A program made the translations under genes and the position numbers. A DNA stretch of 64,000 nucleotides from Gemmatimonadota bacterium. GTDB taxonomy: Bacteria > Gemmatimonadota > Gemmatimonadetes > Longimicrobiales > Gaopeijiaceae. The stretch spans positions 1 to 64,000 of the forward strand of contig JAPPNN010000021.1 of assembly GCA_028873815.1 (NCBI GenBank), given 5' to 3'. Below are positions 1 through 64,000 of this stretch, piece by piece. The notes beneath the pieces are model-generated. The model was not told the origin of the DNA. It saw only the letters and a program-made list of their open reading frames with translations, and did not search any database. Position 1 is the stretch's first letter. The number at the start of each line of letters is the position of its first letter.

Positions 1-151
1 TTCCCGCTGGAAACCGGCCCCGCGTTCAGGCTCATTTGCCGTTGGACAAGACTGGCTCTTGACGTTCCAGCGGAATCTTCCGACCGTTCTTGGCACGTTG
101 GAAGATGGCCCACCAGGGCCGTAACCCTTTTCACACCACAAAGGAGTCACG

Positions 152-355
152 ATGAAGATTCGTAAAGTGATCATGGGGGCGTTCGCTGTCGCGGCGCTCA
201 CCGCAGCGACGTGGGGCTTCCTGCCTTTCGGGGTGGGGGCGCAGGACAGTCCCTCAGGGCTTCTCAACTTCAACAACTTCGTGTGCCCCGACGAGTGCTC
301 GATCGGCGCACCCGTCTGCTGCGCCATTCTCCCTCCGATCATCGTCGAGGGCTAA
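152..355 (+). CDS. small secreted four-cysteine peptide
   Basis: 67-residue protein of unknown function. It has a basic start (MKIRK), a hydrophobic stretch at about 6-28 and a likely signal-peptidase I site after VGA30. This leaves a mature peptide of about 37 residues with four cysteines (C45, C49, C56, C57) and a hydrophobic Pro/Ile tail. A strong Shine-Dalgarno (AAAGGAG, about 6 bases upstream of the ATG) makes the start convincing despite the short length. The next gene, 18 bases downstream, is a beta-propeller lipoprotein. In layout this resembles the NVEALA-type small exported peptides of Bacteroidota, which are also found beside propeller lipoproteins. The resemblance is architectural only; I see no NVEALA motif. 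Confidence 0.6.
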   Translation: MKIRKVIMGAFAVAALTAATWGFLPFGVGAQDSPSGLLNFNNFVCPDECSIGAPVCCAILPPIIVEG

Positions 356-373
356 CGGAAGACGGGCCAGCAT

Positions 374-1519
374 ATGGGCCGGTCCTGCCGTGGCCGCGTC
401 GCGTTGTTCGCCGGGATGATCCTGATCTCAGGCTGCAACCCCGAACCCGGAGAACACGCCTTTGCAGACGCGGCGGGACCGGCCCTGGTTCCCCTCGACA
501 GCATCCTTCTACCGGAAGCCGACACACTGTACATCGGCAATCCGTACACACCGGTCATCGACCCATTCGATGGGTCCTTCTACATCCCCGACCATTTTTC
601 CGGACGCGTACTCAGGTTCGGCAGGGACGGTCGCCTTATGCTGGTGTACGGGCGACCGGGCGAGGGGCCGGGGGAGTTTCGTGGGGGATTGGGGGTTCCG
701 GTCATTCTGGACGACTCGACGATCTCGGTGCAATCGACCCAGTCCCGGCGGGCGAATATCTTCGACCGGAATACTGGTGAGACCAGACGGGTCGTGCCCT
801 TCCCGGCACTGGCCGGAATCACGCCCGCGGTAGTGGTAGGCGGGGACGTCTGGATGACCGATTTCGAACTCAGCCGCAAGACGTCACTGACCCGCTGGCG
901 ACCAGCGACAGACGAATTCGAGAGCTTTGGAATCCTCCCGGCCGAGTACTTGGCGTCGGCGGAGAGCGACAATTGGTCCTACGCGGCGACCTTCCGGCTC
1001 AGTTCTCTCGCCTACTCGGGCCGACGGTTCGTCCAAGGCTGGTCGGGGATGGACGAAATGTTCGTCGTGAACATGCGGGGTGAGGTGGTTGACACCGCTG
1101 ATGTCCCCGTGGTGCGCCGTAAGGGTGTACCGGCTGACCTCCGTGAACGCATTGACATCGAACTCATCCCATTCCGCGAGGTGCTAGAGAACAGTTCTCA
1201 ACTTCGTCAACTGTTTGCGCGTGGCGATGGCGGCTTCCTGTTCACCCACCACGATCAGACGGCCCTGAAGATGGAACCGATGCCCGTACTCACCGCCAAG
1301 GTTTGGGTCGGTATCCTGTCGTCAGATCTATCAAGTGCGTGCGTGGACGCACCCGTTCCCCGAGACTTCGAGATCCGGCCCATGGAGACCTTCCGTGGCG
1401 ATACCCTGTTCGTCTTGGACCGGCGAATCGACCACAATGAGAAGCTCCAGACTTGGATTCTGATGTACTTGGTCTCGGACGAGGAGTGCGACTGGTTGAG
1501 CACACAGTCGGGAGCTTAG
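374..1519 (+). CDS. 6-bladed beta-propeller lipoprotein
   Basis: 381 residues, predicted lipoprotein: a hydrophobic leader ends in a lipobox-like ISGC with the acylated cysteine at about residue 21. The body carries propeller-type strands typical of the 6-bladed/NHL-like family (repeated 'G.....V.DRRTG', 'GRVLRFGRDGRLMLVYG' and similar). The phrase 'GRPGEGPGEF' is common in this family in Gemmatimonadota and Bacteroidota. It probably sits in the periplasm or outer membrane; no enzymatic residues are evident and its ligand is unknown. It lies 18 bases after the small Cys-peptide gene and is probably co-transcribed with it. The start ATG has only a weak ribosome-binding site, consistent with read-on from the upstream gene. 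Confidence 0.75.
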   Translation: MGRSCRGRVALFAGMILISGCNPEPGEHAFADAAGPALVPLDSILLPEADTLYIGNPYTPVIDPFDGSFYIPDHFSGRVLRFGRDGRLMLVYGRPGEGPGEFRGGLGVPVILDDSTISVQSTQSRRANIFDRNTGETRRVVPFPALAGITPAVVVGGDVWMTDFELSRKTSLTRWRPATDEFESFGILPAEYLASAESDNWSYAATFRLSSLAYSGRRFVQGWSGMDEMFVVNMRGEVVDTADVPVVRRKGVPADLRERIDIELIPFREVLENSSQLRQLFARGDGGFLFTHHDQTALKMEPMPVLTAKVWVGILSSDLSSACVDAPVPRDFEIRPMETFRGDTLFVLDRRIDHNEKLQTWILMYLVSDEECDWLSTQSGA

Positions 1520-1743
1520 GGGTGCGGACTCCGACAAGCGCCTGATTGTCTCCGACGCTTTAGGTAGGTAGGGAGCGGCAGCTTGGTCTTGCAGGACCTC
1601 TAATCACGGCGATCTGGAGCGGAACAGGTGCCCACGATGAGACGCGGGACTCCCGCCGATTGACTCCGGTTTTCCCGCTTTCGCGGCACGGTCCAGCAGG
1701 GTCCAGGGCAACGGCAGGAAACGCAGATCGTGCAGCCCTGTAA
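1520..1743. other. intergenic stretch, no recognisable feature
   Basis: About 220 bases between the propeller gene and the first codon of the peptidase remnant. I find no ORF resembling the missing N-terminal part of a P1 peptidase in any frame, and no clear promoter or hairpin. The in-frame TAA at 1741 marks where the remnant's reading frame opens. Confidence 0.5.
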
Positions 1744-2232
1744 GTAGTTAGACGATTTCCTGCCGGGATTCTGACCTCTGTTGCCCCGCCCGTCGGACGG
1801 GAACTCGGCCGATACGCCTTTCGCAACCAGGTGGAGGAACGTGACGGCCAGTCGCAGGGCTCGATCATGATAGTGGTGGCCACGGATGCGCCGCTCTCGG
1901 AGCGCAACCTGGAACGCCTGGCGATGCGCGCGGTCATGGGGCTGTCCCGGACGGGCTCCTTCGCCGGCAATGGATCGGGTGACTACGTGCTGAGCTTTTC
2001 CACCGCCCCGGGCGTCCGGCGGCGGCCGGGAGACCAGGTGCGTACGACCGAGGACCTGGCCAACGACCACATGTCGGCGCTCTTCCAGGCGACGGTGGAA
2101 TCCACCGAGGAGGCGATCTACAACTCGATGTTCAGGGCGGAGACCGTCAGCAGCCGTTTCGGGACGCGCGAGGCGCTCCCGATCGACGAAACGGTGGACG
2201 TCCTGCGCCGCTACGGAGTGATTCGGGAGTGA
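1744..2232 (+). pseudogene. P1 (S58, DmpA-type) aminopeptidase, C-terminal remnant
   Basis: Only the C-terminal part of a P1-family aminopeptidase is present. The frame opens after a TAA at 1741 and soon reads PVGREL, then QGSIMIVVATDAPLSERNL. This matches the family segment around the autocatalytic Gly-Ser cleavage point, whose Ser is the nucleophile at the start of the mature beta chain. The beta-chain features that follow (ARTGSFAGNGSGDY-like, FSTAPG, ALFQATVESTEEAIYNSM) are intact to a normal stop. The alpha chain, more than 200 residues, is missing and is not in the preceding 220 bases. A GTG at 1831 could start a 133-residue product, but an isolated beta chain is not expected to fold or mature. 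I read this as a decayed gene. Confidence 0.75.
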
Positions 2233-2265
2233 GTGCCGTCGGACTGCTGCCCGGCGAATCGGCGG

Positions 2266-3840
2266 TCACCTTGCCAGCACCTGCCCGGCCCGGGCCCCGG
2301 TGAATGCGGAGTTGAGGATCGCGGCCTCGCCCCCCACGAAGAGGTGGACGACCCCGGACGACAACTGGTGCGGCTCGGTAAAGGTCGCATTGTCCTTGAA
2401 GTAGTCGGAGAACACCACCAGGTCCGCGACCATGCCTTCCTCGATTCGGCCGCGATCCTCCATCCCCATCACTTCGGCCGGAAGCGCCGTCATGCTCCGC
2501 ACCGCGGCCTCCAGCGACATCACCTCGTCCTGGAAGACGAACACCCCGATCTTGCGGGCGAATGCACCATAGGACCGCGGATGCGGCACACCCACGCCGA
2601 ATAGCGGGAGCCCGCCGTCCGACGACGTCATCGTCCATTCCTGTGTCATCAGCGTCAACAGGTCGTCTTCGCTCATGTTGAACGAGACGATGGAGGGGCC
2701 GCCCTGGAGAATGAGTTCGAGTGCGACATCGATGGGATCCGCATCGCGTTCGGTCGCAAGATCGGAAAGCAGGCGTCCTTCGATCGAGGGGTCCTCCTCG
2801 AAGCGGCGGAACTGGATCCGGTCCGCGCCGCCCCTGCGGGCGAGGTTCTCGACCATGGCTTCGCGGATTCTCGCGCGCGCGTCCGGGTCCGCCACGCGTT
2901 CCGCAAAGGCTCCGCTGCCTCCGGCCTGGGACCAGCGCGGGAGCAGTGCCGCCGACAGCCCGGTCGCCGAAGCGAGATAGGGGTACTGGTCCGCATATAC
3001 GGACAGTCCTTCGGCGCGCGCGGCCTCGATACGCTCCACCATGGCCGCAGCGGAACCCCACACGGGCGGACCGAGCGCCTTGATATGGGTCACGACCCCG
3101 GTGATTCCGGACTGCCGGCTCACGTCGATCACTTCCTCGACCGCGGCCAGCACACCGATGGTGTAGTTCGATTCATCCCGGATGTGGCTCGTGTAGATGC
3201 CGCCGTATTCCGCGGCCACGCGGGCCAGTTCAATCATTTCCGAGTTCTCCGAATAGCTGCCGGGCGTGTAGAACGTGCCGGATGAGAGGCCCCAGGCACC
3301 GGCTTCCATTCCGGTCCGGACAAGCGCGCGCATCTCGTCCAGTTCGTCCGCGGTGGGAGCGCGGTCGTCGCTGGCCATGACCTGCCCGCGCACCGACCCA
3401 TGGCCGACCAGCTGCGCGACATTCACCCCGAGGCCTTCTTCCTCCAGCTCGGCGCGCTGCTCGACGAGGCCGACGGGACCGCCGCCATCCGGGTTCACCA
3501 CGACCGTGGTCAGCCCCTGGGCGAGGAGCGGTTCGCCGTGACTGAGTTCCTCGGTGGCCAGTCCCGGTCCCGCGTGCGAGTGCGTATCGATGAATCCCGG
3601 CGCGACGTAGAGACCGGTCACGTCGAGAATGGTCACGGCGGGGGCGTCACTCAGGTCGCCCACACCCGCAACAAGTCCGTCGCGCACACCGACATCGGCC
3701 ACGACGGGGGGAGACCCCGTACCATCCACGACACGGCCGCCCTGGAGGACGATATCGTAGGGGGCGGGCGAACACGCCGCGAAGGCCAGCATCACTGGGA
3801 GGGCGGTAGCGGGGGCTGTCATTCTCAAGTGCAGCTTCAC
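2266..3840 (-). CDS. D-aminoacylase-family amidohydrolase, lipoprotein
   Basis: 524 residues. Hydrophobic leader with lipobox LAFAAC (Cys23), so probably lipid-anchored in the periplasm. The amidohydrolase barrel follows: PGFIDTHSHAG at 81-91 gives the HxH pair (H87, H89), and later histidines occur in TSHIRDES and THIKALG. The tail returns to a beta-sandwich ending in DLVVFS. The family (N-acyl-D-amino-acid deacylases and dihydroorotase-like enzymes) removes acyl groups from D-amino acids or opens small amide bonds. In characterised D-aminoacylases a metal-ligand Cys lies in a GNCG-type loop; here that loop reads NPDGGG, so the metal site and substrate may differ. Convergent with the P1-peptidase remnant. 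Confidence 0.8.
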   Translation of the reverse strand: MKLHLRMTAPATALPVMLAFAACSPAPYDIVLQGGRVVDGTGSPPVVADVGVRDGLVAGVGDLSDAPAVTILDVTGLYVAPGFIDTHSHAGPGLATEELSHGEPLLAQGLTTVVVNPDGGGPVGLVEQRAELEEEGLGVNVAQLVGHGSVRGQVMASDDRAPTADELDEMRALVRTGMEAGAWGLSSGTFYTPGSYSENSEMIELARVAAEYGGIYTSHIRDESNYTIGVLAAVEEVIDVSRQSGITGVVTHIKALGPPVWGSAAAMVERIEAARAEGLSVYADQYPYLASATGLSAALLPRWSQAGGSGAFAERVADPDARARIREAMVENLARRGGADRIQFRRFEEDPSIEGRLLSDLATERDADPIDVALELILQGGPSIVSFNMSEDDLLTLMTQEWTMTSSDGGLPLFGVGVPHPRSYGAFARKIGVFVFQDEVMSLEAAVRSMTALPAEVMGMEDRGRIEEGMVADLVVFSDYFKDNATFTEPHQLSSGVVHLFVGGEAAILNSAFTGARAGQVLAR

Positions 3841-3973
3841 GGCATTGCTCCGGGCAAGTGCGGGCTGTCGGCCTCCAGAAGGTGCTCAAGCCAGCATGGT
3901 CTTGGGACGTGCTCGAAATGTTAGTGGACCTGCCGGGTGGAACGCCAACACTACGGGCATCACGGTTAGATTC

Positions 3974-4002
3974 TGCACGGCGTCCGGATTGTGCACGGCG
4001 TC
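3974..4002. promoter_or_regulatory. tandem 11-bp direct repeat upstream of barrel gene
   Basis: TGCACGGCGTC occurs at 3974-3984 and again at 3992-4002, with an 18-base period. It lies in the roughly 195-base divergent region between the amidohydrolase (start 3840) and the barrel protein (start 4036). The placement and period would suit a tandem operator, but there is no partner regulator nearby, so this is weak. Confidence 0.2.
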
Positions 4003-4035
4003 ACAACACTCCCCCCATGCGCGGGAACAACCCTG

Positions 4036-4692
4036 ATGAGAAGCCGTTGGACCGCCTTGCTTGCGGTTGCGCTCCCCTTCCTCCCGGGTCCGGGTGCCGC
4101 CGCACAGGTCACACTCGGAATCGGAGTGGGCGCCAGTTCATCGGACTTGATCGTGACCGGCCTGGTGATCGACTCTCAAGAGCCACGCAGGGGAATCGCA
4201 CTGTCCCTGTCGTTGGCCGTCCCCCTGTCCGAGCGAATCGGCATCGAGTTCGGCACCGGCTACATTCGGCGCGGCTCCACGTCCACCCTGCTGCAACTGG
4301 GCGACGTGGACTACAGGATCCAGTACCTGCAGTTGTCGGCCCTGGGCAAGGCGAGTGCGCCCGTGATCGGCCAGCGCCTGTCGGTTCACCTCCTCGCGGG
4401 TCCTGCCCTGGCCCTGGAGACTTCCTGCGAGCGGGAAGCGAGGCTCGTGCTGCATCCGATCACATTCCTGGTGGAGTGCGACGCTCCCGAAGCCGACTCC
4501 AGGACGGCGACTGTGGACTACGGAATCCTCGCAGGCGTCGGTGCCCGCCTGGCCGCGACGTCCCGGCTGGGGTTCAGGGTCGATTTCATCTACTCCCGCG
4601 GACTCCGATCCTTCTTCGAGAACGAAACGGAGACGACCGCAAAAAACCGCGCCCTCACACTCCAGGCCGGCGTGGATTTCCAGATCGGCTAG
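4036..4692 (+). CDS. predicted outer-membrane beta-barrel protein
   Basis: 218 residues. I start it at the ATG at 4036 because MRSRW plus a hydrophobic run ending GAAAQ makes a clean signal peptide; an upstream ATG at 3991 would add 15 residues that spoil it. The mature protein alternates short hydrophobic strands and polar turns (VTLGIGVGASSSDL, RIGIEFGTGYIRRGS, LSVHLLAGPALAL, ALTLQAGVDFQIG). It ends in a hydrophobic/aromatic strand, as in PorT-like 8-stranded barrels. Function unknown. It converges on the gamma-glutamyltransferase gene and their stop codons overlap. Confidence 0.6.
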   Translation: MRSRWTALLAVALPFLPGPGAAAQVTLGIGVGASSSDLIVTGLVIDSQEPRRGIALSLSLAVPLSERIGIEFGTGYIRRGSTSTLLQLGDVDYRIQYLQLSALGKASAPVIGQRLSVHLLAGPALALETSCEREARLVLHPITFLVECDAPEADSRTATVDYGILAGVGARLAATSRLGFRVDFIYSRGLRSFFENETETTAKNRALTLQAGVDFQIG

Positions 4693-6392
4693 GGCCCGCC
4701 CGGCACGATTGCGGCTCCCTCCCAGTCGGGATCCGCCACCCCCACCTTCTCGCCCGTCTCGCCGTTCACCCAGATGCCGTGGATTCGCCCGAAGGCACCG
4801 TCCCGCTCGACCTCCTGGACCTCCATTCCCCACGACTCGACTTCGGCGACCACCTCGGGCGACCATCCGATCCCGGGCGACGTTTCCATGGCGATGCCCC
4901 CGTCGATCGGGTGCACCCGGGCCGCGGCCAGCGCGTCCGGCAGGCTCATGCCCTGGTCAACGACGCGCAGGACGGCCTGCACGACCGCCGAGATGATCCT
5001 CGCGCCCCCCGCCGCCCCGAGGACCAGCACGGGCTCGCCGTCCCGAACCACCATCAGCGGAGAGATGCTGGAGCGCGCCCGCTCCCCGGGCTCCATGTAG
5101 CCGAGGTAGCCGCCCAGCGTGGCAGCGTAGAGAAAGCCCAGCCCCGGGGTCGCCACCTTCGAGCCGAGATTCGGACCGATCGTTTGCGTCAGCGCAACGT
5201 ACATGCCGGAGCCGTCGGCAGCCGACAGGTGGGTCGTGTGTCCGTGCGCCGGCCCCCAGCCCGCGTCGTCCCAGTCCGCCACGGCAAGTCGCACGTCCGC
5301 GTTCGGCGGGTATCCCGCAGCCGCGCGCGCCACCGCGCCCGGGACCTCCAGCTCGGCCGCCATGTCCGCCGCCCAGCCCTTGTCGGTCATGAAGGCCAGG
5401 TCGCCGGTCCCGCTTCCCCTTGCGGCGGCGCGCTCCGAGAACGCCTTGGCCACCGCCGCGCCCACCAGGCCGGCCCAGCTGTCGTGGTCCAGGGCGCTCA
5501 TGTCGAAGTTCTCCAGCATGTGCAGGATTCCGATCGTGACCGCGCCCGAGGCCGGAATGTCCGTGCCCACGAGGTCGTAGCCGCGGTAGCTCCCCCGCAC
5601 GACGGGGGCGTCCAGCGCCTGGTAGTTCGCCAGCGACCGTGCGGTCACGGCTCCTCCATGCGCCTCCATGTCCGCCACGATCCGCTCGGCGATGGAACCC
5701 CGGTAGAACGCGTCCTCACCGCCCAGGGCAATGGCGCGCAGGGTCGCCGCGAGATCAGCCTGAACGAAGAGGTCCCCGGCGGCGCGCGCGTCACCGCTCG
5801 GCGTAAGGTAATGGGCGCGTGAGCCCTCGAATTCGGCGAGCTGGTCGACGCCCGCCCCGTGACGCGCCGCTTCGCCCGGAAGGAGCCGAAACCCCTCTTC
5901 GGCCAGTGCGATCGCCGGCTCCATCACCTCTTCCAGCGACAGCGTCCCTTGCTCGCGCAGGAGCTTCGTGAGTCCGGCCACCGCGCCCGGCACACCCACC
6001 GTGGGATATCCGTAGGACGCCTGCGGCGCAGTCTCCGGATCGTACGTCGAAGGTGCCTGGGTCGTCGCGTCGATCCCGGCGAAGGCTCCATCCGGCAAGC
6101 GCAGCAGGATCTGGGTGCGGCCCCCGATGCTGTTCATCGACGGCTCGACAACCGACACGGCAAAGGCCGCCGCCACCGCCGCGTCCGCCGCATTCCCGCC
6201 CGCCCGGAGCATCTTCGCCCCGGCCTCCGCCGCCAGCGGCTGCGCCGCAACCACGACACCATCCACGGAGGACGCCACCTGCGGCGGCACGGCCGCTTCC
6301 TCCCCACCCGGCACGCTGTCCGCAGGTGCGCAGCTCCACACCCCCAGCACGGCAAACGCGCCGACGGCGCGCCAATATCTCCGGTCGAGCAT
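4689..6392 (-). CDS. gamma-glutamyltransferase, lipoprotein
   Basis: 567 residues. Members are made as a precursor that cleaves itself before a Thr and transfer gamma-glutamyl groups from glutathione and related peptides to acceptors or water. Visible motifs are AGGNAADAAVAAAFA (about 64-78), the cleavage site HTTHLS with nucleophile Thr386, and the oxyanion-type LGAAGGARI around 458-466. The usual Asp before the Thr pair is His here. A lipobox-like VWSC near residue 21 suggests membrane anchoring. I choose the ATG at 6392 over 6407 because it overlaps the upstream stop as TGATG, giving translational coupling. It is the last gene of a three-gene overlapping set with a barrel protein and a DUF3179 protein. 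Confidence 0.85.
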   Translation of the reverse strand: MLDRRYWRAVGAFAVLGVWSCAPADSVPGGEEAAVPPQVASSVDGVVVAAQPLAAEAGAKMLRAGGNAADAAVAAAFAVSVVEPSMNSIGGRTQILLRLPDGAFAGIDATTQAPSTYDPETAPQASYGYPTVGVPGAVAGLTKLLREQGTLSLEEVMEPAIALAEEGFRLLPGEAARHGAGVDQLAEFEGSRAHYLTPSGDARAAGDLFVQADLAATLRAIALGGEDAFYRGSIAERIVADMEAHGGAVTARSLANYQALDAPVVRGSYRGYDLVGTDIPASGAVTIGILHMLENFDMSALDHDSWAGLVGAAVAKAFSERAAARGSGTGDLAFMTDKGWAADMAAELEVPGAVARAAAGYPPNADVRLAVADWDDAGWGPAHGHTTHLSAADGSGMYVALTQTIGPNLGSKVATPGLGFLYAATLGGYLGYMEPGERARSSISPLMVVRDGEPVLVLGAAGGARIISAVVQAVLRVVDQGMSLPDALAAARVHPIDGGIAMETSPGIGWSPEVVAEVESWGMEVQEVERDGAFGRIHGIWVNGETGEKVGVADPDWEGAAIVPGGP

Positions 6393-7243
6393 CAGAAAGG
6401 CTCCCATCTGCTGAAGTACTGAGCCATCAACGCCGTCCCCGCCGGCAGGCTCCGCCCACGAAGTGCAAACCGCGCGCCCAGTTCGAACGCGCCGGGACCG
6501 ACATCATACAGCAGGGAAGGCTGGAATTGCACGAGTTCCCGCTGGAAGCCCGGAATCCGGATCCCCTCGGTGACGCCCGAGGCTCCATCCCATCCGTCCA
6601 CAGCCAGCTTGTATCCGATCCGGCCCACCCTTCCACCGAGTTGCACGAAGTAGAAGAACTCGTTTCCGAAGTCCTTTCTCGACTCGGTGTTCTCTTCGCG
6701 CCACCGATACCCCGCCCAGCCGGACAGGTACAGGGAGCGCGGCCAGAACGAATGACCCAGTTCGGCCATGACCTCCCAGTCCCGCTGCCCGTCGCCAAGC
6801 GGGATGACCTCCGCGTCGACGTCGAACTCTCCGAGCGGCATCTTCGTGCCGCCGCGGATCGCAAACGGCAGCGAGGCGTTCAACCACGCAAGCGGCGCAA
6901 CCCGCAGCCACACGCGGGTGTCCCCGAAGCCGGTCGACTCGCGCCGGCCCGCGATGTCGTCGTACCGCAGACGGCTGAACGAGAACTGGGTCCAGAGGTC
7001 GACGCCGCGAGCGAGCCCGAGCGCACTGGTGAGAAACGAGGAGGTCGTGACCGCGTGGCCTTCCGCGAAGAACGAACGAACCTCACCGCGCGTCCCGAAA
7101 TGCTCGCGCGTGTCCTGGTGGTAGATCGCCAATGCCAGCCACCCCTTGCCCGGAGCCTCGACCCACTGCGCCGATGCGTCCCGGGCCTCGCCCGCAAAAA
7201 GGGCAAGCGCCAGCAGCGTCAGTGCCACTCGCGCGGCGATCAC
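6392..7243 (-). CDS. predicted outer-membrane barrel protein
   Basis: 283 residues with a signal peptide (hydrophobic run at about 5-20, cleavage near SAQ). The mature part has repeated amphipathic strands with aromatic ends (WLALAIYHQDT, VDLWTQFSFSRLRYDD, DTRVWLRVAPLAW, LYLSGWAGYRWRE, FFYFVQLGGRVGRIGYKLAVDG, FELGARFALRGRSL). This fits a transporter-like barrel. Starts with GTG, whose bases overlap the stop of the upstream DUF3179 gene (GTGA), and ends by overlapping the start of the transferase gene. A role in exposing or importing the transferase's substrate is only a guess from the coupling. Confidence 0.6.
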   Translation of the reverse strand: MIAARVALTLLALALFAGEARDASAQWVEAPGKGWLALAIYHQDTREHFGTRGEVRSFFAEGHAVTTSSFLTSALGLARGVDLWTQFSFSRLRYDDIAGRRESTGFGDTRVWLRVAPLAWLNASLPFAIRGGTKMPLGEFDVDAEVIPLGDGQRDWEVMAELGHSFWPRSLYLSGWAGYRWREENTESRKDFGNEFFYFVQLGGRVGRIGYKLAVDGWDGASGVTEGIRIPGFQRELVQFQPSLLYDVGPGAFELGARFALRGRSLPAGTALMAQYFSRWEPF

Positions 7244-8340
7244 TCAACTATCAATTCCGTGCCCGGATGGAACCCGGCCCACGCGAGCCAGAAAGCGACG
7301 TAGGCCTCGGGTATCACGGCAAGGCGTCCGCCCTCGAGAGGTCCGGCTACCGCCTGCCCTGCCACGCTCCAGGTCGAACCCGTCTCGTTGTCCACGATCG
7401 CGTCGTTCTCGATACGGAAGGTCAGCCGCTGTTCGCCCACCACCGGACGCACCGCGACGGCCGCGAACCTGTTCGCGTCCCACAGCACGGCCGCCGGGGC
7501 CCTCGCATAGTCGAATTCGTGAACCCAGGCCTCCCCGCGGGCCTCCATCGCGTGGAATGGAAACGCGATGGCGTCGCTGCCCACGGTGGCCGGCAGCCCC
7601 AGCACCCGCTCCTTCGGTGGACGCCGGGTGTCTTCGCGCGGAATCGGAAATCCGAGGTAGTTCGGGTTATCCGGGTTCTCGTATGTGTTCCCGTAAGGGT
7701 TCACGCTGTAGGCATCGGCGTCCAGGGGCTCCACGCCCACGACCGTAGAGCCCGTGAACAGATCCTGCCACCCGCCCCAGGTCATCTCCACCACGGGATG
7801 GCGCGTCAGCGCCTGACCCATCCGGGAGCCGCACGCTGCAGCTCCGCGCATTTGCGGCCACAGCGAGTCGTCCGCGTTCCGGTCGTACATGATCAGGTTG
7901 GCCTGAAACAGCAGTCCGGAAACCCCAAACTCCGCTCCGTCCACCGATGACCGGTCAAAGGCCAGCGCCGACCCCGTCAAGGGGCAGTAGGTGACCGCGA
8001 CCTGTTCGGAGCCGCGGGTCAGGTTCACGATTTCGTGGCGGTACATGATGTTGTGCGGTATGGCAAGCCACTCGCCGTCCAGAAGGACGCCGATCACTCG
8101 CGCATCGCTACTCAGGTACGTGGTCGCCCTCTGGTTCTCGACCGACACGAACACCGGGTCCGTGAGCGCCGGGATGCCGTCGCGGCCGACGCCGCCGTCG
8201 GCGAGGTACAGCGGATTGAGATCACCGCACGCCAGATCTTCGGGGACCACGCCAATCCGCACGTCACTCTGGCAAGCCACCACCGAGGTGACGAAAGCAA
8301 CGGTCACGACTGTCCCGTAACCATATTGAAAGCGCGACAT
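7240..8340 (-). CDS. DUF3179 domain lipoprotein
   Basis: 366 residues. Lipobox-like SVVAC puts the acylated Cys near residue 23. The DUF3179 core is recognisable: IPALTDPVFVS, then VIGVLLDGEWLAIPHNIMYRHEIVN and VAVTYCPLTGSALAF with the conserved Cys, then SGLLFQANLIMYDR, RHPVVEMTWG and YGNTYENPDNPNYL. Biochemical function of the family is unknown; members are exported. A good ribosome-binding site (GGGAGG) supports the ATG at 8340. A longer open frame runs upstream but lies antisense to the ATPase gene and is not used. First gene of the overlapping set with the barrel and gamma-glutamyltransferase genes. Confidence 0.8.
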   Translation of the reverse strand: MSRFQYGYGTVVTVAFVTSVVACQSDVRIGVVPEDLACGDLNPLYLADGGVGRDGIPALTDPVFVSVENQRATTYLSSDARVIGVLLDGEWLAIPHNIMYRHEIVNLTRGSEQVAVTYCPLTGSALAFDRSSVDGAEFGVSGLLFQANLIMYDRNADDSLWPQMRGAAACGSRMGQALTRHPVVEMTWGGWQDLFTGSTVVGVEPLDADAYSVNPYGNTYENPDNPNYLGFPIPREDTRRPPKERVLGLPATVGSDAIAFPFHAMEARGEAWVHEFDYARAPAAVLWDANRFAAVAVRPVVGEQRLTFRIENDAIVDNETGSTWSVAGQAVAGPLEGGRLAVIPEAYVAFWLAWAGFHPGTELIVE

Positions 8341-8364
8341 CGCAACCTCCCTGGACCGGAGCCC

Positions 8365-10092
8365 ATGCCAACAGGAACGGAAGACAGCCTTCGACGGACC
8401 CTGCGCCGCATCGATGGACGCAGCTACCCCGCATACCGGGACCTCAAGGGCAACTGGCACCTTCCCCCATACACTCTCGCGGTTCGCCGGGTCCAAGGCG
8501 ACCCCTTCGCGGCTCCCAGCAACCTCGCGCTCATCCTGGATCCCTCCACGGCGGGTTTCGCAGCCGCCGCCTTTTCCACACCGTCGCGGCGCATTGGCCT
8601 TTCCTGCCTCCTTGCGCGCACCTTCGCGGCGGTGGCCCGGCGCACACGCGGCAAGCGCGCGGGCAGCGGCAAGAGCGGCGAGGTCGGCATGGCCGATCCG
8701 GGACAGGTTGTCCTCGGCAACACGGCGGTGCTGGTCGGCGACGACGGCTCCATCGAGGCACGCTTCACGGTCGGGCTCCCCGCCGCGGGGCGTCGCGTCC
8801 TCGGCCGCACCGCCGAGCGCCTGCTGCTGGACACCCTCCCTGCGCTGGTCGAACGCTCCCTCGTCGCCCGCGCCCACGCACCCACCGAGATCGCGCGTCA
8901 CGCGGAGGCCAACGAAGACGCGGACTTCCTGCGCAGGCAGCTCGATGCGCACGGCCTCGTGGCGTTTCTCGCCGACGGCGCTCTGCTACCGCGGCGAAGC
9001 GGCATCGACGACCGCCCCCTTTCCGGCGACCGCGCCACGCCCTTCGAGTCGCCGTCCAGCCTGCGCGTCACCCTGGAGCGCCCCAACGGCCCTCCCGTTA
9101 CCGGAATGGGGATACCGCGCGGGGTGACCCTGCTCGTGGGCGGCGGCTACCACGGCAAGTCCACCGTCCTGGACGCGGTCGCGCGGGGCGTCTACAACCA
9201 CCGCCCCGGCGACGGGCGCGAACTCGTCGTCACCGACCCCACCGCCATGAGGGTCCAGGCCGAGGATGGCCGTTCGGTCACGGGCGTCGATATCTCGCCG
9301 TTCATCGGCAAGCTGCCGGGCGGCCAGGACACCACGGCCTTCTCCACCCCGAACGCCTCCGGATCGACCAGCCAGGCGGCGGCCATCGTCGAGGCGCTGG
9401 AAGCCGGCTCCCGGCTCCTGCTGATCGACGAGGACACCGCGGCCACCAATTTCATGATCAGGGACCGGCGCATGCAGGCGCTGGTGAAGAGCGACGACGA
9501 ACCCATCACCCCGTTCATCGACCGGGTACGGGCCCTTTATGAGAATACGGGGACCAGCACGGTTCTCGTCATCGGCGGTTCGGGAGACTACCTGGACGTG
9601 GCCGACCGCGTACTCGCGATGATCCGCTACCGGCCGCACGACGTATCCACGGCCGCGCAGGACGTCGCGGCCGCGCACCCCACGGGTCGCGTGGCCTCCC
9701 GCGGCGGTGTTGCGTGGCCCTCGCGGCACCGTTTTCCGGACCCTGGATCAGTCAGTCCCCGCCGGGGACGCAGACAACAGTACATCAAGGTCCGGGATCG
9801 TCGTACCGTGGACTTCGGCACCGACCGCATCGAACTCGGCGGAGTGCGTCAGATCGTCTCCCGCTCCCAGACCCGTGCGATTGCGCTGGCGCTCTCTCAT
9901 GCGCGAAAGTTGATGGGCGAAGGAATGGCTGTAGAGGACATCCTGGATTCGCTTGGCGACACGCTGGAGCGCCGCGGTCTCGACGTTCTGGACCCGAGTC
10001 GCCGCGGAGATCTCGCAGTTCCCCGCATACAGGACGTCGCGGCCGCTCTGGGTCGACTGCGAACCCTCACCCTGATTGGAGAAGGAAAGTGA
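8365..10092 (+). CDS. ABC-class P-loop ATPase (predicted, PF09818 type)
   Basis: 575 residues, the predicted 'ATPase of the ABC class' family. The N-terminal half (about 1-240) has family phrases such as LRRIDGRSYPAYRDLKG and ALILDPSTAGF. A Walker A lies at about 259-267 (GGGYHGKST), a Walker B-like LLLIDEDTAATNFM at about 353-365, and VLVIGGSGDYLDVAD follows. The C-terminal part carries VDFGTDRIELGGVRQIV. These proteins are cytosolic with unknown function; a distant eukaryotic relative binds RNA. The start codon is only 24 bases from the divergent DUF3179 start. Its stop overlaps the GTG start of the M16 peptidase, so the two are translationally coupled. Confidence 0.85.
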   Translation: MPTGTEDSLRRTLRRIDGRSYPAYRDLKGNWHLPPYTLAVRRVQGDPFAAPSNLALILDPSTAGFAAAAFSTPSRRIGLSCLLARTFAAVARRTRGKRAGSGKSGEVGMADPGQVVLGNTAVLVGDDGSIEARFTVGLPAAGRRVLGRTAERLLLDTLPALVERSLVARAHAPTEIARHAEANEDADFLRRQLDAHGLVAFLADGALLPRRSGIDDRPLSGDRATPFESPSSLRVTLERPNGPPVTGMGIPRGVTLLVGGGYHGKSTVLDAVARGVYNHRPGDGRELVVTDPTAMRVQAEDGRSVTGVDISPFIGKLPGGQDTTAFSTPNASGSTSQAAAIVEALEAGSRLLLIDEDTAATNFMIRDRRMQALVKSDDEPITPFIDRVRALYENTGTSTVLVIGGSGDYLDVADRVLAMIRYRPHDVSTAAQDVAAAHPTGRVASRGGVAWPSRHRFPDPGSVSPRRGRRQQYIKVRDRRTVDFGTDRIELGGVRQIVSRSQTRAIALALSHARKLMGEGMAVEDILDSLGDTLERRGLDVLDPSRRGDLAVPRIQDVAAALGRLRTLTLIGEGK

Positions 10093-12908
10093 ACCGTTCG
10101 AAGTACCAACCTCCGTGCGCGAGCATGCAATCCCTACCGTCACATTCCGCCGGCGTCGCCACACGCGGACGCGTGTCCGTTCAGGCGCTTCTGCTGGCCC
10201 TGGCCGCCCTCCTCCCTGCGACCGCCTCCGCGCAGGAGCCGGAAATGGTCGCCAGCGTCGAGGGCATCACCGAGTACCGCCTCGACAACGGCCTCAGGGT
10301 CCTCCTGTTCCCGGACCAGAGCGCGCCCCAGACGACCGTCAACATCACCTACTTCGTCGGATCCCGTCACGAGGGATACGGCGAGACGGGGATGGCCCAC
10401 CTGCTGGAGCACATGGTCTTCAAGGGCACGCCCAACCACCCGGACATCCCCCAGGAGTTGAGCGAACGGGGTGCGCTGCCGAACGGCACGACCTGGCTCG
10501 ACCGCACCAACTACTTCGAGACCTTCCCGGCGACGTCCGACAACCTCGAGTGGGCGCTCGACCTGGAGTCGGACCGGATGGTGAATTCGTTCATCGCCGC
10601 CGAGGATCTCGAGTCCGAGATGACGGTGGTGCGCAACGAATGGGAATCCGGCGAGAACAGTCCGTTCGGGGTGCTCTCCAAACGCATGAACTCGATTGCG
10701 TACCTGTGGCACAACTATGGGAATTCGACCATCGGCGCGCGCGCCGACCTGGAGAACGTGCCGATCGAGCGCCTGCAGGCCTTCTACCGCAAGTACTACC
10801 AGCCCGACAACGCGCAACTCGTCGTCGCCGGCCAGTTCGACACGGACGAAGCGCTCGCGCTGGTGGTCGAGAAGTTCGGCTCCATCCCGCGTCCCGACCG
10901 GACCGGCGACATGCGCATCTACCCCACGTATACCGCCGAGCCCGTGCAGGACGGAGAGCGGATGGTGACGCTGCGCCGCACCGGTGACACGAAGCTGGTT
11001 TCGCACCTGTACCACGTCCCCGCCGGCTATCACGAGGACTTTGCGGCCATCGACCTGTTGGCGTGGGTGCTCGGCAACCAGCCCTCGGGCCGACTCTACG
11101 AGGCACTCGTCGAATCCGGATTGGCGGCCTCCGTTCGCGCCGGCGCAGGTCAGCGGCGTGAGCCCGGCGCACTGACCACCCTGGCAGTGGTGCGCGACGA
11201 CGGCTCGGAGCAGGACGTGGCATCGGCGATGGCCGACGCGATCCAGGAGGTGCTCACGCGCCCCGTCACGGGCGAAGAGGTGGAACGGGCGCGGGCCGCA
11301 CGGCTGTCCTCCATCGACCGTCTCTTCAACGATTCCCGCGCCATCGCGCTGCAGATGAGCGAGTGGGGGTCCATGGGCGACTGGCGGCTGTTCTTTCTGC
11401 ACCGCGACCGTCTGCGCGAAGTCCCCGCCGAGGACGTCCAGCGCGTCGCGGTCAGCTATCTGAAGCCGTCGAACCGCACTGTCGGCTTCTTCATCCCGGA
11501 CGACAACCCCGACCGTGCGGAAATCCCAGTGGCGCCCGAGGTGGCTTCTCTCGTCGAAGGCTACACGGGTGACGAGGCGGTGGCCGAGGGCGAGGCCTTC
11601 GATCCTTCGCCCGCCAACATCGACCTTCGCACGATGTCCAGCGAGTTCGCGAGCGGCATGGAGATCGCACTGCTCCCCAAGGACACGCGCGGTGAGACGG
11701 TCGTGGCGTCGGTATCGCTCAGATTCGGGAACGAAGAGGCGCTTACGGGACGCGGGTCCGCCGGGTCGCTCGCCGCCTCGATGCTGATGCGCGGGACCGT
11801 GAACCGCACGCGGCAGGAAATCCAGGATGAGATGAACCGGCTTCAGGCGCAGGTGTCGGTCGGGGGCGGCGGCACCAGCGCGTCGGGGCGCGTCCAGGCC
11901 ACGCGCGAGAACTTCCCGGACGCCCTGCGCCTCCTCACCGAGGTCCTGCGGGAGCCCTCGTTCCCAGCGGACGAGTTCGAGACCCTGAAGGAGCAGCGGC
12001 TCGCGGCGCTGGAGGGCCAGAAGTCCGAGCCACAGCTCCAGGCAATACTGGCACTGCAGAGACACATGAATCCCCGCGAGCCCGGTCACCCCCAGTACAC
12101 GCCCACGGCGGATGAGTCGATCGCCGAGATGGAGGCCCTGACCCTGGACGACGTCACGGACTTCTACGAGACGTTCTATGGCACCGGGGCCGCGACCATG
12201 TCCATCGTCGGCGACTTCGACGACGGCGAGGCCCTGCAGATCGTCGAGGAGCGACTGGGCGACTGGGCCGCGCCGGTGACGTTCGCGCGCATCGACCGCG
12301 GATTCGAGGAGATCGCCCCCGAGGACTTCCAGATCGAGACACCGGACAAGGCCAACGCGTTCTTCGTTGCTGCGCAGACGCTCCCCATGACCGACGACCA
12401 CGAGGACGTGGCCGCGCTCACCATGGCAAACTACCTGCTCGGGGGCGGATTCCTGAATTCGCGCCTCGCGACCCGGATCCGCCAGGAGGAAGGGCTGAGC
12501 TACGGCGTGGGTTCACAGTTGGGATTCCACCCCATCGACGATGTCGGCCAGTTCATCGCATTCGCCATCTACGCTCCCGAAAACAGGGACAAGGTCGAAG
12601 CCGCGTTCCGCGACGAAGTGCGCAAGATGCTCGAGGAGGGCTTCACCGCGGACGAGGTGGAAGCCGGCATCAACGGCTACCTCGAGAACGCGAACCTGAT
12701 GCGCGCCCAGGATCCGATCCTGGCCGGTGTTCTCAGCAACAATCTCTACTTCGACCGCACCATGGCGTGGCAGGCGGACCAGGAGGAAGCGATCCGTTCG
12801 CTGACCGCCGAACAGATCAACGCCGCCGCGCGCCGCTGGATCGACCCGGAGAAGATGACCTTCGTGAAGGCGGGCGACTTCGCCAATGCCGCGAGGGTGA
12901 TCCCGTGA
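10089..12908 (+). CDS. M16 family zinc metallopeptidase, double-domain
   Basis: 939 residues, exported: hydrophobic segment at about 31-48 ending TASAQ. The inverted zinc motif HLLEH is at 104-108, and the downstream glutamate lies in ESEMTVVRNEWESG. A second, non-catalytic M16 repeat fills the C-terminal half (NEEALTGRGSAGSLAASMLMRGT, then RQEEGLSYGVGS). Length and two-repeat layout fit periplasmic pitrilysin/PqqL-type peptidases that degrade oligopeptides. I take the GTG at 10089: it overlaps the upstream stop (GTGA) and has GGAGAAGGA just before it, whereas the ATG at 10125 lacks one. A strong hairpin follows the gene. Confidence 0.9.
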   Translation: MNRSKYQPPCASMQSLPSHSAGVATRGRVSVQALLLALAALLPATASAQEPEMVASVEGITEYRLDNGLRVLLFPDQSAPQTTVNITYFVGSRHEGYGETGMAHLLEHMVFKGTPNHPDIPQELSERGALPNGTTWLDRTNYFETFPATSDNLEWALDLESDRMVNSFIAAEDLESEMTVVRNEWESGENSPFGVLSKRMNSIAYLWHNYGNSTIGARADLENVPIERLQAFYRKYYQPDNAQLVVAGQFDTDEALALVVEKFGSIPRPDRTGDMRIYPTYTAEPVQDGERMVTLRRTGDTKLVSHLYHVPAGYHEDFAAIDLLAWVLGNQPSGRLYEALVESGLAASVRAGAGQRREPGALTTLAVVRDDGSEQDVASAMADAIQEVLTRPVTGEEVERARAARLSSIDRLFNDSRAIALQMSEWGSMGDWRLFFLHRDRLREVPAEDVQRVAVSYLKPSNRTVGFFIPDDNPDRAEIPVAPEVASLVEGYTGDEAVAEGEAFDPSPANIDLRTMSSEFASGMEIALLPKDTRGETVVASVSLRFGNEEALTGRGSAGSLAASMLMRGTVNRTRQEIQDEMNRLQAQVSVGGGGTSASGRVQATRENFPDALRLLTEVLREPSFPADEFETLKEQRLAALEGQKSEPQLQAILALQRHMNPREPGHPQYTPTADESIAEMEALTLDDVTDFYETFYGTGAATMSIVGDFDDGEALQIVEERLGDWAAPVTFARIDRGFEEIAPEDFQIETPDKANAFFVAAQTLPMTDDHEDVAALTMANYLLGGGFLNSRLATRIRQEEGLSYGVGSQLGFHPIDDVGQFIAFAIYAPENRDKVEAAFRDEVRKMLEEGFTADEVEAGINGYLENANLMRAQDPILAGVLSNNLYFDRTMAWQADQEEAIRSLTAEQINAAARRWIDPEKMTFVKAGDFANAARVIP

Positions 12909-12939
12909 CCGCCGCAATTCGATAGCCACCGACGGAAAA

Positions 12940-12981
12940 GCGCCGGTCCACGGGGCGACGCGACGCCTCCTGGACCGGCGC
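12940..12981. terminator. strong hairpin between convergent genes
   Basis: GCGCCGGTCCA at 12940-12950 pairs perfectly with TGGACCGGCGC at 12971-12981, and part of the 20-base loop can also pair (GGGGCG with CGCCTC). It sits between the M16 peptidase stop and the stop of the minus-strand small gene. A T-tract is not evident on either strand, so it may act as an RNA-stabilising or Rho-assisted end rather than a classical intrinsic terminator. Confidence 0.6.
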
Positions 12982-13013
12982 CGGCGGTGGTGCGACCGGC
13001 GCGTCGGGCGCTG

Positions 13014-13319
13014 CTAGTGCAGGTGACCGGCCTCCTCCAGCAGCTCGCGAAGCCTGGCCTCCCTGTCCGGAAGCGCCGTCCGGGCAATCGCGCGCGCCAG
13101 TCTGATTCGCTCCTCCTTGTTCACCCTGTCAAGCACTGAAATCGGAGTTCCATAGCGCAACAGAATGCGCTTGGCATCGATCGCTACCGAGTCTTCCACC
13201 GCAAGCCTCCTGACGGGACAACCACAGCCGGCACAGTACGAAATATCGCCGTTTCCAAGGACACTTGCCAACGCGCACTTGTTGGTAGTCCTCGCTGTCC
13301 GGCGGGCGTCCGGACCCAT
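13014..13319 (-). CDS. hypothetical protein with C-x2-C-x-C cluster
   Basis: 101 residues, not recognised. The middle has YCAGCGCPV, a possible metal-binding cluster with an additional upstream Cys. The rest is a charged helical segment rich in Arg/Glu, ending ELLEEAGHLH. It is divergent from the DtxR-type regulator, with only 12 bases between the two starts. A promoter for one would lie inside the other, which makes regulation by that metal-responsive protein plausible but unproven. Codon use is less GC3-biased than its neighbours. It could be a spurious frame. Confidence 0.45.
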   Translation of the reverse strand: MGPDARRTARTTNKCALASVLGNGDISYCAGCGCPVRRLAVEDSVAIDAKRILLRYGTPISVLDRVNKEERIRLARAIARTALPDREARLRELLEEAGHLH

Positions 13320-13331
13320 TATCTTCCCGCC

Positions 13332-14006
13332 ATGACATTTTCCGTCCTCTCCCGCTCCGTCGAAGATTATCTTAAGGCGGTGTACTCCCTGAACGAGCGC
13401 GGCAAGGCGGCCGGAACAAGCGAGTTGGCGCGGGCACTGGAGATTCAGCCCGCTTCCGTGAGCGGAATGATCCGGCGCCTGGCCGAAGACGGGCTTCTCC
13501 AACACGAGCCCTACCGCGGGGTCCGGCTCACCCGGCAGGGCCACCGCGAAGCGCTCAAGATCCTGAGGCGGCACCGGATCATCGAGACATTTCTGGTGCA
13601 GCGCCTCGGCTACCCATGGGACGACGTTCACGAAGAGGCCGAGCGCCTGGAGCACGCCGCGTCCGAGACCCTGATCGATCGCATGGCCGACGCGCTCGGC
13701 AATCCGGCGACCGACCCGCACGGCGCGCCCATACCCACGCGGACCGGCGAAGTCGATCCCACTCCCGGCCGCTCTCTCGACGAGGTCTTGCCGGGGACAG
13801 GGGTCCTGGTCCGGTCGGTCCCGGACAACAATCGGGAGCGCCTGCGCTACTGCGAGGACGTCGGGCTGGTGCCGGGCGCGCGCGTCACGGTCACGGACGC
13901 CGATGGCGATTCCGTGGTCGTGGTCGTCGGACCGGGGAGCGAGCCCGTCCGGATCGAGGGGGCGGTCGCGCGGCGCGTCACGGTCTCGGAGTCGCCTGGG
14001 TCCTGA
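13332..14006 (+). CDS. DtxR/MntR-family metal-dependent repressor
   Basis: 224 residues. N-terminal winged helix (about 1-65): VEDYLKAVYSLNE, then the recognition helix in SELARALEIQPASVSGMIRRL and wing GLLQHEPYRGVRLT. The metal-binding and dimer domain (about 70-135) has RRHRIIETFLVQRLGY, DDVHEEAERLEHA and the family signature GNPATDPHGAPIP. A C-terminal SH3/FeoA-like domain follows (VPDNNRERLRYCEDVGLVPGARVTV). The family represses iron or manganese uptake genes when the metal is bound. No transporter is visible in the window, so the target is unknown. The next gene begins 7 bases downstream. Confidence 0.9.
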   Translation: MTFSVLSRSVEDYLKAVYSLNERGKAAGTSELARALEIQPASVSGMIRRLAEDGLLQHEPYRGVRLTRQGHREALKILRRHRIIETFLVQRLGYPWDDVHEEAERLEHAASETLIDRMADALGNPATDPHGAPIPTRTGEVDPTPGRSLDEVLPGTGVLVRSVPDNNRERLRYCEDVGLVPGARVTVTDADGDSVVVVVGPGSEPVRIEGAVARRVTVSESPGS

Positions 14007-14013
14007 CGGAATC

Positions 14014-14994
14014 GTGCTGACCCGTCTGGGCCGAGTCCCGCGCACCAGGCTCGCCAGCGTCCCCACGCCGCTGATCGCCGCCCCGGCACTCGCCGCGCAC
14101 CTGGGCACGGGGGTGCGCATCTTCGTCAAGGCCGACGACCGAACAGGGCTGGGACTGGGTGGCAACAAGGTCCGCAAGCTGGAATACGAGCTGGGGCCCG
14201 AGCGGCTTCGCGGTGTGACGGAACTTATCACGGCGGGAGGGCCGCACTCCAATCACTGCCGCGTCGTGGCGGCCGCGGCTGCCCAGCTCGGGCTTCGGTG
14301 CACACTGGTCATCAACGGCGAGGCCGCGGACCCTGCGCGCGGGAACGCGTACCTTCACCGACTCCTGGGAGCGCGCATCGTCACCGTCCCGGAGCGTCCG
14401 GACCGCGATCCGGCAATGGAGGAGGAGGCCCGTCGCGTGGGTGCGGCCGGAGGCAAGGCGCTGGTGGTCCCCGTGGGTGCATCGACCCCACGAGGCGCGC
14501 TGGGCTACGTGCACGCGGCGGTGGAAATGCGCCGGCAAATCGACGAGCCGGACCCTGCCTGGATCTTTGTGTGCACCTCGTCAGGGGGCACGCTCGGTGG
14601 CCTGATTCTCGGGTGCGCGCTACTCGATTGGCCCGTACGGCTCGTGGGGGTAAGTGCAGACGAGCCCGCCGGGCTGGCAAGGGACAAGGCGGTCGGCCTG
14701 GCACTGGACGCTGCCCGCCTGCTCGGCCGCGAGGGACTGGCCGACAGCGTCCGCGCCCTGTCCGACAGCGTCGTGACGACGGACGCGTTCGTCGGCGAGG
14801 GATACGGCGCGGCAACCCCCGAGGGGGACGAGGCTGCACGGGTCTTCGGTGCCCGCACGGGACTGATTCTCGACCCGGTCTACACCGCCAAGGCAGCGGC
14901 GGCGATGATCGCCTGGCTCAGACGAGGGCGCGTTCCCCCGTCCGACCGGGTCGTCTTCGTACACACTGGCGGACATCCGGCCCTTTTTCGCTGA
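14014..14994 (+). CDS. PLP-dependent D-cysteine desulfhydrase / ACC deaminase-like enzyme
   Basis: 326 residues, fold-type II PLP enzyme. The cofactor lysine is Lys52 in GLGGNKVRKLEYE, followed by the catalytic-loop motif GGPHSNHCR and the phosphate-binding CTSSGGTLGGL. The C-terminal part has GEGYGAATPEGDEA and LDPVYTAKAAAAM, also typical. The family includes D-cysteine desulfhydrase (to pyruvate, sulfide and ammonia) and ACC deaminase; the two cannot be separated by eye. Starts with GTG 7 bases after the regulator. A sulfide- or metal-linked role would fit the DtxR neighbour but is inference. Its end converges on a propeller lipoprotein. Confidence 0.8.
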   Translation: MLTRLGRVPRTRLASVPTPLIAAPALAAHLGTGVRIFVKADDRTGLGLGGNKVRKLEYELGPERLRGVTELITAGGPHSNHCRVVAAAAAQLGLRCTLVINGEAADPARGNAYLHRLLGARIVTVPERPDRDPAMEEEARRVGAAGGKALVVPVGASTPRGALGYVHAAVEMRRQIDEPDPAWIFVCTSSGGTLGGLILGCALLDWPVRLVGVSADEPAGLARDKAVGLALDAARLLGREGLADSVRALSDSVVTTDAFVGEGYGAATPEGDEAARVFGARTGLILDPVYTAKAAAAMIAWLRRGRVPPSDRVVFVHTGGHPALFR

Positions 14995-15012
14995 CTCGCC
15001 CGGGAGTCAGAC

Positions 15013-16326
15013 CTACGACGGCTCCAGCCCCAGCAGCCGCACCACGCGAACGGACTGAACGTCCATTTCGTCGGATTCGATGTACACCATCAACCCGTCG
15101 GGCCCGAATCCGTCGGGGATCCGGAGCCCATCGGCGGCCAGGGTACCCATGTAGTCCCCATCCGGAGTCAGAATGTCCGTCGGCCCATCGCCGTCGCCGC
15201 CGGCTCCCGCGCGCGCAATCCAGATGTGGTCCTGGCGATCGACCGCCATTTCGGCGATCACCGGAATCTCCTGCGCGAAGACCATCGACTCGACCTGCGC
15301 GAGCATCATCTCCCGCATCTGCTGCTGAAAGCCCTCGTCCATGGCAATCGAGGTCGCTGGTCCCACGATGCGCATGCGGGGACCCCCTTCGGACTCACTG
15401 AACGCCTCCCGGCGGCGCGCCCTTTCGGCTTCCATAATGGCTTCCGTCACGGCCTCGGGCGCGATCGCACGGCTCACGCTTCCGGTCACCGTCCCGTCCG
15501 GGCCGATCAGCTTGACCTCGTACGCGGTGGAGTCCGCCACCACGACGTGCCCGTCGGAGAGGACGCCGATGTGAAGTCCCGGGTCGAAGGCGCGCATCCT
15601 GCTGAAACGCATTTCCACGGTGGTCCGCCCCTGCTCGTCGCTCCCCGCCACTTCGTCGTCCGCCTCGGTAGGCGGAAGGTTCCAGGCACGGTAGAGAACC
15701 GTCTTTGGGGATCCGTCGAGCGAGAACACATCGATGGGGCGGCGATGATCCTCTTCCTCTCCGTCGCCCTCCGGCGCCTCGCCGGGCGCACCCGTTCGGA
15801 AAGTGGGACCGCCGGCCGACACCAGACGCCCGTCCGGCAGGGGAAGGAGCATCGACCCGGGCCCGCCACGCGAGAGGTCGACCGGCACGCTGCGGACGAA
15901 CTCGCCCCGCCCGTCGAAGATCTCGAAGGCGCCGGGCAGACTGAAGTCCCAGACCACGAGTCCGCCGTCATCGAGAGGCGCCGCTGCCGTGGGGCTGCTG
16001 AATTCCCCCGGGCCATCGCCCTGCGTCCCCACCGTGCGCACGTGGCTGCCATCGGGACCGATCACGACGACGCGGCGAGCGCCTTCGTCGACGACGTAGA
16101 GGTTGCCCTCGGAATCGAAGACGGTCCCGGCGATGACGCCGAAATTCTCCCAGTCCTCCCCGGCAAGGGCGCCGGTGGTGAAGACCTCCTCGGTCGACGC
16201 AACGAGTGGGATATCGACGGCGGCGTCCCCGGTGTCGGGTCCCGATTCGCCACACGCGAGGGAGGCCAGACACAGTACCGCGAGGACTGATGGGGTTCGT
16301 GGCAAGAGGGTTGCAAGGTCGCGCAT
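15013..16326 (-). CDS. 6-bladed beta-propeller lipoprotein (second copy type)
   Basis: 437 residues. Hydrophobic leader with lipobox LASLAC (Cys near 25), then an Asp/Gly-rich linker and a propeller. NHL-like repeats such as GTVFDSEGNLYVVDEGARRVVVIGPDGSHV are visible, with the phrase TQGDGPGEFSSPTA also common in this family. An insertion rich in acidic residues (EAPEGDGEEEDHRR) lies near the middle. I prefer the ATG at 16326 because it puts the leader at the N-terminus; a GTG/ATG 36 bases upstream would add unrelated residues. Unlike the propeller at 374, no small cysteine peptide lies beside it. Divergent from the S9 peptidase. Confidence 0.75.
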   Translation of the reverse strand: MRDLATLLPRTPSVLAVLCLASLACGESGPDTGDAAVDIPLVASTEEVFTTGALAGEDWENFGVIAGTVFDSEGNLYVVDEGARRVVVIGPDGSHVRTVGTQGDGPGEFSSPTAAAPLDDGGLVVWDFSLPGAFEIFDGRGEFVRSVPVDLSRGGPGSMLLPLPDGRLVSAGGPTFRTGAPGEAPEGDGEEEDHRRPIDVFSLDGSPKTVLYRAWNLPPTEADDEVAGSDEQGRTTVEMRFSRMRAFDPGLHIGVLSDGHVVVADSTAYEVKLIGPDGTVTGSVSRAIAPEAVTEAIMEAERARRREAFSESEGGPRMRIVGPATSIAMDEGFQQQMREMMLAQVESMVFAQEIPVIAEMAVDRQDHIWIARAGAGGDGDGPTDILTPDGDYMGTLAADGLRIPDGFGPDGLMVYIESDEMDVQSVRVVRLLGLEPS

Positions 16327-16499
16327 TGAGGGCAGGCCCGTGGTTGGAGGACAGTGGGGCACTCAGACAATTGGACGTTCGCGGCAGCGCCATGGTTGCA
16401 CGGCGCCGGACGGCTTTCCACAACCGGCACCGGCGCATACCTTGATCTCCCCGAAAAAGGCCAAACGAACAGCCGTACGCCACACCGTAGGAGGAATCC

Positions 16500-18533
16500 A
16501 TGGCCAAATCCACCCCACCAGGACTGTTGCTTCTGGCCCTCGTCCCCCTCGCGCTGCCAGCGGACCTTTCCGCCCAGAACGAACCCGACGGCACACTCAA
16601 GCTCGAGACCTATCTCGACTGGGAATGGGTGGCCGATCCCCGGATCTCGCCGGCCGGGAGCCAGATCATCTACACGCAGAGCTGGGTCGACAAGCAGAAC
16701 GACCGCCGCAGTTCGTCGATCTATATCATGGACGCGGACGGGGAGAGGAGGCGCCGGCTGGTGGAGGACGGGTCTTCTCCGAGGTGGTCGCCTTCCGGTG
16801 ACCGAATCCTGTTTACCGCGGAGGGCGATCCCGAAGGGACGCAGATCTTCGTGCGCTACATGGACGCGGAAGGGGCCATCACGCAGGTCACCCATCTCGA
16901 GAACAGTCCCGGCAACGTCCAGTGGTCCCCCGACGGTACGCAGATCGCCTTTACAATGTCGGTGGATTCGGATCATCCCTGGCCGATCAGCCTACCCTGG
17001 CGGCCTGAAGGCGCCAACTGGACCGAGGGGCCGAAGGTGGTCGACCGGCTCGTCTACCGGCGCGACCGGCGCGGCTACATCGACGAGGGCTACTCGCACC
17101 TCTTCGTTGTGCCGGCCGACGGCGGCACGGCCCGCCAGCTCACCGACGGCGACTGGAATCACAACGGGGTTGCGTGGACACCCGACGGCACGGAAATCCT
17201 CTTCACTTCGCTCCGTGTCGAAGACGCCGATCACGAATGGCGCCAGTCCGACATCTACTCGGTAGCGGTGGCCAGCGGCGAGATCACCCGCCTGACGGAC
17301 CGCTCGGGTCCGGACGGCTCACCCGTGCCCTCGCCCGACGGCAGCCTCATCGTCTATACCGGCAACGATCTGACCACCGACACCTATATCACGCGCAAGA
17401 TCCATGTCATGAACCGCGACGGTTCGAACTCGCGGATGATCAGCGAGGGATTCGACCGGCAGGCTTCGGGCATGATCTGGGCCGCGGACAACAGCGGCGT
17501 GTACATGACCGTGAGGAGCGAGGGAACCAGCAACCTCTACTTCGCATCCGTAGACGGGGGCGTCAGGCAGGTCACGGACGGCAACCACATGCTGAGCGTC
17601 GCGTCGATCGGGGCGGGAATGGCCGTCGGGACCCTGTCCGACCATCACCGGACCGGTGACGTCGTGGCGTTCGCCCTCGACAGCCCGAACGAGATCACCC
17701 AACTGACGGACGTGAACTCGGACGTCATGGCGGGAGTGACGCTGGGCGACGTGGAGGAAGTGTGGTACAAGTCGGTCGAGGACTACGACATCCACGGGTG
17801 GATCATCAAGCCGCCCGACTTCGATCCGTCGAAGCAGTACCCGCTCATCCTCGCGATCCACGGCGGACCGCACGGCATGTACAACGTGGGCTTCAACTTC
17901 GGATGGCAGAACCACGCCGCCAACGGTTACGTGGTGCTGTATACGAATCCCAGGGGCTCGTCAGGCTACGGGAGCGCCTTCGGCAACTCGATCAAGAACG
18001 CCTACCCCGGCAAGGATTTCGACGACCTGATGGCGGGTGTGGACCTGGTCGTCGACCGGGGCTACATCGATGAGCAGAACATGTTCGTGTACGGCTGTTC
18101 CGGCGGTGGCGTGCTAACCTCTTGGGTGGTCGGCCACACGGACCGCTTCGCGGCGGCTTCGGCGAACTGCCCGGTGACGAACTGGCTGTCCTTCGTCGGC
18201 ACGACCGACGGCGCCAGCTGGTACCGCAACTTCGAGCACTTCCCCTGGGACGACCCGTCCGAGCACCTGCGCCGCTCGCCGCTCATGTACGTCGGCAACG
18301 TGACCACCCCGACAATGCTCATGACCGGCGAAGGCGATCTGCGGACCCCGATGCCCCAGACGGAGGAATACTACCAGGCGCTGCGGGTCCTGAAGGTCCC
18401 GACCGCGATGATCCGCTTCAAGAATGAGTGGCACGGCACCAGCTCGACGCCCTCGAACTTCCTGCGCACCCACATCTACCTGCGTGAGTGGTTCGAAAAG
18501 CACCGGAGGGGAGGCAGCGTAACGGACGAGTAG
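16500..18533 (+). CDS. S9 family (prolyl-oligopeptidase-type) serine peptidase
   Basis: 677 residues with a signal peptide ending near LSAQ and a good GGAGGA ribosome-binding site. The N-terminal beta-propeller uses TolB/PD40-like repeats (ISPAGSQIIYTQSW, DGSSPRWSPSGDRILFT, VAWTPDGTEILFTS). The C-terminal alpha/beta-hydrolase domain (about 430-677) carries the catalytic Ser534, Asp613 (GEGDLRTP) and His645 (EWHGTSS). HGGPHGMYN gives the usual oxyanion segment. The nucleophile elbow reads G-C-S-G-G instead of the more common G-x-S-Y-G-G. It probably trims proline- or alanine-containing peptides in the periplasm. Confidence 0.9.
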   Translation: MAKSTPPGLLLLALVPLALPADLSAQNEPDGTLKLETYLDWEWVADPRISPAGSQIIYTQSWVDKQNDRRSSSIYIMDADGERRRRLVEDGSSPRWSPSGDRILFTAEGDPEGTQIFVRYMDAEGAITQVTHLENSPGNVQWSPDGTQIAFTMSVDSDHPWPISLPWRPEGANWTEGPKVVDRLVYRRDRRGYIDEGYSHLFVVPADGGTARQLTDGDWNHNGVAWTPDGTEILFTSLRVEDADHEWRQSDIYSVAVASGEITRLTDRSGPDGSPVPSPDGSLIVYTGNDLTTDTYITRKIHVMNRDGSNSRMISEGFDRQASGMIWAADNSGVYMTVRSEGTSNLYFASVDGGVRQVTDGNHMLSVASIGAGMAVGTLSDHHRTGDVVAFALDSPNEITQLTDVNSDVMAGVTLGDVEEVWYKSVEDYDIHGWIIKPPDFDPSKQYPLILAIHGGPHGMYNVGFNFGWQNHAANGYVVLYTNPRGSSGYGSAFGNSIKNAYPGKDFDDLMAGVDLVVDRGYIDEQNMFVYGCSGGGVLTSWVVGHTDRFAAASANCPVTNWLSFVGTTDGASWYRNFEHFPWDDPSEHLRRSPLMYVGNVTTPTMLMTGEGDLRTPMPQTEEYYQALRVLKVPTAMIRFKNEWHGTSSTPSNFLRTHIYLREWFEKHRRGGSVTDE

Positions 18534-18555
18534 CGCGCCGGGCCGCCTACCGGGC

Positions 18556-18960
18556 CTACCGGGCCGCGTAGATCCCCACCTTGAGGGGTGGGTCGACCCA
18601 CCAGTGGAAATGGAAGCGGTTCTCGCCTTCGACGATTACCGCCTCGCGCCGTTCTCGCGTCTTGGGCCAGTCGTCGCGCCCGTTGTGGACGACGAGGACC
18701 TGCCCCGGTTGCAGGCGTTCGACCCACTGGGCCAGCGCGCGCTCCAGGTTGCGCAGGAGGTCTTTTTCCGCGTGCCGCTGCACTTCGGCGTCGGCCTCCG
18801 CTCCGATTTCGCCCGTCTTCAGCGCCTCGTAGCGGGCCTCGAAGTCGGCAGCGGGGACCGACAACGCACGGTCGCGCATGAAGCCGATCTCGTTGATCGC
18901 CGTCGGGTTGAAATTGGTCTCGACGCTGTGGTAGGCGTTGCCGTATCTCCTCAGAATCAT
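18556..18960 (-). CDS. conserved hypothetical protein, coupled to helicase
   Basis: 134 residues, not recognised. No signal peptide or membrane segment. It begins MILRRYGNAYHSVETNF and ends in an aromatic-rich strand region (FHFHWWVDPPLKVG), with a central charged helix (DAEVQRHAEKDLLRNLERALAQWVERL). It is the second gene after the DEAD-box helicase, and its ATG overlaps the helicase stop (ATGA), so the two should be made together. A role in RNA metabolism is suggested by that coupling only. Confidence 0.65.
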   Translation of the reverse strand: MILRRYGNAYHSVETNFNPTAINEIGFMRDRALSVPAADFEARYEALKTGEIGAEADAEVQRHAEKDLLRNLERALAQWVERLQPGQVLVVHNGRDDWPKTRERREAVIVEGENRFHFHWWVDPPLKVGIYAAR

Positions 18961-20228
18961 CGTTTCCGTCCTGGGGTGTCATGGCTTAGAAGCGCGGCCA
19001 GTTCGTCGGGTTCCAGACGCTTGCCCGCCTGGCTGCCCATGCCGCGTCCCGACCGGGAGCGCTTGCGCACAGGCTCCCGCCGCTGCATCACCGCCCCGCC
19101 GGCAAAGTCGAAGTCGGGGTGGTGCACCTTGTCGAGCCGGCGTTCCAACTGGTGTTCCAGTGTACGGAAGGCGCCGAGGTCCGCGGCCGTGACGAAAGTG
19201 ACGGCCTCGCCGGTCGCGCCCGCCCTGCCCGTGCGGCCGGTACGGTGCACATAGTCGCCGGGGTCCAGGGGCACGTCGTAGTTCACCACATGCGAAATCC
19301 CCTCGATATCGAGCCCGCGCTGCGCAATGTCCGTGGCGACCAGAACGCGCACTTCGCCCGCCGTGAAACGGTCGATCGCGCGGGTGCGGTGGCGCATGTG
19401 CCGGTCCGAGTGGATCACGTCGGAAGAGATTTGGGCGCTGTCGAGCCGCGATTTCAGCGTGTCCGCCCCGATCTTCGTCCGGGTGAAGACGAGCACCTGC
19501 TCCCAGCCGGGCTGACCGAGCAGGTGGATCAGGAGACCGGGTTTCATGTCGGGACGAACCGAATACGCGATCTCTGAAATGCCCTGCGCCAGCGTGCCCG
19601 AAGGGGTCACCTCGACCCAGGCGGGATCCCTGGTCATACGCAGCGCCAGATCGTGGACGGCGTTGGGCATCGTGGCCGAGAAAAGCAGTGTCTGCGGGCG
19701 CTTGCCCAAACCGCGCACCACCTCCTCGATCTGGGGGCGGAATCCCATGTCGAGCATCCGGTCGGCCTCGTCCAGGATCAGGAACCGGACGCTCTTCAGC
19801 TTCGCCGTGCCGCGCTTCTGCAGGTCGATCAGCCGGCCGGGTGTGGCGACGATGACTTCATCTCCGCCCTTGAAGGCCGCCACCTGGGGGCCGTACGAAA
19901 CGCCCCCGCACACCACGGTCGATCGTATGCCCGTGCCCAGCGCCAGCGCGTCGGTGTCGTCGCGGACCTGTTGCGCCAGCTCCCGCGTGGGACACAGGAC
20001 CAGCACCTGAAGTCCCTCTCCCTCCTCCAGCCTCTCCAGCGCGGGGAGCATGAACGCACCGGTCTTGCCGGTGCCGGTGCGGGCGATGCCCACGACATCC
20101 CTGCCCCCCATGACCAGGGGAATCGCCTGTCGCTGAATGGAAGTCGGCTGCGCCCAGCCCAGAGCTTCCACCGCGGCCAGGCGCGTTTCCGAAAGGCCGA
20201 AGCCCGAGAATCCAGTTGATTCGGTCAA
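18957..20228 (-). CDS. DEAD-box RNA helicase (RhlE-like)
   Basis: 423 residues from a TTG start. The core motifs are complete: the Q-motif region FSGFGLSE...PTSIQRQAIP, Walker A ARTGTGKT, PTRELAQQ, TPGRLID, LDEADRMLD, SATM, then domain 2 with VFTRTK, ATDIAQRGLDI and HRTGRTGRAG. A short basic tail (RREPVRKRSRSGRGMGSQAGKR) may bind RNA. The start is uncertain: the open frame continues to 20330 through the 35-bp tandem repeats, which look intergenic. No ATG lies between the repeats and FSGFG, and I therefore place it at TTG 20228. Unwinds RNA in ribosome assembly or decay. Followed by an overlapping hypothetical gene. Confidence 0.85.
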   Translation of the reverse strand: MTESTGFSGFGLSETRLAAVEALGWAQPTSIQRQAIPLVMGGRDVVGIARTGTGKTGAFMLPALERLEEGEGLQVLVLCPTRELAQQVRDDTDALALGTGIRSTVVCGGVSYGPQVAAFKGGDEVIVATPGRLIDLQKRGTAKLKSVRFLILDEADRMLDMGFRPQIEEVVRGLGKRPQTLLFSATMPNAVHDLALRMTRDPAWVEVTPSGTLAQGISEIAYSVRPDMKPGLLIHLLGQPGWEQVLVFTRTKIGADTLKSRLDSAQISSDVIHSDRHMRHRTRAIDRFTAGEVRVLVATDIAQRGLDIEGISHVVNYDVPLDPGDYVHRTGRTGRAGATGEAVTFVTAADLGAFRTLEHQLERRLDKVHHPDFDFAGGAVMQRREPVRKRSRSGRGMGSQAGKRLEPDELAALLSHDTPGRKR

Positions 20229-20267
20229 ATGCTGTTTCTTGATGGAGGGATCCGCGCCGTGTGCTCC

Positions 20268-20345
20268 GGTCCCCGGTTGAAGGGGCACGCACCACGCGTT
20301 TCGGTCCCCGGTCGAAGAGGTACGCGCCACGCGTTTCGGTCCCCG
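20268..20345. repeat. 35-bp tandem repeat, two copies plus a stub
   Basis: Copy 1 is 20268-20302 and copy 2 is 20303-20337; each begins GGTCCCCGGT and ends CCACGCGTTTC. A third copy starts at 20338 (GGTCCCCG) and then diverges. Only four positions differ between copies 1 and 2. It sits between the divergent helicase and phosphatase genes, 22 bases before the latter's ATG. If read through on the minus strand it would encode GDRNAW/GTE-like repeats. It looks like a dispersed intergenic repeat family rather than a CRISPR, because there are no spacers. Confidence 0.75.
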
Positions 20346-20366
20346 ACCAATGTAATACCTTCAAGA

Positions 20367-20915
20367 ATGTCCGACTCCAAGACCTCCGTCCTCTTCGTCT
20401 GCCTCGGAAACATCTGCCGCTCGCCGCTGGCCGAGGGAATCTTCAAGCACCAGGCCGAGATCCGCGGGCTGGCGGACCGCTTCGAGGCCGACTCCGCGGG
20501 CACGGGCGCCTGGCACGCGGGCGAGCCTCCCGACTCCCGTTCCATTGCCGTCGCGGCATCCCACGGTGTGCGCCTGACCGGAACCGCCCGCCAGGTTGTC
20601 ATGGACGACTTCGGACGATTCGACCTGATCGTGGCCATGGACAGGAGCAATCAGCGCTCGCTGGCGCGGCTGCGGGACGGCGGCGCGCTGTGGGACCGCG
20701 GGCGTCGGTGGCGCAGCCAGGGCGTCGGTGCAGCGCTGCCTGGCGACCGGAATCGGGCCCGCATCGTCATGATGCGCGACTACGACCCGAGTGGCGGCGA
20801 TCCGGACGTGCCCGACCCCTACTACGGGGGGCCGGGAGGCTTCGAACAGGTCTACCGCATTTTGGAGCGGGCCTGCGGAGTGCTGCTCGACGAGCTGGCC
20901 AGGCCGAATCGCTGA
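20367..20915 (+). CDS. low-molecular-weight protein-tyrosine-phosphatase-like
   Basis: 182 residues. The phosphate loop C-x5-R is at 12-18 (CLGNICR), and the general-acid motif is DPYYGG with Asp150. It is somewhat longer than typical members (about 155-160), with an extra basic stretch around 105-130 (WDRGRRWRSQGVG). Members dephosphorylate tyrosine or small phosphate esters. The fructosamine-kinase gene follows after 4 bases. LMW phosphatases of this group have been shown to act as protein-ribulosamine-5-phosphatases, and the pairing with a kinase of the fructosamine family is recurrent in bacteria. A deglycation role is therefore more likely here than capsule regulation; no tyrosine kinase is visible. 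Confidence 0.85.
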   Translation: MSDSKTSVLFVCLGNICRSPLAEGIFKHQAEIRGLADRFEADSAGTGAWHAGEPPDSRSIAVAASHGVRLTGTARQVVMDDFGRFDLIVAMDRSNQRSLARLRDGGALWDRGRRWRSQGVGAALPGDRNRARIVMMRDYDPSGGDPDVPDPYYGGPGGFEQVYRILERACGVLLDELARPNR

Positions 20916-20919
20916 GGGT

Positions 20920-21924
20920 ATGGCGGGGCTGGTCGAGGCCGTGCTCGAAAGCGCCTGCCGGGCTGCGGGTCTGGATCGGTCGTCCGTGGAGTCCGCGCGG
21001 CCCATCGGTGGAGGATGCATCAACCACGCGCTGAAGGTGCGCACAGCCGGGCACGATTTCTGCCTCAAGTGGAATGCCGGTGCCGGTCGGGACTTCTTCC
21101 GGATGGAGGCGGAGGGCCTGTCTGCACTGGCGGGCTCGGATGCGGTGGATGTCCCGCGTGTCATCGCGCTCGGCGGCGACGATGACGAAGTCCCCTGGCT
21201 GCTCCTGGAGTGGATCGATGAGGCGAGGGCGACCGGAGACACGTGGCGGCAACTGGGGCACGGCCTGGCGCGATTGCACCGCACGCGCCAAGGCCCGTCG
21301 CCGGGCGCAGACCCGCTTACGCCCGACGCCGCGATGCCCGTCCGGCATGCACCCGGTTTCGGCTGGCACCGCGACAATGTCATCGGATCGCTGCCCCAGC
21401 CGAACCGATGGATGGACGATTGGGCGGAATTCTGGACCGAACAGCGCATCCTGCCGCTCGCACGGGAACTGGGTAGCGACGGAACCCTGTCGCGGCGCGG
21501 GCTCACGCTGGTGGAACGGGCCGCGGCGCGGATGAGTGGCCTGCTTGCTCCCGCGGCCACCGCCGACGGGCCCTCATTGCTGCACGGCGACCTCTGGTCG
21601 GGCAACGTCCTGTTCGGCCGGAGGCAGACCGCCCCGGACACGGACCCCCTGCCGTTCGTGATCGACCCGGCCGTCTACATCGGCCACCGCGAGGTGGATC
21701 TCGCCATGTGCCGGCTCTTCGGCGGGTTCGCCGCGCCGTTTTACGACGCCTACGAGGCCGCGTGGCCGCTGCAACCGGACCACGAGCGCCGCATGGCGGC
21801 GTACCAGCTCTATCCGCTCCTTGTACACGCGCGCCTCTTCGCAGGCGGGTATGTGGCGTCGGTCGCGAGGTCGGCCCAGGCGGTGCTCGACGCGTCCCGC
21901 CAGGCGGGGCGGTTTCGCAGCTAG
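20920..21924 (+). CDS. fructosamine/ribulosamine-3-kinase family protein
   Basis: 334 residues. Kinase fold with IGGGCINHALKV near the N-terminus, ATP-site Lys in HDFCLKWN, the hinge LLLEWID, catalytic loop HGDLWSGNVLF (Asp224), metal Asp249 in FVIDPAVYIGHREVDLAM, and FFGGF-like LFGGFAAPFYDAYEAAWPL. Members phosphorylate sugar amines on glycated lysines, destabilising the adduct so it falls off. Bacterial members often prefer ribulosamine and erythrulosamine. It follows the phosphatase after 4 bases, with a GAGGGT ribosome site overlapping its stop. It converges on the O-methyltransferase with overlapping stops. Confidence 0.9.
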   Translation: MAGLVEAVLESACRAAGLDRSSVESARPIGGGCINHALKVRTAGHDFCLKWNAGAGRDFFRMEAEGLSALAGSDAVDVPRVIALGGDDDEVPWLLLEWIDEARATGDTWRQLGHGLARLHRTRQGPSPGADPLTPDAAMPVRHAPGFGWHRDNVIGSLPQPNRWMDDWAEFWTEQRILPLARELGSDGTLSRRGLTLVERAAARMSGLLAPAATADGPSLLHGDLWSGNVLFGRRQTAPDTDPLPFVIDPAVYIGHREVDLAMCRLFGGFAAPFYDAYEAAWPLQPDHERRMAAYQLYPLLVHARLFAGGYVASVARSAQAVLDASRQAGRFRS

Positions 21925-22622
21925 CGCCGTACCGCGAGCAGCAGGCCGTCTCCGACGGGCAGGATCGTGGCGTCGAACCGGTTGTCGGCCGAGACGGCGC
22001 GGTTGAAGCGATCCAGTTGCATGGCCAGTTCGCCGGAGCCGGGGTCCAGCACCCGCCCCGCCCAGAACGCGTTGTCCGCCATGAGCAGCCCACCCGGCCG
22101 GAGCAGCCCCGCGGCCATGCCCAGGTACGTGGTGTAACGCTCCTTGTCGGCGTCCAGGAAGACCACATCGAACGAGCCGTCCGGTCCCAGCTCGGACATC
22201 ACCGCCACCGCGTCCCCGATGCGTATGTCGACCCGGTCGCTCACGCCCGCCGCCTCGACCGATTCGCGCGCGACCGCAGCGTGGTCGGCGTTGATCTCGA
22301 TCGTGATCAGTCTGCCGTGCGAAGGGAGCGCCCGTGCGATCCAGACCGCCGAGTATCCGGCCAGGGTGCCCACTTCCAGTACACGGCGCGCGCCGGCCGC
22401 GCGAACCAGCACCTGGACGGCGCGCGCGGTGGCAGGCGGAAGCTGGATCCGGGGCATCCCGGCGGCGTCCGCGCGGCGACGTATTTCGCGCAGCACGCCG
22501 TCTTCGCCCGAAAAGTGGCGCTGCACGTACAGATCGAGCGCGTCGTGATCCAGTTCCGAGGGGTCCGGCGCGCCCGACGGAACGCGGTCGACCCCCCCGT
22601 TGGGACCGTCGCGACCGCTCAC
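21921..22622 (-). CDS. class I SAM-dependent O-methyltransferase (Methyltransf_3)
   Basis: 233 residues. Typical small O-methyltransferase: motif I VLEVGTLAGYSAVWIARAL, acidic strand ITIEINADHA, VDIRIGDAVAVM, and metal-type motif FDVVFLDADKERYTTYL followed by GGLLMADNAFWAGRV. Family members (COMT-like) methylate catechol-type or other small hydroxyl compounds using a divalent cation. The GTG start at 22622 overlaps the aminotransferase stop (GTGA). A longer frame upstream lies inside the aminotransferase and is not used. Substrate unknown. Confidence 0.85.
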   Translation of the reverse strand: MSGRDGPNGGVDRVPSGAPDPSELDHDALDLYVQRHFSGEDGVLREIRRRADAAGMPRIQLPPATARAVQVLVRAAGARRVLEVGTLAGYSAVWIARALPSHGRLITIEINADHAAVARESVEAAGVSDRVDIRIGDAVAVMSELGPDGSFDVVFLDADKERYTTYLGMAAGLLRPGGLLMADNAFWAGRVLDPGSGELAMQLDRFNRAVSADNRFDATILPVGDGLLLAVRR

Positions 22623-23809
22623 CGCCGCGCCAGCACCCGCGCCATGCGCCGCACGCCCTCCTCGATCTCCTCGTCCGAAGACGCCGTGCTCATGCGCGCG
22701 TACCGCGCGTCGCCGAACGCCTCGCCCGGCACGATGGCCACGCCCGCCTCCTCCAGGATGCGGGTGCAGACGTCGCCGGCGCACGTCACCTCGTCGTCGA
22801 AGAGCCCGTCCACGCGGAAGTACAGGTAGAATGCGCCTCCAGGGCGGATATACGAACACCCCGGGAGGAGTTCGTCGAAGAGGCGCGCCACCAGATCCCG
22901 GCGGCGGCGAAACGCGGCCACCATGCGGTCCCTGTCGCGCGCTCCCTCCTCACCCCGCGTCAGGCCCTCCAGCGCGGCGATCTGCGAGGGGGTCGCCGCG
23001 TTCAGCGACACATGGCTCTGCAGCGCCGACATCCTGGCCGCCAGCTCGCGGGTCGTGTACGAGAAGCCCACCCGCCACCCCGTCATGGCAAAAGCCTTCG
23101 ACATGCCGTTCGTCACGACCAGGTCACCCACCCTGTCCCGTTCGAGGTCGAGCGCGCCCGGCGCCTTGACCCCCTCGCCGTAGTAGATCTCCTGGTAGAT
23201 CTCGTCCGAGATCAGGGTGATGCCGCGTCCGCCGGCCCACTCCGCGATCGCGCACAGCTCCGACTTTGAGTACACGGCCCCGGTCGGGTTCGAGGGCGAA
23301 GACAGGATCAGTCCCTTCGCGTTCGCCGTCGCGGCCGCCTCCAGGTCGTCGGGCGTGAGCAGGAAGTCGCGTTCCTCGCTCCCCATCACCGGCACCGAGT
23401 CGGCTCTGGCCAGGGTGATCATCTCGGGGTACGAGGTCCAGTACGGCGATCCGATGAGCACGTCGTCGCCCGGCCCGAAGAGACAGAAACACGCGTTGAA
23501 AAGCGACTGTTTCGCCCCCGCCGAGATCACCACGCGTGCCGGGTCGGCCGGATAGTCGGTCTCGGCGGTCATGTACTCGGCCGCGGCCGCGCGCAACTCC
23601 GGGAGACCGGCCGCGGGAGTGTACCGCGTACGTCCCTGGCGAATGCCCTCTATCCCCGCATCGGCGATCCCCGTCGGGGTGCGGAAGTCCGGCTCCCCCG
23701 CGCTCAGGTTGATGATGTCCCGCCCCTCGGCCGCCAGCTTCTTTGCCAGGGTGCTCACGGCAACGGTGGCCGAGGGCCGCAGCTTCGCGATGTTTTCGGA
23801 GTAGGTCAT
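22619..23809 (-). CDS. class I/II aminotransferase, aspartate-type
   Basis: 396 residues, a normal length for the family. PLP lysine is Lys238 in NGMSKAFAMTGWRVG. Other signatures are LSAGEPDFRTP, the GAKQSLFNAC cofactor turn, SPSNPTGAVY, ISDEIYQEI and PGGAFYLYFRV. The N-terminal 'SENIAKLRPSATVAVSTLAKKLAAEG' style is that of Thermus-type aspartate/prephenate aminotransferases. It probably exchanges amino groups between aspartate and 2-oxoglutarate, and perhaps prephenate. The O-methyltransferase downstream is translationally coupled. Divergent from the DsbA-fold gene with 98 bases between starts. Confidence 0.85.
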   Translation of the reverse strand: MTYSENIAKLRPSATVAVSTLAKKLAAEGRDIINLSAGEPDFRTPTGIADAGIEGIRQGRTRYTPAAGLPELRAAAAEYMTAETDYPADPARVVISAGAKQSLFNACFCLFGPGDDVLIGSPYWTSYPEMITLARADSVPVMGSEERDFLLTPDDLEAAATANAKGLILSSPSNPTGAVYSKSELCAIAEWAGGRGITLISDEIYQEIYYGEGVKAPGALDLERDRVGDLVVTNGMSKAFAMTGWRVGFSYTTRELAARMSALQSHVSLNAATPSQIAALEGLTRGEEGARDRDRMVAAFRRRRDLVARLFDELLPGCSYIRPGGAFYLYFRVDGLFDDEVTCAGDVCTRILEEAGVAIVPGEAFGDARYARMSTASSDEEIEEGVRRMARVLARR

Positions 23810-23907
23810 GGGTTAGTCTTATGGTGAGGAAGCCCTGACGCACGTCCGACAATCGGTACACCCCAGTGTGTTGGCAACCCCGAGCACGTTGACCGCCCGC
23901 CCTCCGC

Positions 23908-24510
23908 ATGGCCACCCCGACGCCCGTCTTTTTCTTCGACTTCACGGATCCCGGATCGTACCTCGCCAGCCATCTCCTGGACGAGGCGGGCGTTACCGAC
24001 CGTTGCGAGTGGCACGCCCTCGAACTGCGGCCTCCACCCCGGACACTCGTCGATCCGTCCGATCGGGATTGGCGATCCTACCATGCCCTGATCGCCGCCA
24101 GCGCCGAAGGGCAGGGGCGCCCAATGAACACGCCCCGGTTCGTTCCCTGGACCCGCAAGGCCCACGAACTCACGGAGCTGGCGCGGGAGGAGGATCGTTA
24201 CCACGCCGTGAGGCGAGCCCTGTTCGAAGCCCACTTTGTCGACCAAAGGGACATCGGGCGGATAGATTTGCTGGTCGAGATCGCGGCCGCGGCCGGATTG
24301 GACCGTTCCGGAGCCAAGGCGGCGCTGGACGTCGATCGCTTTGCCGCGACCGTGCGGCGGCACAGGGAACTTGCGAAGAACCGGAACGTGGCAGAGGTTC
24401 CGGCCGTCGTGCACGGAACGCGGCGAATCGAGGGATTGAAGTCGCCCGCGCGGGTGTCGGAGTGGACGCGCTGGGTCGGGGTCGAACTGTTTGCAGACAA
24501 AGAGGAGTGA
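23908..24510 (+). CDS. DsbA-fold protein lacking the CxxC pair
   Basis: 200 residues. N-terminal thioredoxin strand FFFDFTDPGSYLAS, then a helical insertion and a return to the cis-Pro strand EVPAVVHGTRRIEG. The position that holds CxxC in FrnE/DsbA proteins reads D-P-G-S, so this is not a disulfide oxidoreductase. It is closer to the 2-hydroxychromene-2-carboxylate isomerase branch, in which a Ser near this position contacts glutathione. No signal peptide, so cytosolic. The next small gene starts 10 bases downstream. Confidence 0.75.
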   Translation: MATPTPVFFFDFTDPGSYLASHLLDEAGVTDRCEWHALELRPPPRTLVDPSDRDWRSYHALIAASAEGQGRPMNTPRFVPWTRKAHELTELAREEDRYHAVRRALFEAHFVDQRDIGRIDLLVEIAAAAGLDRSGAKAALDVDRFAATVRRHRELAKNRNVAEVPAVVHGTRRIEGLKSPARVSEWTRWVGVELFADKEE

Positions 24511-24520
24511 CGGCAAGGAA

Positions 24521-24832
24521 ATGGCCGGATACGAGCGCAAGACGGCACTGCCGCCGGCGGACGTGCTGCAGAAGGCCGAGGAATGGCTGCCAGCCTACAT
24601 TGGCCTGAAGCGGTCGAAGCACACATCCCATGGGGCCACGTACACGGGCGACGAGGGAACGGTCGTGCTGAGCGCCCACCGCCACGGCCCTTTCACCGAG
24701 GTCACGGCCCGCACCGACCGGTTGCGTACGTCGCGCATGGACTACGAGATCCAGCGCTTCCTGAACTGCCTGCCGTACGAATACGGTGACGCGGGCGGTC
24801 CCGGCTCGGGCGACCCGGGCGGGACAAGGTGA
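24521..24832 (+). CDS. conserved hypothetical protein, 103 aa
   Basis: Not recognised. Mixed alpha/beta content: a helix VLQKAEEWLPAYIGL, then strands SHGATYTGDEGTVVLSAHRHG and FTEVTARTDRL, then a helix DYEIQRFLNCLPYEYG and a Gly/Pro tail. No signal peptide or membrane segment. Ribosome site GGCAAGGAA lies just upstream of the ATG. The 10-base gap to the DsbA-fold gene and 57-base gap to the helicase-like gene suggest one transcript. Confidence 0.6.
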   Translation: MAGYERKTALPPADVLQKAEEWLPAYIGLKRSKHTSHGATYTGDEGTVVLSAHRHGPFTEVTARTDRLRTSRMDYEIQRFLNCLPYEYGDAGGPGSGDPGGTR

Positions 24833-24889
24833 CTGCGGCCGCCCCGAGCGCCCCGGCAGCGCGTAGAGCCCCGGCCCCCTGAGCACACC

Positions 24890-26596
24890 ATGCCCGACGC
24901 CGCCTCCTTCGACGAACTGCCGCTCGGCCCCGAGACCGTGGCCGCACTCGCGGACGAGGGGATCGAGACGCCTACGCCATTTCAGGCCGCGGCCATCCCG
25001 GTCATTGCCCGTGGCAACGATCTGCTCGGCCGGGCGGGTCCCGGCAGCGGCACGATGGTGGCCTACGCGGCCCCCCTGATCGAACGTCTCGAAGCGGGTG
25101 CGGGCTCTCCCGCCTGCCTCGTTCTTTGCACGGGCCAGCGTCAGGCCACCGAACTCGCGCGTTCGCTCGCGGGCCTGTGCGAGGCGGCCGGCGCTCGCGC
25201 CGCGGCACTCACCGACCGGTGGAACCTCCCCGAGCGGGCCGATTTCCTCGTGGTGCCCGCCGACCGCTTCCGAGCCGTGTACGATGGCACGATTGGGCTC
25301 AAGCATCTCCAGGCGGTTGTGTTCCACGACGGCGACGGAGTCGTCGCCAGCGTCGCTGCCGATCACCTGGAGGCCTTTCTGGGGGGCTTGCCCGGCGAGT
25401 GCCAGCGTATCGTGTGCGGCCTGCCGTTCGGCCCCGCACTGCACTCGCTGGCGACACGGTTTACGCGCCGCGCCGTCAGCGTCCCTCCGCGTCCACGGCC
25501 CGGCACGCAGGCCGGCCGCGACCCAGCCGGCACGAGGCATCCCCCCCGAGGGCGGAGACGCCACGCTGCGACCGGCGACAAGCCCCGCGCGCTGCAAGTG
25601 GTGGTGACCGCCGGCGACCGCGCCGAAGCCGTGCTCGACCACGCTGCTGAACTTCTCGAGGATCCGGTGCGCCACGTCCTGGTGTTCACGCCTTCGGCCG
25701 ATCACGCGGCGGACCTGGGCGATTTCCTTGCGACCCACGGGCACCAGCCCGGGCCGCCGGGCGACGAGTCCGTACCGGTGTGGATCTCGCCCGGCGAGGA
25801 CGTGGCTGCGCGGGAAGCGCTGGACGCAGCAACCGATCCCGGCTCCATCGCGACCCTGTCGGCCTCGGTGCCCGCCGGGGCCGAAATCGCGACGGTTCGC
25901 CACGGGGCCGGCGGTCCGGCCCGCGTGCTGGCGGAGATTCGCGAGCTCGCGCACCTGAAGGACATGGCCGCCGACGCAGACCTCACCCTGAAACGGTTGC
26001 GCCCGGCACGCCCGCAACGCGTCTCCGCGACGCTGGACCACCTGGCTGACGACTTGCACGGAGCGGCGCGGGCTCCGGAGATCGCGCCCTACTATCTGCT
26101 CGTGGAGTCGCTGCTGGACCGCTTTTCGGCGGCCGAAGTGGCCGCCGCCGCACTGTTATTGCTTGATCGCAAGACGTCGAAGAAGGACACTGCCGCCGTG
26201 GGAGCGGGTAGCGCGTCCGCTCCGGAAAGCTGGGTCAGGCTGTTCGTGTCCGCGGGCCAGCGCGACGAGGTCGGACCACGCGAGTTATTGGGAGCCCTGA
26301 CGAACCAATCCGGCGTGCCGGGTGACCGGGTGGGCAGAATCGATGTCCGCGACCGCCATTCCCTGATCGAGGTGAGAGAAGGAGACGCCAAGACAGTGAT
26401 CTCGGCGCTGAACGGCACCACGCTGGCCGGGCGCAGCCTGCGCGTCGACTACGACCGGGCAAAGGGCAGACGGCCGACCGGCGGAGGCCGACCGGCTGGA
26501 AGGGATCGGCGTCCGGTCAGGCCGCCATTTCGTCCCGGCGGCGGCGGAACATCCGGTAAAGGAGGTAGCCGGCCGCGACGAACAGACCGATCTTGA
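24890..26596 (+). CDS. degenerate DEAD-box-like protein with DbpA RNA-binding domain
   Basis: 568 residues. The layout of a DEAD-box protein is recognisable (FDELPLGPETVAAL...TPTPFQAAAIPVIARGNDLLG), but ATPase motifs are lost. The Walker A position reads AGPGSGTM (49-56), without the Lys, and the DEAD position reads H-D-G-D-G (146-150). HRxGR and SAT motifs are not evident either. The C-terminal DbpA-type RNA-binding domain (about 450-522) is well formed: VRLFVSAGQRDEVGPRELLGAL...GRIDVRDRHSLIEV, then a basic Arg/Gly tail. It probably binds RNA without unwinding it. Its last 80 bases overlap an antisense membrane-protein gene. Relation to the intact helicase at 18957 is unclear. Confidence 0.75.
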   Translation: MPDAASFDELPLGPETVAALADEGIETPTPFQAAAIPVIARGNDLLGRAGPGSGTMVAYAAPLIERLEAGAGSPACLVLCTGQRQATELARSLAGLCEAAGARAAALTDRWNLPERADFLVVPADRFRAVYDGTIGLKHLQAVVFHDGDGVVASVAADHLEAFLGGLPGECQRIVCGLPFGPALHSLATRFTRRAVSVPPRPRPGTQAGRDPAGTRHPPRGRRRHAATGDKPRALQVVVTAGDRAEAVLDHAAELLEDPVRHVLVFTPSADHAADLGDFLATHGHQPGPPGDESVPVWISPGEDVAAREALDAATDPGSIATLSASVPAGAEIATVRHGAGGPARVLAEIRELAHLKDMAADADLTLKRLRPARPQRVSATLDHLADDLHGAARAPEIAPYYLLVESLLDRFSAAEVAAAALLLLDRKTSKKDTAAVGAGSASAPESWVRLFVSAGQRDEVGPRELLGALTNQSGVPGDRVGRIDVRDRHSLIEVREGDAKTVISALNGTTLAGRSLRVDYDRAKGRRPTGGGRPAGRDRRPVRPPFRPGGGGTSGKGGSRPRRTDRS

Positions 26597-26723
26597 AGGC
26601 CAAGGCCATGAATCCGAACAACATCCCGAGCAGGGGAATCGCGGCCGCCACCAGCAGCTTCAACAACACGACACTGACGGCTCCCGTGACCGCGACCGCG
26701 CCCAAAGTCCTCACCATCTGCAT
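26517..26723 (-). CDS. small membrane protein, 68 aa
   Basis: Two predicted membrane helices (about 6-26 and 28-56, hydrophobic with a Gly/Phe-rich break) end in a basic cytosolic tail RMFRRRRDE. A strong ribosome site (AAAGGAG) precedes the ATG, supporting it despite its small size. It lies 46 bases after the DUF5916 gene on the same strand. Its 3' end overlaps the convergent helicase-like gene by 80 bases. Function unknown. Confidence 0.7.
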   Translation of the reverse strand: MQMVRTLGAVAVTGAVSVVLLKLLVAAAIPLLGMLFGFMALAFKIGLFVAAGYLLYRMFRRRRDEMAA

Positions 26724-26769
26724 TTATTGATCTCCTTTATTGCCGGGGCTATCCGGGCTGTGCTTCTTC

Positions 26770-29187
26770 CTACCCCCTGAAGCGGTAGGAAAGTTTCACG
26801 AAGACCCCCTCCGCCTCGGGACGGAAGTCACGGAAGCGGAATGCTGCCAGATCCTCCATGAGCCGTGTGTATCCGATGAAGAAGACCGTCCCCGGGGTTG
26901 GCTCGTAGCTCAGCAGCGTCTCGACGGAGAAGTCGTTGGACTTGGATCCCCCCAGCGTCCTGCACGATGTGCTCGCGCAGTAGGAGACTTCGTCCCCGGC
27001 GCCGGGAGTCATCAGGATGCCCCTCTCCTGACTGCCGTACTCCACGATGGTTCTGAGGAACAGGGCCCGGTTGAACTGATACTGGGCCCGGAACCTCGGA
27101 ATCGTCGCGCTCGAGTAAAGCGAACCGTCACGCTGCCGGTACAGGCTGGTATGACGGACCCCGAGTTCCGAACTGAAACTCGTCGTGAGGAAGAGGTTCA
27201 GGCTGGCGTCGCCGGACCAGGAATCGGCGATGTCCACGGGCGTATCGGTGATGAAGTCGAAGAGCGGCGTCTCCGAGCGAGTCACCCGGACGTTGGATCG
27301 GACCTTGTCAAAAGGACTGACCCAGACGAAAACGGTCCCGGAGTTGAGGCCCTGGAAGAAGGACTGGTCGGGAAGGAAGGGCGTCGAACGTCCGTCGGGG
27401 GATGTCGTGAACAGACCCTGGTAGTCTGCCGCGTTGAACTGGAAATAGGACCGGGAGTAGTTCCCGAAGATCGTGATGTTGTTGCGGAACGAAACGCTCC
27501 CACCCAGCCGCACCCGACGCTCCTCGGCCCAGCCACGCTGCCAGAAGGTATCGTGGTCCCAGAATCCCTCCGTCTCGATGCTTGGACCCCAGCGCTCGAT
27601 CAGATCGCCTGGTCGGCCGCGAAAGTTGTAGCTGATCGACGACCGCAACTGGGTGGTTCCCGTGCGCCGGATGAAGCCGCTGCCCGCCAGGAAATCGTCG
27701 CTGACGTTCAACATGCTTGCGTCGAACTGCAGGTTGCGGCCCGACCGGCCGAACTGCGCCGAAACGAGGGAGCCGCCCAGCCTGTCCGGAGTTCCTTCCG
27801 CCGTGCGGCTGCCCGCGGCCAACAGCGACATGGTGTAGCGGTCCCGGAACTGGAACCTCCCATCGACGCCCAGCAGCCGGTTGTAGCGGTCACCCTGATA
27901 GGTCCGGTCGGTGTACACCATCCCGATGTTGGAGGTGGTGCCAAGGTCCCGGCGGACACGCACCATGTTGACGACGGGATTGGCCTGCGTTCCGGAACCG
28001 TCCGGGTTCGAAACATCGTCCACGGCACTGAGCAGTCCGGCATTGAAGTTGCCGATCTTGCCCTGCACCTTGGCGCCGGCCACCGGATTCACGATCGAAC
28101 GGGTGTATACAAGCTGTTGAGGAAGCCGGAAGATCTCGGTCCCCTCGAGGAAGAAGGGCCGCTTCTCGCGGAGGTAGAGAGCGAAGCGCTCATTGACGGC
28201 GATCTGTCCGGCATCGGCCTCGACCTGTGAGAAGTCCGGGTTGTACGTTCCGTCCAGAGTCAGGTTGGAGGTGATCCCGTAGGTGACGTTCAGGCCGAAA
28301 TCGCCGTCGATTCCACCTCGCTGGAGACTCCCGGTGTCGCCGTCGTAGACTCCCTGCTTGGAAAAGGTCTGCACCGGGTTGACCTCCAGAAACAAACCCC
28401 GATCCAGGTCGCGCAGGCCGGTGAGCCGGCCGAACTGCTCCATCTTGTTGGCCACGTTGGCCGTGACTGGTGCCCACGACTCCGAATAGCCGTTGCGCGC
28501 GATGCGACGCTCGATCTGAAACCCCCAGTCCTGCACCGGCGCTTCGCGGAAGCGGATGCTCTTCAGCGGCACCTTGACCTCGACCGCGTAGCCCCAGTCA
28601 TGGAGCTTGCCGTCCGAGTCCCACACGAAGTCGGGATTCCAGTCGATGGGCGCACCGAACCGGCGCTCCCGCCTGCCTCCGCCCCCGACGACCCAGAGTC
28701 CGTCCTGCTGAACGCCGTACGGGTTGACCATGATCACGTAGCCGCGCCGGCGGTCGTTGAACGTGTCCACGACGAAGCGCACGTAGTCGTCGGAATAGGA
28801 GAACGAGTCGCGGTCGCCGAGCGTGGCGCGGACGCCGCCCTCAACGTCGTCGTAGGCCTTGACGGCGAAGTAGATCGCGTCGTCGGTGAGCAGCACGCGG
28901 GCTTCCGTGCGCTGGGTCGCGGGCGCGCCTTCGACCGGGTCGAACTGGGTGAAGCCAGTGAGAAGCGGGGCGTTTTCCCAGGCGGCTTCGGCGATATCGC
29001 CATCGATGGAGATCTCGGCTTGCTCCACCCAGGGGCTCGGTATGTCCAACTGCCCCGCACTGCCGTCGTAGACGATTGCGTCGGGCGGGTCCCCCGTGGC
29101 ACCGTCGGGCGAGCCTGCCTGGCGCAGTGCTGCTTCCTGCCCGGCTGCGGCCGTTGCGAGGGTCATTGTCGCGAATAATGCTATCAT
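26770..29187 (-). CDS. CBM9-like / DUF5916 outer-membrane protein
   Basis: 805 residues with a signal peptide ending near AAGQ. Residues about 55-220 form a carbohydrate-binding-module-9-like domain (ISIDGDIAEAAWENAPLLTGFTQ, then YVRFVVDTFNDRRRGYVIMVNPYGVQ and YAVEVKVPLKSIRF). The remainder matches DUF5916, a long series of alternating strands ending YKLSYRFRG, as expected for an outer-membrane barrel with a C-terminal Arg/aromatic end. This family is typical of Bacteroidota and Gemmatimonadota; its function is unknown, possibly glycan or peptide uptake. Divergent from a zinc-ribbon gene. Confidence 0.9.
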   Translation of the reverse strand: MIALFATMTLATAAAGQEAALRQAGSPDGATGDPPDAIVYDGSAGQLDIPSPWVEQAEISIDGDIAEAAWENAPLLTGFTQFDPVEGAPATQRTEARVLLTDDAIYFAVKAYDDVEGGVRATLGDRDSFSYSDDYVRFVVDTFNDRRRGYVIMVNPYGVQQDGLWVVGGGGRRERRFGAPIDWNPDFVWDSDGKLHDWGYAVEVKVPLKSIRFREAPVQDWGFQIERRIARNGYSESWAPVTANVANKMEQFGRLTGLRDLDRGLFLEVNPVQTFSKQGVYDGDTGSLQRGGIDGDFGLNVTYGITSNLTLDGTYNPDFSQVEADAGQIAVNERFALYLREKRPFFLEGTEIFRLPQQLVYTRSIVNPVAGAKVQGKIGNFNAGLLSAVDDVSNPDGSGTQANPVVNMVRVRRDLGTTSNIGMVYTDRTYQGDRYNRLLGVDGRFQFRDRYTMSLLAAGSRTAEGTPDRLGGSLVSAQFGRSGRNLQFDASMLNVSDDFLAGSGFIRRTGTTQLRSSISYNFRGRPGDLIERWGPSIETEGFWDHDTFWQRGWAEERRVRLGGSVSFRNNITIFGNYSRSYFQFNAADYQGLFTTSPDGRSTPFLPDQSFFQGLNSGTVFVWVSPFDKVRSNVRVTRSETPLFDFITDTPVDIADSWSGDASLNLFLTTSFSSELGVRHTSLYRQRDGSLYSSATIPRFRAQYQFNRALFLRTIVEYGSQERGILMTPGAGDEVSYCASTSCRTLGGSKSNDFSVETLLSYEPTPGTVFFIGYTRLMEDLAAFRFRDFRPEAEGVFVKLSYRFRG

Positions 29188-29312
29188 CGAATGCGTGATC
29201 TTCCGTTCGGAACCGGTCGTCCGGTGGCGAGGCGTGGAGATGACGGGTGCGGCAAGCGCAGATTCGCGCTGCCAGACCCGTTAAGACACTTCGAGCGACG
29301 ATACCGTTGAAC

Positions 29313-29534
29313 ATGGACCCATTTCACGATCGGGAAAAGCGAGCGCTGCGTCGGGCCGTATCCGTGGGTGTGGAGAATCCGGCGTGCCCGCGTTGCGGCA
29401 GGCGCTGCTCCGTGATCCGCACCCGGGCCCGGGCGGACGTCTCCTACAACCGGGATATGGTCGTGATCCGGTGTTCGGGGTGCACGCGGACCCTGGCTTT
29501 GGACGCCAGGCGGCTGGAAGGGCGCCTTGATTGA
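29313..29534 (+). CDS. small zinc-ribbon-like protein, 73 aa
   Basis: Two C-x2-C pairs (CPRCGRRC and CSGC), separated by about 25 residues that include an RADVSYNRDMVVIRC strand, suggest a single zinc ribbon. No membrane segment. There is no clear ribosome site upstream of the ATG, so the start is tentative. Lies between the divergent DUF5916 gene (125 bases away) and the PorV-like gene (63 bases). Function unknown. Confidence 0.6.
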   Translation: MDPFHDREKRALRRAVSVGVENPACPRCGRRCSVIRTRARADVSYNRDMVVIRCSGCTRTLALDARRLEGRLD

Positions 29535-29597
29535 CGGCTGGGGCCGGAGGTCGCCACAGTTGACGCCTCCGATTCTCTAAACGCGGAGCTAGTCGCA

Positions 29598-30557
29598 ATG
29601 GCGTGTCACGGCCGTCGAGTCGGTCTTGCTGCAGCCGTTCTGGTCCTCGTGATGCTCGGGTCCAGGACCGTGCCGCTACGGGCCCAGGACGCGAACGGCG
29701 CGGATCCGGTTCCGGGCCCCCTCATCCTCGAGTTGTCGTCGAGTACCCGGGCCATGGCCCTCGGCGGGGCGTTCCGGGTCGGAGAAGGTGCACGTGCGGT
29801 CCTTCATCACCCGGCGCTGATCGCGGGCGAAGGGTTCGGCAGCTCCCGTACGAAGATCGGCGGGGCCACGCACCTTGCACTGAGCGGAAGCCGGGCCTGG
29901 CTCGGGGGCACCGTCGCGGCCGGCGTGTCGTTCCTCGAGTACGGCACCTCTGCCGAATCGCCGCTGGCGCTTCCCCGCGACGCGGCCGTTCTGATCGGGG
30001 GCGGCCACATGTCCGCGTCCGAGTACGTGGCGGCGCTGGGGTTCGCCGACGAGCTGTTCAGCGTGGACGTCGGGGTCGCGGCGAAGCTGATCGGACAGCG
30101 CCTGGGCGGGCTCGGAGGCAACACGGTGGCGGTGGACGTAGGTGCGGCCAGGTCGATCGGGCGCGTGGCGACGGCCCTGACGGTGCAGAATCTGGGACGC
30201 GGGCTCAAGCTGGGCCGCTACGAGGTGCCGTTGGCGCGGCGCGTGGTGGTTGGTGCCGGAACGGCCGGGCGAGCCCCGGTGGGACCGCTCGACGTTGGCG
30301 GCGCGGTTCAGATCGCGCGCGAAGGCGACGGCGACATCGTGCCGGGTGCGGGACTGGAGGTGGCGTGGTGGCCCGTGCAGCGCCGCGTGTTCATCGTGCG
30401 GATCGGGGCGGTCCGGGTGGCGGAAGGGGACAGCTCACCGATCACGTTCGGATTCGGGTTCGAGGGCGACCGCATCCGGATCGACTACGCGCAGCGCGAC
30501 TACCGCCATGAGGATCTCGGGGCGCTTTCGCACAGCATCGGGGTCGCGTTCCGGTAG
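29598..30557 (+). CDS. PorV/PorQ-type outer-membrane protein
   Basis: 319 residues. Signal peptide with a hydrophobic run at about 9-24 and cleavage near RAQ. The mature start matches the PorV-like signature: LILELSSSTRAMALGGAFRVGEGARAVLHHPA, the 'A.GGA' turn with a residue-rich FxxxP-like piece. It continues with regular strands (AAGVSFLEYGTS, EYVAALGFADELFSVDVGVAAKLIGQ, RVFIVRIGAVRVAEGD) and ends on SIGVAFR. In Bacteroidota PorV helps release type IX secretion substrates. No T9SS partner is visible here, so this may be a general barrel of the same family. Confidence 0.7.
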   Translation: MACHGRRVGLAAAVLVLVMLGSRTVPLRAQDANGADPVPGPLILELSSSTRAMALGGAFRVGEGARAVLHHPALIAGEGFGSSRTKIGGATHLALSGSRAWLGGTVAAGVSFLEYGTSAESPLALPRDAAVLIGGGHMSASEYVAALGFADELFSVDVGVAAKLIGQRLGGLGGNTVAVDVGAARSIGRVATALTVQNLGRGLKLGRYEVPLARRVVVGAGTAGRAPVGPLDVGGAVQIAREGDGDIVPGAGLEVAWWPVQRRVFIVRIGAVRVAEGDSSPITFGFGFEGDRIRIDYAQRDYRHEDLGALSHSIGVAFR

Positions 30558-30564
30558 GGAGGCC

Positions 30565-32547
30565 TCACCCCGGCGGCACGCGCGCCGCCCTGAACCCCGG
30601 GTGCATCTCCGCCAGTCCGACGTCGTCCACCACCACCGTGCCGGCATCGCTCCCATCGAACACCAGCGCCACCGCTCGCAGCGCAGCCGGGTCGAAAGCC
30701 GGGTTGTCGGCCGCAAAGTCGCCCAGCGGGATCGAAAAGTGCTGCAGCACCAGCTCCCAGGGATTGGCGAAGCGGTCGCCTTCCAGGTCGCTGCGCCGCA
30801 GGACGCGGATCGTGAGCGGTCTGCGCAACGGGCCGTAATCGGTGAGGCTCACCCGCGCGGTGTCGCCGTCCGCGTCGATCGCCGCGACGGTCAGCTGCAG
30901 AGGCGGTTTCTCCTCGTCGCCGGCGCGGTCTTCGCGACGGTCCCGGTCGGCCGCGGCAGCAGCGCGATCGCGGTCGCCCTCATCCCCCTGCTCCCCTTCT
31001 TCGTCGGCGTCGGGATGCGTGCGGGGCCTCGGCTCGTCGTCGAGGCCGCCCACGTGCATCTCGAGGGTGGTTTCGGCCCCGATGGCCCACTCCTGCGATA
31101 GTCCGGTGGGCAGCACAATGGTGAAAACGGATGGTGGCGCGGGGTCGTCCGACCCCCGGTAGCTGTTGTTCCAGCCCAGCCACAGGGCCTGGTTGAGTTG
31201 GGACGAAGAGGTTGTGGGACGGTTGCTGGAGCGGAGTTCCAGCCGGCCCTCGCGCCAGGTGCTGAAGTCGGCGCCGTGGAGAGTCACACCCGCGGCCGAA
31301 CCGGTCGTCACGTCGATGTCCTCTTCGAAGTCGGCCAGAGGGCGGAACGACGAGTCCATGAACCGCGTGATGTACATGGTCTTCGGCAGCCAGCCGCCCG
31401 CCACGCGGTGGTCGCGGAAGAGGGGCCGGTAGCGGTCGTCGCCCTTCAGCGTGATGTCGAGGAACGCCGAAACGAAGACGCGGCCGAACTCGCGCTGGTC
31501 CTCGGGCGCGAGCAGCCCGCGGAGTTCGAGGATACGTGGGCTGCGCGGACCGTTGTCGTGCGCGCCCCAGACGGTGTTCCACTGGCCGTGGTTGGCCCGG
31601 TAGACGTAGACGGCCGATTTGAACATGTCGGCGCCCCGGCCGCCCGTGAACCGCACCCGGTTGAAGAGGCGCAGCCCATGGAAGCTCGTGACGTCGCCGT
31701 CGTGCGAGCCGTGGAAGACCAGGTAGTTGATGTCGCTGAGCGGGGCGCGCTGGTCGGCGGGCAGGTACTGGCCGTCCACCGGTGCTATCGAGATCACCGC
31801 CTTGATGTCGAACCCGAAGTCGAATTCGAGGGACGCGTCGTCGGGGTAGCGGGTCAGCCGGTTGAAGGCCGCCGCGAGCGCCACCGCCTCGCCGCCGCGG
31901 GAGTGGCCGATGAGCGCGATATTGCCCATGTCGACCCGGCCGTGGAAGGGCCCGTCCGGGTCTTCGTTGAAACGCCGCCAAGCCTGCAGGTGCTTGAGCA
32001 GCAGCCAGCCGCGCCCGTCGTTCTCCTGGCGGATCCCGCCGTTGATGAAGTTCATGTCGACGGACGCGAGGATATGGCCGCGGCTGGCCAGGAGTTCGCC
32101 GAGCCAGTCGTACCCGGGGTCCGAGAAATCGCGCATGTTGTGGTTGCCGTGCACGACCAGGACGAGCGGGTGTGGGCCGGGGTCGTCGGGGTACCAGACG
32201 CGCGCGTTGATGGGGAAGCTGTCGGGCGAGAACCCCCAGTAGCTGTTCCGCGACTCCGCGGAGGCACCGAGGCTCACGAGCTTCGAGGCGTCCACGGTCT
32301 CGGTCACGATCGCCACCGAGTCGCGGTATTCGGCGCGGTTCCTGTCCGTGCCGCTGCCGTAGTAGAGGGTGAGGACGCCGTGGGGACCGGGAAGCGCGGG
32401 GTTGGGGTGGTCGAGGTGGTGGCCGGACAGGACGGTGGCCGCGTCGGAGGGCGTGAGTTCGAGCGAGCCGGCGCAGGCGAGCACGAGGGCGACCGCGGCG
32501 GGCGCGGCAAGCGTGACGGCTCGAAGCCTCCCGGGGACGTGTCTCAT
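30565..32547 (-). CDS. alpha/beta hydrolase lipoprotein with acidic linker
   Basis: 660 residues. Lipobox-like LVLACAGS. The hydrolase core has VLVVHGNHNMRDFSDPGYDWLGELLASRG, nucleophile Ser216 in GHSRGGE and VFHGSHDGDVTS; the dienelactone-hydrolase/chlorophyllase type is the nearest fit. Around residues 510-550 is a low-complexity acidic/Arg run (DEEGEQGDEGDRDR), after which a beta-rich C-terminal domain of about 100 residues resembles a carbohydrate-binding or jelly-roll fold (LTIRVLRRSDLEGDRF). Probably periplasmic and acting on an ester or amide substrate; the substrate is unknown. Converges on the PorV-like gene. Confidence 0.75.
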   Translation of the reverse strand: MRHVPGRLRAVTLAAPAAVALVLACAGSLELTPSDAATVLSGHHLDHPNPALPGPHGVLTLYYGSGTDRNRAEYRDSVAIVTETVDASKLVSLGASAESRNSYWGFSPDSFPINARVWYPDDPGPHPLVLVVHGNHNMRDFSDPGYDWLGELLASRGHILASVDMNFINGGIRQENDGRGWLLLKHLQAWRRFNEDPDGPFHGRVDMGNIALIGHSRGGEAVALAAAFNRLTRYPDDASLEFDFGFDIKAVISIAPVDGQYLPADQRAPLSDINYLVFHGSHDGDVTSFHGLRLFNRVRFTGGRGADMFKSAVYVYRANHGQWNTVWGAHDNGPRSPRILELRGLLAPEDQREFGRVFVSAFLDITLKGDDRYRPLFRDHRVAGGWLPKTMYITRFMDSSFRPLADFEEDIDVTTGSAAGVTLHGADFSTWREGRLELRSSNRPTTSSSQLNQALWLGWNNSYRGSDDPAPPSVFTIVLPTGLSQEWAIGAETTLEMHVGGLDDEPRPRTHPDADEEGEQGDEGDRDRAAAAADRDRREDRAGDEEKPPLQLTVAAIDADGDTARVSLTDYGPLRRPLTIRVLRRSDLEGDRFANPWELVLQHFSIPLGDFAADNPAFDPAALRAVALVFDGSDAGTVVVDDVGLAEMHPGFRAARVPPG

Positions 32548-32636
32548 AGCGGGTGATACTCGGGGAGATTCGCCCGCGGAGCAAGCGCCCGGCTATCGTA
32601 TTGGAGGTGACCACCCACCACCGGCAACGGACAGCC

Positions 32637-34784
32637 ATGGCGACACTCAAGCGCGAACTCGGGCTCTTCGACGTGTACGCGATCGCGACCGGCGCCACGC
32701 TGAGTTCCGGGTTCTTCCTGCTGCCCGGGCTCGCGGCGGCGCAGGCCGGAAGCGCCATCCCCTTCGCTTACCTGCTGGCGGGGCTCGTGCTCCTGCCGGG
32801 CATCCTCAGCATGGCGGAGCTGTCGACCGCCATGCCGCGGGCCGGCGGCATCTACTACTTCCTCGACCGCAGCATGGGCCAGCGCGTGGGAGCCATCGGC
32901 GGCTTCGGCACCTGGACGACCCTGACGCTCAAGTCCGCCTTCGCACTGGTCGGCCTGGGCGCCTACCTGCAGGTCTACTTCCCCGAGGCCCCCGCCGGTC
33001 CCATCGCGTTCGCCTTCGCGGCGGGCTTCGCCGCAGTCAACCTCTTCGGCGCCAAGGCGACAAGCGCGGTGCAGCGTGTAATGACCGTGGTCCTCCTGGC
33101 CATGCTCGGCTGGCTGATCGGGGCCGGCGTCACGGCCGTGGACCCCGGGGCCTTCGACGGCGCGTTCGACCTGGGCACCTCGCCGTTCTTCGCCACCGTG
33201 GGACTGGTGATCGTGTCCTACATGGGGCTGACCCACGTGGCCTCGGTCTCGGAGGAGGTGAAGAACCCGGACCGCAACCTCGCGCTGGGCATGCTGCTGG
33301 CGTTCGCTACGGTGCTGCTCGTCTATGTCCTGGGCACGTGGGCGATGGTGGGGGCGGTCGGCGTGGAGGCGCTTTCGGCCGGAGAGGGCAATCTGGCGCC
33401 CGCGGCGTCCATGGCCAGAGTGGTCGCGGGCCCAGCCGGAGAGGCCGTCATGACGGTGGCCGCCATCCTGGCCTTCACCTCGGTCGGCAATGCCGGTGTC
33501 CTGTCCGCGAGCCGCTACCCGCTGGCGATGAGCCGCGATCACGTGCTGCCCGCCGCGCTCCGCCGCATCAGCCGCTGGGGCACGCCCTGGGTGGCCGTCC
33601 TGGCGACCGTCGGGCTGATCGTCCTGTGGCTGTCGCTCTTCGACCCGTCGGGCATCGCGAAGCTCGCAAGCGCGTTCCAGCTGATCATGTTCGCGCTGGC
33701 TTGCCTGGCCGTGATCGTCATGCGCGAAAGCGGCCTCGCGCCCTACGACCCGGGCTTCCGCGCTCCCTTCTACCCGTGGGTTCAGATCGTCGGCATCGTC
33801 ATACCGCTCCCGCTGATCGTCCAGATGGGCTGGATGGCCACCCTCCTCAGCGTCGCGTTCGTCGCCTTCGGCATCCTCTGGTACAGCATCTACGCCCGCG
33901 ACCACGTCCGCCGCGAGGGCGCGATCTACCACGTCTTCGAGCGGCTGGGTCAGCAGCGCAACCAGGGGCTGGAACGCGAGCTGCGCCAGATTCTGAAGGA
34001 GAAGGGCGTGCGCGACGCCGACCCCTTTGAAAAGCTCATTGCGTCTTCGGATGTTCTGGACTACGAGGGCGCCGTTCCCTTCTCGAAGCTGGTGGACCGC
34101 GCGTCACAAGCGCTCTCGCTTCAGTTGGGAGTGAGCGCGCCCGTCCTCGCGCAGGGACTTCTCGAGGGCGTCGGCACCGGCCTCACGCCAATGTCCCAGG
34201 GCGTCGTCCTGCCGCACCTGCACCTGGACTCCATCCCCGGGCCGCGCATGGTCCTCGCACGCGTTCGCGGAGGGATCGAGATCGACACCGGCACGCCCGA
34301 CGTGGCCCCGGCGGAAGACGAGCTCATCCAGGCCGCCTTCTTCCTCGCGAGCCCCGCCGCCGACCACGGCCGCCACCTGCGCATCCTGGCGCAGATCGCG
34401 GGCCGCGTGGACGACGAGAGCTTCCTGACCGAGTGGCTGGAAGCCGAGGACAACCTCGAGCTGCGCGAGGTCATGCTGCGCGACGAACGCATGCTCGTCG
34501 TCGAGGTGCTGCCGGCAGGGGCGAGCAGCGCGCTGGCGGGCATGACGATCGCGGACATGGCGCTGCCCGAAAGCACGCTCGCCGCCATGATCCGGCGGCG
34601 CGGGCAGCTCGTCGTGCCGCACGACGACACCGTCATCGAGACCGGCGACCGCCTCACGATCCTCGGCTCACCACGCGACATCATCGATCTGCGTCACCGC
34701 TACGACGTCCACGCCACAACCGCGCCGCGCTGGTGGAGACGCAGGAGGCAGGCCGGGGTGCAGAGATCCCGTACAGAACCGTGA
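32637..34784 (+). CDS. APC-family amino-acid permease fused to EIIA2 and TrkA-C domains
   Basis: 715 residues. About 1-435 is an APC-superfamily transporter: GATLSSGFFLLPGLAAAQAGSAIPFAYLLAG, the FNGGxxxE-like start, and roughly twelve hydrophobic segments. Residues about 445-635 match a PTS EIIA type-2 domain, with LPHLHLD placing the usual phosphorylatable His at 527, and then FFLASPAADHGRHLRILAQIA. A TrkA-C/RCK_C-like ligand-binding domain (VLPAGASSALAGMTIADM...GDRLTILGSPRDI) forms the C-terminus. Imports an amino acid, with cytoplasmic domains probably adjusting activity. ATG at 32637 chosen. An island with the HEPN gene begins 54 bases downstream. Confidence 0.85.
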   Translation: MATLKRELGLFDVYAIATGATLSSGFFLLPGLAAAQAGSAIPFAYLLAGLVLLPGILSMAELSTAMPRAGGIYYFLDRSMGQRVGAIGGFGTWTTLTLKSAFALVGLGAYLQVYFPEAPAGPIAFAFAAGFAAVNLFGAKATSAVQRVMTVVLLAMLGWLIGAGVTAVDPGAFDGAFDLGTSPFFATVGLVIVSYMGLTHVASVSEEVKNPDRNLALGMLLAFATVLLVYVLGTWAMVGAVGVEALSAGEGNLAPAASMARVVAGPAGEAVMTVAAILAFTSVGNAGVLSASRYPLAMSRDHVLPAALRRISRWGTPWVAVLATVGLIVLWLSLFDPSGIAKLASAFQLIMFALACLAVIVMRESGLAPYDPGFRAPFYPWVQIVGIVIPLPLIVQMGWMATLLSVAFVAFGILWYSIYARDHVRREGAIYHVFERLGQQRNQGLERELRQILKEKGVRDADPFEKLIASSDVLDYEGAVPFSKLVDRASQALSLQLGVSAPVLAQGLLEGVGTGLTPMSQGVVLPHLHLDSIPGPRMVLARVRGGIEIDTGTPDVAPAEDELIQAAFFLASPAADHGRHLRILAQIAGRVDDESFLTEWLEAEDNLELREVMLRDERMLVVEVLPAGASSALAGMTIADMALPESTLAAMIRRRGQLVVPHDDTVIETGDRLTILGSPRDIIDLRHRYDVHATTAPRWWRRRRQAGVQRSRTEP

Positions 34785-34962
34785 GCCTGCTGATTTCCCG
34801 ATGGCTCCCAGGTAACTCATCGCAAACACATTTTCGAATGGTGACACCAATCAGAAACGCACCCCGACTTTGGACCGGCACCGGCGGTTCTCCTTCAACC
34901 CGCCGTTCTGGGTTCTCAACGCATCGTCAACTGCGCGCGCGACTTGCAGCTAAGGGACTGAA
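34785..34962. other. island edge: remnant of DUF72 start and leader ORF
   Basis: Mostly non-coding, at lower GC than its surroundings. It contains a short frame from ATG 34838 to a stop at 34966 (42 codons: RNAPRLWTGTGG...KGLK). Its PRLWTGTGG matches PRLWTGTSG at the start of the DUF72 gene a kilobase downstream, as detailed under the two repeat entries. The stop of this frame overlaps the HEPN start as ATGA, so it could act as a coupled leader. Confidence 0.6.
34861..34887 (+). repeat. 27-bp copy of DUF72 start, upstream copy
   Basis: Begins ACCCCGACT and ends GGCACCGGCGG. It is 25/27 identical to 35912-35938, and in the same reading phase reads PRLWTGTGG. The two differences are T/C and G/A. 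Together the copies bracket the HEPN gene, with a spacing of 1051 bases. Confidence 0.75.
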
Positions 34963-35712
34963 ATGAGCCAGTCATCAGACCGAGCTGAACGCAAGTCTGT
35001 GAATGTCACGGAAGAGCAATGGGAAACTCTGTGGAATGAGGGAACCCATGCGGCCATGCTGTACCAGATGTACAAAGGGCTCTTCAGCTCAGAGAAGACC
35101 CGTGCACTACTGAACACGGTGGACGGACAATTCTTCGCGACGATTCAGCGAGAACTGTTCTTCTCCCTAGTCATGCACATGACGCGGCTCACCGACGATG
35201 ACAAGAAAGGTCGAGTGACCCTGGCCATCCTAGGAACTGATGTCGCTGAGCAGCGGAAGCTAACGAACCGGGCCGTCGCAGCGACCAAGAACCTTCGGAT
35301 GCTACGCAACAGACGTCTGGCACACCTGGTTCCTCAGAAGGAGGTTGAACCGGTCTACCTGACAGAGATCAGGGAAACCTTGGACATCATCTGGAAAGCG
35401 CTCGACTGCTACTCCCGTCGGGAGCGGAGCAAGAGCGCCGGTGTTTGGCCACCTTTGGGAATAGATGAGCCCGATCGGAAGGCCGATCCAATCCCTCTAT
35501 GTGATCTCTCGTTTCCGAGGACTCTGGAGGATCTGATCGAAGGGCTTTCCTGGGCTACACAGGAGTGGCCGGAAGGTACGAGGGAGATATTCGAACGATG
35601 TAGAGACGAGGAGGAAGGTATGTTCGCGATGCGGATCCTCTACATGATCCACAGCCTTCGATCTGACATTGATCCAGATAGCCCGCCGTACCGATTCAAG
35701 GGCGAGTACTAG
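34963..35712 (+). CDS. HEPN-domain protein, AbiU2-type (putative defence RNase)
   Basis: 249 residues. The N-terminal part matches AbiU2-type HEPN proteins: WETLWNEGTHAAMLYQMYKGLFSSEKTRALLN, then a helical segment with FFSLVMHMTRLTD. The HEPN ribonuclease motif R-x4-6-H appears as R115-NRRLA-H121. No partner nucleotidyltransferase is adjacent. Family members act in phage-abortive or toxin-antitoxin systems by cutting RNA. Hand counts give 55-57% GC in two 60-base lines, against about 68% in a neighbouring permease line. The gene looks transferred. It is bracketed by the two DUF72-start copies. Ribosome site AAGGGA about 6 bases before the ATG. Confidence 0.75.
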   Translation: MSQSSDRAERKSVNVTEEQWETLWNEGTHAAMLYQMYKGLFSSEKTRALLNTVDGQFFATIQRELFFSLVMHMTRLTDDDKKGRVTLAILGTDVAEQRKLTNRAVAATKNLRMLRNRRLAHLVPQKEVEPVYLTEIRETLDIIWKALDCYSRRERSKSAGVWPPLGIDEPDRKADPIPLCDLSFPRTLEDLIEGLSWATQEWPEGTREIFERCRDEEEGMFAMRILYMIHSLRSDIDPDSPPYRFKGEY

Positions 35713-35897
35713 CTCTGGCCCCCGTCGTCTACCGGCTAGGATTCCTCACCCGCCCGCCGGCGATCCGCGATCCGGCGCGTTGCAGCCCATGCCATCCGGT
35801 CGCAATGAGTTAGATTACATTCCACCACTACATTCAGCGGCGGCGTACTAGATAATCGGTTGCACTACATATAGTTATGCGCCGGGACGAAAAAGCA
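35713..35897. promoter_or_regulatory. A/T-rich leader upstream of DUF72 gene
   Basis: This stretch is unusually A/T-rich (28 of 60 G+C in 35821-35880), containing TAGATAAT near 35848-35856, a possible -10 element with no matching -35 seen. It follows the HEPN gene and ends at the DUF72 start. It may supply a new promoter for DUF72 after the island's arrival. Weak evidence. Confidence 0.25.
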
Positions 35898-36641
35898 ATG
35901 AAACGAGATGTACCCCGACTCTGGACCGGCACCAGCGGCTTTTCCTACAAGGAGTGGAAGGGCCCCTTCTACCCAGAAAAGCTGCCGGCCAACAAGATGC
36001 TGGCGTACTACTCGCGCCAACTCAGCAGCGTGGAGATCAACAACACCTTCTATCGCCTGCCCCGGGCCGAGCTGCTCGACAAATGGGCCGCGCAGGTGCC
36101 GGACGACTTCGCTTTTGTCCTGAAGGCGAGCCGAAGGATCACCCACATGAAGCGCCTCAAGGACGCGGGCGATCCCCTGGAATACCTGGTCACGACCGCG
36201 GTCGGAACATTGGGACCCCGCCTCGGCCCGATCCTCTTCCAGCTGCCCCCGTACCTGCGCGCCGACGTCGAGCGCCTCAGCGACTTCCTGGCGCTCCTCT
36301 CCGAGGGGGTGGGAGCGCCCGATGGCTTCCGCGCCGCCTTCGAGTTCCGGCACGCCAGCTGGTTCACCGACGAGGTCTACCAGGCGCTGGCCGATCACGG
36401 CGCCGCGCTCGTCACGGCCGACACCGGCGAGGGCGAGGCTCCCGTCGTGGCGACCGCCTCGTTCGGCTACGCGAGACTTCGGCGTCCCGGTTACACCGAC
36501 GCCGAACTGCGTGATTGGGCGGAGGCACTGCGCCAGCCCGCATGGAGAGACGTCTTCGTCTTCTTCAAGCACGAAGATGCGGGTGCGGGGCCCAGGATGG
36601 CGGCGGGCTTCAGGGACTTGTGGCAGCCCCGCCACGCTTGA
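35898..36641 (+). CDS. DUF72 domain protein
   Basis: 247 residues. Standard DUF72 (TIM-barrel-like) features: [84 protein letters not shown], and [11 protein letters not shown]. Function of the family is unknown. Two in-frame starts exist (35877 and 35898); I prefer the latter, which puts MKRD directly before the conserved LW. Its first 27 conserved bases (from 35912) are repeated upstream of the HEPN gene. Followed after 88 bases by msrP. Confidence 0.85.
35912..35938 (+). repeat. 27-bp DUF72 start, resident copy
   Basis: Inside the intact DUF72 gene; reads PRLWTGTSG. It matches the upstream copy at 34861 in 25 of 27 positions, and further homology beyond base 27 is patchy. Which copy is original is inferred: this one belongs to a complete gene. 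Confidence 0.75.
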
Positions 36642-36729
36642 CACGCCCGGAACCCGGGACCGAACATCCACCTGCGGTGTATCCCAATCCCGTGCAGCAA
36701 CGCCCGCCAGCCCAGCAGGAGCCACGACA

Positions 36730-37659
36730 ATGATCATCAGGATCCGGAAGAACAGCGACGTCCCGTCCTCCGAGATCACGCCGGAGCAGGTCTACATCAA
36801 CCGCCGCAAGTTCCTCGGGACTTCGGCCGGAATCGGCGTGGCGACGTTCCTGGGCGCGGGCCGGGCCCACGCCGCGCCCCAGGACGAGGAGCCCAACACC
36901 TGGGAAGAGATCACCAGCTACAACAACTTCTACGAGTTCGGGACCGGCAAGGAGGATCCCGCGAAGAACGCCCCCGACCGCCTCATCACGGATCCGTGGA
37001 CGGTGAAGGTGGACGGGCTCTGCAACAACCCCGCCGACTATCACCTGGAGGACTTCATCAAGCCCTCCACCATCGAGGACCGCACCTATCGGCTGCGCTG
37101 CGTCGAGGCGTGGTCGATGGTCGTCCCGTGGCGGGGCTTTCCGCTCGCCGACGTGATCAAACGGGCCGAACCCACGGCTGCCGCGAGGTACGTCGCCTTC
37201 GAGACGCTGTGGGACCCGGAGCAGATGCCCGAGCGCAACTGGCGTCCCCGGATCGATTGGCCGTACCGCGAGGGGCTGCGCCTGGACGAGGCCATGCACC
37301 CTCTCTCCCTCCTCGTCACCGGCCTCTACGGCAGGGATCTGCCCGCGCAGAACGGGGCGCCGCTGCGACTGGCGGTGCCCTGGAAGTACGGGTTCAAGAG
37401 CATCAAGTCGATCGTGCGCATCAGCTTCACCGAGGATCAGCCGCCCACGACCTGGGCCACGCAAACCCCGCGCGAGTACGGGTTCTATTCCAACGTGAAC
37501 CCCGATGTTGACCACCCCCGCTGGAGCCAGAAGACCGAGAGGCGGATCGACAGCGGCAGGCTGTTCGGCTCCCGCCGCATCGACACGCAGTTCCTGAACG
37601 GCTACGCCGACGAGGTGGCGCACCTGTACGAAGGGATGGACCTCCGGAAGAACTTCTGA
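36730..37659 (+). CDS. msrP: MsrP, periplasmic methionine-sulfoxide reductase, Mo subunit
   Basis: 309 residues. Twin-arginine signal ([12 protein letters not shown]25-R26) exports the folded molybdoenzyme. The molybdopterin ligand Cys124 lies in [14 protein letters not shown], and further core pieces are [22 protein letters not shown] and [18 protein letters not shown]. The enzyme reduces methionine sulfoxide in periplasmic proteins, taking electrons from the haem membrane protein MsrQ encoded immediately downstream. Both are present in the usual order with a 2-base gap. Confidence 0.9.
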
Positions 37660-37661
37660 CG

Positions 37662-38285
37662 GTGGAGGCGAAGCGCGCCAACCCGAGGCGCCGGATCCTC
37701 CTCGCCAGGATCGCCATCTGGGTGGTCGGTCTGGCCCCGCCGATCTGGCTGACCACCGCCCTCTTCCGCCGCACGCTCGGGATCAACCCGGTCGAGACGA
37801 TCATCCTCGTCGAGGGGCGCTGGACCCTGGTCTTTCTGCTCGCGACGCTGGCCGTGACGCCCATCCGCCGCCTCACCGGCTGGAACCGGATCGTCCAGCT
37901 GCGGCGCCTGCTGGGGCTATTCGCGTTCTTCCACGCGTGCGTCCATTTCCTGTCGTACGTGGGGATCAACCACCTCTTCGAGCTGTCGATCATCGTCGAG
38001 GACGTGCTGGAGCGGCGCTACATCACGGCGGGCTTCACGGCGCTGCTGCTGCTGGTCCCCCTCGCGGTCACCTCCACGAAGGGGTGGATCCGGCGCCTGG
38101 GCAAACGCTGGCAGCGGCTGCACCGTCTATCTTACGTTGCGGCATCGCTGGGCGTCCTCCACTTCTATTGGAAGGTCAAGGCGGACACCTTCTGGCCGCT
38201 GCTGGCGGCAGTGACGCTGGCGGGACTGTTCGCGGTGCGGCTGGCGTACAGGAAGAAAAGGTCGCGCAGGCGTAAGGAGCATTGA
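37662..38285 (+). CDS. msrQ: MsrQ, haem-binding membrane subunit
   Basis: 207 residues, five or six hydrophobic helices. Conserved haem-type histidines appear in FFHACVHFLSYV, RLHRLSYVAASL and LHFYWKVK. The motif RRLLGLFAFFHA is a family hallmark. It passes quinone-derived electrons to MsrP. Starts with GTG 2 bases after msrP; a GGAAG site overlaps the end of msrP. Its stop overlaps a possible TTG start of the DUF4159 gene. Confidence 0.9.
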   Translation: MEAKRANPRRRILLARIAIWVVGLAPPIWLTTALFRRTLGINPVETIILVEGRWTLVFLLATLAVTPIRRLTGWNRIVQLRRLLGLFAFFHACVHFLSYVGINHLFELSIIVEDVLERRYITAGFTALLLLVPLAVTSTKGWIRRLGKRWQRLHRLSYVAASLGVLHFYWKVKADTFWPLLAAVTLAGLFAVRLAYRKKRSRRRKEH

Positions 38286-38323
38286 AAAATGGACGGCGCA
38301 TATCCGTTTTTCGAGGAAGAAGG

Positions 38324-39295
38324 GTGAAATTGGCACGTTCGACATGGCCTGAACGGGCGCGTTCGAGACGAACTGCCGCCGTGCTCTTCGGCGTGCTGGC
38401 TGCGGGCACGATCCTGGGCGCGCTTCTCAGCGCACCTCCTGCCCTTCCGGGACGCGATAGCCCCACCGAGCCGCATCTCGCCGCGCCGACCCCGGCACCC
38501 GTTCCCCCGCCCGGCGCCAACCGCTTCGCCGCCCCGGTGCCCGCCACCTCGACCGCGGACGCCATGGTCGCCCTCACCTCCTCGATCCCGCCCCCGGTGC
38601 CCGGCGCGACCGACCCGCTTTTCGCCCAACGCCCACCTCCCGAGTGGCACGAGTTCTACTTCACGCGGGCGGCCTACAGCAGCTACGGCTGGGGACGCCG
38701 CTCCTGGGCCACCGACTATCCCAAGTCCGACCGCCAGTTTCTGACCGTCCTGCAGCGGCTCACCAACCTGGACGCGTTCAGCTACGAAAACGCGATCCTG
38801 CTGACCGACGAGAACATCCGCCGCTACCCGTTCCTCTACGCCCTGGAGGTGGGGTACATGAGCCTGTCGGCGGGCGAGATCGAGGGGCTCCGCGACTACC
38901 TCAAGGCGGGCGGGTTCCTGGTCATCGACGACTTCTGGGGCACGCGGGAGTGGGCCCAGTTCGAGTACCAGATGAGCCTCGTCTTTCCGCAGCACCCGAT
39001 CATCGACTTGGAACTCGATCACCCGGTCTTCAACACCTTCTACGACATCGACGAGATCCTCCAGGTGCCCGCCTACGGGCGCTACTGGCGCGGCCGGACC
39101 AGCGAGCGCGACGGGTACGTGCCCTACGTGAAGGGCATTCTGGACGACGATGGCCGGCTGATGGTGATCATCAACTGGAATACCGACCTGGGGGACGCCT
39201 GGGAGTGGGCGGAGCGCCCGGACTACCCGGTCCAGTACTCCACCTTCGCGTTCCAGATGGGCGTCAACATGATCATCTACGCGATGAGTCACTGA
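38324..39295 (+). CDS. DUF4159 domain protein (first copy)
   Basis: About 323 residues from the GTG start. A single N-terminal membrane anchor (RTAAVLFGVLAAGTILGALLSA) is followed by a Pro/Ala-rich linker, then DUF4159: WHEFYFTRAAYSSYGWGRRSWATDYPKSDRQFLTVLQRLT and a GATase-like half (GEIEGLRDYLKAGGFLVIDDFWG...FQMGVNMIIYAM). The family occurs beside MoxR, DUF58 and VWA genes in Gram-negatives; biochemical role unknown. An alternative TTG start at 38282 overlaps the msrQ stop, but its ribosome site is too close. GAGGAAGAAGG precedes 38324. Confidence 0.75.
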   Translation: MKLARSTWPERARSRRTAAVLFGVLAAGTILGALLSAPPALPGRDSPTEPHLAAPTPAPVPPPGANRFAAPVPATSTADAMVALTSSIPPPVPGATDPLFAQRPPPEWHEFYFTRAAYSSYGWGRRSWATDYPKSDRQFLTVLQRLTNLDAFSYENAILLTDENIRRYPFLYALEVGYMSLSAGEIEGLRDYLKAGGFLVIDDFWGTREWAQFEYQMSLVFPQHPIIDLELDHPVFNTFYDIDEILQVPAYGRYWRGRTSERDGYVPYVKGILDDDGRLMVIINWNTDLGDAWEWAERPDYPVQYSTFAFQMGVNMIIYAMSH

Positions 39296-39299
39296 GTAT

Positions 39300-41624
39300 A
39301 TGAGTAGCCTCTTCGAATTCCTCTTCAAGTATCGGCCCGTGCTGTATCAGGAGGGCGACTTCACCTTCCTGTCGCCCTGGCCCGTGGCAACCATCGGCAC
39401 CCTGGCCGTGCTCCTCGCCGTGCCCGCCGTGCTCAGCTACACCCGCGCCCGCGCCAAGAGCAGCCCGGCCGACCGCTGGGTGCTGGGAGCACTGCGCGGC
39501 GCCGCTTTCCTGGTGCTTTTCTTCGTTGTCATGCAGCCGGGACTCGTGCTGACCTCGGTCGTGCCCCAGCGGAACTTCCTGGCCGTGCTCGTCGACGACT
39601 CCCGCAGCATGACCATCGACGACCGCGACGGAACCTCCCGCGCCGACAAGGCAGCCGGGCTCCTCGACCCCGAGGGCGAACTGGTCACCGCGCTGAACGA
39701 CGACTTCGCGCTGCGCTACTTCCGCTTCTCGTCGGCGACCGCGCGGGTGGGCGGCGTGGAGGCGCTTTCGTACGATGGCAGCCAGACGCGGATCGGCCAC
39801 GCGCTCGCCCAGGCCCGCGACGAACTGCAGGGCGTTCCGCTGTCGGGCATCGTGGTCGTCTCCGACGGCGGCGACAACACCGACGAGGCCATCGGCGAGG
39901 CGCTGTTGCCGCTGCGGGCGGCGTCGGTCCCGGTGTTCACGGTCGGGCTGGGCGACGACGAGATGGAGGCCGACGTGCAGACCAGCCGCGCGGACGTGCC
40001 GGGTCATGCGCTCACGGGCACGTCAATGGTTGTAAACGTCACGGTCGAGGCGCGAGGCTACGCCGGACGGACGGTGCCGATCATCGTCGAGGACATGGGA
40101 CGCATCGTGACCAGCGAGGAGGTCGAGCTGCCCGACGACGGCCAGACCCTGGTGGCCCCGATCGCGATCACCCTGGAGACTGCCGGCGCGCGCGAGCTGA
40201 CGTTCCGGGTCCCCGGGCAGCCGAGCGAACGGGTCCTGCAGAACAACGAACTGCACGCGGTCGTCCACGTGCGCGACCGCACGGAGAAGATCCTGTACTT
40301 CGAGGGCGAACCCCGTCACGAGGTCGCGTTCATGCTGCGGGCTCTCCAGGCCGACGAGAACCTGCAGGTGGTGCTCCTGCAGCGCACCGCCGAGAACAAG
40401 TTCTTCCGCCGCAACCTCGACGACCCGCTCGAACTCGTCGAAGGCTTCCCCACCACCCGCCAGGAGCTGTACGGCTACCGCGCGCTCATCCTGGGATCCG
40501 TCGAGGCCAGCTTCTTCACGCACGACCAGCTCGACATGATCGCCGACTTCGTGAACTCGCGGGGCGGCGCGCTGCTCATGCTCGGAGGGCGTCGAGCCTT
40601 CGCCGAAGGGGGCTACAAGGGCACGCCGCTCGAAGATGTCCTCCCGGTCGTGCTCGGCGAATCCACCGCGACCACGCCCACCGAGCGGCTCGCCTTCGTC
40701 AAGGTCGTGCCCACGCCCGCCGGTGCGAATCACCCCGTGACCCGGATCGAGGGGTCGGTGGAGGCGTCGGCGGCGCGCTGGGACTCGCTGCCGCCCGTGT
40801 CCACGACCAACATCCTGACCGGCTTGAAGGCGGGCGCCACCGAGTTGCTGCGTGGGACCGTGGTCGACGATCCCATGGGTGACGGGGCAGACGCGCAGTT
40901 CGCGGCCGACGGGAGCGACCGGGTCGTCATGGCCTTTCAGCGCTACGGAAAGGGACGTTCGGTGGTGCTGGCGGTGCAGGACACGTGGCTGTGGCAGATG
41001 GATCACACCGTCGCGCTCGAGGACCAGAGCCACGAGAACTTCTGGAAGCAGCTGCTGCGCTGGCTCGTCGCCGAGACGCCCGACCCCGTCGAGGCCGCCC
41101 CGACCCGCGAATCCGTCGAGGCCGGCGAGCCGGTGACCCTGGAGGCGACCGTTCTGGACGAGGGGTTCGTCGAAGTGAACGGCGCAGGCGTGACCGCGCG
41201 CATCACCAATCCCGCCGGGGAAGCGCGCGAGATGCCCATGGAGTGGTCGGTGACCGAGGACGGCCGTTACAGCGCGACCTTCACCCCGGGAATGGACGGC
41301 ATCTTCGAGGTGTCGGTGCACGCCGGCCGCGACACGGTGACCCTCGGCGAATCGACAACCGGTGTCCGCGTGGCCCCCGGCCTCGAGGAGTTCCGCGACC
41401 CGCACCAGCGCCGCAGTCTCATGGAACGGATCGCGGACGAGACCGGCGGCCGCTACTACACCCTCGACACCGCGAGCCAGCTGCCGGAGGACCTGCAGTT
41501 CACGGGAGGCGGCGTCACGGTCACCGAGGAAAGGGACCTGTGGGACATGCCGGCCCTGTTCCTGCTGCTGGCGGGGCTTCTCGGGGCGGAGTGGGGCTAT
41601 CGCCGGAAGAGAGGGATGGCGTGA
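39300..41624 (+). CDS. membrane VWA / glutamine-amidotransferase-like protein
   Basis: 774 residues. Two N-terminal membrane helices (about 28-45 and 62-80), a VWA domain with MIDAS D-x-S-x-S at 99-103 (DDSRS), SGIVVVSDGGDNTDEA and SVPVFTVGLGD. A central GATase-1-like region holds YRALILGSVEASFFTHDQLDMIADFVNSRGGALLMLGG, and a final membrane helix (PALFLLLAGLLGAEWGY) ends with a basic tail. This resembles large Bat-like proteins. Probably part of the envelope complex encoded by the cluster. 4 bases after the DUF4159 gene; GTGA overlap with the next gene. Confidence 0.75.
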   Translation: MSSLFEFLFKYRPVLYQEGDFTFLSPWPVATIGTLAVLLAVPAVLSYTRARAKSSPADRWVLGALRGAAFLVLFFVVMQPGLVLTSVVPQRNFLAVLVDDSRSMTIDDRDGTSRADKAAGLLDPEGELVTALNDDFALRYFRFSSATARVGGVEALSYDGSQTRIGHALAQARDELQGVPLSGIVVVSDGGDNTDEAIGEALLPLRAASVPVFTVGLGDDEMEADVQTSRADVPGHALTGTSMVVNVTVEARGYAGRTVPIIVEDMGRIVTSEEVELPDDGQTLVAPIAITLETAGARELTFRVPGQPSERVLQNNELHAVVHVRDRTEKILYFEGEPRHEVAFMLRALQADENLQVVLLQRTAENKFFRRNLDDPLELVEGFPTTRQELYGYRALILGSVEASFFTHDQLDMIADFVNSRGGALLMLGGRRAFAEGGYKGTPLEDVLPVVLGESTATTPTERLAFVKVVPTPAGANHPVTRIEGSVEASAARWDSLPPVSTTNILTGLKAGATELLRGTVVDDPMGDGADAQFAADGSDRVVMAFQRYGKGRSVVLAVQDTWLWQMDHTVALEDQSHENFWKQLLRWLVAETPDPVEAAPTRESVEAGEPVTLEATVLDEGFVEVNGAGVTARITNPAGEAREMPMEWSVTEDGRYSATFTPGMDGIFEVSVHAGRDTVTLGESTTGVRVAPGLEEFRDPHQRRSLMERIADETGGRYYTLDTASQLPEDLQFTGGGVTVTEERDLWDMPALFLLLAGLLGAEWGYRRKRGMA

Positions 41625-42703
41625 AGGGCGGCGCGGTTCGCGCTGTGTGGCTGGTGGGCGCCCTGCGGGGAGGGGCGCGCCCGGTGGCGGGCCGATTACG
41701 GTCGGCCACGGTCACCGCACTGGCCGCCACCGCCCTGGCACTTGCCGCCCTCCTTCCCCCTGCCCTTCATGCCCAGAACACCCATGTCCTCCTGATCTCG
41801 GGACTCGGCGGCGACCCGGAATACACCGACGCGTTTCACGGCTGGCTCAGCCGCTTCGCGGACGCGGCGACGGAGCAACACGGCGTGCCGGCGGAGCGGA
41901 TCCGGTACCTCGGTGAGAAGACCGAACTGGACCCCACGCGGATTCGAGCGCGTTCGACGGGCGACAACATCCGCGCGGTCTTCGCCGAGCTGGGCGGGTC
42001 AATGGCCCCGCGAGACGAACTCGTCGTTCTGCTGGCGGGACACGGGACCTTCCGGGACGGGACCGCGCGCTTCAACATCCCCGGCCCCGACCTGACCCCG
42101 AACGACTGGAACGCGATGCTGGCGGGCCTCGGCGGCCGGCGGATCACCTTCGTCAACACGGCCAGTGCCTCGGGTCCGTTCATCGAGGCACTCTCCGGCC
42201 CGAACCGCACGATCATCACCGCCACGCGAAGCGGCCGCGAACGCAACCTGACCCGCTTCGGGCTCCACTTCGTCGACGCGTTCGCCAACGAGGGCGCCGA
42301 CGTGGACAGGGACGAGCGCATCTCGATGCTGGAGGCCTTCGGCTATGCCCTGCGCGAGGTCGAGCGCCAGTACGAGGCCGACAACCAGCTGCTCACCGAG
42401 CACGCGATGCTCGACGACAACGGTGACGGTGAGGGCAGCCGCGAGCTCGACGACTTCGAGGGCGACGGTGCGCTGGCCCGGACGGTATTCCTGGGGTCGG
42501 TGGGGGGGGCGGCCGGCGAGGCGGCGGTGCCCCCGGCACTGCGGGCGCTATACGAGGACAAGGCGGCGATCGAGGCCCGGATCGCGGAGCTGCGGCGGGT
42601 CAAGGCGCAGCTGCCGATCACGCGCTACGAGGACGAACTGGAGTCGCTACTCGTCGAACTGGCGCTCAAGAACCGGGAGATCAGGGCGGCGGAGGGGAGT
42701 TGA
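41621..42703 (+). CDS. caspase/legumain-like (C13/C14) protein lacking catalytic Cys
   Basis: 360 residues. N-terminal hydrophobic segment (about 30-50) with cleavage near LHAQ. The caspase-hemoglobinase fold is visible: THVLLISGLGG, LVVLLAGHGTF with His141, and then the strand RITFVNTASASGPFIEAL. In active members the sequence around here is D-A-C-x-S-G; here it is T180-A181-S182-A183-S184-G185, so the Cys is Ser. It may be inactive and structural, or use a serine. The C-terminal third is a long charged helix (ALYEDKAAIEARIAELRRVKAQL). GTG start overlaps the previous stop. Confidence 0.65.
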   Translation: MKGGAVRAVWLVGALRGGARPVAGRLRSATVTALAATALALAALLPPALHAQNTHVLLISGLGGDPEYTDAFHGWLSRFADAATEQHGVPAERIRYLGEKTELDPTRIRARSTGDNIRAVFAELGGSMAPRDELVVLLAGHGTFRDGTARFNIPGPDLTPNDWNAMLAGLGGRRITFVNTASASGPFIEALSGPNRTIITATRSGRERNLTRFGLHFVDAFANEGADVDRDERISMLEAFGYALREVERQYEADNQLLTEHAMLDDNGDGEGSRELDDFEGDGALARTVFLGSVGGAAGEAAVPPALRALYEDKAAIEARIAELRRVKAQLPITRYEDELESLLVELALKNREIRAAEGS

Positions 42704-43163
42704 ACCGCCGCTGACCCCGACCGGACGGGCGCGGCCATCGACAGGATGGGCGCCCATACGAGCATGCTGGTGTCCCGGGATTCGCCGCGGAAACGTGGGG
42801 GTGAGCCGCCAGCCTGCCGGTTCGTCCCTCCGCTGCCCCACCAACACGCCCCTGTCCCATAACGTCGGAACGCAGGCCGATCCCGCTATGGACGGGTTCT
42901 GAAATGGCGACTTCGGCGACGTCCGGGACCACCTGCCGAATGGCCGCCAGGAGCCGCAGGTGGCCCGCTGGCGCGCGAACGACGCTCGGCGACCCTTCGG
43001 CGTCGTCCCGACCCGACGTTTCGCGTCCTGGGGCCGCGCAGAAGGTCGGAAATCCGGGGTTAAATTTCAGGTGCGCGGACGTGGCGGGTCCTTCACCGGC
43101 CTCCGCCGTCACCCGCGCGATTCACATAAGCCGTTGCCGGAACTTCACCTGGAGGATCACGAC
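42704..43163. other. 460-base gap: left end of IR-bounded unit and HNH leader
   Basis: No protein gene seen. From left to right: 42704-42745 is the tail of the previous gene's region. A perfect 12-bp palindrome (ATGGGCGCCCAT) follows at 42746-42757, and the left inverted repeat is at 42772-42799. The rest is leader sequence without a clear ORF, ending in a GGAGGA ribosome site before the HNH gene start at 43164. Confidence 0.6.
42772..42799 (+). repeat. 28-bp inverted repeat, left copy
   Basis: Begins GTCCCGGGATTCGCCGCGG. It is the reverse complement of 44521-44548 at 26 of 28 positions. It lies 68 bases after the caspase-like gene. Confidence 0.75.
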
Positions 43164-44474
43164 ATGAACACCGTCCAACTCGGAGAGCGGATCGCCGAAC
43201 TCGCCGCCCGGATCAACATCGCCACCCACGAGATGCTCACCCTCGTCGCCGAGTTCGACCGCCGCGAGGGGTGGGCCGACGCCTTCGACTCCTGCGCCGA
43301 GTGGCTCGCCTGGAGGACCGGGCGCGCCCTCGCCACCTGCCGCGAGAACGTCCGGGTCGCCCATGCGCTCGAGGACCTACCGAAGACCTCGGTTGAGATG
43401 AAGGCCGGGCGGCTCTCCTACGCCAAGGCTCGGGCCATCACCCGGGTGGCGACGTCCGAGACCGAGGGCGAACTGCTCGACTACGCGCGGCGGGGCTCGG
43501 CCGCGGCGCTGGAGCGGAGAGTGCGGGGGGTGCGGCACCTGTCACGCGACGGCGAGATCGGGGCCGAAGAGGCCCGGCACCGGGCCCGGGCGTTCTCGGT
43601 CTTCATCGACGCCGACGGGACGTACGTGGTGCGGGGTCGGCTCGAGCCCGAGGCCGGGGCCGTACTGATGCGGGCCGTCGAGGCCGCGAGCGACGCGCTG
43701 TACCGGGCCGAGGATGTGGACGCGCGGCCACGGAGCCGCCAGCGCAGGGCCGATGCGATCGGGCTGGTCGCCGAGCGGGCGCTGGCGGCGGGGCTGACCG
43801 ACGCGGAAGCGACGCCGAGCGGCGGCACACGGGCCGAGCGGTACTAGGTGACGGTGCACACGGAGATGGCCACGCTGGAGAAGGACGGCGAGGGGGGCCG
43901 GTCGGAACTCGACGGGGTGCGGGTGAGCGCCGAGACGTCGCGGCGCATGGCGTGCGATGCGTCGCTGGTCTCGATGCTGCACCGGGGGGGCAAGGTCGTC
44001 AGCGTGGGGCGGAAGACGCGGACGATCCCGCCGCACCTGCGCCGGGCGCTCGAGGAGCGGGACCGGGGCTGCCGGTACCCGGGCTGCGCAGGCCGGTTCA
44101 CCGAGGCGCATCATGTCCGGCACTGGGCCGACGGTGGGGAGACGAGTCTGGCCAACACGGTGCTGCTGTGCCGGCGGCATCACCGGCTCGTGCACGAGGG
44201 CCGGGTCCGGATGGCGCTCGACCGGCACGGCCAGGCGGTGTTCTTCGCGAGGGGGGACGGGATGATCGCAAGCGCACCTGCGCTGCCGGAGCCGAAGCTG
44301 CCTCTGCCGCCTGCGCCCCCGCTCGGCCCCGGCGAGATGTACAACGGGGCCGCGCGGGTCGTGGACTCGGCGATCCCGTGGGAGATCGAGGCTGCGGCCA
44401 GGGAAGCGGTCGACGCGGCAGGCAGTGCGGCCGCAGGCGGGGCGGTCGAGGCCGTATCGGCGGGGGACCGATGA
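43164..44474 (+). pseudogene. DUF222/HNH endonuclease (13E12 type), split by in-frame TAG
   Basis: One reading frame, interrupted by TAG at 43845 (codon 228). Codons 1-227 hold the DUF222 part (NTVQLGERIAELAARINIA, then a helical region and RAERY). After the stop, VTVHTEMATLEKDG continues without frameshift into the HNH part: GCRYPGC, then FTEAHHVRHWADGG, then NTVLLCRRHHRLVHEG. Related proteins have a Gln at the stop position, so a CAG to TAG change is the simplest explanation. Together the reading length would be about 436 residues. The GGAGGA ribosome site is intact. Translation from the GTG at 43848 is possible but would lack DUF222. Confidence 0.85.
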
Positions 44475-44520
44475 CTGGCGCGGCGCACCGTTGAGCCGTC
44501 GGCAGCCGGGGGATGGCAGG

Positions 44521-44548
44521 CCCGCGTTTCCGCGGCAAATCCCGGGAC
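44521..44548 (-). repeat. 28-bp inverted repeat, right copy
   Basis: Begins CCCGCGTTTCCGCGGCAAAT. Pairs with 42772-42799 as an inverted repeat at 26 of 28 positions. It lies 46 bases after the HNH reading frame ends and 52 bases before the PIN gene's stop. Confidence 0.75.
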
Positions 44549-44599
44549 GCGGACAAGTCGGGATGGGACAGGCCGAGAGGCGTCGGCGAGTCCGTATGG

Positions 44600-45016
44600 C
44601 TAGGCCCGAATCGAATCCGGGTCGGCGCCTGCGGCCGGACATCCGCGCACCGCCCGGTACTCCACTCCATCGACCCCCTCAAAGTCGGCGTCCTGAGTCC
44701 ACAGGATGGCGTCGTTGGCACGTGCGGTCGCCAGGATGACGCTGCCCGCCATCGGCAATCCCGACTCCACGCTCAGTTCGGCAGCGTCTACGGTCAGGTT
44801 CGCGTCGAGATCCACGACTTGCCCATGCTGCATCTGCGCGACGGCGTAGAGCGCGGCGTCAAGATCCCGCTGGAGTCGGACGCGCTTTAAGACCTCGAAG
44901 AGGGTGATGCTCGGTACGATCAGGCGATCGGTGTCCGCAATGGCGTCGGCAAACTCGCCGGCGTTGGGTCCGTCACCGAAGTACTCCAACCAGGCTGAGG
45001 AGTCGATGACGTTCAT
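44600..45016 (-). CDS. PIN-domain toxin (VapC-like)
   Basis: 138 residues. PIN fold: strand MNVIDSSAWLEYF with first acidic residue Asp5, then VPSITLFEVLKRV with the glutamate, then GLPMAGSVILATARANDAILWTQDADFEGVDGVEY with the remaining acids. Members cut RNA, often tRNA or rRNA, and are held inactive by an antitoxin. The ATG at 45016 overlaps the upstream reading frame's TGA as ATGA, as in normal vapBC pairs. That upstream partner is only a tail (see next entry), so the toxin may be unopposed or already inactive. Antitoxins of other loci could cross-act. Confidence 0.85.
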   Translation of the reverse strand: MNVIDSSAWLEYFGDGPNAGEFADAIADTDRLIVPSITLFEVLKRVRLQRDLDAALYAVAQMQHGQVVDLDANLTVDAAELSVESGLPMAGSVILATARANDAILWTQDADFEGVDGVEYRAVRGCPAAGADPDSIRA

Positions 45017-45108
45017 ACGCGGTCTCCTTCGCGCGGAACGTCGGTGTCGATGCCCCGCACGAACCCGCGGGCGACCTCGATCGGCTCCAGGGAGATATCG
45101 CAAGACGA
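45013..45108 (-). pseudogene. truncated VapB-like antitoxin tail
   Basis: In the frame that couples to the toxin start, the last 31 codons before TGA read SSCDISLEPIEVARGFVRGI, then DTDVPREGDRV. They resemble the toxin-binding tail of a small antitoxin. In the same frame a TAA at 45109-45111 closes it upstream and no start codon lies in between. The DNA-binding N-terminal part is missing. Without it, neutralisation and autoregulation should fail, unless an alternate start is used. Confidence 0.55.
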
Positions 45109-45138
45109 TTATGATTTTGATCGTCTATTCGCAAGACG
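45099..45138. promoter_or_regulatory. direct and inverted repeats upstream of PIN gene
   Basis: CGCAAGACG occurs at 45099-45107 and 45130-45138, flanking an A/T-rich core. GACGAT at 45104-45109 is inverted at 45120-45125 (ATCGTC). Such arrangement is common in antitoxin operators, which would fit the lost vapB promoter. Confidence 0.35.
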
Positions 45139-45242
45139 CAGACTGAATGACCTCAAGCCGACCACGCCCCTTGCGAGGGGCCGACCGACCGCCAGGCGCC
45201 CCTACATTGGCAACCACGGGCCGACCGTTACACCTTTTGGGC

Positions 45243-47975
45243 ATGATCCACGCCCCGATTCCAGACTGGGGGGGCCTCTCCCGGTTGACGCCGATTGTGC
45301 AGATCGTGCGGATCATGCCGCTCGCACTGCTCTGGCTGGGCGCGGTCGCGGCCGCTCCGTTCGCCGCCGCCACAGCCCAGGAAGCGGACGGCCTCTCCGC
45401 CCTCCGCGCGGGCCGGTACGCCGAAGCCGTCCGGGCGCTGAGACCGGATGCGGTTGCCGGAAACGCTGCAGCGCTGGCCGGCTGGGTGACAGCGCTTCGC
45501 GAGACCGGCGACTACGAGGGCGCCGTACAGGCCGCCGAGCAAGGCGCGGAACGGGACGTCGCCGGCGCACACGCGCTTCTCGGGGCCGCCCTGCTGGACC
45601 TCGGCCGTATCTCCGAAGCCCGCGCCGCGCTCGAGACCGGTGCCGCCGACCCCGGCGAGTCCGGGGCACTCGCGCGCGTTGAACTGGGCATCCTCGAATA
45701 CGACTACGGCGACCGCGATCGGGCGCGCGCCATCTTCGACGGCTTCATCGACTACTACAACAGCGCCGCCAACCTCACGGCGGCCGGGCTCACGGCGGTC
45801 GGGCGCGCGCTCGTCCACCTGTCGCGCTGGAATTACGAGTACGCCCACGACGCCCTGCGCGCCCTGGACGAAGCCATCGCTGCCGGCCCGCCCGACCACG
45901 CGGCGCAGCTCACTATCGGCGAACTCTTCCTGGAGCGCTACGACGCGAGACAGGCCGCCGACGCGTTTCAGAAGGTGCTGGCCGAACATCCCGCACACCC
46001 GCGTGCGCTCCTCGGACTGGCCCGAGTTGCAAGGCTGGAAGGCGGTGGCAACCCCTCAGCAGCGCTGGAAGCCGCCCTCGAAACGAACCCGGACCTGGCG
46101 GAAGCGCGCATCCTGCTGGCCCGCATCCGTCTGCTGGGCGGGAGCCGGGAGCAGGCGCTGGAGCAGGTCGACCAGGTACTCGACGTGAACCCGGCACACC
46201 TGGAAGCGCTCGGTACGAAGGCCGCGATCCTCCGCCTGGCGCGAGACGACGCGGGACTGCGCACCGCAATGGACCGCATTCGCTCGTTGACCGACGCTCC
46301 CACCGCGCCGCTCGTCGTCCTCTCCGAACTCTCCGCGGACCACCGCAAGTACGAAGACGCGCTGGACTTCGCCCGCCAGGCCACCGACGCCGATCCGTCC
46401 AGCTGGACCGGGTGGGGGCTCATGGGACTCAACCAGGTCCGTCTGGGCCGGGTCGACGAGGGACGGGCCAACCTCGAAACCGCGTTCGCGGGCGACCCAT
46501 TCAACCTCTGGTTCAAGAACACGCTCGACCTCCTGGACACCTTTCCCGAGTACCGCATCGTCGAGACGCCGCACTTCCGCCTCGTACTGCACGAATCCGA
46601 GGCCGATCTGCTCGCACCCTACATGGAAGCGGTGGCGGAACGCGCGTACGCCGAGATGTCTCAGCGCTACGGCTACGCGCCCGAAGAACCCATCCGGGTC
46701 GAGGTCTACCCGCGCCACGCCGATTTCTCGGTGCGCACGGTCGGCCTGGTCGGGATCGGGGCGCTCGGCGTGAGCTTCGGGCCCGCGCTCGCCATCGACT
46801 CGCCTGCGGCGCGAACGCGGGGGGACTTCAACTGGGCCTCGACGCTGTGGCACGAAATCGCCCACTCCTTCCACATCGCCGTGTCCGACAGCGAAGTGCC
46901 GCGCTGGTTCTCGGAGGGACTGGCGGTCCACGAGCAGCGCAAGGCCGACGGCGGAGATCAAGGCTGGGGCCACCAGGCGGGCGTCAGCTTCGTCCGTTCA
47001 ATGGCGGCGGGCGAGTTGCGCCCCGTCAGCGAGCTCGACCGGGGGTTCTCGAGCCCGCGCCATCCCGGCGAGGTGGGCGACAGCTACTACCAGTCGTCGC
47101 TGGTGTTCGAACTGGTCGAGGAGCGGCACGGCTTCCCGGCCATCGTCGACATGCTCCACGCGTACCGTGACGGCGCTTCCAACGAGCAAGCGTTCGAACG
47201 CGCGCTGGGCGTGCGCCTGGAGGACTTCGACGCCGACTTCGAGGACTTCCTCCGGCAGCGTTTCGCGGCGGCGGTCGCCTCGGTGGGCGGCGATGACGAG
47301 GGAAGCGGGATGATCGCGTCGGCCAACCCGCTTGCGGTCCCCGACATCGCGACCCTCGAGGCCGCGGTGGCGCGGGATCCGCACCGGTTCGTGCTCCGCA
47401 TGGCCCTCGGGCAGGCCCTCTTCCGGGAAGGTCGAGGGGCCGATGCGGCCGAGCACTTCGAGGCCGCGCTCGAGCTGTTCCCCCAGTACGGCGGCCCCGA
47501 CGGCGCACACTGGTTCCTGGGGCGCATCCGGGAGGAGCAGGGCGACACGGACGCTGCGGTAGCGCACTACGGGGCCATCATCGCGCTGAACGAGAGCCAC
47601 TACGACGCGCGGCTCGCGCTCGGGGGACTGCTCGCGGGGGACGCGGGCGGCGCAGGAGACATCACGGCGGCCGCCGAGGTCCTTCGTGCGCTGGCGCATA
47701 TTCACCCGTACGAGATCGAGGACCACGAGCGCCTGGCCGAGCTGATGGAGACGATCGGCGACCTCGAGGGCGCGGTCGCGGAGCGCCGGGCCGTCGTCGC
47801 GCTGGATCCGGTCGACCTGGCGTCGGCGCACTTCCGGCTGGCCCGCGTGATGCACCGGAGCGGCGACGCCGCCGGGGCCCGCAGCGCCGTGCTCGCGGCG
47901 CTCGAGATCGCGCCCAACTACGAGGAGGCGCTCGATCTGCTCCTGGAGCTGCGCCGCGGGAGGCCGGGGCGATGA
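45243..47975 (+). CDS. TPR protein with HExxH metalloprotease domain
   Basis: About 910 residues. Hydrophobic leader (MPLALLWLGAVAAAPFAAATAQ). TPR-like repeats fill about 45-425 (GRYAEAVRAL, GDYEGAVQAAEQG, GRISEARAALETG, and so on). A Peptidase_MA-type domain at about 445-640 holds WHEIAHSFHI with HExxH at 537-541, and then PRWFSEGLAVHEQ with the likely third-ligand Glu. More TPRs follow to the C-terminus. Start uncertain: ATG 45243, GTG 45297 and ATG 45315 are all possible; the last two put the leader nearest the N-terminus. First gene of the second cluster half. Stop overlaps the next start (ATGA). Confidence 0.8.
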   Translation: MIHAPIPDWGGLSRLTPIVQIVRIMPLALLWLGAVAAAPFAAATAQEADGLSALRAGRYAEAVRALRPDAVAGNAAALAGWVTALRETGDYEGAVQAAEQGAERDVAGAHALLGAALLDLGRISEARAALETGAADPGESGALARVELGILEYDYGDRDRARAIFDGFIDYYNSAANLTAAGLTAVGRALVHLSRWNYEYAHDALRALDEAIAAGPPDHAAQLTIGELFLERYDARQAADAFQKVLAEHPAHPRALLGLARVARLEGGGNPSAALEAALETNPDLAEARILLARIRLLGGSREQALEQVDQVLDVNPAHLEALGTKAAILRLARDDAGLRTAMDRIRSLTDAPTAPLVVLSELSADHRKYEDALDFARQATDADPSSWTGWGLMGLNQVRLGRVDEGRANLETAFAGDPFNLWFKNTLDLLDTFPEYRIVETPHFRLVLHESEADLLAPYMEAVAERAYAEMSQRYGYAPEEPIRVEVYPRHADFSVRTVGLVGIGALGVSFGPALAIDSPAARTRGDFNWASTLWHEIAHSFHIAVSDSEVPRWFSEGLAVHEQRKADGGDQGWGHQAGVSFVRSMAAGELRPVSELDRGFSSPRHPGEVGDSYYQSSLVFELVEERHGFPAIVDMLHAYRDGASNEQAFERALGVRLEDFDADFEDFLRQRFAAAVASVGGDDEGSGMIASANPLAVPDIATLEAAVARDPHRFVLRMALGQALFREGRGADAAEHFEAALELFPQYGGPDGAHWFLGRIREEQGDTDAAVAHYGAIIALNESHYDARLALGGLLAGDAGGAGDITAAAEVLRALAHIHPYEIEDHERLAELMETIGDLEGAVAERRAVVALDPVDLASAHFRLARVMHRSGDAAGARSAVLAALEIAPNYEEALDLLLELRRGRPGR

Positions 47976-48802
47976 GCCGGGAGGCCCGCGCGATGGGCGC
48001 GACAACGGTGGCCGCGATCGCTCTCCTGACCCTTTCCCTCGCCGCGGCAGCCATTCGGCCGCCCCAGGGCGCGACGGTCGCAGCCGCACCGGGACCATCG
48101 CTCTCCTCCCCACCCCAGGAATTCCCCAAGGTCCCCTACGACGGCAGCTACACGTTCGTGCGGGTGCGCTTCAACAGCTTCCGCGGGCGGGGGTTCGGGC
48201 GCGGATTCGGGCGCGGCGGCGGACCGGGGTGGGCTCACGACTATCCGTACGCCGACGAGAACTTCATCAAGATCCTGGACGAGATCACGCTGCTCGGGCC
48301 CAACACGAGGGGCACCAACATCATCGATGCCGACGATCCGGAACTGCACCGCCACCCGATCGCGTACGTCTCCGAGCCGGGAGAGTGGTCGCCGTCGCAG
48401 GCCGAGGTCGACAACCTGACCACCTACCTGAGGAAGGGAGGATTCCTGATCCTCGACGACTTCCGCGGCATCCGCGAGTGGGAGAACGTCGAGGCGATCT
48501 TCCGCGTGATGCTTCCCGACCACAGCTTCCGGCCGCTCGAGCTGGAGGAGCCGGTCTTCAACGCGTTCTTTCAGATCGAGACGCTGGACCTGCCCCCGCC
48601 CACCTTCGGGCAGTACCGGCCGCTGTTCCTGGGGCTCCATGAGAACGACGATCCCACCGGCCGCCTGATGGTCATCGCCAACTTCAACAACGACATCGGG
48701 GACTACTGGGAGTACTCGGACATGGGGTATTACCCGATCGATCTTTCTAACGAAGCCTACAAGTTCGGTGTCAACTATGTGATCTATGCGATGAACCGGT
48801 AG
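47972..48802 (+). CDS. DUF4159 domain protein (second copy)
   Basis: 276 residues. Signal anchor (TTVAAIALLTLSLAAAAI), then DUF4159: YTFVRVRFNSFRGRG with a Gly/Arg/Phe-rich insertion, WAHDYPYADENFIKILDEITLLG, ATYVSEPGEW-like, and a GATase-like half LTTYLRKGGFLILDDFRG...FGVNYVIYAM. It shares domain order and end (NYVIYAM) with the copy at 38324, but the two are clearly divergent. Start overlaps the TPR-protease stop. Confidence 0.8.
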   Translation: MSREARAMGATTVAAIALLTLSLAAAAIRPPQGATVAAAPGPSLSSPPQEFPKVPYDGSYTFVRVRFNSFRGRGFGRGFGRGGGPGWAHDYPYADENFIKILDEITLLGPNTRGTNIIDADDPELHRHPIAYVSEPGEWSPSQAEVDNLTTYLRKGGFLILDDFRGIREWENVEAIFRVMLPDHSFRPLELEEPVFNAFFQIETLDLPPPTFGQYRPLFLGLHENDDPTGRLMVIANFNNDIGDYWEYSDMGYYPIDLSNEAYKFGVNYVIYAMNR

Positions 48803-48876
48803 CCGCCTGTCCGCCCAACACCCCACCGATTACGTTTGTCCCCACGACCGATCTCACCTACACCACCCCGCAGCCC

Positions 48877-49905
48877 GTGAACGAAACCCTGCAAGCCGCA
48901 ACCGAACCCCAGGCCGACGTGGCCCTCGCCCGCCGCATCCAGGAAGGACGCAAGAAGATCCTCTCCGAGGTCCGCAAGGTCATCATCGGACAGGACGAAG
49001 CGGTCGACCAGGTCCTGCTGACCCTCTTCGTGGGGGGCAACAGCCTGATCGTGGGCGTGCCCGGACTGGCCAAGACACTGCTCATACACACGATCGCGCA
49101 GGTGCTGGACCTGGACTTTTCGCGCATCCAGTTCACGCCGGACCTGATGCCGTCCGACATCACCGGAACCGACATCATCCAGCAGCGCGAGGACGGTAGC
49201 CGGGGGCTCGAATTCGCCCCGGGACCGATCTTCGCGAACGTCGTGCTGGCCGACGAGATCAACCGCACCCCGCCGAAGACCCAGGCCGCACTCCTGGAGG
49301 CCATGCAGGAGCACCGTGTCACCGTGCAGGCAAACACCTACGAACTGGATCCTCCGTTCTACGTCTTTGCCACGCAGAACCCGATCGAGCTCGAGGGGAC
49401 CTACCCGCTGCCCGAGGCGCAACTGGACCGGTTCATGTTCCACATCCGCATGGACCACCTTGAAGAGAACGAGGAGATCGAGGTCGTGCGGGAAACCACC
49501 GACGAGGTCGAGCCGGAGCTGGGCGCGGTGGTGTCCAAGGCCGACATGATCGCCTTTCAGGACCTGGTGCGGCGCGTGCCGGTGGCCGAACCCGTCATGC
49601 GCTACGCCGTGAGCCTCGTGCGGGCGAGCCGGCCGAGTCCGAACGGGAGTCATGACTTCGTGAAGAAGTGGGTGTCGTATGGAGCCAGCGTGCGCGCGGC
49701 CCAGTACCTGATCCTCGGGGGGAAGGCGCGCGCGCTTACCCAGGGCCGCCTCACGGTCAGCTTCGAAGACATTCGGGCGCTGGCCTTGCCGGTGATGCGC
49801 CACCGCATCCTGACCAACTTCCACGCCGAATCCGAGGGACGCACCACCGAGGAACTGGTTGCGATGCTCCTCGACGCGGTTCCGGTTCCGCAGTCCGGAA
49901 TGTAG
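48877..49905 (+). CDS. MoxR-family AAA+ ATPase
   Basis: 342 residues. Walker A GVPGLAKT at 60-67, Walker B NVVLADEINR at 121-130, sensor FATQNPIELEGTYPLPEAQLDRF, C-terminal lid with RILTNFHAESEGRT. MoxR ATPases act as chaperones for VWA-domain partners. The next genes are DUF58 and BatA, which contain such domains. Starts with GTG, no strong ribosome site seen. 74 bases after the DUF4159 gene. Confidence 0.9.
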   Translation: MNETLQAATEPQADVALARRIQEGRKKILSEVRKVIIGQDEAVDQVLLTLFVGGNSLIVGVPGLAKTLLIHTIAQVLDLDFSRIQFTPDLMPSDITGTDIIQQREDGSRGLEFAPGPIFANVVLADEINRTPPKTQAALLEAMQEHRVTVQANTYELDPPFYVFATQNPIELEGTYPLPEAQLDRFMFHIRMDHLEENEEIEVVRETTDEVEPELGAVVSKADMIAFQDLVRRVPVAEPVMRYAVSLVRASRPSPNGSHDFVKKWVSYGASVRAAQYLILGGKARALTQGRLTVSFEDIRALALPVMRHRILTNFHAESEGRTTEELVAMLLDAVPVPQSGM

Positions 49906-49968
49906 GGAGCGCCGCGTGACCCGTCCGGCAGGCTTCGCGCCCCCGGCGTCCGCGGCGCCCGGCTCGCC

Positions 49969-50877
49969 GTGACCGCCTCGCCCGCGTCCAGGGCCTCCTT
50001 CCTGGACCCCACGGTCCTGGCGAGGATCGACAACCTGGAGTTGCTCGCGCGCACCGTCGTGGACGGGTTTCTGCAGGGGATCCACCGCTCCCCGTACCTG
50101 GGCGTGAGCATGGATTTCGCCGAGCACCGGCCCTACATGCCGGGCGACGACATCCGCAGGATCGACTGGCGCCTCTACGCGCGCACCGACCGGTTCTACA
50201 TCAAGCAGTTCGAGGCGGAGACGAACGCCGACGTGGGGTTTCTGCTCGACGTCTCGGCCTCGATGGGGTACGGCTCGGGCGAGACGAGCAAGCTGGACTA
50301 CGGACGCTTCCTGACCGCAAGCCTCGCGTATTTCTCGGCGGGGCAGAAGGACCGCGTGGGACTGTACGCATTCGATGACGACGTGGTGGAACACGTCCGG
50401 CCCTCGGCGGCGCACCTGGACAAGGTCCTCTACGCCGTGGCGCGGGTGAAGGCGGAGCACGAGGGTGGCTGGGACAAGCCGCTCGCCCGGGTCGCAAACA
50501 CCTTTCGGCGCCGCGGCATTCTGGTCGTGGTTTCGGATTTCTACGCCGACCCGGACGAGATCTCGTCAGCGTTGGGGTTCTTCCAGGCGCAGGGACACGA
50601 CGTGGTGGCGTTTCACGTGCTCGATCCCGCGGAGATCGACTTTCCCTTTGCACAGGCCTCCAATTTCCAGGACCTCGAGACCCGCGAAGTTCTCCAGGTG
50701 GTGCCCGAGAAGTACGTCGAGGCCTATCGCGGCCACGTGCGCACGCATATCGACGAACTGGGCAAGGGCTTCGGGCGACACGGGGTGGACTACGTCCTGC
50801 TCAACTCGGGGAAGCCGCTGGACGAGGCGCTCTACGCGTACCTCACGTTCCGGCAGAAGTCGACCAGGGTCCGCTAG
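49969..50877 (+). CDS. DUF58 protein with VWA-like domain
   Basis: 302 residues. DUF58 signature: RSPYLGVSMDFAEHRPYMPGDDIRRIDWRLYARTDRFYIKQF, then a MIDAS-like DVSAS at 94-98, and LYAFDDDV, GILVVVSDFYADP. Cytosolic: no signal or membrane segment. Expected to be remodelled by MoxR. GTG start about 63 bases after moxR. Confidence 0.9.
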   Translation: MTASPASRASFLDPTVLARIDNLELLARTVVDGFLQGIHRSPYLGVSMDFAEHRPYMPGDDIRRIDWRLYARTDRFYIKQFEAETNADVGFLLDVSASMGYGSGETSKLDYGRFLTASLAYFSAGQKDRVGLYAFDDDVVEHVRPSAAHLDKVLYAVARVKAEHEGGWDKPLARVANTFRRRGILVVVSDFYADPDEISSALGFFQAQGHDVVAFHVLDPAEIDFPFAQASNFQDLETREVLQVVPEKYVEAYRGHVRTHIDELGKGFGRHGVDYVLLNSGKPLDEALYAYLTFRQKSTRVR

Positions 50878-50883
50878 CCGCCC

Positions 50884-52998
50884 GTGGGATTTCTCACGCC
50901 CCTCTTCCTGATCGCGCTGGCCGGACTGGCGATTCCGGTCCTGATCCACCTCACCCGCCAGGAACGCGGCAAGCCGATCCGGTTCCCGTCGCTGATGTTC
51001 CTGGAACGGATTCCCTTCGAGGAGACCGCGCGGCGGCGCATTCGCCACTGGCTCCTCCTCATGATCCGGCTGGCCGCCCTCGCCCTGCTCGTCGCCGCGT
51101 TCGCACGCCCGTTCGTGCGGGGAGGGAGCCTCGCGTCCATCGGCGGACCGGGACCGGAAGAGGTTGTGATCCTGCTCGATGTCTCGTACTCGATGGAGCT
51201 GGGCGACAACTGGGACGACGCGCTTGCGCACGCGAGGTCCGCCGCCGGGTCGCTCAGACCCCAGGACCGCTCGTCGCTCATCGCCTTCGCCGAAACGCCG
51301 GTGCTTCTGCATCGCTCCGAGAGCGACCCGGCACGTCTCCTGGCCACACTGGACACGCTCCGGCCCGGCTCGCTCGCGACGCGCATCGCGCCCGCCGTGA
51401 AGCTGGCGGCGACGACCCTCGCGGCTTCCACCCTGTCGCGTCACCGCGTGGTCGTGATCAGCGACTTCCAGCGCACGGGGTGGCAGTCCGACCCGGACGC
51501 GACGTTTCCGGGCGCGGTCACGGTCGAGCCGGTCGTGGTCGGCGACGCGGACGCCGCGAATCTGGCGCTCACCGACCTGGCGCTGCGGCGCCAGTCCGAG
51601 GGTGGCCGCGAGCGGGTCACCGTCGAGGCACGCCTCGTCAACTCGGGGGCCGACGAGGTCACGACCGACGTATCGCTGTCCATCGACGAAAGCGAAGTCG
51701 CCACGACCACCGCTGTCGTGCCAGGCGGCGGTGCCGCCCCGGTTCGCTTCGATCCGTTCACGCTGACCGACGGCTTCACCCGGGGAGAGGTGCGCCTCGC
51801 CGAGCCGGCGGGGATCGGACTCCCGGCGGACAACACGCTGAGCTTCGTGGCCTCCCCCGGCGGCGACCTCGCGGTGCATGTCGTCGACCCCCTGGGCACG
51901 GGGGAGTCAAACCTGTACCTCCGCGGCGCGCTGGCCATTGCGGAGGGCGCGGGCTTCACGACGACGGTGCTGGCCGGCAGCCCGAGCGCCGAACAACTCG
52001 GGGCCGCGGACGTGGTGATCCTCAACGGGGGCCCCTTCCCCGGCGGAGACGCGGGCAACCGGGTGCGCGCCTTCGTGGAGGACGGCGGAGGGCTGCTGAT
52101 GGTCCTCGGCGAGCGCAGCACCGTACCCGCCGTCCACGCCGACTTCCTCCCGGCCGCCGTCGGCGCGGTGTCGGACGCCGCGGAGGAACGCCGCCTCGGC
52201 TTCGTGGACTATGATCACGCCGTCTTCGACGCATTCCGCGGACCCCGGTCCGGAGACTTCTCCCAGGCCTCTTTCTACCGGACCCGCGCCCTGGCGGTCA
52301 ACGATGGTCAGGTGCTTGCGCGTTTTGCCGATGGCGCGGCCGCCCTGGTGGAGGGCCGTCGCGGACGAGGCCGCGTGCTCGTTTGGTCGACGGGCCTGGA
52401 CCGCTTCTGGAACAACCTGCCGCTGCAGCCCGTCTACCTTCCGTTCGTGCACCGCGTCACCCGGTATCTGGGTGGACGCGGCGAGGCGCCGACCTGGTTT
52501 CCGGCCGGTTCGACCGTGAACCTTGCCACACTGGCCGAGTCGGCCGGATCGGTGGAGATTCCGGCCGGGGCGGCGGCGATGGAACCAGGTGGCGGGGCCG
52601 TGGCGGTGGACCCCCGGACCTGGCTTCTGCGGTTGGAAAAACGCGGGATCTGGGAGATCCGCCCACCGGGGCAACGTCCCGATCGCCCGCTGGCGCTGGC
52701 GGCGAACGTCGACGTCAGCGAATCGGATCTTGCAAAAGTCGACCTGGAGGAGTTCCAGTCGGCGGTGGGTGGCGGCACCGCTTCCGAGTTGGCGGAGGAA
52801 GGCGCTGAGGCCATGTTGGAGGTACCCGAGGAAGACTACGAGAAGCGGCAGTCGTTCTGGCGCTACTTGCTTGCCGCGGCATTCCTGCTGATGGTCTCAG
52901 AGACGGTGTTGGCCAACCGGTTGTCGCGGGACAGGATCAAAGAAGCGGGGGGAGGCGTCCGAGGCCGAAGCCGAGGAGTGGTGAAGACGGAGTCGTGA
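50884..52998 (+). CDS. BatA-like membrane protein
   Basis: 704 residues. N-terminal BatA domain: FLTPLFLIALAGLAIPVLIHLTRQERGKPIRFPSLMFLERIP, then membrane helix WLLLMIRLAALALLVAAFARP. A VWA MIDAS DVSYS is at 99-103. The middle contains immunoglobulin-like strands, and a GATase-like stretch DVVILNGGPFPGGD. C-terminal helix (RYLLAAAFLLMVSETVLA) anchors it. Family members support envelope integrity and aerotolerance in Bacteroidota. GTG start. Stop overlaps a GTG of the next reading frame. Confidence 0.85.
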   Translation: MGFLTPLFLIALAGLAIPVLIHLTRQERGKPIRFPSLMFLERIPFEETARRRIRHWLLLMIRLAALALLVAAFARPFVRGGSLASIGGPGPEEVVILLDVSYSMELGDNWDDALAHARSAAGSLRPQDRSSLIAFAETPVLLHRSESDPARLLATLDTLRPGSLATRIAPAVKLAATTLAASTLSRHRVVVISDFQRTGWQSDPDATFPGAVTVEPVVVGDADAANLALTDLALRRQSEGGRERVTVEARLVNSGADEVTTDVSLSIDESEVATTTAVVPGGGAAPVRFDPFTLTDGFTRGEVRLAEPAGIGLPADNTLSFVASPGGDLAVHVVDPLGTGESNLYLRGALAIAEGAGFTTTVLAGSPSAEQLGAADVVILNGGPFPGGDAGNRVRAFVEDGGGLLMVLGERSTVPAVHADFLPAAVGAVSDAAEERRLGFVDYDHAVFDAFRGPRSGDFSQASFYRTRALAVNDGQVLARFADGAAALVEGRRGRGRVLVWSTGLDRFWNNLPLQPVYLPFVHRVTRYLGGRGEAPTWFPAGSTVNLATLAESAGSVEIPAGAAAMEPGGGAVAVDPRTWLLRLEKRGIWEIRPPGQRPDRPLALAANVDVSESDLAKVDLEEFQSAVGGGTASELAEEGAEAMLEVPEEDYEKRQSFWRYLLAAAFLLMVSETVLANRLSRDRIKEAGGGVRGRSRGVVKTES

Positions 52999-53030
52999 GC
53001 GATTCCGTCACGGACCGAAGGGGAAAGAAC

Positions 53031-56000
53031 ATGTCCATAGCGGACAACTGGCGCTCAAGGGACCAGATCCTGCGGGTGGTGCGGCGGGTGCGGCGGCGCT
53101 GGCGCCTCAAGCTCATCCTGCGAGGCCTCGCTCTGACGGCCGCCGGCGCCCTCGTCACGTTTCTGGTTTCGGCTTCCAGCCTCGAGTTCCTGCGCTTTCA
53201 GCCGGAAGCGGTAACCGCGTTCCGAATCGTTCTGTGGCTGGTTGTGGGCTTCTTCCTCGTTCGCTGGGTCATGTGGCCCATCGTGCGTCGCATTTCCGAC
53301 GAAAGGGTCGCTCTCTACCTGGAAGAGAACGAGCCTTCGCTGCAGGCCCGTGTCCTGGCTGCCGTGGAGTCGGCCGGCAAGGCCGACGAACTGGAGCGCT
53401 CTCCCCTGCTCCAGGAAGTCGTCAAGCGTGCCGTGCGCGAATGCCGGCGCATCGACTACGGCGGCCGCATCGAGCAGCAGTCCATCCGCCGCTCTGCAGG
53501 AGCGCTCGGCGGCCTCACACTGGCGTCGGTCGCGGTTCTTCTCCTCGGCCCCGGCTTCCTTCGCCACGGCATGTCGGCGCTGTTCTTCCCGAACCGCTCC
53601 GCGGAGTCGGTCAACCCCTACAGCGTCGCGGTGACGCCCGGCGACACCACCATCTCCCGCAACTCCGACCTCCTCGTCTCGGCGATCCTGCATGGCTTTG
53701 CCTCGGACGATGTCGTGCTGTACACCCGCGAGGCGGGTACCAACGGCTTCGTGGACACGCCCATGATCGAGGACGGCGCGGGCGCGTTCGAGGGGCTCCT
53801 CCTGAACGTCGCCGAAGAAACCACGTACTACGTCGAGGCAAACGGCGTCCGGTCCGGGACCTTCACGCTCGGCGTCGCCGACCTCCCTGCGGTGGACCGG
53901 CTGGAGATGGTGTACCACTTCCCGCGCTACACGGGGCTGGCGCCCCGCCGTTTCGAATACGGAGGAGATGTAGCGGCACTCGCGGGGACCCGGGTCGAGA
54001 TCGAAGTTACGCCCACGATCCCCTCGCCCGGTGCCCTGATCGTCATGGACGCGGGGGACACGACTACCATGGAGGTCGGGCCGGAGGGCACCTTCGGCGG
54101 CTCCTTCACGGTGCGCGAAGAAGGGTTCTACGGCATCCGCCTCCAGACCCATGAAGGCGCATGGGTGACGGGCGCGCCAGACTACCGGATTGACGTGCTC
54201 TCGGACCAGGGTCCGTCGATCTCGTTCAGCAAGCCGGGCCGAGACACCGATGTCAGCGCCATCGAGGAAGTCTTCATCGAGGCACGCGCCGATGACGATC
54301 TGGGCGTCGCGGACGTCCTGCTGGTGTACAGCGTGAACGGCGGACCTTCCGACACCGTGCGTCTGCACGCCTCCGGAGGAGCGCCCGTGACCGAACTGAC
54401 GGCGAGCCACACGCTCTTCCTGGAGGACTTCGAGCTGGAAACGGGCGACCTCGTGGCCTACCACGGGATCGCGCGCGACAATGCCCCTTCGCCGCGCGAA
54501 GCCCTGACCGACATCTACTTCCTGAAGGTGCGCCCGTTCCGCCGTGACTTCCGCGAAGCCGAAGGAGGTGGTGGTGGCGGAGGAGGAGGAGGAGGAGGCG
54601 GCAGGATGGACCAGGACCTGTCGGCCATCCAGCGGCAGATCATCGCGGCCTCGTTCAACCTCGACCGCGACCGCGACAGTTACTCGCCGGACGTGTGGGA
54701 AGAGAACGTCGTCAGTATCGCGCTGAACCAGGAGCGGCTGCAGGAGCAAGTGCAGACGTTGCGGCAGCGGATCGTGAACCGCGGGATTGCCGGGGCGGAC
54801 GAGACCTTCGAGCGGATCGCCGAGACGCTGCCGGTTGCGGTCGAGGCCATGTCCGAGGCCATCGACTCGTTGCGCGCGTTGAACCCCGGCGGCGCCATTG
54901 CGCCCGAGCAGCGCGGGCTGCGCCAGCTGCAAAAGGCCGAGGAAACGTACGAGCGCTTTGTGTCGCTGGAACGGCAGCAGCAGGGCGGCGTTGGAGGCGG
55001 GGGCCAGCAGGGCCCCAGCGCCGAGGATCTCGCCGACCTGTTCGAGCTGGAGACCGACGCGCTCCGCAACCAATACGAGACCGTCCAGCGCAGCCAGCAG
55101 GAGAGCGCCGACCAGGGGGTCGACGAGGCCCTGGAGAAGCTCCGCGAACTGGCCAGGCGTCAGGAGCAGGAATTGGAGCGCCAGCGGCTCCGGGCATCGG
55201 CCCAGCAGGGCGGCGGGGGGGGCGGCGGGAGCCAGGCCGCCCGGGACCTGGCCGAAGAGGCGGAAGAAGCGGCGCGCCAGCTGGAACGCCTGTCACGCGA
55301 GTCGGGCGACCGCCAGTTGGAGGAGGTCGCGCGCGGGCTGCAACAGGCGGCGGACGCCATGCGGCGATCCGCGGCAAATCGGGGGAACACCGGCGTCACG
55401 GAAGCGCGTTCGGCGCTTGACCGGCTGCGCGATGCGCGGGACCGCCTGGAAGGCGTGCAGGACGACCGCCTGGAGCGGGACCTGGCGGACGCGCGCGAGC
55501 GGGTGGCGGAGCTGTCCCGCCAGCAGGAGGATGTTCAGAACCGCATGGCCGCCATGCGGCGTGCGGGACGTCCTTCCGCGGACCAGGTCGGCCGGATCAA
55601 CCAGACCAAGGAAGACATGGCCGAAGAGGTCGGCGACCTCCTGGCCCAATTGGATCAACTCGGAGCCAGCGCGAGGCGCGATGGCACGGCGGGGGCGCGG
55701 GAGCTGGAGGAAGCCGCCGAGACGATCCGTGAGACGCAGTTGCGTGAACGGATCCTCTGGTCTCGCAGCCTGATGGGGCGTCAGGGCCAGGAGGAGTACG
55801 CCGAGGCGTTCGAAGACCAGAACGCACAGGCCATCCAGTCACTCGCAAACCGCCTTGACGAAGCTGCCGACGCGCTTCGCGACCGGGTCACCGAAGACCT
55901 GGCGACGGAGACGCTGGAGTCGGCACGAGATCTCATGCGGAGTCTGGAGTCGCTGGAGCGCCGCACGCAGAATGAGACGCGCAGTGGCGAGGGCGACCCG

Positions 56001-56618
56001 CAACAGGGCGAGGGCGGCGAACAGCAGGGCGAAGGCGGCGAGGGCAATCCGGGCGAGCGCGGGGGGGGTGCGCAGGGCGGGGACGCGAACAACCGCGGTG
56101 ATCGCGCGGGCGATCCCGGAGCCCGGCAAGGGGACCCCGGAACACGAACCGGTGCTCCCGGGCCGCGGGACTACGACCTGGACCGGGTCGGCGCGGGAGG
56201 GCCTCGCGCTTTCGATCCCGACGCGATCCGGCAGATGCGCCGGGAGATCCGTGAGCGCGCAGGTGAGGCACGGGCACTGGCCGGTCTGGTCGAGCGTGCG
56301 GGCGCGGACCCCCGCGAACTTCAGGCCATGATCGACGCGATGCGCCTGCTTGACCGGCAGAGCACCTACGCCGATCCCGAGGAGGTATTGCGTCTTCAGA
56401 GCGAGCTGGTGCAGACGATCAAGCAGCTCGAGTTCCGCCTGCGGCGCGAGTTTGCCGCCGGCGACGAGGAGCAGATCTTCCTGTACCAGTCCGGGGAAGT
56501 GCCGGAGGAATACCGCGCCCTGGTGGAAGAGTACTACAGGGCGCTGTCGCGCGACGAAGGCAGTCGGGCGCGTGACGGAGCGAACCGGGAACGCGGCGAC
56601 GGAAACAACCGGCCGTGA
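53031..56618 (+). CDS. DUF4175-family coiled-coil membrane protein
   Basis: About 1195 residues. Two N-terminal membrane helices (about 25-48 and 60-80), a third near 170, then an Ig-like region. After a polyglycine run (13 Gly codons near 54570-54603) follows a very long coiled-coil: QEQELERQRLRA, AEEAARQLERLSRESGDRQLEEVARGLQQAADAM, and so on. The C-terminal part is Gly/Glu/Asn-rich (QGEGGEQQGEGG) and ends in another helix. ATG at 53031 preferred for its AAGGGG site; a GTG at 52995 overlaps the BatA stop. Forms the elongated partner in the MoxR cluster. Confidence 0.8.
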   Translation: MSIADNWRSRDQILRVVRRVRRRWRLKLILRGLALTAAGALVTFLVSASSLEFLRFQPEAVTAFRIVLWLVVGFFLVRWVMWPIVRRISDERVALYLEENEPSLQARVLAAVESAGKADELERSPLLQEVVKRAVRECRRIDYGGRIEQQSIRRSAGALGGLTLASVAVLLLGPGFLRHGMSALFFPNRSAESVNPYSVAVTPGDTTISRNSDLLVSAILHGFASDDVVLYTREAGTNGFVDTPMIEDGAGAFEGLLLNVAEETTYYVEANGVRSGTFTLGVADLPAVDRLEMVYHFPRYTGLAPRRFEYGGDVAALAGTRVEIEVTPTIPSPGALIVMDAGDTTTMEVGPEGTFGGSFTVREEGFYGIRLQTHEGAWVTGAPDYRIDVLSDQGPSISFSKPGRDTDVSAIEEVFIEARADDDLGVADVLLVYSVNGGPSDTVRLHASGGAPVTELTASHTLFLEDFELETGDLVAYHGIARDNAPSPREALTDIYFLKVRPFRRDFREAEGGGGGGGGGGGGGRMDQDLSAIQRQIIAASFNLDRDRDSYSPDVWEENVVSIALNQERLQEQVQTLRQRIVNRGIAGADETFERIAETLPVAVEAMSEAIDSLRALNPGGAIAPEQRGLRQLQKAEETYERFVSLERQQQGGVGGGGQQGPSAEDLADLFELETDALRNQYETVQRSQQESADQGVDEALEKLRELARRQEQELERQRLRASAQQGGGGGGGSQAARDLAEEAEEAARQLERLSRESGDRQLEEVARGLQQAADAMRRSAANRGNTGVTEARSALDRLRDARDRLEGVQDDRLERDLADARERVAELSRQQEDVQNRMAAMRRAGRPSADQVGRINQTKEDMAEEVGDLLAQLDQLGASARRDGTAGARELEEAAETIRETQLRERILWSRSLMGRQGQEEYAEAFEDQNAQAIQSLANRLDEAADALRDRVTEDLATETLESARDLMRSLESLERRTQNETRSGEGDPQQGEGGEQQGEGGEGNPGERGGGAQGGDANNRGDRAGDPGARQGDPGTRTGAPGPRDYDLDRVGAGGPRAFDPDAIRQMRREIRERAGEARALAGLVERAGADPRELQAMIDAMRLLDRQSTYADPEEVLRLQSELVQTIKQLEFRLRREFAAGDEEQIFLYQSGEVPEEYRALVEEYYRALSRDEGSRARDGANRERGDGNNRP

Positions 56619-57433
56619 AGAACGGATCAGCCGCGGCCCCAGGCACGCGTACCATCACGCTGTCCGTCGACATCGCCGTGGCGCCGGAGACGGTTTGGCG
56701 CGCGCTCGCGGACGGTGACCGCCTGGCGAACTGGTTCTCGCCCATCGCGTCGGTCGACCCGGGCGAAGGCGGCACCGTCACGGTAGCGTGGGCGGAGGGG
56801 GCCGACTGGACGAGCGTCATTTCGGTGTGGCGGCCCGCCGAACACCTCCAGCTTGTCGACGAGCCACCCGAGGAGGCGGCCGCGGAGGGCGCCGTTCCCA
56901 TGGTCCTCGACTACCACCTGGAGGCCCGCAACGGCGGGACCCGCGTACATCTCGTGAACTCGGGGCTGTCGGCAGACAAGGACTGGGACGAAGCGTTCCA
57001 CATGATGACCAACGGCTGGCGCTTCTTCCTGTGGAACCTCAAGCACTACCTGGAGCGCCACTCCGATGCGCGCCGCAACATGATCAGCGAGCGGCCCTGG
57101 GTGACAGGCACGCGCGAGGAGGTCTGGGACACGATCTTCGGAACCGAGGGGATGGGGATGGTGCCCGTTGCGCCGGGTGAACCGTTCAGCCTGTGTCTGG
57201 ATGGCGGTACGGCGCTGGCCGGGACGACCGTCCTCTGCGACCGCCCCTGGGCCTTCGCCGGGGTCGTGACTTCGCTGAACGACGGCATCCTGCACGTCGA
57301 GCTCGAAGGGACGGGCGAGCGTTGGAAGATGGGAGTGTGGCTTTCAGCCTACGGATTGGAAGAAGAGCGATGCAGAGAGACCGGCGAAGCCCTCGGGCAA
57401 ACGATATCACGGCTCTTTCCCGAGCAGGAATGA
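56615..57433 (+). CDS. SRPBCC (AHSA1-type) protein
   Basis: 272 residues. START-like fold: ITLSVDIAVAPETVWRALADGDRLANWFSPI, YHLEARNGGTRVHLVNSGL, then DEAFHMMTNGWRFFLWNLKHYLERH, followed by a second short domain. Such proteins bind hydrophobic ligands or assist Hsp90. GTG start overlaps the DUF4175 stop. Stop overlaps the amidohydrolase start. Function here unknown. Confidence 0.8.
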   Translation: MKNGSAAAPGTRTITLSVDIAVAPETVWRALADGDRLANWFSPIASVDPGEGGTVTVAWAEGADWTSVISVWRPAEHLQLVDEPPEEAAAEGAVPMVLDYHLEARNGGTRVHLVNSGLSADKDWDEAFHMMTNGWRFFLWNLKHYLERHSDARRNMISERPWVTGTREEVWDTIFGTEGMGMVPVAPGEPFSLCLDGGTALAGTTVLCDRPWAFAGVVTSLNDGILHVELEGTGERWKMGVWLSAYGLEEERCRETGEALGQTISRLFPEQE

Positions 57434-60400
57434 GGGCGAAGACGACGCAACGGAGGGTGCAACTGTTCCTAGCTACCGCCTTCTGCGCAGCCGGGCTCAC
57501 CCCCATCCCGCAATTCGTGGCTGCCCAGGAAGCCGACGAGGACGACCCCCACCCCCAGCAGGAGGGCCTCCCGCTCGCCCCCGGACGCACCATCTCCACC
57601 AGCTTCACCGAAGGCTCCTGGATGTCCGTCGATGTCAGCCCCGACGGCCAGACCCTGGTCTTCGACTTCCTCGGCGATCTCTACACGATGCCGATCACCG
57701 GCGGTACCGCGACCCCGCTCACCCGGGGCATGGCGTTCGACGGGCAGCCCCGCTTCAGCCCGGACGGCACGCGCGTGGTGTTCACCTCGGACCGGAGCGG
57801 CGGCGAGGGCATCCACATCATCGCGCTGGACAAGAGCGACACGGTGCAGGTTACACAGGGCAAGTCGAGCTCCTACCAGTCCCCCGAGTGGACCCCCGAC
57901 GGCGACTACGTGATCGCCACCAGGCAGGGTCCCGGACAGGGCAAGCTCTGGCTCTACCACGTTGGCGGCGGTACGGGGATCCAGCTCATCGACGAGCCCG
58001 CCAACCGCCGCACCACCGGCGCCGCCTTCGGCGCGGACGGGCGCTACATCTGGTACGCGTACCGCACCGGCAGCTGGGAGTACAACTCCGGCATGCGGCA
58101 ATACCAGCTGGCCGTGCACGACCGCGAGACCGGCGAATCCGCCACACGCTCGTTCCGGTACGGCGGCGCCTTCCGCCCCACGCTCAGCCCGGACGGCCGC
58201 TGGCTCGTCTACGGTTCCCGCCACATCGGGGACACCGGCCTCCGCATTCGCGACCTCGACACGGGCGACGAGCGCTGGCTCGCCTTCCCCGTGCAGCGCG
58301 ACGACCAGGAGTCCCGCGCCACCCGGGACGCCTATCCCGGGATGTCCTTCACGCCGGACTCGGACGCGGTAATCGCCTACTACGGCGGCGGCCTGTGGCG
58401 CGTCCCCGTCGACGGCTCCGAACCCGCGCCGATCCCGTTCCGCGTCGACATCGACATGGCGATCGGCCCCGAGGTCGACTTCGACTACCCGATTGAAGAC
58501 ACGGAGACCTTCGTCGCCAAGCAGGTCCGCGACGCGGTGCCGTCGCCCAGCGGCGACCGCATCGCCTTCTCGCTGCTCGCCCGCGTGTACGTCATGCAGT
58601 GGCCCGGCGGAACGCCCGAACGCCTCACCGACTCCGACGCCAACGAGCACATGCCCACCTGGTCGCCCGACGGTGGGGAAATCGTCTACACCACCTGGGA
58701 CGACGCCACCGGCGGGCACCTCTACCGGGTCGACGCGGACGGCGGCGACCCCACCCGGCTCACCACCGCGCCGGCGCTCTACAACAGCCCCGCGTGGTCG
58801 CCCGATGGCGAGCGCATCATCGCGGTGCGCGGTCCCGGCCGCGCCTACGACGAGGCCCTGACCCGCGGCGTCCCCGGCGGCGCCGACGACCTCGTCTGGG
58901 TCCCGGCCACGGGTGGCGACGCGACGGTGATCGCCCCCGCGCGCGACGGCAACCACCACTTTACGAGCAACCCCGATCGCATCTACGCATACAACCCCGG
59001 CGACGGCCTCGTCTCCTTCCGCTGGGACGGCACCGACCGCAAGCAGCACGTGCGCGTCGTCGGCGCCGGACCTCCCGGTTCGAGCACGCCGCCTTCCGCG
59101 ACCCTCGTCACGATGGCTCCCCGAGGCGATCAGGCGCTCGCCCGCATCTACAACCACCTCTATGCCGTCACGGTTCCACTCGTGGGCGGGGATGTCCCCA
59201 CCATCAACGTCGGCAATCCCGACAACGCGTCGGTTCCCGCCCGCCAACTCACCGAGATCGGCGGCGAGTTCCCCGCCTGGAGCCACGACGGCCGCAAGAT
59301 CCACTGGACGATCGGCAACGCCCACGTGGTGTACGACCTCGACGCCGCGCGTGCGTTCGAGGACTCGGTGGCCGCAGCCCGGGGGGCGGACGAGGCGGGG
59401 CCTGAAGAGGAGGAGGAAGAGGGCGAAGAAGGCGAGAGCGGCGGGGACGCCGAACATGGCGACGACGATCCCCGCTACGCCCCGGAGGAGGTTCGCATCC
59501 GCGTCGAATTCCCCCGTGACATCCCAAGGGGCGTCGTCGTGCTGTCGGGAGCGCGGGTCGTGACCATGAACGGCGACGAGGTGCTGGAGAGCGGCGACAT
59601 CGTCGTGCGCGACAACCGCATCGCCGAGGTGGGAGCCACCGGTACGGTCACGCCCCCGGTTGGCGCGGCGGTGATCGACCTTGCCGGCAAGACGATCGTG
59701 CCCGGCTTCATCGACACCCACGCCCACCTGAGGGCCCAGATCAACATCCTCCGCACCCAGCCCTGGTCCTACGCGGCCAACCTGGCCTACGGCGTGACCA
59801 CCACCCGGGATCCCCAGACCGGCACCACCGACGTCATCAGCTACGAGGACCTGGTGCGCGCGGGCCGGATCCTGTCGCCGCGCATCTACTCGACCGGTCC
59901 CGGCGTCTTCTCGTCCGAGAACGTGGAGGACCTGGACCACGCCCGCCGCGTCCTGCGCCGTTACAGCGACTACTACGACACCAAGACGATCAAGATGTAC
60001 GCCGCGGGCAACCGCGAGCAGCGCCAATGGATTCTCCAGGCGGCGCGCGAACTGGAGCTGATGCCCACGACCGAAGGCGGCCTCGACACCAAGGTCAACA
60101 TGACGATGGCCATCGACGGCTACTCCGGGGTGGAGCACAACATGCCCGGCTTCCCGATGTACGCCGACATGGTCGAACTGGTGGCGCGGTCCACGATGGC
60201 CTACACACCCACGATCCTCGTCACGTACGGCGGCCCCTGGGCCGAGAACTTCTTCTACGCGACCGAGGACGTGCTGGGCGACGAAAAGCTCGCCCGTTTC
60301 ACGCCCATGGAGGAGATCCTCCAGAAGGCGCTGCGCAGGCCCGGCCCCGGTCCCGGACCCTCCGGCTGGTTCCACCCCGAGGTGCACACCTTCGACCAGG

Positions 60401-60789
60401 TGTCGGCGTTCGTCCGCGATGTGATCCGGGCTGGGGGAAGAGCCGGCGTAGGCAGTCACGGCCAGCTGCAGGGGCTCGGGTACCACTGGGAACTGTGGGC
60501 GACCCACGCCGGCGGAATGACCGAGCACGAGGCGCTGCAGGTGGCTACGATCCTGGGCGCGCACTCGCTCGGCCTGGACCGCGATCTCGGTTCCATCGAG
60601 GTTGGCAAGCTGGCAGACCTGGTGGTTCTCGACGGCAACCCCCTCGACGACATCCGCAACACCAACGCGGTGCACCAGGTGATGATGAACGGCCGGCTCT
60701 ACGACGGCGACACGCTGGATCAGGTCTGGCCGGACCAGGTGGCGGCGGGTCCGTTCTACTGGCTGCGGGAGGGTTCGCCGGGGCGGTGA
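57430..60789 (+). CDS. exported amidohydrolase with N-terminal TolB/PD40 propeller
   Basis: 1119 residues. Signal peptide (LFLATAFCAAGLTP...AAQ). A propeller of PD40 repeats covers about 55-640 (MSVDVSPDGQTLVFDFLGDLYTMP, FDGQPRFSPDGTRVVFTSDRSG, HMPTWSPDGGEIVYTT). An acidic linker (GPEEEEEEGEEGE) at about 657-672 leads to an amidohydrolase at about 695-1119: PGFIDTHAHL with H764 and H766, GVEHNMPGFPMYADMVEL, HGQLQGLGYHWELWATHAGGMTEHEALQVAT, and LADLVVLDGNPLDDI. Fusions of this sort occur in Gemmatimonadota and Bacteroidota. Substrate unknown. Start overlaps previous stop. Confidence 0.85.
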   Translation: MRAKTTQRRVQLFLATAFCAAGLTPIPQFVAAQEADEDDPHPQQEGLPLAPGRTISTSFTEGSWMSVDVSPDGQTLVFDFLGDLYTMPITGGTATPLTRGMAFDGQPRFSPDGTRVVFTSDRSGGEGIHIIALDKSDTVQVTQGKSSSYQSPEWTPDGDYVIATRQGPGQGKLWLYHVGGGTGIQLIDEPANRRTTGAAFGADGRYIWYAYRTGSWEYNSGMRQYQLAVHDRETGESATRSFRYGGAFRPTLSPDGRWLVYGSRHIGDTGLRIRDLDTGDERWLAFPVQRDDQESRATRDAYPGMSFTPDSDAVIAYYGGGLWRVPVDGSEPAPIPFRVDIDMAIGPEVDFDYPIEDTETFVAKQVRDAVPSPSGDRIAFSLLARVYVMQWPGGTPERLTDSDANEHMPTWSPDGGEIVYTTWDDATGGHLYRVDADGGDPTRLTTAPALYNSPAWSPDGERIIAVRGPGRAYDEALTRGVPGGADDLVWVPATGGDATVIAPARDGNHHFTSNPDRIYAYNPGDGLVSFRWDGTDRKQHVRVVGAGPPGSSTPPSATLVTMAPRGDQALARIYNHLYAVTVPLVGGDVPTINVGNPDNASVPARQLTEIGGEFPAWSHDGRKIHWTIGNAHVVYDLDAARAFEDSVAAARGADEAGPEEEEEEGEEGESGGDAEHGDDDPRYAPEEVRIRVEFPRDIPRGVVVLSGARVVTMNGDEVLESGDIVVRDNRIAEVGATGTVTPPVGAAVIDLAGKTIVPGFIDTHAHLRAQINILRTQPWSYAANLAYGVTTTRDPQTGTTDVISYEDLVRAGRILSPRIYSTGPGVFSSENVEDLDHARRVLRRYSDYYDTKTIKMYAAGNREQRQWILQAARELELMPTTEGGLDTKVNMTMAIDGYSGVEHNMPGFPMYADMVELVARSTMAYTPTILVTYGGPWAENFFYATEDVLGDEKLARFTPMEEILQKALRRPGPGPGPSGWFHPEVHTFDQVSAFVRDVIRAGGRAGVGSHGQLQGLGYHWELWATHAGGMTEHEALQVATILGAHSLGLDRDLGSIEVGKLADLVVLDGNPLDDIRNTNAVHQVMMNGRLYDGDTLDQVWPDQVAAGPFYWLREGSPGR

Positions 60790-61991
60790 GGGCACGGGCT
60801 GCGGTCATACCCGGTCTCGACGTTTTCCTGCGCGGGGGCGGTGCATCGGACAGCGTCCGTGCCGCAGTCGCAGGACTCCGCCATGCTCGGTTGGGTCTGA
60901 TCGCCCACCCCGCCTCCGTAACCTCCGAGCTGCAGTTCTCCGCCGATGCCGTCCGCGCGGCCGGCTACAACCTCTGCGCCCTGTTCGGTCCCCAGCACGG
61001 CGCCCGCGGCGAGAAGCAGGACAACATGATCGAGTCCGACCACTACACCGACCTCGTGACCGGGTTACCCGTCCACTCGCTGTACGGCGAGGTCCGCAAA
61101 CCGACCCCCGAGATGCTCCACGGCCTCGACGCCCTGCTCTTCGACCTTCAGGACGTGGGCGTGCGCGTCTACACGTTCATGTGGACAATGGCGCTGGCGA
61201 TGGAGGCGTGCGCCGAGGCCGGCGTGCGTTTCGTGGTCCTGGACCGCCCCAACCCGATCGGCGGCGTCCGGCGCGAGGGCCCCGTGCTGCGCAAGGAGTA
61301 CCGGTCGTTCGTCGGCCTCCACCCGGTCCCGCTCCGGCACGGCCTGACCTGCGGCGAGATGGCGCGCTGGCTGAACGAGGAACGCGGCATCGGCTGCGAG
61401 CTGACGGTCATTCCCTGCGAGGGTTGGCGGCGCGACATGTCGTGGGAAGACACCGGCCTGCCCTGGGTGATGCCGAGCCCGAACCTGCCCACTCCCGATT
61501 CCTGCGTGGTCTACCCGGGGATGGTGCTGGTCGAAGGCACCAACATGTCCGAGGGCCGCGGTACCACCCGACCCTTCGAACTCGTCGGTGCACCCTGGCT
61601 CGACCCGGTCGCGCTCGTCGCCCGGCTCGGCCGCGCTCGCCTGCCTGGTGTCGCGTTCCGCCCCTGCCATTTCGAGCCGACCTTCCAGAAGCACGCGGGC
61701 GCGCTCTGCGGGGGCGCCCAGCTGCACGTCACCGAGCCAGACGCCTTCGAGCCGGTGCGCACGGCCATCGAGATTCTCGCCGGGGCCCGCGCGCTCGCGC
61801 CTCACGACTTCGCCTGGCTCGACCCTCCGTACGAGTACGAGGAGATCCTGGCCCCCATCGACATCCTGTGGGGCGGCCCGGGGCTGCGGGAAGGCGTGGA
61901 CGCGGGCGCCACCTCCGACGAGATCCTGGAGGGCGCCGACGCCGAACTGGAAGCCTTCTCCGCGTCGGTGGAGCGGTATCTGTTGTACTGA
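60786..61991 (+). CDS. DUF1343 / NamZ-type exo-N-acetylmuramidase
   Basis: 401 residues. Family motifs: ARLGLIAHPASVTSELQ, LFGPQHGARGEKQDNM, VHSLYGEVRKPTPEML, LLFDLQDVGVRVYTFMWTMALAMEA, VLDRPNPIGG, GLTCGEMARWLNEE, PSPNLPTPDSCVVYPGMVLVEGTNMSEGRGTTRPFE. The NamZ members release MurNAc from peptidoglycan fragments. Here I see no signal peptide: GTG at 60786 overlaps the previous stop and the protein begins VRARAAVIPGLDV. Cytosolic muropeptide recycling is therefore possible. Confidence 0.85.
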   Translation: MRARAAVIPGLDVFLRGGGASDSVRAAVAGLRHARLGLIAHPASVTSELQFSADAVRAAGYNLCALFGPQHGARGEKQDNMIESDHYTDLVTGLPVHSLYGEVRKPTPEMLHGLDALLFDLQDVGVRVYTFMWTMALAMEACAEAGVRFVVLDRPNPIGGVRREGPVLRKEYRSFVGLHPVPLRHGLTCGEMARWLNEERGIGCELTVIPCEGWRRDMSWEDTGLPWVMPSPNLPTPDSCVVYPGMVLVEGTNMSEGRGTTRPFELVGAPWLDPVALVARLGRARLPGVAFRPCHFEPTFQKHAGALCGGAQLHVTEPDAFEPVRTAIEILAGARALAPHDFAWLDPPYEYEEILAPIDILWGGPGLREGVDAGATSDEILEGADAELEAFSASVERYLLY

Positions 61992-62000
61992 TCCGACCTG

Positions 62001-62393
62001 CTACTGAGAGTCCCACGGGTCCTTCCGCCTGGCCCGCATCTCCGACGCCTTGCGTTCCATGTGGTCCTCGAATTGGCCGATGAGTTTGTCCGCGTCCGGA
62101 ACGCCGAGCGGGGACGGGGCGTTCCGGTCGTCGGCGTCGGAAAGTCCTTGCATCCGATGCAGGGCGAGCCAGCTTTCGAAGCGCCGGCTCAAACGTACCA
62201 CCGCGTAGAAGAACCGGGGGTTCCTCCCGCGTCCGGTAAGCAGGTCGATCACGATGGCAATCACCGAAAGGTTGATCGCCACGAAATCCTTGAGCCCGTC
62301 GGCCGCGAGCTTCACCTGGAAGACGATGAAGTCCCTGATGACCACACCGCGATCGGCCGGAACGGGGAGTTGACTGCCATTGCGATTCGACAT
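62001..62393 (-). CDS. hypothetical protein with one membrane segment, 130 aa
   Basis: Not recognised. Central hydrophobic region FVAINLSVIAIVIDLL, preceded by a short amphipathic stretch and followed by charged helices (DADKLIGQFEDHMERKASEMRARRK). Its start overlaps the stop of the nuclease-family gene (TGATG), so it is the next gene on the same transcript. Converges on the NamZ gene with a 9-base gap. Confidence 0.65.
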   Translation of the reverse strand: MSNRNGSQLPVPADRGVVIRDFIVFQVKLAADGLKDFVAINLSVIAIVIDLLTGRGRNPRFFYAVVRLSRRFESWLALHRMQGLSDADDRNAPSPLGVPDADKLIGQFEDHMERKASEMRARRKDPWDSQ

Positions 62394-64000
62394 CAGACGG
62401 CTCCAGGGATGTTGGCCGACATTGCGGGGCGCTCCAACCTACCCCCGAAATCCACCACCAGCGGCAAGTGGTCCGACTTCTCCGTATCCGACGCCAGGAC
62501 CCCGAGCGTCTCCCGCGCACGCGCCGACAGGTCCGCCGCATCGAACAGGAACGCCCGCTCGACCCGTAGCACCGTGCCACGGTAGAGCAGGTAGTCCAGT
62601 CTGCCCGGCGAGAATGGGTCCTCGCCCCAGGTGCTGCGCCATGTAGCCAGCGAACGGTCCCGGAGCCGCTCCGGGCGCGCCACCTCCAGATCGCGCCCGC
62701 CGACGCCGAGCCCCCGCCGCAACTCGTCCAGGGGGCGCGCGGACCCCACCACGTTCAAGTCGCCGGCAACGACCAGTCCCGCGCCGGGGCGGTCGGCCAG
62801 CGCCGCCGCAATCGCCTGATTCAGTGTCCGGGCCTGCAGTTCGCGCAGCCGATCCCGGGGCGAGCCGTCGTACCCTGCGCTCTGCAGGTCGACCGGGACG
62901 AAGAGGACATCCCGCCCGCCCACCGTCACCCAGGCTCCGGTCGCCGAGAGACCGCCCTCCGCTTCGACGCGTGCCAGGACCGACGGCGGTGCCCTCCCGG
63001 GGACCTCCGGCTCATCCTCCACTTCGGCCAGCCAGCCCTCCAGCGCGCCGGGCGGGTAGCCGATCCTGCCCATGCCGCGCTCCCCCCTGACCTCCCCTCC
63101 ACTGGCCCCGACAGCCGTCCGCTGCCGTCCGCCACCCGAGGCCAGCCACCACGTCCAGCCTTCCCCAGCCGCCGCAAGGTCCCGCGTGAAGTGCGCAAGA
63201 TCATCCGGTGTCACGGTGAAGTGGATTTCATCGAGGAGAAGGACGTCGGGTGCAAGTGCGGCCACCACGCGGCGAAACGCATCCTGATTGTTGCGGAAGC
63301 TCATGCTGGAGACGTTCCAGGCCACAACGCGGTGCGCGCCCGGACGCCTGGCCACCGCATCGGCGCCGAGCCGAGGCGGATCCTCACCCGGCGGGGTTGC
63401 AAGCGTGTGCCGGAACACGGCCGTCTCGTCCACCACAGCACCGGCGCGCAGGTAGCGCAACCTGCCGACCATCGCGTCCCCCGGCCGGGCCGCCGCTCGC
63501 TGCCCGGTCGCTCCTCGCTGTCCGGTCACCACCGCGACCGCAGCCCGGTCCAGCCGCACCTCGAACCGGTCGGACGAATACGTGGGAGACACCAGCAGGC
63601 CCACCCGGGACGCCTGCTCCATCTCTCCCGCACCATCCGGCCCGATCCGGCGAATCCCCACGCCCGCACCGTGGCTGTCGCGCTCCGGCTCGGGCTGACG
63701 CGTCAGGACGACGGCCAGATCGGCACCGTCCATGCCACCGTAGGCCCCACCCGTGCGCGCATCCCCGTCCGTGTCCAGCACCATCTCGACCGAGCCGCGC
63801 ATGCCCTGCACCGTCACTGTGTGGCCCAGGTCGATCAGCAAGTGGAGGAAGCGGGCGTCGTCCTTCATCGCCACCGCTCCCAGGTCCACCGGGGAGCCGG
63901 CCGGGACGTCGCCGGCCGGGTCGACCACCGCCGCCGTAACGCCCTCCCAGTCGTCGAAGTCGCCGTCGGTCCAGACAGTGCGCTCGTGCACGGACGGGTC
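62393..64000 (-). CDS. endonuclease/exonuclease/phosphatase-family protein, 5' end outside window
   Basis: Runs off the right edge, with at least 535 residues present. Visible N-terminal part: DGDFDDWEGVTAAVVDP plus FLHLLIDLGHTV, resembling a short CBM9-like domain. The C-terminal nuclease fold has HRVVAWNVSSM, DVLLLDEIHF with the metal Glu, VVAGDLNVVGSARP (GDLN motif) and DTEKSDHLPLVVDF with the catalytic SDH. A GTG at 63991 lies in frame but the frame stays open to the edge, so the true start is unknown. Family members cut DNA or hydrolyse phosphodiesters. It is followed by an overlapping small membrane-protein gene. Confidence 0.8.
   Translation of the reverse strand, partial: DPSVHERTVWTDGDFDDWEGVTAAVVDPAGDVPAGSPVDLGAVAMKDDARFLHLLIDLGHTVTVQGMRGSVEMVLDTDGDARTGGAYGGMDGADLAVVLTRQPEPERDSHGAGVGIRRIGPDGAGEMEQASRVGLLVSPTYSSDRFEVRLDRAAVAVVTGQRGATGQRAAARPGDAMVGRLRYLRAGAVVDETAVFRHTLATPPGEDPPRLGADAVARRPGAHRVVAWNVSSMSFRNNQDAFRRVVAALAPDVLLLDEIHFTVTPDDLAHFTRDLAAAGEGWTWWLASGGGRQRTAVGASGGEVRGERGMGRIGYPPGALEGWLAEVEDEPEVPGRAPPSVLARVEAEGGLSATGAWVTVGGRDVLFVPVDLQSAGYDGSPRDRLRELQARTLNQAIAAALADRPGAGLVVAGDLNVVGSARPLDELRRGLGVGGRDLEVARPERLRDRSLATWRSTWGEDPFSPGRLDYLLYRGTVLRVERAFLFDAADLSARARETLGVLASDTEKSDHLPLVVDFGGRLERPAMSANIPGAV

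What the first reader, a model, noticed from the sequence alone, without database searches (positions are those of the whole stretch)
42772..44548. 13E12-type DUF222-HNH gene flanked by 28-bp inverted repeats
Seen: 42772-42799 is the reverse complement of 44521-44548 at 26 of 28 positions; one DUF222-HNH gene lies between, with no transposase. Known: 13E12-type genes are repeated families (REP13E12) in mycobacteria. Inference: the unit may be a discrete element, mobilised by its HNH nuclease or in trans, a mode that I do not know to be described for this family.
Basis: partly seen in the sequence, partly recalled or inferred. Interest (0 to 1): 0.8.

Follow-up and report, generated by a model that had tools for sequence, protein, structure and literature searches.

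The report
Repeated nuclease gene with inverted ends
A gene for a predicted DNA-binding and DNA-cutting protein sits between matching inverted ends and is repeated around the genomes of a group of uncultured bacteria, where its copies appear to overwrite one another, so it may be a simple self-spreading element that needs no transposase.

Summary
The 28-bp arms are the core of a ~49-bp inverted end motif (42751-42799 / 44521-44569) around one DUF222-HNH gene. In this draft genome (same genus as a record named Longimicrobiales, Gemmatimonadota) the 10 best core matches all lie at four DUF222-HNH units; an eleventh, with 3 mismatches, does not. The single-contig relative G001 has nine near-full copies.

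Behaviour: units at matching sites in different species group by genome, not site (4 of 4 pairs; AU rejects the site clade in 3 of 3 tested), i.e. concerted evolution. No transposase lies inside and no target duplication was seen. The DUF222 N-terminus is predicted to have a ParB/Noc-type fold.

Mechanism, largely inferred: the protein binds the boxes, HNH breaks DNA there, and repair from another copy homogenises the family. More distant relatives have upstream boxes only, so inverted ends look derived and unnecessary for multiplicity. The three long copies here share an in-frame TAG.

Verdict: new variant of the 13E12/REP13E12 kind; a preprint reports REP13E12 as a gene-conversion hotspot in M. 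tuberculosis (PMC13061034, passages).

The parts
42751..42799 (+). left terminal array: CGCCCAT box, GTCCC box 21 bp on, then the CGCCGCGGAAACG core
   Evidence: the core recurs at all four own-genome units
42849..43163 (+). conserved non-coding upstream region, probable control region; no RNA structure signal
   Evidence: fold z-scores near 0; no Rfam match
43164..43847 (+). 5' part of the DUF222-HNH gene with the predicted ParB/Noc-type domain, ending at an in-frame TAG (43845-43847)
   Evidence: fold predicted on the intact G001 homologue
43848..44474 (+). 3' part in the same frame: end of DUF222 and the HNH domain, first codon GTG
44521..44569 (-). right terminal array, inverted copy of the left end, outermost bases ATGGGAC

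Best explanation
The unit 42751-44569 belongs to a dispersed repeat family. Each unit carries one gene, a ParB/Noc-like DNA-binding domain joined to an HNH nuclease domain, between inverted arrays of boxes that are presumably that protein's own binding sites. Shown by comparison: the family is multi-copy, the ends belong to the unit, the two ends are of one type within a genome, the protein is under purifying selection, and copies within a genome evolve in concert. Predicted: the fold of the DNA-binding domain. Inferred: the protein binds the boxes, HNH breaks or nicks DNA at or near them, and the break is repaired from another copy. Copies are thereby homogenised, degenerate copies may be re-filled, and at low frequency new sites may be occupied. 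This would work like a homing endonuclease acting between scattered copies rather than like a transposase. The window copy, with its TAG, may be only a passive member.
Confidence: 0.38

Rival explanations
1. Ordinary multi-copy family: host recombination homogenises the copies, and the GTCCC boxes are operators through which the ParB-like domain controls its own gene. HNH plays no part in copying.
Against: A downstream inverted array is not expected of an operator. Many residues of the HNH region are invariant in 37 homologues. Another multi-copy gene of the genus is not homogenised by genome, though it is a weak control.
Confidence: 0.32
2. A terminal-inverted-repeat transposon moved in trans by a transposase encoded elsewhere.
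For: Paired ends of one type per clade, dispersed sites, sites without the unit in relatives.
Against: No excess of target duplications in 24 units, if the outer box is the border. The seven short units examined have different deletion points, so none is seen to have spread. The one transposase met at the ends belongs to an IS110-family element inserted into them.
Confidence: 0.1
3. The HNH protein is itself a transposase that excises and inserts the unit at its inverted ends.
For: It is the only gene in the unit; ends are conserved and paired.
Against: Relatives with boxes on one side only are multi-copy too. No exact junction or recent insertion was found. I know of no HNH-only transposase (recalled).
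Confidence: 0.1
4. Chance repeat or general intergenic hairpin.
For: Solo copies exist in G001 and G021.
Against: 10 of 11 own-genome matches lie at the units; the two window ends do not fold better than shuffled sequence.
Confidence: 0.02

Closest known systems
REP13E12 / 13E12 repeat family of mycobacteria (DUF222-HNH)
   Same: DUF222 and HNH domains, several copies per genome; frequent gene conversion is reported for M. tuberculosis (PMC13061034, passages)
   Different: here flanked by inverted box arrays, in another phylum; a phage-attachment role was not examined; no mycobacterial sequence was compared here
HNH-type homing endonucleases
   Same: nuclease gene plus gene conversion (proposed here)
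   Different: no intron or intein seen and not one conserved site; would act between dispersed copies and carries its own box arrays
ParB / Noc / KorB
   Same: predicted helix-turn-helix fold over residues 16-127
   Different: no room for the N-terminal CTP-binding domain; an HNH domain follows instead
RAYT / REPIN systems (recalled)
   Same: single gene flanked by inverted short repeats
   Different: DUF222-HNH protein instead of a Y1 (HUH) transposase; few solo repeats in the genomes classified
IscB / OMEGA
   Same: HNH domain similarity (NF040563 20.3 bits, cut-off 175; PDB match E 0.024)
   Different: no full-length match; upstream region shows no RNA fold signal

Membership tests
13E12 / REP13E12 family | DUF222 and HNH domains in one protein | tested here: met
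   intact homologues; in the window the two parts are split by a TAG
13E12 / REP13E12 family | repeated in the genome | tested here: met
   four units in G000, one of them a fragment; nine near-full in G001
13E12 / REP13E12 family | serves as prophage attachment site | not tested
   mentioned in passages of PMC13061034 and PMC2323391 only
Insertion sequence with inverted ends | terminal inverted repeats | tested here: met
Insertion sequence with inverted ends | encodes a transposase | tested here: not met
   only the DUF222-HNH gene lies between the ends
Insertion sequence with inverted ends | target-site duplication | tested here: inconclusive
   24 units, mean match 2.6 against 2.5 for mismatched pairs, but the border was assumed, and some units of G018 and G001 share DNA beyond it
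HNH homing endonuclease | cleaves a site lacking the gene, which is then filled by conversion | not testable with these tools
   needs biochemistry; concerted evolution is compatible
ParB / Noc family | helix-turn-helix DNA-binding domain | tested here: met
   predicted fold and weak sequence matches; binding not tested
ParB / Noc family | N-terminal CTP-binding domain before the HTH | tested here: not met
   the HTH match begins at residue 1-20 of the protein and at residue 106 or later of the ParB/Noc chains
RAYT / REPIN | Y1 HUH transposase | tested here: not met
   Pfam gives DUF222 and HNH only, E up to 0.01
IscB / OMEGA | IscB protein above the curated cut-off | tested here: not met
   20.3 bits against 175
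IscB / OMEGA | guide RNA next to the gene | tested here: inconclusive
   no fold signal and no Rfam match; an undescribed RNA is not excluded

The most novel reading that the evidence does not exclude
DUF222-HNH units are a class of transposase-free selfish repeat. A ParB-type DNA-binding domain aims an HNH nuclease at box arrays beside its own gene, and breaks there drive gene conversion between scattered copies. One clade has turned the upstream array into paired inverted ends, a step towards a transposon. The same activity would explain why REP13E12 loci are conversion hotspots in mycobacteria.
Probability: 0.3. Interest if true: 0.85.

Novelty: new variant of a known kind. Interest (0 to 1): 0.6.

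Why it matters
DUF222-HNH genes are repeated in several bacterial groups, and a recent preprint says the REP13E12 regions lack a defined function. Three findings give the family a testable mechanism: a predicted ParB-type domain, boxes that belong to the unit, and concerted evolution across species. If confirmed, it would link a nuclease to reported gene-conversion hotspots and show a simple element gaining transposon-like ends.

Tried and rejected
RNA in the upstream region: z-scores -0.14 to 0.78 for four stretches, no Rfam match. Hairpin role of the ends: z 0.08 and -0.08 for the two window ends. Target duplication: 1 of 24 units reaches 5 bases or more, against 11% of mismatched pairs; the border was assumed.

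Exact empty sites: the window-flanking genes are neighbours with gaps of 23, 24, 27 and 27 bp in G010, G006, G016 and G002 and 217 bp in G004. In G014 the adjacency rests on the coordinates, because a secondary hit spoiled the extraction. The intergenic DNA is too diverged to fix a junction here or at the other sites looked at.

Spread of a short form: five short units of G018 (one cut by a contig end) and two of G001 have different deletion points. Same inverted ends elsewhere: of the 80 loci I gave 53 to the inverted-repeat test; the motif appeared in 10 of the 18 from this genus and in 0 of the other 35 (its null was inflated by pairs within the genus). 40 of the 80 loci went into the box scan; as a check, the pattern hits 31 of 40 upstream stretches of 800 bp on the gene's strand and 0 on the other, the reversed pattern 0, shuffled stretches 6 of 400. 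Defence systems: no PADLOC match.

Rows dropped: the tree uses 27 of the 30 rows (three partial copies left out). The first control tree held one wrong row, G004_C44, taken from a neighbouring stretch; I built it again without that row. That control takes 15 of the matches to that gene, the closer ones, and its sites were not checked; because it is weaker than I first wrote, I lowered the main confidence from 0.40 to 0.38 and raised the first rival from 0.30 to 0.32. In one search one G015 locus was read twice under two ids; it is counted once here, and G017, G013, G003 and G007, which are not on the tree, are left out of the counts (their ends are of the AA type in G017 and of the CG type, left ends only, in the other three). 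G018, G007, G003 and others with many matches were not classified match by match, since the listing was cut; 8 of the 22 matching genomes there have only 1-3 matches, little above the reversed control of 0-1. Fold families absent from the lists are not excluded.

Claims about what is in print rest, a held PMC library; most papers were seen as listings only.

Full report
What is there. Comparison of copies shows a longer end, about 49 bp: a (G/C)(T/C)CCCAT box, a GTCCC box 21 bp further in, and a TTTGCCGCGG core. Measured between the outer boxes, the window unit runs from 42751 to 44569, 1,819 bp. In G018 and G001 some units share DNA beyond that border, so the true ends may lie further out. 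Inside are a conserved non-coding stretch and one DUF222-HNH gene, interrupted by a TAG at 43845-43847. The three long copies of this genome each have one in-frame TAG, at the same place in the alignment; intact copies exist in relatives.

Is it a discrete family? A DNA search of the own genome finds four units: the window, C10 (94%), C5 (88%) and a 5' fragment on C45. The core pattern with up to 3 mismatches gives 11 matches; the 10 with at most 2 mismatches are at these units. A shorter pattern gives 13 in this genome, the same 10 plus three one-mismatch sites elsewhere. Over the 23 genomes of the genus it matches in 22, with 1 to 44 matches each against 0-1 for the reversed control; in eight of the 22 there are only 1-3. 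In G001, 25 of 32 matches are at the nine near-full and two short units. Three more sit at ends carrying an IS110-family insertion: one has the unit's 3' end on the far side of the insertion, the other two are probably the split left end of another unit. Three are solo, one of them 2.1 kb from a remnant, and one was not examined. In G021, 10 of 16 are at units, one is near a remnant, four are solo and one was not examined. Two further DUF222 loci in this genome show no clear box array.

Sites with and without the unit. The genes flanking the window unit are neighbours, 23-27 bp apart, in G010, G006, G016 and G002, and 217 bp apart in G004; in G014 the same follows from match coordinates. G001 has a unit at that site, and G019 has its right part at a contig end. 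The C10 site is occupied in G000, in G001 by a shortened unit, and in G019 on two contigs, and lacks the unit in G004. So several insertions are old. Exact junctions could not be read, and 24 units show no excess of target duplication. The short units have different deletion points, which means decay in place and not spread of a short form.

Concerted evolution. Four pairs of units lie at matching sites in two species. In all four, each unit is closer to copies in its own genome, where there are any to compare, than to its counterpart. On a tree of 27 coding sequences the copies of G001 (9), G018 (4), G000 (3) and G021 (3) each form one clade. Forcing G000W-G001d, G018b-G021b or G001i-G004C56 together is rejected; the fourth pair was not tested. 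In G000 the middle of the unit is identical over about 1.1 kb (window and C10) or 0.9 kb (window and C5), while windows outside fall as low as 23%, partly through gaps. That looks like conversion tracts, with the caution that G000 is a draft. In one other bin a 739-bp stretch at 98.6% sits beside stretches at 80-90%. As a control, another multi-copy gene of the genus does not group by genome: none of its five multi-copy genomes forms one clade. It is a weak control, because that family is more diverged, its sites were not checked, and some copies are nearly identical between genomes.

Boxes in other lineages. Of 40 homologous loci scanned, 31 have one or more boxes upstream on the gene's strand. 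Only the three both-ended loci of this genus have an inverted box within 200 bp downstream. Two of the upstream-only loci belong to this genus (G016, G022); the rest are more distant relatives whose genus I did not assign, and many of them are multi-copy too. The upstream array therefore looks ancestral and the inverted pair a later gain, by inference. In the both-ended genomes on the tree, left and right ends are of one type within each of two clades, which argues that one factor reads both.

A side observation supports the ends as well-defined DNA. In G001 the five near-identical copies of an IS110-family element, one of them truncated, all sit in these ends at the same base of the core. REP sequences are known targets of insertion sequences, including members of this group (PMC1525189, abstract; PMC11187229, passages).

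Mechanism and rivals. I favour a nuclease aimed at its own box arrays that drives conversion between copies. Shown by comparison: unit, ends, concerted evolution, selection. Predicted: the fold. Inferred: binding, cutting, the link of cutting to conversion, and occupation of new sites. The main rival is host-driven conversion with the boxes as operators; the spread of the TAG allele fits that rival or action in trans. A preprint on 151 M. tuberculosis assemblies lists 87 conversion events in REP13E12 regions (its Table 1 says 10 of 14 genes, its text 5 genes) against 7 in insertion sequences (133 genes), and says these regions lack a defined function (PMC13061034, passages). That parallel is from a different phylum and does not itself show a role for the nuclease.

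Novelty. The kind, a repeated 13E12-type gene, is known. The inverted arrays, the predicted ParB-type domain and the cross-species test of concerted evolution were not met in the searches named above.

Noticed in passing
L141 2196-3428, L073 3637-4869 (-), L151, L171, L261 (G001): An IS110-family element is inserted in the terminal core of DUF222 units at the same base in 5 of 5 near-identical copies; a further end carries its start sequence.
   Followed up: partly
window 44600-45016 (-): A PIN-domain gene directly beside the unit (Pfam PIN E 4.7e-15); a partner gene was not sought.
   Followed up: no
L032 5027, L033 1677, L149 1552: A second short repeat (ACGTCAGGGTTA or ACGTTAGGGTTA) lies just outside three units.
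   Followed up: no
L237, L238, L239: DUF222-HNH genes of other lineages have different palindromes (GTCCCCGCGGGGAC, TGCTCCCCGCGGGGAGC) near them.
   Followed up: no
L201, L204, L216, L220 and others: Relatives of the gene (about 50-60% protein identity) occur in several copies in bins labelled Gammaproteobacteria; transfer or mis-binning is not resolved.
   Followed up: no
window 43845-43850: The TAG is followed at once by a GTG in the same frame, so a restart giving two half proteins is possible.
   Followed up: no
L032 1473-2739 (G000 C5) and L294-L307: A multi-copy gene beside the C5 unit, used as control, has copies about 99% alike in different genomes of the genus and may itself be mobile.
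   Followed up: no
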